A stretch of 25,960 nt of DNA, from IMG/VR virus record IMGVR_UViG_3300024965_000006, positions 1 to 25,960 of that record. One strand, given 5' to 3'. The translations under genes and the position numbers were made by a program. Below the pieces are notes generated by a model that was not told where the DNA came from, did not search any database, and saw nothing but the letters and a program-made list of their open reading frames with translations. Below are positions 1 through 25,960 of this stretch, piece after piece. Origin of the DNA: a virus. Position 1 is the first letter of the stretch. Each line of letters begins with the position of its first letter.

Positions 1-3000
1 GCAGTCTTATCGCCTGTTCCATACCAGATGGGGAATGAACTCAGGTCTGACATTTCCACCCGCCAGTTATTTATAGGACTGGTCCTAAATAGTCCCGCGG
101 TGATTGTCCCCATGTCGGCAGAAATAGCGGAAAGCTGTGAAACGTTAATGTGGTCGGCAACAATAGCGTCAGCCACAATGGAACGGCCATACACCGATCC
201 GTCTATCAATAAGTCGCCTTTAATGCCGACTTTCGTAACCCCGTCTACTTTCCCAACTCCAAAAACTGCGGCGCCGGGTGTAGTTTCTCCAGGTATTACA
301 ACAAGAAATCGAGTCGCTTCAACAACAAAATCGCCGACTCTACCGGGATTTTCCAAGATTTCGGCCACTGCTTCAGTAATGTCGTTTACCGTTACAATAG
401 TGCTGATTTCGGTCGAGTAAACGGTTCCCGCCGGTCCGAAGGCATCAATGCCTTGCAGTCTGACATACCACGTTCCGGTGGCGTCAACAGGAAAGGAGGT
501 CACTCTGCTTGCAGTTTCTCCGACCAGGTTTGAGTCAGAAGGGGCAAACCCTAATGTTTGACTTGCGAAAATGCGTGTCTTTACATAGTCGGGATCCGTT
601 GGCTGGACATAGTTTAAAAATATCACTTTCATGCCAGGTGTTAGCGATACTGCGCCAAAGTCCACTGGTGGCGGATTGGTTGCCGTCAGCTCTGCCTCTT
701 GGCTATAGCGCCCGTAATAATCCCGGGCTCGCACTTTGGCTGTAAAGGTACGTCGCGGCCCGCCATCGGCCGCGTTTTTCTCAAACGTATAGGCATAGAA
801 ATACTCGGTGACATAATCGATGCGCACCAACGTAGCGCCGATGAAAATCCGTACTTCAAAATCCCTGAACCATGGCGACTGACCACCCTGCCCCGCTGCA
901 TAGCTGCTGCCTAGTACGGACGCCGCATCGGTCGACCAACTGAATAGCGCATCTCTCCCGGTAAACTCGCCAGTGCCGCTGGGCAATGCCAGATCAGTAA
1001 TGTGTATCGCGTTGATCGCATAAAACTCGCCCAGCGAGTGCACAACAGTGACCGATATTGAATATTTACCGACAATACTGACCGCCGCAATAGTAATCTC
1101 ATACTCGCCCATCAGCGGGTTATTGATTCGGTAGGCCTGGCCGGTGATTTCGCGCTGAAAAACAGGAGCGCCATTGTGCCTATAACTGAGCACGTAACCG
1201 CGCAACAATGGATCATTTGAAGCCGTCCAGCTGATATCGATGTAGCGGCGAACGCCTTCGAGACCGGTATAAAAGCCCTCGTTGGTTTGCACGCCGGATG
1301 GCGGGATGACGCCATTGACAATGTACGGATTAGACGGAATCGGCTCCAGGTCGGCGATATCGTCGATTTCAGCAAACTTGCTGCCATCATATTGGGTTGC
1401 AGACAGTGAGTAAAAGCCGTTTTCGGTATCGTCGTTTTCGACAATACTCAAAACCCGGAAGGTCTGGCCGATCGCCAGCGGATCATAAACGATCCACTCC
1501 ATCTCATGCTCCGGCACTGCTATGAACGCGGAGCTTACGACGATGGCGCTATGAGTTCCGGCGGCATTGGCAACGGCTCTATCCCACACAGTTCCGTCAT
1601 TGCCGATAATCGCCAGCCGGTAGCTAATGCCGCTTGCCAAAATAACCGGCGCATCCAGCTGCACGACACTGACTGTCGAGCCCCTCGATATCCGCCCGCC
1701 CATCCGTTTTCCTACACTTCTCAGCGGGTCGGCAATGCGGATAATGTCTCCGGGCTTGTCATTGACGCCGCCAAGTCCTGCTGAAAAAACGACGGTATCG
1801 ATTTCTTTTCGGCCGGTGACCAGTAAGCGCTTGCCGCGGCGGTGAGCTTCAGACCTTGACGTACATCCGAGCGCCGTTTCTGTCTTGGGCCGATAGCCAT
1901 AGCGCTGAATGCCGTCAAAATCCTCGACGTATTCTGTCGCCAACTTATATTGATCAGTGATGTCATTGTATTGAATGATGGCTGCGGTGTAGCGCACTTG
2001 CCTGGCCGTGCCGCTATAGGCAAACCGTCCGCCTACCACATTCGCAGGCAGATACAGCGACGATACGGGCTTTGGCGCATCCTGAGTAACATAGATCGAC
2101 GTGCCGTTCCAAAGCGCTTGGGCGTCAAAAATGCCAGCCAGCTGCACGATCATGTCATGGGCGCTGGTTTGCTCCATAAACTGCGCGTCAATTGAGTAGC
2201 GAGGCTCAAAACCGCCTTGCCCATTGGGAACCAACTCATCACAGCGCCTGGCAATGGTGTAAATAGACCATTTGTCCTGATAGGCCGGATTAATGTCCGC
2301 ACCCAGTCCGGCGCCGGCAGTCGTCAGTAAATGGTAAAAAAACCACGCCGGATTTCGACACCACGCCTTGACCATGTTGCCGCTCCAATCCGCTCCGGAG
2401 TAAGTTCTCGCTACCGGATCATACACGTCGGCGGTCGGCACTTGAATCAGCCAGCCCATTAGGTCATAACTGCGGACAGGGACTGAGCTAAAGTAGCGGC
2501 TATCAAACGTCAGGCGACAATAGGCGATGTTAGGGCGGCGCAACTTGGCATAGGTCAGTCGCACCAGGCTGTCCCATTTAAATGCCGAGTTCTCATTGTC
2601 GGACGGATCGGCGGACAGCCGCGATACACGAATATCATAACTGCCGGCGCTGGGATGCACAGCGCGTAGATTGATGTGGAAACTACGCTGGTAGGGCGAC
2701 GGGGTTTTGTCATAGACAGTGCCGCGGCCTTGCAGATCGATCGCTGTCCAGATGCCGCCGGAAGGCTTAACTTCTATCGCCAAATTAACGGTCGCCGCTG
2801 ATTTGTCGCCGGTGGCGACATCATTAACGACCAAGCCATTGAAGGTAACGATAACCCGGACTGCGTCGGTAGTCGGGTCGGTGATGGTGCGCGTAATCGG
2901 GTTATTTTGAGTAACCAGCACATCAACCGACTCCGGCGAGCCTATCGTATCGTCGACAATGCCAGGGATATACGTTTGATCCTGAGTGCCGGACCGGTAA

Positions 3001-3254
3001 TCGAAGGTCACGCCCTGAAAATTCAGCGTGCCGTCAGGGGCCTTAATGGGCGTTCCGTCCAGATAGACATGCCGTAATGGATCGGCGCCATCGGGGAAGC
3101 ACTTTATCTCGCCAACGCCCCAGGCCTCGACAATTTCAATAATCGCCCGGGAGCGAATGGAATCCGGCGCATTAATCGGCGTCCGCGCCGCTCCACCACC
3201 GCCGCCTCCACCGCCGCCCATAGCGCCGCCAATGACTGCCAGCGCTTTATTCAT
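1..3254 (-). CDS. J-like tail tip attachment (host specificity) protein, partial
   Basis: The frame is open from its ATG through the window edge, giving 1084 codons with no stop, so the C-terminus is missing. After an N-terminal glycine run (about residues 9-21) the protein reads like lambda gpJ. A tail-hub region around residue 360 contains SAHDMIVQLAGIFDAQALW, fibronectin-like segments follow, and near residue 995 there is a FGVGKVDG...GIKGDLLIDGS segment typical of the conserved C-terminal domain (DUF1983-like) of J proteins. After that come the repeating ADAI/ADHI and ISADMGTITAG motifs. gpJ forms the central tail-tip fibre and contacts the host receptor. Its ATG overlaps the stop of the I-like gene by 4 bases (ATGA), so the two are translationally coupled. 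The order L-K-I-J matches lambda. The family call is strong; receptor and exact length are unknown. Confidence 0.9.
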   Translation of the reverse strand, partial: MNKALAVIGGAMGGGGGGGGGAARTPINAPDSIRSRAIIEIVEAWGVGEIKCFPDGADPLRHVYLDGTPIKAPDGTLNFQGVTFDYRSGTQDQTYIPGIVDDTIGSPESVDVLVTQNNPITRTITDPTTDAVRVIVTFNGLVVNDVATGDKSAATVNLAIEVKPSGGIWTAIDLQGRGTVYDKTPSPYQRSFHINLRAVHPSAGSYDIRVSRLSADPSDNENSAFKWDSLVRLTYAKLRRPNIAYCRLTFDSRYFSSVPVRSYDLMGWLIQVPTADVYDPVARTYSGADWSGNMVKAWCRNPAWFFYHLLTTAGAGLGADINPAYQDKWSIYTIARRCDELVPNGQGGFEPRYSIDAQFMEQTSAHDMIVQLAGIFDAQALWNGTSIYVTQDAPKPVSSLYLPANVVGGRFAYSGTARQVRYTAAIIQYNDITDQYKLATEYVEDFDGIQRYGYRPKTETALGCTSRSEAHRRGKRLLVTGRKEIDTVVFSAGLGGVNDKPGDIIRIADPLRSVGKRMGGRISRGSTVSVVQLDAPVILASGISYRLAIIGNDGTVWDRAVANAAGTHSAIVVSSAFIAVPEHEMEWIVYDPLAIGQTFRVLSIVENDDTENGFYSLSATQYDGSKFAEIDDIADLEPIPSNPYIVNGVIPPSGVQTNEGFYTGLEGVRRYIDISWTASNDPLLRGYVLSYRHNGAPVFQREITGQAYRINNPLMGEYEITIAAVSIVGKYSISVTVVHSLGEFYAINAIHITDLALPSGTGEFTGRDALFSWSTDAASVLGSSYAAGQGGQSPWFRDFEVRIFIGATLVRIDYVTEYFYAYTFEKNAADGGPRRTFTAKVRARDYYGRYSQEAELTATNPPPVDFGAVSLTPGMKVIFLNYVQPTDPDYVKTRIFASQTLGFAPSDSNLVGETASRVTSFPVDATGTWYVRLQGIDAFGPAGTVYSTEISTIVTVNDITEAVAEILENPGRVGDFVVEATRFLVVIPGETTPGAAVFGVGKVDGVTKVGIKGDLLIDGSVYGRSIVADAIVADHINVSQLSAISADMGTITAGLFRTSPINNWRVEMSDLSSFPIWYGTGDKT

Positions 3255-3832
3255 ACGGGTATATCCTGCACGTGGATTTGGCTGGACAGCACAATGGACC
3301 CGCACAGGAAGCGCCCGGCAATAATCGGGTACGGATGCCCGGCACGGACGACGTTGACCGGGCCGTTGGAGATGAACGACGGCTTGTTTTCATAGCTCTC
3401 GGTATCGCGGGCGCCGACAGCTGGTTTTTTTCCGGTAATCATGTTGGCCAATGCTGAGATAGCGAGTGATATCCCGATATTAATAACCATCAGAGTAGCC
3501 GCAACTAAGAATGAAGTTGCTGTAGTCGCAACCCCAACAGCCGACCACGCTGCAACAACGGCGGCCGCCGGAATTTCTCCGCCAGCCCGCGGTATAATGC
3601 ACAGCACCTCGTCTGCCCAGGGTGCGAAATTATTATCCAACGTAACCTGCCTGGTCATGTCCGGATTATTTGCATCCATTAAAACCGCCACATACTCACC
3701 CGCATCGGCGGCTTTTAAAAAACCGGGCCGATTCGCCTCAAGCGCTCTTAGCGCCTCATTTGGGGTCTTAACATTCAGCTCCCACTCGCCCTTGAATGCC
3801 TGCAAATCGCCAAACAATTTAATTTTCTTCAT
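3251..3832 (-). CDS. I-like tail assembly protein
   Basis: This 193-residue protein fits the lambda gpI tail assembly family. Its first 85 residues look like a small ubiquitin-like beta-grasp domain (KIKLFGDLQAFKGEWEL...NNFAPWADEVLCIIPRAGG). A long alanine/valine-rich hydrophobic stretch follows (about residues 88-130, including SFLVAATLMVINIGISLAIS). A C-terminal segment (GPVNVVRAGHPYPIIAGRFLCGS) is typical of the family. gpI acts in tail-tip assembly and is not kept in the mature lambda particle. The start overlaps the K-like gene by 14 bases and the stop overlaps the J-like start, so translation is probably coupled. The N-terminal part and gene order make the call solid. The function of the hydrophobic segment is not evident. 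Confidence 0.85.
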   Translation of the reverse strand: MKKIKLFGDLQAFKGEWELNVKTPNEALRALEANRPGFLKAADAGEYVAVLMDANNPDMTRQVTLDNNFAPWADEVLCIIPRAGGEIPAAAVVAAWSAVGVATTATSFLVAATLMVINIGISLAISALANMITGKKPAVGARDTESYENKPSFISNGPVNVVRAGHPYPIIAGRFLCGSIVLSSQIHVQDIPV

Positions 3833-4541
3833 TGGAATACCTCAGATAACAATGTGTGTTCTGCCGCCAGTATTGCCCGTACATTTCCACGCGCGATGGC
3901 GTGCCGCGGCCGGGGTGATGCAGAATGTGACTATCGCCCATATAAATGGCGGCATGGTTGGGACAAGGACTGCCGCCCGTGTTCATGATGATCAAATCGC
4001 CAGGCCGCAGGTCGGCGACCACTTCAAAGCCTTCGGCGATAAAGCCATTCACAAACGCATGCTGGTTGGCGGGATCCAGCCACCATTGCCACTGCTTGCG
4101 CTCGCCATCGTTAATGACGATGCCAAGTTCATGTCGATAATAATCAGATACCAGGCTCAGGCAGTCCATCACCCCATAGACAAAAGAACGGCCCTCATAA
4201 GGGGCTGGCAGTATGCCTTTCGGCGTGTAGGTAAAGATTTCTTCCGATGGATAGCCGACAATCATAAACGGCACGTTACAGCGCTCGGCGCTGGCAATGT
4301 CGGCGGCTGACGGTTCGGGTGAACGGTTGGGGTGACTGTGGTACACGGCGGCGATATGGTCGGCATGTACGGCATAAAGAACCGGATCGATCAGAAATGA
4401 ATGCTCGGGGTCATGCGACAGGTTTGCGCACTCCAGCACCTGGTAACCGTAACCGGTTTTAAAAATCAGTCCGCACGCTTCTTGCGGGAACGCTCGGGCA
4501 GCATGATCAATGATCAACTGCAAATTGGCATCATTCATCAC
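3819..4541 (-). CDS. K-like tail assembly protein with JAB and NlpC/P60 domains
   Basis: This 240-residue protein has two peptidase-type domains as in lambda gpK. The N-terminal half carries the JAB/Mov34 metal-site pattern: a glutamate in PQEACGL, then HSHP followed ten residues later by an aspartate (HSHPNRSPEPSAAD). The C-terminal half is NlpC/P60-like, with a candidate catalytic Cys in GVMDCLSL, a His in CPNHAAIYMG and a further His in ILHHPGRGTPSR. In the family these domains are thought to cleave peptidoglycan cross-links or process tail-tip components during assembly. It lies between L- and I-like genes and overlaps both starts. All expected catalytic residues are present, so it is probably active. 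Confidence 0.9.
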   Translation of the reverse strand: MMNDANLQLIIDHAARAFPQEACGLIFKTGYGYQVLECANLSHDPEHSFLIDPVLYAVHADHIAAVYHSHPNRSPEPSAADIASAERCNVPFMIVGYPSEEIFTYTPKGILPAPYEGRSFVYGVMDCLSLVSDYYRHELGIVINDGERKQWQWWLDPANQHAFVNGFIAEGFEVVADLRPGDLIIMNTGGSPCPNHAAIYMGDSHILHHPGRGTPSRVEMYGQYWRQNTHCYLRYSNEEN

Positions 4542-5629
4542 GCGCTATTCCTTCCCAGTCCGGGGTTGCCGCCGTAGTCCAAGGGTTCTGTTGCGCCGAA
4601 CCGAAGCTTGCAATCCGAGATCCTTTTGCCGCAGACATCCAGCCCGGCACTAAAAACCTGCACGCCAAAGCGGTCAAACCAAAGGGCCGAGTTGGTGCCG
4701 GGCCATGAACAGCCCGAGCCGCCTAGAGTGGATTTGTAGCGGTGAGGACAGCCGGTTGCCAATGCCAGCAGCCCAGGCAGTTGTTTATCTAAAAAATCCA
4801 GGGGGCTGGCCAGCTCGAATTTAACCAGCGAGGTGGTTTCTTCTGCGCGGCGCTCTATCAGATAAAACTCATCATGATACTGGTCCAGATCTGCCAATAT
4901 GTAGCTGGCTAACGTCCGTCTGCGCCGCACAGTGGCCCCGACTATATCTTGATAGACGCGGCACAGATTGGTGACGAATTGGTTGTGATTGCCAATTTCA
5001 GCCATCGGCCTGGCGGATGATCCGGTGCCGCGTTTATCCAGCCCGGTGATTTTGATGTACCAGGGCGTATAGGTATTTCCCTGGTAGACAATTGGTGTGT
5101 TGCTGCTATCGGTACCGGCATGAAAATAATAGACCTGCCCTATACCGATTGAGTTTAGATCGACGCTGTACAAATCAATCATCGCCGAGTGCGTCAGCTT
5201 ATGCACGCCTCCGCTCAGCACGGCGAGCTTGCCGGTAGCGGTGGACTGGGCATGTCCTGATCCGGATAAATCGATTATCGTGACAAGATCGGCGCTGGCC
5301 GAGCTGCCTGCCGACCCGTCGCCCAACAAATCAACTGACTGGATAAGATCGGCAGTGGTCGAGCTGTCTACCGATCCGTCTCCCGACAAATCAACTGACT
5401 GAAATAGATCGGCGCTAGCTTCGGCGGTGGCAGTGGCCGCGCCGACAATATCATCCTGTAACAATATCGAGCTTTCCGATCCCGCCGTTCCGGCCGCAGC
5501 TCCCAACAAATCAACTGACTGAAATAGATCGGCGGCAGTTTCGGCAGACGCTTGCGCATCACCTTGAAGCGGGGTTACATCGCCATCGGCATAATGGACT
5601 ACCCAGTACCCGTGCGTTACATATCGCAT
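4538..5629 (-). CDS. L-like minor tail protein with N-terminal 20-residue repeats
   Basis: From about residue 144 this 363-residue protein matches the lambda gpL minor tail family, a tail-tip protein. It has the four C-terminal cysteines (ATGCPHRY, GSGCSW, LDVCGKR, SDCKLRFG) that in lambda gpL bind an iron-sulfur cluster. Upstream sits an unusual extension: residues 24 to about 141 contain about six copies of a 20-residue unit with consensus near ASADLFQSVDLLGDGSA. The underlying DNA repeats with a 60-base period. Such an insert is not part of the core family and may be an exposed beta-rich spacer or a polymorphic surface. The gene follows the M-like gene after 16 bases, and its stop overlaps the K-like start (ATGA). 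The core call is strong; the repeat function is unknown. Confidence 0.85.
   Translation of the reverse strand: MRYVTHGYWVVHYADGDVTPLQGDAQASAETAADLFQSVDLLGAAAGTAGSESSILLQDDIVGAATATAEASADLFQSVDLSGDGSVDSSTTADLIQSVDLLGDGSAGSSASADLVTIIDLSGSGHAQSTATGKLAVLSGGVHKLTHSAMIDLYSVDLNSIGIGQVYYFHAGTDSSNTPIVYQGNTYTPWYIKITGLDKRGTGSSARPMAEIGNHNQFVTNLCRVYQDIVGATVRRRRTLASYILADLDQYHDEFYLIERRAEETTSLVKFELASPLDFLDKQLPGLLALATGCPHRYKSTLGGSGCSWPGTNSALWFDRFGVQVFSAGLDVCGKRISDCKLRFGATEPLDYGGNPGLGRNSA
5207..5560 (-). repeat. 60-bp tandem repeats in the L-like gene
   Basis: About six degenerate 60-bp units encode 20-residue repeats at residues 24-43, 44-63, 64-83, 84-103, 104-123 and 124-141. On the plus strand the decamer tcaactgact recurs at 5331, 5391 and 5511, i.e. 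in phase with a 60-base period. Protein units share DLFQSVDL or DLxxxxDLxG cores. The units are imperfect, so they are not a recent slippage product. Confidence 0.85.
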
Positions 5630-5645
5630 ACGTTGCCCTGTATGA

Positions 5646-5984
5646 TCATGGCTCGAATACCTGGTAGATAGAGGCGCTCAAACGGTGATTGTTATCACTG
5701 ACCGGCGTGGGATTCCATTTATCGCAGACGAATGTCTTAGGCGCAGAGGCATACGGGGGTTGCCATGTGAACGTTGCCACGCTTTCAAGACCATCGAAGA
5801 AGTCCAGCAGGATGGTTATTTCGGCATCAGTCAGCTCATCCCAGCTTAAACTCCACTTATCCGGATTAGGATTAAGCCCGTCAGCAGCGCGCTGTTCGTA
5901 ACCATCGCCGAAGCTTGTTTTGCGTATTCTCGGCTGTTTATTGAGACTGGATGAGTAGTCAGGCTGAATCGGCAAATCGGCCAT
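5646..5984 (-). CDS. M-like minor tail protein
   Basis: This 112-residue protein fits the lambda gpM minor tail family: an N-terminal PRIRKTSFGDGYEQRAADG segment, a central WSLSWDELTDAEITILLDFF and a C-terminal FVCDKWNPTPVSDNNHRLSA. These segments are characteristic of the family, in which FGDGY(E/x)QR and a final strand with W are conserved. The length is normal. Its start overlaps the end of the DUF2460 gene by one base, so it is in the tail-tip operon. It probably sits at the junction of tail tube and tip. Confidence 0.85.
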   Translation of the reverse strand: MADLPIQPDYSSSLNKQPRIRKTSFGDGYEQRAADGLNPNPDKWSLSWDELTDAEITILLDFFDGLESVATFTWQPPYASAPKTFVCDKWNPTPVSDNNHRLSASIYQVFEP

Positions 5985-6619
5985 TACACTTCCTCCACTG
6001 CCACGCCGGGCAAGCTGTACACGGCGTCGTCATCTGCTACGTTATAAAAAACGAAGGTTCGGCCGAAATCGCCGGTAAATTTAACCCGCACGTCGAATTC
6101 AAAGCCGGCTCGCAATGCCGTACCGTTGGCGGGGGCAATGGCAAAAGTGACGATGCCGGTAGCGGTGTTGACTGTCCAGCCGTTGGCTTGCAGAGCGCCG
6201 TTAACGTACACCTGCACCGTACCGGCTACCGGCTTGATGATGCTGCGGTCCTGGCTGTCGCCGCCTGACTGATAACGCTTGATGAGCTGGAACTGGGTCA
6301 GTACGCCGTTGCCGGTTCCCGAGCCGAGCAGGCCTTGATCGTTCGCGCCGTTGTAAGTGGTGGAAAAATCGCCCCAGTCCTTAAGCCTGAAGCGTTGCAA
6401 GCCGCCCCGCCGCGCCCGCCAAAAAGATTGCAGATACTCCATTTCGGCACGCACTACTTTGCGGTTGCCGACTTGCCACTTGCCCTTGATGCTGTACTGG
6501 CTCATATTGCCGATTGCGCCGGAGTTTATAACCGGCATGCGGTTGCCGCGCATGCTGTGCGTGGCGGTTGATTGGTAATCGAAGTCCAGCTCCAGGCGTT
6601 GTTCGCTATCGAGTAGCAT
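5984..6619 (-). CDS. DUF2460-family phage tail protein
   Basis: This 211-residue protein resembles DUF2460-type tail proteins, seen in siphovirus tail-tip clusters of Proteobacteria. Supporting segments are an N-terminal LELDFDYQSTATHSMRGNRM region, the central FWRARRGGLQRFRLKDWGDF (conserved RxFRxKDWxD type), and a beta-rich C-terminus with VYVNGALQANGWTVNTATGI and FDVRVKF. The role is structural and probably distal-tail. It follows the tape measure gene after 3 bases and overlaps the M-like gene. An internal Met (MRGNRMP) could serve as an alternative start, but the first ATG keeps the short spacing and was chosen. Confidence 0.8.
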   Translation of the reverse strand: MLLDSEQRLELDFDYQSTATHSMRGNRMPVINSGAIGNMSQYSIKGKWQVGNRKVVRAEMEYLQSFWRARRGGLQRFRLKDWGDFSTTYNGANDQGLLGSGTGNGVLTQFQLIKRYQSGGDSQDRSIIKPVAGTVQVYVNGALQANGWTVNTATGIVTFAIAPANGTALRAGFEFDVRVKFTGDFGRTFVFYNVADDDAVYSLPGVAVEEV

Positions 6620-6622
6620 CGC

Positions 6623-9241
6623 TTAGCCCTCTTTTGCCAGCAACCCGCCGGGGCGCTTTTCGGTAACGATGACCTGGCGCACGGTCGCATTAATCAGGTC
6701 ACCCAACTTATTGCCTTTGGCGGCGTCGTTTTGGTTGTCGGCGCTGACGGTGACATGGGTCGTAATATCGACCCCATCTGATTTACTGCCGATAGCCGTT
6801 GTTTTGCTCAAGTTGTTACGGTGCCGTGGGTCGTCGGCGGTTAACACCTCTTCGTTATTCAGCGCGATGATGGGCACTTCGTTGGGCTTCAGCCCCGGTA
6901 TGCCGCCGGAATGATAACGGGTCGCTGAGCTGAATATGGCCGGGTCGGCGTTGACGCTCCTGCCCCCTTGTCCAATGATGCCCCCAGTGTGAAATTGTTT
7001 TGGCATCCACTGGAAGTCGGTCATCGTATTGGAAAAAGCTGCGCTATTGCCAGCGGCTACAGATACTGCCTCACTGCCACCGAATGCCCCGCCGACAGCA
7101 CCGGCAACCCCTGAAAACAAGGCGCTCAACAAGCCTCCGGTGGCGTTTGACTGTCCGTAATTTTTGCCCAGCAAGGTTTCGAATATTTGTGCAGACGCGG
7201 CCTCGGCAACCATGCGTTGCACGATTTTTGCGAAATTAGCGGCCATGCCTTCCATGCCGTTTTCGAATGGATCAAACAGAAAGTCGGCAAAGGCGCTCTG
7301 CATGTTGCGGGCGGCTTGGACGCTGAATTCTGAAAGTTGGCTAACTCCTGACTTGGCCGGATCGATAAAGTTTTCGTTGTAAGCCCTACCTAACTTTTCG
7401 GTCTCAGCTTTGAACTGTTCAGGCGTAATAATGCCTTGATCCAATTGTTCTCTGGTTTTAATCAGTGCATCATTAAAGCCGCCCTGGACATCGCCGAACT
7501 TAATCATATCCGCATTAGATTTGCGCTGGTCATAAGCCGCATTGGCATCCTTAACGGACTGATCCCACATGGCTTGCTGGCGTTGCTGTGCGGTGGTTTC
7601 CTTATCGAGTGCGCGCACCTTGGCCTCGATCGCCGACCGCTCGTCATCAGTAGCTTTCGCCGATAGGCTGCGGACTTTTGTCTGTATGGCACGTTCGTTG
7701 TCAGACAGCTTTAATGCCGCCAGCTCAAAATTCAGTTGCTGAATGTTTTTAGCGACGGCCTCACGCTCTGAGGCGTAGGCTTTGGCAGCCGACTCTGCTG
7801 CGGATTGTGCTTTTTTAGAACTCGCTTCTTTAGCTTCTCGTACTTTTTTCTCATCAGCTACTACAGTTTCCGCATACCAATCCTCAGTGTCGGCAAGTCC
7901 TTTTTTAGCTTCGGAAGCCTGACGATCGGCCTTCTCTTGTTGGTCTTGACGTTCCAGTGCGTCTTTATTTGCAGCATCCCGCTTCTTAATTGCCTCGATC
8001 TCCGCCGTTAATACCGCTATCCGGTCTGGTTGGGCAGGTGATGTGGCTCCGCGTCTGCGCCGTATCTCATCCTGATCTACAGTCGGTGTATTGGACAAGA
8101 AACGAGGTGCATCTTTACTGGACGCCGCTTTTAACATCTCAAGCTCGGCGATTTTGTCTTGCAAGCTAGGGCCGTTGGCGACTTGGCGAATAGCATTAGC
8201 AATGCCTGTCAACATTGGCGTCAGCGCATCGCTGATGGGTTCTTCAAGAACCTTGACCAGCTCTGTATAAGCATTTCCAATATCGGCATATTGGGCATGA
8301 ATATTCTTACCAGTGCGCTCCGATGCGCCTTTATAAGCTTCCAAAGCTTTAACCAAATCATCGCGAAACATCGATGTGGTATAAGCACCAGTCTCCGCCA
8401 TGGCTTTCATTTCTTGGCTCGTCAGCCCTGACGCTTTTAAGATTCCTTGCAGCAATCCTGGAATGGGGTCAGTTGCCTGACGCATCTCATCCCACTGTAC
8501 GGTACTATTGCCCAACTGCTGGATAACGCCTCGCATCGATAGCGCCAGATCGGCATTGCTGACACCTAGCTCTGATGAGGCGTCGGCTAAGCCTTCCAAT
8601 ATCGCCCGACCTTCCTTTTGTGTGACTATGCCGCTTTTCTGCAGGGCGAGCAGCTTGGTATAGGAATCGCCGAGTGTAAAATATTCTTTATGCAGCCGCT
8701 CGGCCGTCTCTGTTAAGTATTTATCGGTTGCCGCATATTTTTCCGACGTAACAGTCAATGATCTCAGCCGGGTTTCTGTATCCTGCAAGTCGGCGGCTTT
8801 TTCAACTACGGCTTTGCCGCCTTCCAGTAACTTATAGACAGCAACCAAGCCAAGCAGTTGCGACTTTAATCCGGCAATCGCGGCACTTGTAGCTCCGACG
8901 GACTCGGAAGATCCTGAGAAGGTAGAACTCAGCGCACCGCCCAGGTTAACCTGCTCTGTTGCCAAGCCACGGGACGCTGACGCGAGACTAAGCTCTGCTG
9001 CTGCCGTCCGCTCAATTTCGGCACGAGCCGCCGCGGCACCTCTGGCAGTTGCAGCTAACGCTTCGGCTGCTCGTGTGCTGGGGCTTGACAAGGCCAGCAT
9101 CATTGGGTGAATTGATCCCGTCGCGCGTTGTGCTGCGCTACCTACTCCATTAAAGCCGCCGGTCACTTGATTCAATTCGCTAAGCGTCCGCCCCAGGTCG
9201 GCCCTAATTCTGATCAGCAGTTCGGTATCCTGATTAGCCAT
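6623..9241 (-). CDS. Tail length tape measure protein
   Basis: This is the longest tail gene, 872 residues, in the classic position between the G/GT chaperones and the distal tail proteins. Residues of about 150-320 match the conserved tape-measure N-terminal module (DLQDTETRLRSLTVTSEKY ... GIVTQKEGRAILEGLADASS ... VQWDEMRQATDPIPGLLQGI). A charged Ala/Lys/Glu coiled-coil segment runs from about 390 to 560. A C-terminal module includes FADFLFDPFENGMEGMAANF and a Gly/Ala-rich hydrophobic stretch that may insert in the host membrane. The protein sets tail length and is probably ejected on infection. Its ATG overlaps the stop of the T-like frame by one base. The length implies a flexible tail of roughly lambda-like size. 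Confidence 0.93.
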   Translation of the reverse strand: MANQDTELLIRIRADLGRTLSELNQVTGGFNGVGSAAQRATGSIHPMMLALSSPSTRAAEALAATARGAAAARAEIERTAAAELSLASASRGLATEQVNLGGALSSTFSGSSESVGATSAAIAGLKSQLLGLVAVYKLLEGGKAVVEKAADLQDTETRLRSLTVTSEKYAATDKYLTETAERLHKEYFTLGDSYTKLLALQKSGIVTQKEGRAILEGLADASSELGVSNADLALSMRGVIQQLGNSTVQWDEMRQATDPIPGLLQGILKASGLTSQEMKAMAETGAYTTSMFRDDLVKALEAYKGASERTGKNIHAQYADIGNAYTELVKVLEEPISDALTPMLTGIANAIRQVANGPSLQDKIAELEMLKAASSKDAPRFLSNTPTVDQDEIRRRRGATSPAQPDRIAVLTAEIEAIKKRDAANKDALERQDQQEKADRQASEAKKGLADTEDWYAETVVADEKKVREAKEASSKKAQSAAESAAKAYASEREAVAKNIQQLNFELAALKLSDNERAIQTKVRSLSAKATDDERSAIEAKVRALDKETTAQQRQQAMWDQSVKDANAAYDQRKSNADMIKFGDVQGGFNDALIKTREQLDQGIITPEQFKAETEKLGRAYNENFIDPAKSGVSQLSEFSVQAARNMQSAFADFLFDPFENGMEGMAANFAKIVQRMVAEAASAQIFETLLGKNYGQSNATGGLLSALFSGVAGAVGGAFGGSEAVSVAAGNSAAFSNTMTDFQWMPKQFHTGGIIGQGGRSVNADPAIFSSATRYHSGGIPGLKPNEVPIIALNNEEVLTADDPRHRNNLSKTTAIGSKSDGVDITTHVTVSADNQNDAAKGNKLGDLINATVRQVIVTEKRPGGLLAKEG

Positions 9242-9519
9242 TATCTTCTCAATTCACGTAATATCTTAGGCAAGTCCTTAGCGCCGACTGCCAGGGCGAT
9301 TCCTTGAATGTTGTCGGCCCGCTCCAATCGTTTGCGGCGGTGCAGCGCGGCGGCAAAGTGTTGCATCTGTCGCCATGTTAGCTGTTGGCCGATAGTTTGA
9401 GGGCAACTGCCAAAGCCCGCTGACATCAGCAACAAAAACAATTCGGCTAACTCTTGGCCGGTGGTTGGTTCAGCACGATCGTCCCGAACTGTTTTGCAAA
9501 GGCCAGCCGCCGCAACAAA
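9241..9519 (-). CDS. T-like extension of tail assembly chaperone (GT) made by -1 frameshift
   Basis: This frame has no convincing start of its own: the first ATG (about 9426) has no Shine-Dalgarno sequence, and an upstream TTG is weak. It is open without stops back to a CCCTTTTTTG slip site in the preceding G-like gene. Translated from there it gives about 92 residues, including KTVRDDRAEPTTGQELAEL, LTWRQMQHFAAALHRRKRLE and a terminal KDLPKILRELRR. In lambda and relatives G and GT are made by such a -1 shift; G coats the tape measure and T recruits tail tube subunits. A G+T fusion here would be about 202 residues. Its stop overlaps the tape measure start (TAATG). Independent translation from 9426 is the alternative. 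Confidence 0.7.
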   Translation of the reverse strand, partial: FVAAAGLCKTVRDDRAEPTTGQELAELFLLLMSAGFGSCPQTIGQQLTWRQMQHFAAALHRRKRLERADNIQGIALAVGAKDLPKILRELRR

Positions 9520-9848
9520 AAAGGGCCGTTGATCTCCCAGAATGTCATCGACAGCAACGTGCCGTCAGCGTCGTTCAGTTCGGCAATCCACTCGGCAGGT
9601 TTGCTGGCTGACATTGCCAGCAGTTGTGTCCAGATGCTGGCGTTCTTGCCGATGACGCGATCCAACTCAGCTAAGCCCATCGTGTTTTCATCCTGGATCA
9701 GTGCCAACAGGTCGGCCAGCAAGGGCTGAGCGATAGCGGCGGCTTTTAGGCCTTCCAGGTACTTGAACTCATGGACAGCGGTTTCTTCGCCGCCGATGGT
9801 CAGTGTTTTGTCCGGGAAAATAATGTCAGCTTCGTTTGCGTTGCTCAT
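9447..9848 (-). CDS. G-like tail assembly chaperone
   Basis: This 133-residue protein sits between the tail tube gene and the tape measure gene, the position of lambda G-type chaperones. It begins MSNANEADIIFPDKTLTIGG, followed by an acidic/helical region (YLEGLKAAAIAQPLLADLLAL) and a C-terminus EINGPFLLRRLAFAKQFGT. This layout is common in tail chaperones of proteobacterial siphophages. Its start overlaps the stop of the upstream small DUF gene by three bases, suggesting coupled translation. Near codon 109 it contains a run that fits a -1 slip site leading into the T-like frame. Identification rests on position, size and frameshift rather than on strong motifs. Confidence 0.75.
   Translation of the reverse strand: MSNANEADIIFPDKTLTIGGEETAVHEFKYLEGLKAAAIAQPLLADLLALIQDENTMGLAELDRVIGKNASIWTQLLAMSASKPAEWIAELNDADGTLLSMTFWEINGPFLLRRLAFAKQFGTIVLNQPPAKS
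9516..9525 (-). other. Candidate -1 ribosomal frameshift site CCCTTTTTTG
   Basis: In the G-like frame the codons read GGC CCT TTT TTG. Two overlapping heptamers fit X XXY YYZ in phase: C CCT TTT and T TTT TTG. After a -1 slip the frame stays open past the G stop at 9447 to the T-like stop at 9241. Placement between tail tube and tape measure matches the known G/GT frameshift. A downstream stimulatory RNA fold was not assessed. Confidence 0.7.
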
Positions 9849-10018
9849 TCGACTTTTCCTTGCTCACGCAACCATTCATGCTGGCGTTGGTTGACGTTAA
9901 TGCTCTCGCCGGGTTTTTTCAGCTCGCCGCCGTGTTCGTGCTCGGCGATGAGGACGACCTCGACTTTTTCAGCGATTTCTTCTTGCCTGGTATTTTCTGC
10001 TACGGGTGGTTTTGCCAT
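9845..10018 (-). CDS. Small phage protein (DUF7210-like), 57 aa
   Basis: This short gene encodes MAKPPVAENT... with a core EHGGELKKPGESINVNQRQH followed by EWLREQGKVE. Small phage proteins with an H-x-G-x2-KPGE-I-x-V...WL-x2-G pattern are common next to tail genes and carry no established function. The purine-rich AGAGAG lies just ahead of the ATG, and the stop overlaps the start of the G-like gene (ATGA), so it is very probably translated. A DUF7210-like assignment is from memory of that pattern and is tentative. Confidence 0.75.
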   Translation of the reverse strand: MAKPPVAENTRQEEIAEKVEVVLIAEHEHGGELKKPGESINVNQRQHEWLREQGKVE

Positions 10019-10041
10019 GACGCTCTCTTTTAAAAGGGTGC

Positions 10042-10067
10042 GGGGGATTCGCTTGCGCTAATCCCCC
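10042..10067 (-). terminator. Hairpin after the tail tube gene
   Basis: A perfect 8-bp inverted repeat GGGGGATT/AATCCCCC encloses a 10-base loop between the tail tube stop and the next small gene. On the minus strand a CACCCTTTT tract follows a few bases later, not directly adjacent. It may be a partial terminator or an mRNA-stabilising hairpin that lets the abundant tube protein be made in excess of downstream genes. Confidence 0.55.
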
Positions 10068-10087
10068 TATTGGGTTTGTTGTAGGGT

Positions 10088-10837
10088 TTAGTCTTCTGTT
10101 TTCCAGCTGAAGAACTGGTCGCCTTCCGGGCGCAACGTGTCAAGAATTACGGTGCCGGTAATCGGCATTTCTGCGGTTTTGTCCTGGATCATCGCCAGGG
10201 CGCTGGGCGATAAGGACACCTTGTAAATTTCGCATCGGGTTTGTTTGTTGTCATCGGCTCGGTTTATGCCGCTAAACACCAAATAGTATTTTTTGTTGGA
10301 TGGTGCCGCAGAAATGTGATGCTGGGCAGCGTAGCTGTAATCGATTAATAGATCCTGAGCATCGGTAACAGCACCGGCGGCAATAATCTCTATCATGCCC
10401 TTGTCGGCGTGAACAATGTAGTCTGTCCCTGCAACATAGGTTGTTGTAGCGCCAACATTGGTCACAACGACACTGGAAACCTTAGTGTGCTTCAGGGCGA
10501 TGAACTTGCCTTTATAACCTTTGTGCGATTCATCGGTGACAGTTCCCGAAGCTTTGGCAGTGTTACCCGCTTGCAAGGCAATGGCTAAATGCTCCGGTTT
10601 GATCGAGCGCATTTGGATTGATATGTCATACTCGACTTTTTTTATGAACTCCGCACCGGTACCGGATGACCCTGAGACATTCTCAGTGACTTTTTCTTTG
10701 TCAATAGAGGGCGTCATCTCGACCGTTGATACATCGCCCAAAAATTCAAGACCTGTAGGATTTCCGGCGGCGTCACGCTCGCCAATAAAGACCGGACCTT
10801 GGCCTGAAAAATATCTGGTATCAAATAACTCTGACAT
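10088..10837 (-). CDS. Major tail tube protein
   Basis: This 249-residue protein has the features of a siphovirus tail tube subunit: an N-terminal GQGPVFIGERDAAGNPTGLE strand pair, a FLGDVSTVEMTPSIDKEKVTE segment, a central beta-rich insert with YVAGTDYIVHADKGMIEIIA, and a C-terminal EIYKVSLSPSALAMIQDKTA followed by a conserved-looking ITGTVILDTLRP...FFSW. It would polymerise into the tail tube. It is placed between the tail completion gene and the G/GT chaperones as expected. A hairpin directly after the gene may limit read-through, consistent with high expression. Confidence 0.85.
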   Translation of the reverse strand: MSELFDTRYFSGQGPVFIGERDAAGNPTGLEFLGDVSTVEMTPSIDKEKVTENVSGSSGTGAEFIKKVEYDISIQMRSIKPEHLAIALQAGNTAKASGTVTDESHKGYKGKFIALKHTKVSSVVVTNVGATTTYVAGTDYIVHADKGMIEIIAAGAVTDAQDLLIDYSYAAQHHISAAPSNKKYYLVFSGINRADDNKQTRCEIYKVSLSPSALAMIQDKTAEMPITGTVILDTLRPEGDQFFSWKTED

Positions 10838-10848
10838 GGTGTTGCCTC

Positions 10849-11289
10849 TTAGTAGACGTTGGTACGCGGTGGAATTGCGTTAAGTTTGACAACGACCCAA
10901 CCGTAAGGATGTTCCAGTTGTCGTGAATGTTGAGCCGATTCGATTTCGAACGACATACCGGATACGCCCGCGCGCACCCAGCTTTTAATTTCTTCAATCA
11001 GCGCCATTTCTGCCAGCTCAATAGCGACCGGCTCGCTGTCTTCTGCGACTTTAAGATGACCGATCAACAGCTGGCCGTGTTTGCCTTCTTTGGCGGTCAT
11101 GCCTAAGTTTTGGCTGTACTCGCTTTCGCCGGTGCTGACGACCATCACCACGCCGGCTTCAATCTCTCCGGGTTCATGCTGATTAAAATGCATCAGGCTG
11201 CGCTTAACTATTCGGGAGCTAAGTGCCGCTGCCAGTGATGCGACAATTGCCGCCTGGCGATTGTCAATGCGTTCTACCCAAGGCAGCAT
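10849..11289 (-). CDS. Tail terminator / U-like tail completion protein
   Basis: This 146-residue protein lies just upstream of the tail tube gene, where siphophages carry the tail terminator (lambda U type) that caps the tail at the head-proximal end. Segments such as MLPWVERIDNRQAAIVASLA, an acidic central part with LLIGHLKVAEDSEPVAIELA and a final GWVVVKLNAIPPRTNVY are consistent with a small alpha/beta protein. It overlaps the upstream morphogenesis gene by one base and precedes the tube gene by 11 bases. The call leans on synteny and size. Confidence 0.6.
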   Translation of the reverse strand: MLPWVERIDNRQAAIVASLAAALSSRIVKRSLMHFNQHEPGEIEAGVVMVVSTGESEYSQNLGMTAKEGKHGQLLIGHLKVAEDSEPVAIELAEMALIEEIKSWVRAGVSGMSFEIESAQHSRQLEHPYGWVVVKLNAIPPRTNVY

Positions 11290-11795
11290 TAATGGATCTC
11301 CCTCATGGCTCGATTAATGGAGGCATTAACGCGGTTAAGCGTTGCGTTTTTTTCTGCCTGGAACGCTGGTTCCATGAACGGATGTGCCGGTGTGCCATGC
11401 AGCGCAATCTTGCGAGCAATCAGGAACGCCAGCTCTTTTTCTGATGTTTCGGGGTTATTCGGCTCAATGTGTTTAACCCTTAGCCAATCGATAATGGTTT
11501 GCTGATTGGGATAGCCCCCGCCGCGCGTCCCTTCTTCAATGTAACGAGCGTAATTGACTCCGGCGTAAATAATCGCCTCCAGGCCATTACCGGCAACGGA
11601 GCTTTGAATGCTGTCGATCAGCGTAGAGTGCGCCATTGAGCCATTTTCGCGTACCTTGCGTTTGGCGTGTTTTGCTATCAGCTTGGACGATTTATCCAGC
11701 TCCGGTGTCAAATATCTCTCGATCAATACGGGGAATCGACGCAATGAAGCGCCAAGCGGCCCGGCATTGGTATTGATTTCAAACGTAGCCATCAA
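11289..11795 (-). CDS. HK97 gp10-like morphogenesis / head-tail joining protein
   Basis: This 168-residue protein resembles HK97-gp10-type proteins: an N-terminal helix with LIAKHAKRKVRENGSMAHST, then LIDSIQSSVAGNG, a strand with AIIYAGVNYARYIEEGTRGG and a late HGTPAHPFMEPAFQ motif. The pattern V-x-YAxYIExGT ... PAxPFMxPA is characteristic of this family. Members act at the head-tail interface or in tail completion. It overlaps the upstream connector gene by 4 bases and the downstream tail terminator gene by one base. The first two codons are both Met; either could be the start. Confidence 0.8.
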   Translation of the reverse strand: MMATFEINTNAGPLGASLRRFPVLIERYLTPELDKSSKLIAKHAKRKVRENGSMAHSTLIDSIQSSVAGNGLEAIIYAGVNYARYIEEGTRGGGYPNQQTIIDWLRVKHIEPNNPETSEKELAFLIARKIALHGTPAHPFMEPAFQAEKNATLNRVNASINRAMREIH

Positions 11796-12409
11796 CGGCC
11801 TCCATCGAAAATAGCCAGCCAGGACTCGGCAAGTGCAGCCGGTGTGCCGTTTTTAGGCATTGAGCCTACGCCGTGGCTACCCAAACTGACGGGCTTGGTG
11901 CTGCCGGAGTTGGACAGCTCCATCAATGCCTGCACAACCGCCCGAATCAACAGTAAATCCCGGTGCTGTGCCGGTACTGTTGTTTCGGCTTCCGTTGCAC
12001 CGATTACATAGCCACCGTAATAAAATACCGGGTAATCGCTGCCCATTCGGGCAATCTGACAGGCATCGGGAGCCGGTGATAAATGGATGTGCGGAACGCC
12101 GTCTATATCGACCACGCTGAGTCTGGGCAGTGTGCCTAAATTGTTCTGCCACGGCTTGATATTCCTGCGCTGATTGTCTCCCCAGTTGGAGCACTTAACA
12201 TCGATCAGATCAGCAGGGGCAAGATAATCAGCAACGTCGGCGGCAACAGACAATTTGACCAAGCGGGTAACGCGGATTTTTCTGGCTAATGCCAATGCGG
12301 CGATATCCAGATGACGATCAAATGCGCCGGCATCACTGGCGAATTTTTGCGCAGCATCGCCCAGCATGGCTTGCAAGGCGGTTTTTAACGATGCGCGAGT
12401 CATGGTCAT
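11792..12409 (-). CDS. Head-tail connector / adaptor protein
   Basis: This 205-residue protein lies between the lysis-type genes and the gp10-like gene, where a portal adaptor is expected. It begins with a helical region (MTRASLKTALQAMLGDAAQK), has a long alanine-rich stretch (FDRHLDIAALALARKIRVTR), then a beta-rich portion (YLAPADLIDVKCSNWG; PRLSVVDIDGVPHIHLSP) and a helical end (LLIRAVVQALMELSNSG). This helical-plus-beta layout is typical of adaptors, but I see no diagnostic motif. Its start overlaps the stop of the upstream gene (ATGA). The second Met two codons later could be the true start. Confidence 0.5.
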   Translation of the reverse strand: MTMTRASLKTALQAMLGDAAQKFASDAGAFDRHLDIAALALARKIRVTRLVKLSVAADVADYLAPADLIDVKCSNWGDNQRRNIKPWQNNLGTLPRLSVVDIDGVPHIHLSPAPDACQIARMGSDYPVFYYGGYVIGATEAETTVPAQHRDLLLIRAVVQALMELSNSGSTKPVSLGSHGVGSMPKNGTPAALAESWLAIFDGGR

Positions 12410-12717
12410 GGCCGGTCATCTCCTTCATAGCGGTTACCGGATAACTTAATAAGCGCCGCGGTAAACCCTTTAATTGCCGCATTGGTTTCCTGCTGACGCG
12501 CATTGGTTTCCTGTTGGCGTGAGTCAACAATCTTCCCCCAATCCTCGCGCTCTTTAGCATGCAACACCATTAAATTGGACAAATCTTCTCTATGGTTATC
12601 AAGGATTGTTTGCAATGTTTTAGCAAAGGCATAAAGCACCCCAAAAAGGGCGAAAATAACTAGCCCATTCAATCCTCCGACTTCTGCCCATATGCTTGGA
12701 TTGGCTATTGGATCCAT
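12406..12717 (-). CDS. Single-TM coiled-coil protein, possible holin or spanin-like
   Basis: This 103-residue protein has one hydrophobic segment near residues 17-37 (GLVIFALFGVLYAFAKTLQT). A charged, probably coiled-coil tail follows (DNHREDLSNLMVLHAKERED) with a 7-residue direct repeat RQQETNA-RQQETNA. A short N-terminus, one membrane segment and an amphipathic C-terminal helix fit small phage holins or membrane anchors. It follows the M15 peptidase gene by 7 bases, which suggests a lysis pair. There is no lipobox or signal peptidase motif. The exact role is not provable from sequence. Confidence 0.5.
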   Translation of the reverse strand: MDPIANPSIWAEVGGLNGLVIFALFGVLYAFAKTLQTILDNHREDLSNLMVLHAKEREDWGKIVDSRQQETNARQQETNAAIKGFTAALIKLSGNRYEGDDRP

Positions 12718-12724
12718 TGACTAC

Positions 12725-13057
12725 CTACCTAAAACCGTTGTGCTCAAATGAGAAATGATTCATATCGGCGGCAATCCGCTTTGAACCGCCGACTGTGTCC
12801 CAATAATCATGCAGCGGGGCATAGGCTTCTGGACCTGCTAATTTGCCGTCGATGACTAAGTTTAAGTCGACAGCAAGTCTAAGCTTATGACAGCTGTTTT
12901 TAGCGCCATAGCCTTTAGTTATGCCCATTGCGCCATGTAATCTCGGGTCTCTGTAGGCGTCGCCAAACGTCACCAGCAGGCCGCGCTTATTGGCATGGAG
13001 AATTAGCCCGGCCAGCGCCACGGCGAACTGTTGTTGTTTATTAAGCAGCGCCGACAT
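12725..13057 (-). CDS. M15-family peptidase, probable endolysin
   Basis: This 110-residue protein carries the zinc site of M15 (VanY / L-alanyl-D-glutamate peptidase-like) enzymes. His57 and Asp64 lie in CHKLRLAVDLNLVIDG (H-x6-D), His101 is in DMNHFSFEH, and Asp98 is the likely general base. The upstream SxxR-like context is RDPRLHG. Phage members such as T5 endolysin cut the peptide stem of peptidoglycan to lyse the cell. The size suits a single-domain endolysin with no cell-wall-binding domain. It overlaps the preceding gene by one base (TAATG) and precedes a one-TM protein that may be its holin. A role in DNA entry is less likely but possible. Confidence 0.85.
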   Translation of the reverse strand: MSALLNKQQQFAVALAGLILHANKRGLLVTFGDAYRDPRLHGAMGITKGYGAKNSCHKLRLAVDLNLVIDGKLAGPEAYAPLHDYWDTVGGSKRIAADMNHFSFEHNGFR

Positions 13058-13389
13058 TACGCGATACTCTCTTGCGCCAGTTCCAGCTGCCGTTTGTCTA
13101 TGCCTTCCAGTACGCCTTTGCGTGGCTGAGCGGAATCGGTTTCTAGGATTTCCAAATCCAATAGTTGCTCGGCAGTTAAATCGGCTAATGCCAGTAACAC
13201 AGACGGAACATTGCCGAGCAGAATTTCTGCCAACGGGTTAATTTCATGTTCTTGTTCTTTGGATTCGGCATTGGTGCCGTATCCAGGTACTTGCGTTTCA
13301 TCAACCTGTCGCGATTCGCCAGGCATGATGCTTTTGCCATCGATATGGACGCAGGTTTTGCCGTTGTTAGTAAAATTCACTAAAGCCAT
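13057..13389 (-). CDS. Hypothetical phage protein following the capsid gene
   Basis: I do not recognise this 110-residue protein. The N-terminal part looks like a small beta domain (MALVNFTNNGKTCVHIDGKS and IMPGESRQVDE), the middle is acidic, and the C-terminal half is helical and leucine-rich (LLALADLTAEQLLDLEILET, then KRQLELAQESIA). It sits between the capsid gene's terminator and the endolysin gene, where head decoration or head-completion proteins are common. There is no signal peptide or membrane segment. Overlap of its stop with the endolysin start shows they are co-translated. Its ATG is preceded by GGGAGAAC (minus strand), a good ribosome binding site. Confidence 0.6.
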   Translation of the reverse strand: MALVNFTNNGKTCVHIDGKSIMPGESRQVDETQVPGYGTNAESKEQEHEINPLAEILLGNVPSVLLALADLTAEQLLDLEILETDSAQPRKGVLEGIDKRQLELAQESIA

Positions 13390-13406
13390 GTTGTTCTCCC
13401 AGGATC

Positions 13407-13431
13407 AAAAAAAGGCGGGGCTAACCCCGCC
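13407..13431 (-). terminator. Rho-independent terminator after the capsid gene
   Basis: On the minus strand a GC-rich stem GGCGGGG/CCCCGCC with a 4-base loop is followed directly by seven T. It begins 14 bases after the stop of the protease-capsid gene. It probably limits read-through after the highly expressed head gene, so downstream genes are either made from partial read-through or from their own promoter. Confidence 0.88.
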
Positions 13432-13444
13432 AAGAGCGCAGTGT

Positions 13445-16006
13445 TTATCTGCCTGTGGCGCTGTACGCGATCACAGACGTTAAACGGCTGCGAAGAGCAT
13501 TCGGTACCTTGATGGCGCTGTACTCTTCTCCGTAGGCTTGCTTTTGACCTGTGGGTTTACCAGCTGAGTTAACCACCTCAAATGGCGCACCGGTTTGGAA
13601 CGGCTTGGTGATGGTATAAGTCAGAGTTCCGCGCTCGCCGATAATCAAGCGCTCTGAGCCTATGTCAGTCGATGGCGCATTGGTTGACCAGGCGGGGATG
13701 TTCTTGATAGCCATCAAGTCGCCTTGTGACGTCATGTCAGTGCCGAACTTTTTACCGGACTCGGTAAATTGCGAGGCATTAGTGATGGTGTCGTTCAGCG
13801 AGTTGCTGGACAGCATAAAATCAGGCGTTACAAAGCGGTCATCCGACAGAATGGCTTTGCGACGACCGACAGCACGCAAGAGGCCATTCAAGTGCTTGTC
13901 CATATCGACCGCACCGTTATCGAGGTCAAACTTGGCAATATTGGTCGCGTAATCATAGCTAATGTTGCTGTTGGCAGCATTGGCCGGAAAAACAGGAGCG
14001 CCCAATTGGTTAACAAACTGCACATAGCCCAGGTTGTAATTGGTGATACGGTAATAGGTGCCCGCAGCTTGCTCGCCTGAACCGTTATATTCTGCGATCA
14101 CAACATTGTTATGCTTGACTACAATCGGGTTGGTGGCTGTGCCGACAGTATTGCCTTGCAGGTCGTATTGCTGGTGTTTCCGAACAATCGGGAACTGCAC
14201 GGTTTTAATAGTGCTAACGGTGGCGCCGTCCAACTGCGTATTGAAGGCTTCGGCAGCAATGGTCGCAGCTAAATAGCTGTCGGAGGCACGCTGCAAGGTA
14301 TTGCAGATGCGACGGACAATCAGTTCTTGCATAAAGCGAGCGTTGCTGGCTACGTTGCGGCCATAGGCATCCCAATCAATACCGCTGGTTCGCGAAAAGT
14401 GCATCACTTCATTGGAAATGATGAACGATAGTTTCATCGCTAAAATGTAGGCCGTATCCATGTCCTGCTTTACGCTGGCCCTATGGATGGCGGCGCCTTC
14501 GTAGACGATGCCTTCATTTAGAATGGCTGAGCCATCGCGTGTTTCAAAAGGAATTTGCGTGGTTACCGTTGCTGAAAAATCGGTCAAGGTATTGACTAAT
14601 TCCAACACGCGCAAATCGGACAGCGCTTCACGGATTACGGTGCGCTGAAAACCAATCGGTAAATTGGTATCAGCCATGCCGGTGGTTCCTACGGCAAGGC
14701 GCTTTACTTCTGAAGCGATCGATGGTGCATTAATGCGATCGAATTCGGACAACACTTTTTCAGTGAATGGGCTGAGTTTCTCTGCCAGCTTTATCTGTCT
14801 GTTGGCGTACGCTCCGGATAGTTTCAACCCGGTAATGATGCTCTCCTGCAATGATAAGGCAGTACGCTGGTCGGTCTGGGTCAGTTGCACGCTACCGGCC
14901 GGACGGTAGCCCATGCTTGCCAACTGGGTATTGACCGATAGCTGATTACCCATACTGATCTGATGTTCGGCCAGCTTGGTGACTTGCTCGGCGCTCATAT
15001 CTGCGGTGATCAAGTCAGCGGCGGATGCCAGTGTTTTTTTAGCGTCTTCATCAAGAGCCTTAAGGCCTTCGGCTTCAGACAATATCTTGTTGAACAAAGC
15101 TGTGTTGGTAGTGAGCTTTTCGGCAAGTGTTTTTGCTTCTGTATCGCGTTGGTTTCGGTCTTCTGTAAGCAAACGCTTTACGTCATCTTCTGACAGCGTT
15201 TTTTCGCTGGAAGCCGCCGGGGCATTGATTGATAGCGTTACAACTTTATCGCTGATCTGTTCGGAAAGGGTTTTTCCGGTAGTTTCGAAGCTGGCGAACA
15301 GGCCGTCCAGTTTGGCTTTGTCTTCTCCCAACTCTTTGGCTGTGGTTTCGAAGGCTGTGCATAATTGCTGTACAACGGGTTCTGACAATTTAAACGCTTT
15401 AAGCGCCGCAGTCAGCCTGGCAATATAAGATTTGTACATGATGTCTAGTTCCTGTGATAGTTGAACAACGAGTTCAGGATGAATTAATAATGGGTGGTCT
15501 GATCCTGATGCCTCGGAAAGTCGCACGGGGTCCAGGTTTTTAATAACGGGTCTCACGGTCAGCGCTGCCCCGCGTAATAAGGGGCCGTGCTGTTGGCCGG
15601 CTTCGTTATCGATGTAATTTTCGTCATATTCAGCGCTCAGGTATTGGTAGCCTTTATCGCGCACGGATTCGATGCCGTAAGGCGTCCATTCCACCTCTGC
15701 GCGAAGGCGGTTTCCTTCGACGCTCAGAGTGATGATTTTGGCGGCTGCTCCTTTGCCTGGCTTATGATCGACATCGAGAAAGATGTCTTGACCGAATGTA
15801 CCGGCTTTGAAGTTTTTCACCATCGACAGCAGCATGTCTTTGCTGATTGTGAACTGTCCGTAACGCGGGTCGGTGAATGTACCGGTGCGGGTCACGGTAA
15901 CAGTGCTGGTGGTTTTACCTTCCGCCAGTTCGACCTTGCAACGGCTTAAAAACCGGATGGTCTTGCCGTTTTCGCCTTCTGATAATTTAATGATTTGTTT
16001 TTTCAT
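13445..16006 (-). CDS. Protease-scaffold-major capsid fusion protein
   Basis: This one 853-residue frame holds three head functions. Residues 1-165 look like a Mu I-type prohead protease (TDPRYGQFTIS, FLDVDHKPGKGAAA, YLSAEYDENY, GAALTVRPVIK) with His81 and Ser124 as candidate catalytic residues. Residues of about 190-380 are charged and helical, scaffold-like. The remainder (about 430-853) is capsid-like (IGFQRTVIREALSDLRVLEL, QIPFETRDGSAI, KLSFIISNEVMHFSRTSGID). Fused prohead protease/capsid proteins are known in some phages, though uncommon. Met190 has an AGGA ten bases upstream and could start a separate scaffold-capsid product. The start at 16006 was chosen because a 14-residue extension would run across a terminator hairpin. 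A strong terminator follows the gene. Confidence 0.85.
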   Translation of the reverse strand: MKKQIIKLSEGENGKTIRFLSRCKVELAEGKTTSTVTVTRTGTFTDPRYGQFTISKDMLLSMVKNFKAGTFGQDIFLDVDHKPGKGAAAKIITLSVEGNRLRAEVEWTPYGIESVRDKGYQYLSAEYDENYIDNEAGQQHGPLLRGAALTVRPVIKNLDPVRLSEASGSDHPLLIHPELVVQLSQELDIMYKSYIARLTAALKAFKLSEPVVQQLCTAFETTAKELGEDKAKLDGLFASFETTGKTLSEQISDKVVTLSINAPAASSEKTLSEDDVKRLLTEDRNQRDTEAKTLAEKLTTNTALFNKILSEAEGLKALDEDAKKTLASAADLITADMSAEQVTKLAEHQISMGNQLSVNTQLASMGYRPAGSVQLTQTDQRTALSLQESIITGLKLSGAYANRQIKLAEKLSPFTEKVLSEFDRINAPSIASEVKRLAVGTTGMADTNLPIGFQRTVIREALSDLRVLELVNTLTDFSATVTTQIPFETRDGSAILNEGIVYEGAAIHRASVKQDMDTAYILAMKLSFIISNEVMHFSRTSGIDWDAYGRNVASNARFMQELIVRRICNTLQRASDSYLAATIAAEAFNTQLDGATVSTIKTVQFPIVRKHQQYDLQGNTVGTATNPIVVKHNNVVIAEYNGSGEQAAGTYYRITNYNLGYVQFVNQLGAPVFPANAANSNISYDYATNIAKFDLDNGAVDMDKHLNGLLRAVGRRKAILSDDRFVTPDFMLSSNSLNDTITNASQFTESGKKFGTDMTSQGDLMAIKNIPAWSTNAPSTDIGSERLIIGERGTLTYTITKPFQTGAPFEVVNSAGKPTGQKQAYGEEYSAIKVPNALRSRLTSVIAYSATGR

Positions 16007-16018
16007 GGTCTTAAACGC

Positions 16019-16056
16019 AAAAAAGCCCGTGCCGAAGAATCGGAACACGGGCTTTT
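16019..16056 (-). terminator. Rho-independent terminator ahead of the protease-capsid gene
   Basis: An 11-bp perfect stem AAAAGCCCGTG/CACGGGCTTTT encloses a second 4-bp stem (CCGA/TCGG). On the minus strand it is followed by six T. It lies after the DGR/tail-fibre genes and only 13 bases before the protease-capsid ATG. It therefore closes the DGR module and may act as an attenuator for the head gene, or shape its 5' leader. Confidence 0.85.
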
Positions 16057-16146
16057 CGCTTTGGGTGCGCGTTATGCCTTTATTGAGTTGCTGTTATTTT
16101 ATGTGGTTATGTCAAGCAAAGTAACCGGGCATGTTGTCGAATTAAT

Positions 16147-16554
16147 TTACAGCGCAGCTGCGGACAAAAACAAACTGTCTATTTGCTCGCTCGTCCAACC
16201 CAACCCCTGAGCCACTTGTAATACCAGCGGAGCGCCGCGTAACAATACAGCGGCATACTCCCATTCGATTTGGACGTCCTGGGGCATCGCGGCGACCGCA
16301 GCGATAACATCATCTAGCAATCCCGCAGCGAGTAACGCCAGCCGAGCTTGCCGCATAGTGATTGACTGAGGCACTCCCCCGTACATATCGGCCGCAACGG
16401 CTTCTACGATTACCCATACCCCATTGTGCCAAAAACAGCCCTCAACCTGCCGGTCATAGGCGGGCGCAGGAGTACCCGCACGAAGCATCCAGCCTTGAGC
16501 ATTATCGGTAACTATGTGTTCGCCGGTATCCGGGCTGTAAAGATCGTCATTCAT
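16147..16554 (-). CDS. Tail-fibre-associated protein with XkdW-like C-terminus
   Basis: This 135-residue protein has the C-terminal pattern seen in many small tail-fibre and XkdW-like phage proteins: PQSITMRQARLALLAAGLL, then IEWEYAAVLLRGAPLVLQVA and a final GLGWTSEQIDSLFLSAAAL. The N-terminus is aromatic and beta-rich (YSPDTGEHIVTDNAQGWMLR; CFWHNGVWVIVEAVA). Such proteins accompany fibre genes as assembly factors or fibre tips. Its ATG follows the RT gene stop by two bases, so it is in the same transcript as the DGR, and a terminator follows it. It may be a chaperone or partner of the variable protein; this is inferred from position. Confidence 0.55.
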   Translation of the reverse strand: MNDDLYSPDTGEHIVTDNAQGWMLRAGTPAPAYDRQVEGCFWHNGVWVIVEAVAADMYGGVPQSITMRQARLALLAAGLLDDVIAAVAAMPQDVQIEWEYAAVLLRGAPLVLQVAQGLGWTSEQIDSLFLSAAAL

Positions 16555-16556
16555 TG

Positions 16557-16777
16557 TTAAACGCCTAGTCTGTTAAATAGGTTGTAGGAATTGGCCCAGT
16601 TCGCATGGCCTTTCCACGAAGAAAGAAATCGATCCAGCGCGACATCATCGTTAGATGCGCGATATTTTTTAATTTTCCGTTTGGCTGCAATCACGGATCG
16701 ACGCCTGATCAGCTTATGTGTCAGCCAGATACGATAACCAAGCCAATCAAGACCGCTCGATACATGGCCTATGCTCC
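16557..16777 (-). pseudogene. Detached C-terminal (thumb) part of the DGR reverse transcriptase
   Basis: This frame continues the RT after its premature stop, in the -1 register. It reads SIGHVSSGLDWLGYRIW, then LIRRRSVIAAKRKIKKYRAS, and ends ANWANSYNLFNRLGV. The V/I-S-x-G-[LI]-[DN]-[FW]-[LV]-GYR-x-[WF] segment is the conserved post-catalytic motif of DGR and group-II-like RTs, so it belongs to the same protein. Removing two bases (16778-16779) changes AAG TAA GGA into AAG TGG A and restores an FSKWSIGH reading, which fits my recollection of related RTs. The fragment has no start with a ribosome binding site of its own. Confidence 0.75.
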
Positions 16778-17521
16778 TTACTTTGAAAAAGACAGCCCCA
16801 TATGGACTTCTGAAAACCATTTAAGGCCCATTTGCAGAACCGCCAGCGCCTCCCGGCTGTGCGAGAAAATGACAATATCATCCATATAGCGTAGCCAATG
16901 CTTGATGCGCAGATTGTGCGTTAAATGCCTGTCAATAATATGGCCGTAAACATTGGCAAACAGCTGGCTGGTCAAGTTACCGATAGGAAGTCCACGACCA
17001 TCCTTTGGAAGAAAAGTCGAAATCAACGCTAGCGTGCCCTTGCAAATGATCTTCCTCTGTATCTCACCGTACAAAATAGCGCGGTTGATGCTGGCAAAAT
17101 ATTTTGAATAATCCAGCTTTAGCCAATGCGTAAAGCCACGCCTCATAATAGCCTGAGCTTCAGCCGCAGCTGAATGGGTTCCTTTGCCCGTCCTGCAAGC
17201 GTAATTATTGGGCAGGAAAGTTTTATCAAAAATAGGCTCTATGACATTGCATAAAGCATGCTGAGCTACGCGATCCGCAAAGGGTAATGCGGATATCTCT
17301 CGGCGTTTTGGCTCAGTGACAAAAAAGATGTTGGGCGGAGACGGCGTATAACTACCGTTGCGTAGCGCTTCTGAAAGCAGGCGGAGGTTAGCTGCCAAAT
17401 GCTCCTTAAATTGCAAATGGCCGGCGCTGTAGCGCTTGCCTTTCGATGCCTTTTGATAGGCTCGGTATAAGTTCGGCATACTGGCTATCTCTGCGATCAG
17501 GTTTTTGTATTTTTTACCCAT
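16778..17521 (-). CDS. DGR reverse transcriptase, catalytic part (frame broken before the thumb)
   Basis: This is the reverse transcriptase that copies the template repeat RNA into mutagenised cDNA. Reading from MGKKYKNL it has 247 residues with the DGR-type RT motifs: R-rich KRREISALPFADRVAQHAL (about 72-90), catalytic LKLDYSKYFASI with Asp137, GLPIGNLTSQLFAN (177-190) with the IGNxxSQ motif that marks DGR RTs instead of the retroviral QG, and RYMDDIVIF with Asp214 and Asp215. It stops right after GLSFSK, where the conserved thumb should begin; that part lies in the next frame. Joined, the protein would be about 320 residues, a normal DGR RT length. The start at 17521 was preferred over a TTG at 17614 because RT homology begins there, although its ribosome binding site is weak. 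Confidence 0.9.
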   Translation of the reverse strand: MGKKYKNLIAEIASMPNLYRAYQKASKGKRYSAGHLQFKEHLAANLRLLSEALRNGSYTPSPPNIFFVTEPKRREISALPFADRVAQHALCNVIEPIFDKTFLPNNYACRTGKGTHSAAAEAQAIMRRGFTHWLKLDYSKYFASINRAILYGEIQRKIICKGTLALISTFLPKDGRGLPIGNLTSQLFANVYGHIIDRHLTHNLRIKHWLRYMDDIVIFSHSREALAVLQMGLKWFSEVHMGLSFSK

Positions 17522-17668
17522 AAAATTGCAAGTCCGTCTTTCAATAACGCTTACTCGACGTTCCCTTGACCTCGTAATGTATTTGCCGAAGCAGGATGAT
17601 GAAGCTGACCACAAAACAGCGTGATCTGAGCCGGCGGCCTTGACCGGTCGGCTCGGTAGATAATCGTC

Positions 17669-17772
17669 GTCACTGGCAGCTCGCAGGCCAATGTTCCAGT
17701 TCGAGTTCCACGGATAGTTGTTCCAGTTGGAAGCGCGAGAGCCAGAGTTGGCGCCATTCGTACGCGTGCCGC
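17669..17772 (-). repeat. DGR template repeat (TR)
   Basis: This non-coding 104-bp copy of the 3' end of the variable protein gene lies between avd and the RT gene, the standard TR place. Aligned without gaps to the VR at 18191-18294 it shows 10 differences. Every one is an adenine on the TR coding strand (10 of 23 adenines changed, 0 of 81 other bases). Read in the variable-protein frame, the TR is rich in AAC codons, which can change to many residues but never to a stop. TR RNA is the RT template and is probably expressed with the surrounding transcript. The VP-like frame of the TR stays open into the RT frame but has no start codon. Confidence 0.95.
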
Positions 17773-17783
17773 TTTTATCTTCA

Positions 17784-18155
17784 TCATCCCTTTACCGCCT
17801 TGCTTTTTATCCAGGCGCCGAGCATTTTTCCGGTTTCAGCGAGATGGATTGACGCCACCTCATGCTGATTACGGCTGATGAGCCGCCTGTTTTCGTGAGC
17901 AAGAAATCGCAGTAAAAACCTTAAGTGCGCAAGCCCGGCATCGGCAAGGTACAGTTTTGATACCTGAGCCGACTTGCCGGCCTGCTGGAAAAGACTCACT
18001 TGATCAAACATTGCGCCGATCAACCGATCTCGAACCACATGATGAGATCGTCTAATATTAAGCGCAATCGGATAGACGTAATTGATAAACGATTCAAATC
18101 GCTCAATGATGGCCAATTGCCGCTGACTGGAGAATTCGTTACTTAACACGTCCAT
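17784..18155 (-). CDS. avd: DGR accessory variability determinant (Avd-like)
   Basis: This 123-residue, helix-rich, basic protein sits between the variable protein and the TR, as Avd does in the Bordetella phage DGR. It has the family segment INYVYPIALNIRRSHHVVRD followed by RLIGAMFDQVSLFQQA, a second helix pair LYLADAGLAHLRFLLRFLAH and a basic end (GAWIKSKAVKG). Avd forms a pentameric four-helix-bundle barrel that binds the RT and template RNA and is required for cDNA priming and retrohoming. A GGAAG sits ahead of its ATG on the minus strand, and it starts 17 bases after the variable protein stop. The frame is intact, unlike the RT. Confidence 0.9.
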   Translation of the reverse strand: MDVLSNEFSSQRQLAIIERFESFINYVYPIALNIRRSHHVVRDRLIGAMFDQVSLFQQAGKSAQVSKLYLADAGLAHLRFLLRFLAHENRRLISRNQHEVASIHLAETGKMLGAWIKSKAVKG

Positions 18156-18172
18156 CGCTCGCTTCCGCTCAC

Positions 18173-19303
18173 TTAAACAAGTTGCATGTGGTCACTGGCA
18201 GCTCGCAGGCCAATGGCCCAGTACGAGTTCCACGGATAGATGTTCCAGGAGGAAGCGCGAGAGCCAGAGAGGGCGCCATTCGAACGCGCGCCGCCTAGCA
18301 GTGTGCGCGTATTGGTATTATTGAGCATCTGTCCTCTGCCAGTACCTGCGCCATTGTTTCCGTTAACATCGCTCCATGCGAATGCAGTTGCCTGCGTTCC
18401 GGTATCTTGACCCCATATCCAGTGGTGTCCAGAGGCTTGCTCAATGCCATATTTTGACGTGTAGCCAGCGTTGCGCTGCGTAGTCGGGTACGTCGATGCG
18501 GTCGCATCTATGGACTGGTTTTCAGTGACTCCGAACGCCGCATCGACAAACTCATGCTCCCACATCAGGCGCTTTTTGTTGGCCCTGGCTAGTTCATTGG
18601 CTACCCACCAATTCAGCGTCGGGTAGGTTGCGGCACCGTTGCCGCCGAAAGCGGGTGGTATTTTTGGAAGTACCGTGCCCGAGGTGATATTTGATCCCGC
18701 CTTGCTGGTACCGTTGGCTGCTGTGTCAGTCGAGCAAAGATAGATATCCACCCACGTCATGCCGTTTACCAGAACCATGCCGCGGGGATTGGCTGCTCTG
18801 GGCCTAAATTTCAAATCCCAAATACTGAACAGGTTGATGCCAGCAATGCTGTCCACATCAGTCTGCGTCCAGATCATGCCGTTGCCGGTTGTAGCAAACG
18901 CCCCACCGGCGACCGTAGTACCGGCGGCAACTAAACCATAATGGAAACCTCCTATCATCAGGCTATTGGCTGTGGTGTAGCCGGTTGGTGCTGTGAAGCT
19001 GGCATCGGCGATGACAACCCCATCTGTGCAAGCATAGATAGCGTAATCGGTACCGCCTGACAACGCTGGCATAGTGATAGCTGTATCTGCCAGCCAATCC
19101 ACCGCGACACCTGCTACTATTGCGCGAGTTCCTGCCTTTACGCTGATTGTCCCCGTTCCTGTTTTTACGAAAGCAGGGCTTAATGAGTCTTTCTTATAAA
19201 ACCCATACAAATTTAGAGCGTCATTCAGATTGTTGAAATTAGCATCTACCTCAGCATGGGTTAATTCAGATCCCTTGCCCGAGCGTGTAGTGATGGCGAC
19301 CAT
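18173..19303 (-). CDS. DGR variable protein (C-type-lectin-fold fibre/receptor-binding protein)
   Basis: This 376-residue protein is the diversified target. It opens with the phage fibre motif TTRSGKGSELTHAEVDANFN, continues with a beta-rich shaft (residues of about 40-160), then a C-terminal domain with TWVDIYLCS, LMWEHEFVDAAFGVTENQ, HHWIWGQDTG and a final SYWAIGLRAASDH. The end fits the C-type lectin (formylglycine-generating-enzyme-like) fold of DGR proteins such as Mtd and TvpA. The VR covers about residues 337-371. Seven codons differ from the TR, changing T-A, T-S, N-L, N-S, N-I, N-Y and N-A. It probably binds a host surface ligand at the fibre tip. It lies among head genes rather than in the tail-tip cluster, so its attachment to the tail is inferred. 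Confidence 0.93.
   Translation of the reverse strand: MVAITTRSGKGSELTHAEVDANFNNLNDALNLYGFYKKDSLSPAFVKTGTGTISVKAGTRAIVAGVAVDWLADTAITMPALSGGTDYAIYACTDGVVIADASFTAPTGYTTANSLMIGGFHYGLVAAGTTVAGGAFATTGNGMIWTQTDVDSIAGINLFSIWDLKFRPRAANPRGMVLVNGMTWVDIYLCSTDTAANGTSKAGSNITSGTVLPKIPPAFGGNGAATYPTLNWWVANELARANKKRLMWEHEFVDAAFGVTENQSIDATASTYPTTQRNAGYTSKYGIEQASGHHWIWGQDTGTQATAFAWSDVNGNNGAGTGRGQMLNNTNTRTLLGGARSNGALSGSRASSWNIYPWNSYWAIGLRAASDHMQLV
18191..18215 (-). promoter_or_regulatory. Candidate initiation of mutagenic homing (IMH) segment
   Basis: The last 25 bases of the VR (coding-strand 3' end) are identical to the TR even at their four adenines, and identity ends sharply just beyond. In known DGRs the VR 3' end holds the IMH, where cDNA integrates and mutation stops. 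TR and VR diverge directly after GTGAC, as IMH and IMH* do elsewhere. The assignment is by position and comparison only. Confidence 0.5.
18191..18294 (-). repeat. DGR variable repeat (VR)
   Basis: These 104 bases at the 3' end of the variable protein gene are matched by the TR at a fixed offset of 522 bases. All 10 mismatches fall on TR adenines: two changed to G, five to T and three to C on the coding strand. The untouched bases keep the protein scaffold (SGSRAS, WN, YPWNS, IGLRAASD). The repeat ends 15 bases before the stop codon, leaving a DHMQLV tail outside the diversified part. Confidence 0.95.
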
Positions 19304-19336
19304 ATAAAACTCTTAACCCGCAAATATCGACTTGGA

Positions 19337-19849
19337 TTAGTTATCCAACTGAAACGTCAACCCGCCGACCGGATAACTCGGAACTGAGCCTGTTGTGATA
19401 TTGCGCGCCGATGTAAGCGGGGCACATACCAGCAAATTACCTGTGCCTGGTGTAGCCGTATCGACTATGCCCCACCAGCCGACGATATTCCAGTCCGATG
19501 TGGCTATTGGGAATGTAACAGCTGTCGCATTGCTAATGGTCCCGTTAGTGCCGGAACTGCCCCCCGTTACACTGCCATGAGTCCCTTTCCATGTTGTTTC
19601 ACTACGACTAATGGCAACCCGCGCATAGCCTCCGCCGGAGACCTCAGTGCCGGCACCTGCATCTGAACACGCCGTATTGTATAACGCCACGTAGTAACTG
19701 GACGGCGCCGATTCCGAAAAGGCTATGCCCCTAAAAACATGATCGTTAATCTTGTTTTCGGCGTAGTCAGTTAGCGCTCCGGCAAAGGCGGCGGACGGCA
19801 AGATAAAAGCCAGAGCCAAAAGCATAAGTATATTTTTTTTAATTTTCAT
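19337..19849 (-). CDS. Signal-peptide-bearing phage tail-type protein upstream of the DGR target
   Basis: This 170-residue protein starts at an ATG with AGGA six bases upstream. The first 23 residues (MKIKKNILMLLALAFILPSA, then AFA) form a typical Sec signal peptide with a plausible AFA-G cleavage site. The mature part (LTDYAENKINDHVFRGIAFS; YYVALYNTACSDAGAGTEVS; GGYARVAISRSE; AVTFPIATSDWNIVGWWGIV) closely follows a family of small beta-rich phage tail-fibre-type proteins. Such proteins normally lack an export signal. Lying just before the variable protein it may be a fibre partner or a decoration, or the signal could place it in the envelope of the lysogen. Function is not proven. Confidence 0.7.
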   Translation of the reverse strand: MKIKKNILMLLALAFILPSAAFAGALTDYAENKINDHVFRGIAFSESAPSSYYVALYNTACSDAGAGTEVSGGGYARVAISRSETTWKGTHGSVTGGSSGTNGTISNATAVTFPIATSDWNIVGWWGIVDTATPGTGNLLVCAPLTSARNITTGSVPSYPVGGLTFQLDN

Positions 19850-19932
19850 ACAAGTTCCTAGGTTATTTCTCATTGGGTGATGACGCCGATACTATATTGA
19901 TTTATCAAGCGAGATAACCGGATAACGTGCTG

Positions 19933-20106
19933 TTATTTATGGCTATAGACAAACGGCAAAGGTACCCATGTCTTACATCGTTTGCACATTCCCTCACTAC
20001 CGGTTTCCACTACTTTAAAAACCGAAATGCCCTTGACCACTTCGCCATCAAACAGCCTGGCATTGCAGCCAGGGCATTGCACTATTTCTCTAAAAGTCTT
20101 AGCCAT
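19933..20106 (-). CDS. Com-like zinc-finger protein
   Basis: This 57-residue protein has two CxxC pairs (Cys11/Cys14 in CPGCNARLFDG and Cys41/Cys44 in CKRCKTWVPLP), the layout of Mu Com and related one-finger proteins. Mu Com binds mRNA and activates translation of the DNA-modification gene mom. No mom-like gene is in this window. The ATG at 20106 is preceded by GGGGAG at good spacing, so it was chosen over a longer form from 20121. The start lies two bases after the F-like gene stop. It may regulate another late gene or act in head assembly; target unknown. Confidence 0.75.
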   Translation of the reverse strand: MAKTFREIVQCPGCNARLFDGEVVKGISVFKVVETGSEGMCKRCKTWVPLPFVYSHK

Positions 20107-20108
20107 GT

Positions 20109-21206
20109 TTAAGCTCCCCATTTATCTGTGTTATGTCCTTGTTGATCCAATCGTACTTTTAGTACATGCCAAGGTGTGGCAATGGCGTTTTCGTTAAGCA
20201 GGCCTTTTTCCAAGGCAATGCGTTTTTTTCGTGAGTTTAAGACCGACTCTTGCACCCCGGCCGGTTGATCATTTAGCCACTGAAGCCGGCCTTGCTTGCC
20301 TTGCCGGTCTTCAGCGGTCACTTCGTCTTTGAATACGACCTCTGTATAACTCAGTGTGTTGGGGTGCGCCGGACATGGGTTTTTGCCTTTCGGATAAACA
20401 CCAGGGCCTAGCCCGTAAATATTGGCATGGGCATGCATGTCGCAGATGTCATGCTTGGGATGGTTTGGCGATAACAGAAAGCGGGTACCGATAACATCCG
20501 GATGCGAGAAAGCACCGGCTTCATAAGCGTTGATATGGGCTCGGTTAAGCTCGGTTCTAGCAACGCGTAAGGCGGCGGCGTAAGGTGAACCAACGCCGGT
20601 AAATAGTTGCTCGGTGATCGTTTGACCCAAAGGCCCGGCGGCATTGGCTCTTATTTTGTTCTGCAATTCTTTGCTGATGACCTGTCCGCCGCTTAATAGT
20701 TCTTGCGCGGTTCGGCTGGCTGAATACCCTTGAATGATGGCTGAGTTGATCGAATCCCTAACGATTTGCCGGGCGTGGTTGTCATTGCGCCAGATCCTGT
20801 CTGACAACTGCAAGCCATCAGCGGCAACAAAATTTCTGACAAATTTAACCGCCTCGTCCGCTACGACTGGCCGGTTAACCACCATCATTGCTGCTGCATC
20901 AACGGCAAACGGACTAACGCCGAGCAATGCGGCTTGAGTTAGTCCATTGTTGAGCAGCACGGCCTTTTGCGCCTCCAGTTGCCGCAAACGCGCTTCAGTT
21001 GCTGCCAGTAAGGCTTGTAATGCTCCGATAGGCACGGCGCCTTCAATGTCGGCGAAGCTGTCTATCGTCTCGGTTATCGCATCGACGGCTTGTTTGTACA
21101 GATCGGTTAGCTGGCCCAGTGTTTGCGCATCCAGTTGATTCATGGCTGTTTGTGCGGAGAGGGTCGCCCGCTTGATAGCGGCTTTTTTGGCGCTACGGTC
21201 GCTCAT
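20109..21206 (-). CDS. F-like minor head / head morphogenesis protein
   Basis: This 365-residue protein belongs to the Mu gpF / SPP1 gp7-type minor head family. The family region spans about residues 216-290: VARTELNRAHINAYEAG, GTRFLLSPNHPKHDICDMHA, then GLGPGVYPKGKNPCPAHPNT. The conserved Cys and His residues could bind metal. The N-terminal half is helical and alanine-rich. Members are present in few copies in the head, often near the portal, and can affect DNA ejection. The ATG overlaps the portal stop by four bases (ATGA). The position after the portal is standard. Confidence 0.88.
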   Translation of the reverse strand: MSDRSAKKAAIKRATLSAQTAMNQLDAQTLGQLTDLYKQAVDAITETIDSFADIEGAVPIGALQALLAATEARLRQLEAQKAVLLNNGLTQAALLGVSPFAVDAAAMMVVNRPVVADEAVKFVRNFVAADGLQLSDRIWRNDNHARQIVRDSINSAIIQGYSASRTAQELLSGGQVISKELQNKIRANAAGPLGQTITEQLFTGVGSPYAAALRVARTELNRAHINAYEAGAFSHPDVIGTRFLLSPNHPKHDICDMHAHANIYGLGPGVYPKGKNPCPAHPNTLSYTEVVFKDEVTAEDRQGKQGRLQWLNDQPAGVQESVLNSRKKRIALEKGLLNENAIATPWHVLKVRLDQQGHNTDKWGA

Positions 21207-22549
21207 GGGTTACCAATGCTGGTTGCTGACTCGCCTTTCGGCGCATTGCCCGGCGTGACGGAAACACGCGGATTAACCACGCTATCTTCCGGGTAGGGAT
21301 CGTTTGACTTAGCCTGGGCAGCTCTGCCCGCCAAGACTTTAGCCGGATCAAGTCCGGCAGCACTCCAAACCATATCCGCCGGAACCCCCAGTGCTTGGTA
21401 TTTAAGCGCCAAATCAGCGCGCTGGTTTGGCGTATCAGTACGGCGCTCAGCAAAAATAATACTGAAATCGTAAGCATCAGGGTTAATACCGTTAAGCAGC
21501 AAAGACAGTCTAAAGCCCTCTTCGTAAGCTTCTGACTGAGTATCCTGCAAGGCGTCAATCTCTTCGTAATAGTCACGCTTTAAGTCCTCCAGGATGTCGC
21601 GATTTAAATCGCCGACATAACCGAACAGCCCTTTAGGAGCCGGAGCGCCCGCGAAAAAGGTATCCAGCAAATATGATACATCGGCTATTTGGTCAAGGTT
21701 GGCGTCGCCCTGTACCGCTGAGACGCCGCCTTTTTTGTTCAGGTAATAATCGGTGGTGATGTCTTGCTGATCGTTCTCAACCTGTTGACGATACGCCTCT
21801 AATTCATCTTTATTTGCACCCTCCAACACATGCGCCATGCGTAATGGAGCGCGCTGGCGGCGGCGAATAACCAGATCTTCTTCAGTCATGATCAGCTTTT
21901 GCCAAACGGTACGATTGGCGTCCAGGTAAGGCCTACCCATTGCGCCCATGTCGTCGTAATTGTCCGGCGTTAGGCGCACTACGGTGAGCTGCCAGAGCGG
22001 GAAAACGGCTTCTTCACGTCCGCTGGACAGGTCAATTTGCCGATAGGCGGCTGACGGGTCTTTAAACTGCCCGTTGGGCTCGACTATCGGCTGGATAGTT
22101 TCAGATGCCATGCGCACGCCACGGCTGACCTGCTGATTACCGTTAAGTACCCATTGGATCGGCAGATTACCCTCCATAACTAAGCCCCGCGCATCGGATT
22201 CCAGTTTTTGAATACGATCAAGTCCAAGCCGTTTTTCAAAGTTGGCCCAGGCGCTGATGATGCGCTTGTTACTGGGATCGGTTTCGATCTTAAGCCCGCC
22301 CTTAACAGCAGTTCTTGCCATGCGGGTATGAATCTTCTTAATCCGTCCGTCCACGGCGTCCATATGGCGCAGGTCGAGAATGCGCTGATGATGTACCGGA
22401 TCGGTCCACATCGTGCGATACAGGTACAGGATGCGGTTTTCCGGCGTGGTTCGAAAGCCTACTTCGCTGGAGCGCTCCGGTTCTTCGCCGGTCATGGGGC
22501 TGGCGTTTTCAATGGGCTTGCGCCTTAGTAGTTTGTCGATTATGCCCAT
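21203..22549 (-). CDS. Portal protein
   Basis: This 448-residue protein follows the terminase large subunit with no gap (TAA directly followed by ATG), and precedes the F-like gene, the expected portal position. Segments fit portals: ILDLRHMDAVDGRIKKIHTR, WQLTVVRLTPDNYDDMGAMG, VIRRRQRAPLRMAHVLEG, a stem-like acidic helix DELEAYRQQVENDQQDITTD, and the clip/wing part DVSYLLDTFFAGAPAPKGLF followed by DILEDLKRDYYEEIDALQ. It would form the dodecameric ring for DNA packaging and tail joining. The C-terminal 50 residues are proline- and charge-rich. Confidence 0.85.
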   Translation of the reverse strand: MGIIDKLLRRKPIENASPMTGEEPERSSEVGFRTTPENRILYLYRTMWTDPVHHQRILDLRHMDAVDGRIKKIHTRMARTAVKGGLKIETDPSNKRIISAWANFEKRLGLDRIQKLESDARGLVMEGNLPIQWVLNGNQQVSRGVRMASETIQPIVEPNGQFKDPSAAYRQIDLSSGREEAVFPLWQLTVVRLTPDNYDDMGAMGRPYLDANRTVWQKLIMTEEDLVIRRRQRAPLRMAHVLEGANKDELEAYRQQVENDQQDITTDYYLNKKGGVSAVQGDANLDQIADVSYLLDTFFAGAPAPKGLFGYVGDLNRDILEDLKRDYYEEIDALQDTQSEAYEEGFRLSLLLNGINPDAYDFSIIFAERRTDTPNQRADLALKYQALGVPADMVWSAAGLDPAKVLAGRAAQAKSNDPYPEDSVVNPRVSVTPGNAPKGESATSIGNP

Positions 22550-24118
22550 TTAAGAAGCTCCTATTAATTCTTGTCGAGTTTTCTTGCGGATCAGCACGGT
22601 AGTCGGCGCACTGTACGCACCACGCGTAACCATGCCCCATACTGAGGCCATGGCGGCGTCGAATAAGTCATCGCCTATTTTTCCGTCTGCCATTTTGTAG
22701 CTGGCGTAGCTGGTTTTAGTCACTTGCGGCACGATATTGGGCAGCTGCCGTACAAAGTTGCGCAAGTCGGCCAGCTCCGGATCGGTTAAGTCTTGGTCGT
22801 CAAAATAGGGGACCGCCGCCTGCTTGTTATGAAAAACTGAGCGGATTGCCTGTGCCATGGAGTGCTTAATCATGCCTTCAAAACGGATCGGCGAGAACGC
22901 CCATTCCGGCCAAGTGCTGGCGGTGCTGTCGCCGTCACCGATTGTCCGGCGGTCGGTTTGCGTCAGGCCCAAGGCGTAAAGATCATCATTCAATGAGGTC
23001 AGCATGCCCACGCCGTAAGCGTCGCCCATGGCGGTATCGGGGTTGAAGTATTGCCAGAGCCCGATTAAATCCCGCTTGACCACGTTGTCATCAGCGCCGG
23101 GCGGCCAAGTGCGAACATAGGGAAAGGTAACGAAGTTGCCGATCTGTTCGGTAACTACCAAGGCATGGCGTGAGCTGGTTGGGTTTTCACCATGACCGCC
23201 GGCATCATAACCAAAGCCGATCAGTCCGCGCTTGCGGTAGGTTTCGCCAGGCAAAGGCGAAGCCAGCTGTAATCCGGCCTGTAAACCGACTTGCATTGCC
23301 CGGCGTACATACTTTTCCCAGATCAGGTTTCGACTGGATACGTTCCGCCCGAGCAGCTGCCGGATGTATTCATCGGGCGACAACTGCGACCGCATATCCA
23401 TCATGAAGGCTTCGTTAAGAATGCCCATTTCCATGCCTAAATAGGCGTCGATGGTCGGCAATACGTGATAATGCCCACCGGCTACCAAGTCGGTCAGCGT
23501 ATCGGCGCCTTTAAATACGCCGGTAATTCTTATTTGCGGGTCGTTCTTGGCTTCTTTGGATGCGCCCAGGCGGCGTGATGCCCCCATCATCAAAAGAAAC
23601 CTTGAAAACAAGCGCTCTTTTGGCATGTCGTCGACTTCTTCCAGGGAAGCACTGGTTAAGTCGCCCCCGTCCACTTGCGCCATGATGCCGTAGGCCTGTG
23701 CCTTGCTACGGTTGGCGAACTGGTAATACGTATCGGCAAATTGCTTGCGGCCGGATTTGTAGTTTATCCAGGCTTCCAAGATCGGCGAACGGCGGATTGC
23801 GTCGAGGTGATAGCCCAGGTTAACCAACGATTGCGCTTCACGCGGGGCGACAATACCCAGCTCCTGGTCGGCTTCGGTGGCGTTAAATTTGAGCAGGAAA
23901 AGCTCTTTAATCGCGGTTTTTCCGGTCCGGCGACAGGAAAAGTCGAGAGTATTCTGGTTCTGGTCCATTTCGATGCATTTGAGGATCTGCATCGGATCAA
24001 GATCGACGTTATGGACGTGTTTGTGCCATAAGGCGTGGTCACCCTTGTAACGCATCACCTCGGTTTCGGCGATGCTGCGCATTTCTATGCGCTTATGGGG
24101 GGATAGGCGTTCAGCCAT
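22550..24118 (-). CDS. Terminase large subunit
   Basis: This 522-residue protein is the packaging motor. The ATPase part has a Walker A-like SCRRTGKT (residues 61-68), a Walker B with SASLEEVDDM (about 157-165) and a downstream coupling region with ITGVFKGADTLTD. The nuclease part has the three acidic clusters of the RNase H-like fold: GFGYDAGGHG (Asp305), AMGDAYGVG (Asp366) and IGDDLFDAAMASVWG (Asp483/484/487). Both domains look intact. It cuts concatemeric DNA and pumps it through the portal. It starts directly after a 39-residue ORF (TAA ATG) and is directly followed by the portal. Confidence 0.93.
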   Translation of the reverse strand: MAERLSPHKRIEMRSIAETEVMRYKGDHALWHKHVHNVDLDPMQILKCIEMDQNQNTLDFSCRRTGKTAIKELFLLKFNATEADQELGIVAPREAQSLVNLGYHLDAIRRSPILEAWINYKSGRKQFADTYYQFANRSKAQAYGIMAQVDGGDLTSASLEEVDDMPKERLFSRFLLMMGASRRLGASKEAKNDPQIRITGVFKGADTLTDLVAGGHYHVLPTIDAYLGMEMGILNEAFMMDMRSQLSPDEYIRQLLGRNVSSRNLIWEKYVRRAMQVGLQAGLQLASPLPGETYRKRGLIGFGYDAGGHGENPTSSRHALVVTEQIGNFVTFPYVRTWPPGADDNVVKRDLIGLWQYFNPDTAMGDAYGVGMLTSLNDDLYALGLTQTDRRTIGDGDSTASTWPEWAFSPIRFEGMIKHSMAQAIRSVFHNKQAAVPYFDDQDLTDPELADLRNFVRQLPNIVPQVTKTSYASYKMADGKIGDDLFDAAMASVWGMVTRGAYSAPTTVLIRKKTRQELIGAS

Positions 24119-24238
24119 TTAAAATTCCGCCCCGGTGTATAGCAGACAATTGGTATGTTCATTTTCGTCTTTTATTACGTTGCCATCTTCATCTTCAACA
24201 TATTCACGCCAATACTTATCACCCTTGGGAATTTTCAT
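24119..24238 (-). CDS. Small ORF between terminase genes, 39 aa
   Basis: A short frame reads MKIPKGDKYWREYVEDEDGN, followed by an acidic stretch and ending CLLYTGAEF. It starts four bases after the stop of the upstream gene, with GGGTGA as a possible ribosome binding site, and its stop directly abuts the terminase large subunit ATG. The tight packing on both sides supports real translation. The product is acidic and lacks any motif I recognise; it could be a small packaging factor or only a coupling ORF. Confidence 0.6.
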   Translation of the reverse strand: MKIPKGDKYWREYVEDEDGNVIKDENEHTNCLLYTGAEF

Positions 24239-24242
24239 TGAG

Positions 24243-25205
24243 TCACCCGCCGTTTTCATCTTGCGCATGTTCAATCAAAATCGGATCGCTATTTACCCGC
24301 TTCCGGCTGTTTTCGATCATCTGTTGCAATCCTTCCAGCGCTACAGCTTGCCGCTCTTGATAAGCCAGCAGGCTATCGCCACGGGCCGCGTCAGCGTCAA
24401 TATGCCCTTTAATGCTGGATTCCTGCTCTTGTACGCGCGGGGTCATGCCCAGCTCAGAAAGCGACAGGCTGTTTTTGCTGACAAACTCGGTTAACACTTT
24501 GAGCAGCGGATGGGCTTTAACTTCGGTTAAAAACTGGAGTTCACCGCTATTTGGATCGGCGTATTTAGCAATTTGGAAGCCGGCCTCCTTGTCGACATAC
24601 CAAACCGGTTGGCGAATCTCTACGCCGGTCTGGATTATTTTCAGCATGATGTTGTTGATGATGGTCTGGATCGTGGCATGCGTGGCGGCATGGTCCTCGA
24701 CAATCAGCGAGTAGTCCTTGTTCTCGAACGCCAGCCGGTAACGCATATACCGGTCTGCTTCCTTCGCGCAAATGGTATTTTGCCAACAAATACTGTCGGC
24801 CAATTCGCAACCTGTACACATCGGATATTGACCAGGGCGAGCCGGGAAATAGGTCAATACGTGGGCGTTCATGCCTGTCTTCAGCGCGTTAAACCGGGTG
24901 CGGGCATGAATCTCTGGCGTGTGAGTTTTTGCAAGGTTAAGTTTTGTCTTGGCTTTGCCTTCCGGTGTTTTCGGCCCGGTGGATTTTCCAAAAGAAGCCA
25001 TAAGGCCTTTTTCCCAATGGGCTTGCTCGGCTTCGTGCTCGCAACGGGGGCAAGTGGCGTAATACAGATAGGGATGATCGCGTTCCGGCGCTTCTTCGAT
25101 ACGATCCGGTTCGCGAGCGAATTTGTGCCGGCAATGCCGGCAATAAAAGTTAACCTCTAACAGAGGTTCGGATTGGTCTTTGCGGTTGTCTCCCATGCTG
25201 CCCAT
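24243..25205 (-). CDS. Probable terminase small subunit with zinc-binding motifs
   Basis: This 320-residue protein lies upstream of the terminase large subunit. An N-terminal zinc ribbon uses Cys22, Cys25, Cys52 and Cys55 (YCRHCRHKF; TCPRCEHE). Next comes STGPKTPEGKAKTKLN (75-90), a motif common in phage small terminases and DNA-binding proteins, and a second Cys cluster with Cys130, 133, 140 and 146. The C-terminal part (VKAHPLLKVLTEFVSKNSLS; LGMTPRVQEQES) resembles the end of small terminase subunits. It would recognise phage DNA for packaging. The ATG at 25205 was chosen; a TTG at 25223 and an ATG at 25196 are alternatives, none with a strong ribosome binding site. Confidence 0.65.
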   Translation of the reverse strand: MGSMGDNRKDQSEPLLEVNFYCRHCRHKFAREPDRIEEAPERDHPYLYYATCPRCEHEAEQAHWEKGLMASFGKSTGPKTPEGKAKTKLNLAKTHTPEIHARTRFNALKTGMNAHVLTYFPARPGQYPMCTGCELADSICWQNTICAKEADRYMRYRLAFENKDYSLIVEDHAATHATIQTIINNIMLKIIQTGVEIRQPVWYVDKEAGFQIAKYADPNSGELQFLTEVKAHPLLKVLTEFVSKNSLSLSELGMTPRVQEQESSIKGHIDADAARGDSLLAYQERQAVALEGLQQMIENSRKRVNSDPILIEHAQDENGG

Positions 25206-25250
25206 GGTCGCCGATTTCGGCAAGCATGATAACCGGAGCTATTGCCGTTT

Positions 25251-25715
25251 CTATGCTTTGGAGATGATTCGCTTGATATGGTCGACGCTGACGGATTCGT
25301 TTAGGTCTTCCCAAATCCTGACGCGTATCTCTTTGGGGAGCAATCCGTCAGCATGCAGCGACATAATCACCCGATTGCGCTGATAGCGAATCCATACACT
25401 ATAACGCGGCACATAGGCATAATGCTTTTCATCCTGGACAGCATCGCAGTTGCTCAAAATAGCCCACATGGTCAGGAAGTTATCAACGCCGATTGATGCC
25501 GCCACGTCGAGCCAATGGGAGGCTAGACCGATTTCCCGCAGTTCAGCCAGCCGCGAATCGTCGCACGGCGCATTTTTTTTTGAAAACCTGTCGCTATTGC
25601 AGATATTCAGGTACCCACCTTGTCCCGCTGGTGAGGCGGTTAAACCATGCCGAGCCCCCACCCCATAGCCATTAACCGTCATTCCAGTGTTTGTGTTGCG
25701 CTTTACTGTGTCCAT
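25251..25715 (-). CDS. Mor-like / HTH-containing phage protein
   Basis: This 154-residue protein is the first gene of the cluster with a clear ribosome binding site (TAGGG five bases before the ATG on the minus strand). The C-terminal half has a helical pattern, DNFLTMWAILSNCDAVQDEK, then YVPRYSVWIRYQRNRVIMSL and LLPKEIRVRIWEDLNESVS, ending in DHIKRIISKA. That end resembles a helix-turn-helix of Mor-like transcription activators. The N-terminal 50 residues are of low complexity and could be variable. It might switch on the late genes or bind packaging sites. The assignment is tentative. Confidence 0.5.
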   Translation of the reverse strand: MDTVKRNTNTGMTVNGYGVGARHGLTASPAGQGGYLNICNSDRFSKKNAPCDDSRLAELREIGLASHWLDVAASIGVDNFLTMWAILSNCDAVQDEKHYAYVPRYSVWIRYQRNRVIMSLHADGLLPKEIRVRIWEDLNESVSVDHIKRIISKA

Positions 25716-25960
25716 GGCAGCCCTACAGCCCTTGATTGTCGTGATAGGTGTTGTTCATGGGTTGCGCTTTCTGTACTAATACGCAACTTAAAAGAGCGCG
25801 TAATATAGAACGACGACAACCCACTTAATAATGCGCGGTTGGCTTTTCCTGCTATTTGGGGATACTTATTACACACCATATCCCCACCCGATAGACGCGG
25901 CATATAGCCCTTAATACTGGAAGCATAGGGTCCACCAATAAGCTTTCTATAACCCGACCG
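25703..25960 (-). other. Open frame at the right edge, unclear
   Basis: A minus-strand frame is open from the window edge to a stop at 25703 (RSGYRKLIGGPYASSIKGYM, then RLSGGDMVCNKYPQIAGKAN and so on). It overlaps the start of the Mor-like gene by 13 bases. I do not recognise the product. It could be the end of a gene beginning outside the window or a chance frame. The rest of this 245-base stretch shows no clear promoter or hairpin. Confidence 0.25.

Follow-up and report, generated by a model that had tools for sequence, protein, structure and literature searches.

A BPP-1-type diversity-generating retroelement with a split reverse transcriptase, probably silenced, and a tandem-GA hairpin at its target site

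Can a phage that carries a diversity-generating retroelement (DGR) among its structural genes still rewrite its probable receptor-binding protein? The first-pass annotation had described such an element as complete, at 16147-19849 of the window, by which we mean the whole stretch of DNA analysed (25,960 bases, the entire virus record). The window genome is siphophage-like, with portal-like, minor head, Mu-like protease, tape-measure and lambda-like tail genes around the DGR, so the location in a phage structural cluster was borne out by the flanking head and tail genes. The DGR occupies the minus strand throughout, in the order variable protein (VP), accessory variability determinant (Avd), template repeat (TR) and reverse transcriptase (RT). 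The proposed span does hold the DGR, but it also takes in two neighbours that do not belong to it, the first and last features below.

16147-16554, minus strand: open reading frame downstream of the RT (phrog_6034), which travels with the cassette and also follows the RT in L004, L007, L010 and L018
16557-16820, minus strand: remainder of the RT in another frame, with the primer-grip strands and thumb (bRT 251-317), placed by homology and by a model of an intact sister RT
16778-16779, minus strand: two-base insertion relative to the junction sequences of relatives, making a TAA stop and a frameshift
16778-17521, minus strand: first RT frame, 247 aa, with motifs through YMDD and then a stop (phrog_1423, 4e-87; bRT 8ub7_A residues 1-247)
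17666-17772, minus strand: TR, a gapless repeat of the variable repeat (VR), 145 nt upstream of the RT start, in BPP-1 geometry
17784-18155, minus strand: Avd, 123 aa (Pfam bAvd, 6e-30; PDB 4dwl, E 2e-27; 8ub7 chain B)
18157-18172, minus strand: tandem-GA hairpin GT-GA-GC[GGAA]GC-GA-GC, the 16-mer GTGAGCGGAAGCGAGC, directly after the VP stop and before avd
18173-19303, minus strand: VP, an Mtd homolog of 376 aa (Pfam mtd_2nd, 5e-20; phrog_11262, 2e-90; PDB 1yu1)
18185-18195, minus strand: IMH end of the VR, GTGACCACATG, with the TR counterpart GTGACGACGAT, read directly
18188-18294, minus strand: VR, the last coding part of the VP gene and a gapless repeat of the TR
19337-19873, minus strand: Gp80-like fibre gene upstream, not part of the DGR (Pfam Gp80, 8e-36)

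Because of the protein profiles, the homologs of solved structure and the TR/VR statistics, we assign the element, by its sequence, to a known kind, the BPP-1-type DGR. A search of the RT and Avd for similarity to DGR families had been suggested as a check, and both proteins passed it: the RT matches 8ub7 chain A, a DGR RT and its best solved homolog (E 2e-71), and Avd, the accessory protein, matches 4dwl and 8ub7 chain B. Across the parts, E values for the homology to Mtd, Avd and bRT range from 1e-71 to 1e-20. The RT starts in the usual form (MGKKYKNL) and groups with BPP-1-type RTs in the RT tree, within the DGR clade; a scan of genomes for RTs returned distant ones only, at no more than about 47% identity. 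TR and VR had been said to align without gaps over 104 bp and to differ in seven codons, and both statements proved exact. All 10 mismatches in this core fall at TR adenines (23 adenines in 104 positions; hypergeometric P = 4e-8), with no non-adenine difference anywhere in it, and they change seven codons, mostly AAC, at Mtd residues 339, 341, 345, 352, 355, 361 and 363. An eleventh difference, G to C just beyond the core, distinguishes IMH* from IMH, the elements at the 3' ends of TR and VR, respectively.

Residues 30-374 of VP match Mtd structures (1yu1 residues 52-379, E 2e-60) in an alignment that runs across the VR, which places the variable residues in a C-type lectin domain of the Mtd type. 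Mtd is the receptor-binding protein of Bordetella phage BPP-1, and the DGR targets a probable receptor-binding protein inside the structural gene cluster. An AlphaFold model of VP, built with 22 sequences, left the C-terminal lectin domain unusable (pLDDT below 50 from residue 257 on); the lectin argument therefore rests on homology to solved Mtd. The first 34 residues of VP form a phage-fibre anchor peptide that is common to many unrelated fibres (L123-L167 and L091 among them), residues 35-376 form the Mtd body, and this body is joined to many other N-termini.

Gene order and spacing equal those of the BPP-1 DGR (mtd-avd-TR-brt), as the first-pass annotation had proposed for the order; the Mtd homolog likewise carries the VR at its 3' end, the RT is about 50% identical and the TR lies about 150 nt before it. 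Unlike in BPP-1, the module sits between head genes in a phage with lambda-like tail genes, and VP has another N-terminal anchor. A further close comparison is with sister DGRs from an overlapping IMG/VR sample series (L004-L010), which share 85% identity in RT, 91% in Avd and 68-70% in the VP body, together with the same tandem-GA hairpin, whereas outside window positions 16148-19088 their flanking genome is unrelated at the DNA level. A relative of the window phage (L091; 95% identity in a 522-aa gene, 91% in the portal, 85% in the protease) has no DGR; in the same slot it carries a fibre of 523 aa with an N-terminus similar to that of the window VP.

The target site departs from the archetype. 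In BPP-1, homing depends on a hairpin or cruciform just after the VR, as shown with the machinery provided in trans, and published DGR target stems are perfect, 7-10 bp long and capped by a GRNA loop (PMC3240598). A standard hairpin search with DNA folding near the VR found no perfect inverted repeat of 7-10 bp in the window, and the GC-rich stem typical of phages downstream of the VR (PMC3240598) is replaced by the tandem-GA hairpin. As the ordinary search was empty, we compared DGRs with one another, and GAGC[GNNA]GCGA with paired flanks appeared at the same distance from the VR. In this clade the hairpin consists of 2 bp, a tandem G.A/A.G step and 2 bp under a GNNA loop. It occupies the same place after the VR as the element of Guo et al. 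2011 and shares its four-base GRNA/GNNA loop on the sense strand, but the stems of Guo et al. are perfect over 7-10 bp (PMC3240598), 8 bp in BPP-1. Nanoarchaeal DGR hairpins with GRA triloops (PMC4372165) are a variant of the same element as well; unlike the present form, the triloop lies inside the target gene and no tandem GA is described.

To see how common this form is, we examined, in 97 non-redundant DGRs, the hairpins in which two pairs close a GNNA loop. Forty-seven continue with Watson-Crick pairs, 25 continue exactly with A.G then G.A, and the other 21 scatter over about 19 types. A first automatic score had penalised mismatches and missed most of the tandem-GA cases. The tandem GA step was present in 24/97 DGRs, against 0.2 expected from shuffles, with none on the antisense strand and one after a TR. 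We then surveyed the database with GTGACCAC as anchor sequence and a pattern that left hairpin position 2 and the outer pairs free, which gave 41 distinct sites with a TR nearby. With wobble counted as pairing, positions 1, 2, 5 and 6 are paired in 41, 41, 41 and 39 of these; 98.8% of cells are paired, and 40 cells carry compensatory changes on both sides. Covariation reached 0.739, compared with 0.197 +/- 0.03 when shuffled and at most 0.17 when slid, and after thinning to 30 less related sites 88/90 cells still pair (shuffle maximum 71). Pattern matches without a detected TR, a mixture of chance hits and truncated DGRs, show far less pairing. On a tree of 64 RTs, the distribution of the tandem-GA and perfect-stem forms takes 10 changes to explain, and well-supported branches force at least 7 of these. 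Speaking against the hairpin, a DNA folding model assigns the tandem-GA form little stability (-0.8 to -1.3 kcal/mol, compared with -11.4 for BPP-1), although such models are poor for GNNA mini-hairpins. Ten cultured or named DGR phages have no tandem GA near the VR, only a perfect stem or none. The tandem-GA target hairpin is a common variant and, as far as we searched, undescribed, the literature search being partial and weak evidence of novelty.

5'-GA-3'/5'-GA-3' steps usually form sheared pairs, and the step seen here probably consists of sheared G.A pairs. The complementary strand would carry T.C mismatches, and therefore the sense strand alone can fold. PMC3240598 did not decide between a cruciform in double-stranded DNA and a hairpin on one strand. 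Since only the sense strand forms the hairpin, a hairpin on single-stranded sense DNA is more likely than a symmetric cruciform, and this is most likely how the target element acts. This reading fits the behaviour of DNA GNNA loops on two G-C pairs, which form an extraordinarily stable mini-hairpin according to PMC4686876, citing Hirao and colleagues. It fits equally a report (PMC12875486) that homing is favoured when the lagging-strand template is the target's sense strand; by the argument made there, this exposed sense strand is where the cDNA anneals.

Could the same motif instead be an mRNA element, a hairpin at the ribosome site or start codon that controls avd translation? The sense strand is also the mRNA strand, and in many members the avd start codon adjoins the 3' arm or overlaps with it. 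However, the distance to that codon varies from -3 to +25 nt, and at L199, L262 and L290 it reaches about 160 nt, while the hairpin lies 7-10 nt after the IMH in 41/41 confirmed sites; fixed spacing to the VR with varying spacing to avd speaks against a mere ribosome site. Tandem-GA and BPP-1-like perfect stems moreover interchange on the RT tree, and the element stands where BPP-1 has its homing-required hairpin (PMC3240598), so we consider control of avd translation unlikely. For the wider proposal, that in a large share of phage DGRs the target is marked, in place of a perfect inverted repeat, by a tandem sheared G.A and GNNA hairpin which only the sense strand can form, and that the homing machinery or the replication-exposed strand recognises this sense hairpin and not a cruciform, we would give even odds.

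The RT contradicts the description of the element as complete. It is not one open frame: the two-base insertion ends the first frame at residue 247 (TAA, 16778-16780) and leaves the thumb region in another frame, a difference from the BPP-1 RT and from the intact RTs of the sister DGRs. The frame is split in the window and in L002, a separate IMG/VR contig (3300024932_000032) that carries the same lesion and is identical to the window over 4.6 kb; it runs on through the thumb in 47/47 other rows with a readable RT (about 40 distinct contigs). In the model of an intact sister RT (pLDDT 90, best match 8ub7), the lost part corresponds to strands 245-264, after YMDD, and to the thumb helices 273-309. 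Given the stop and the frameshift, the locus counts as a DGR by descent and anatomy that, as sequenced, probably does not work. No decay is seen in the lost part (compared with L004, its pN is 0.085 and that of the rest of the RT 0.079), and therefore either the lesion is young or this part is still made somehow. Absence of decay also fits a translated product, through frameshifting or an internal start at 16820.

We then compared variation in the VR between lineages. Near-identical sister contigs with an intact RT differ in the VR: L005 and L006 show 7 differences in 2505 bp, 7/7 of them in the VR at TR adenines; L094 and L112 differ in the VR at 13 positions, 13/13 at TR adenines; and between L020 and L021, 15/16 differences lie at VR/TR adenines, with one other. 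The TR is unchanged in all three pairs. The window and the contigs L002, L003, L036 and L090 have zero differences in any overlap, with an identical VR wherever it is covered; as nothing differs anywhere in this lineage, the constant VR may mean a clonal population only. These contigs may also share reads if the assemblies overlap. Judging from these comparisons, the DGR family is apparently active in nature and the window lineage is without sign of activity.

It might be argued that the DGR still works at a low level, through slippage by -1 at the AAG that precedes the stop or through internal initiation at ATG 16820, yielding enough full-length or two-piece RT. This lysine codon has the context A AAG, on which a -1 slip would bring back the frame, the downstream part of the RT is as well conserved as the upstream part, and TR and VR have kept free of non-adenine differences over 104 bp. 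Inspection by eye, however, gave no canonical X XXY YYZ slippery heptamer there, a split RT is used by none of the relatives, and the VR is constant in all lineage contigs that cover it, which makes continued activity improbable, to about the same degree as control of avd translation. Slightly less probable still is a sequencing or assembly error in a population with intact RT: other samples did yield contigs of this phage that end nearby (L003 at 16848, L036 at 17567, L090 at 16231), so that the region is difficult to assemble, but the separate contig L002 has the identical sequence and the insertion site is not a long homopolymer.

Our preferred reading is that the window lineage carries a DGR that was probably silenced recently, leaving its receptor-binding tip frozen. 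A BPP-1/Mtd-type module occupies the receptor-binding slot of a siphophage-like genome. By homology to BPP-1, for which this is established, the TR transcript, Avd and RT of the working form would produce an adenine-mutated cDNA. Directed by the IMH and the hairpin just downstream, this cDNA would replace the VR at the Mtd gene's 3' end. In the window lineage a probably recent two-base insertion splits the RT after its catalytic motif, so that full-length RT may be absent or present in traces, and the VR of this lineage would be frozen at its last version. The claim that the element would let the phage vary its receptor-binding protein thus holds for relatives and for the past, but probably not for this lineage now. 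For the whole explanation, a BPP-1-type DGR silenced by an RT lesion and served by a non-canonical sense-strand hairpin, we estimate a probability of about 0.72.

The cassette itself is a textbook case of the BPP-1 type; what adds to knowledge is the DGR with a broken RT and the form of its hairpin. A lineage with a broken RT, apparently active sisters and a DGR-less relative with an ordinary fibre together offer a natural experiment on the conditions under which phages retain hypermutation or switch it off. The covarying tandem-GA hairpin is relevant to the choice between cruciform and one-strand hairpin for the DGR target element, and a hairpin that forms on the sense strand only fits the argument of PMC12875486. 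In many DGRs, the target element will escape a search for perfect inverted repeats.

The target-site hairpin that follows the variable repeat (VR), with its GNNA loop and tandem G.A/A.G step, occurs in a further form. At three other loci (L025, L198 and L220), the hairpin carries three purine mismatches in succession, A.G, G.A and G.A, with paired segments on either side, and is an additional variant of the tandem-GA hairpin. Beyond the outer pairs, 27 of the 41 sites confirmed by a template repeat (TR) show an extra A.G opposition at hairpin position 7, which may extend the non-canonical stem or may be an effect of the overlapping stop codon.

Residues 1-34 of the variable protein (window 18173-19303) form an anchor that is widespread among phage fibres, and the fibre of L091, a relative of this phage that lacks the retroelement, carries an N-terminal anchor of the same type. 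The Mtd body in relatives is fused to many differing N-termini. Two further genes were recorded:

Window 16147-16554: short ORF that follows the RT and matches phrog_6034
L012 9820-11124, minus strand: second RT, 434 aa

The phrog_6034 ORF accompanies the DGR cassette in several unrelated phages. On L012, the 84-kb contig IMGVR_UViG_3300038704_000019, about 3 kb separates the second RT from a DGR that is intact; PADLOC matched this RT best to a generic RT model, followed by RT_UG17.

Between the sister DGRs L010 and L007, on otherwise near-identical contigs, two TR positions differ while the VR is unchanged. Since one of the two changes equals the VR base, either the assembly may have mixed TR with VR or the TR itself may have changed.

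Other samples hold contigs of the window's own phage that break off in the RT region (window 16231-17567). One of them, L003, ends at window position 16848, and the whole interval is the gap between L036 and L090, both from one sample. These breaks may result from mixed RT alleles in the phage population.
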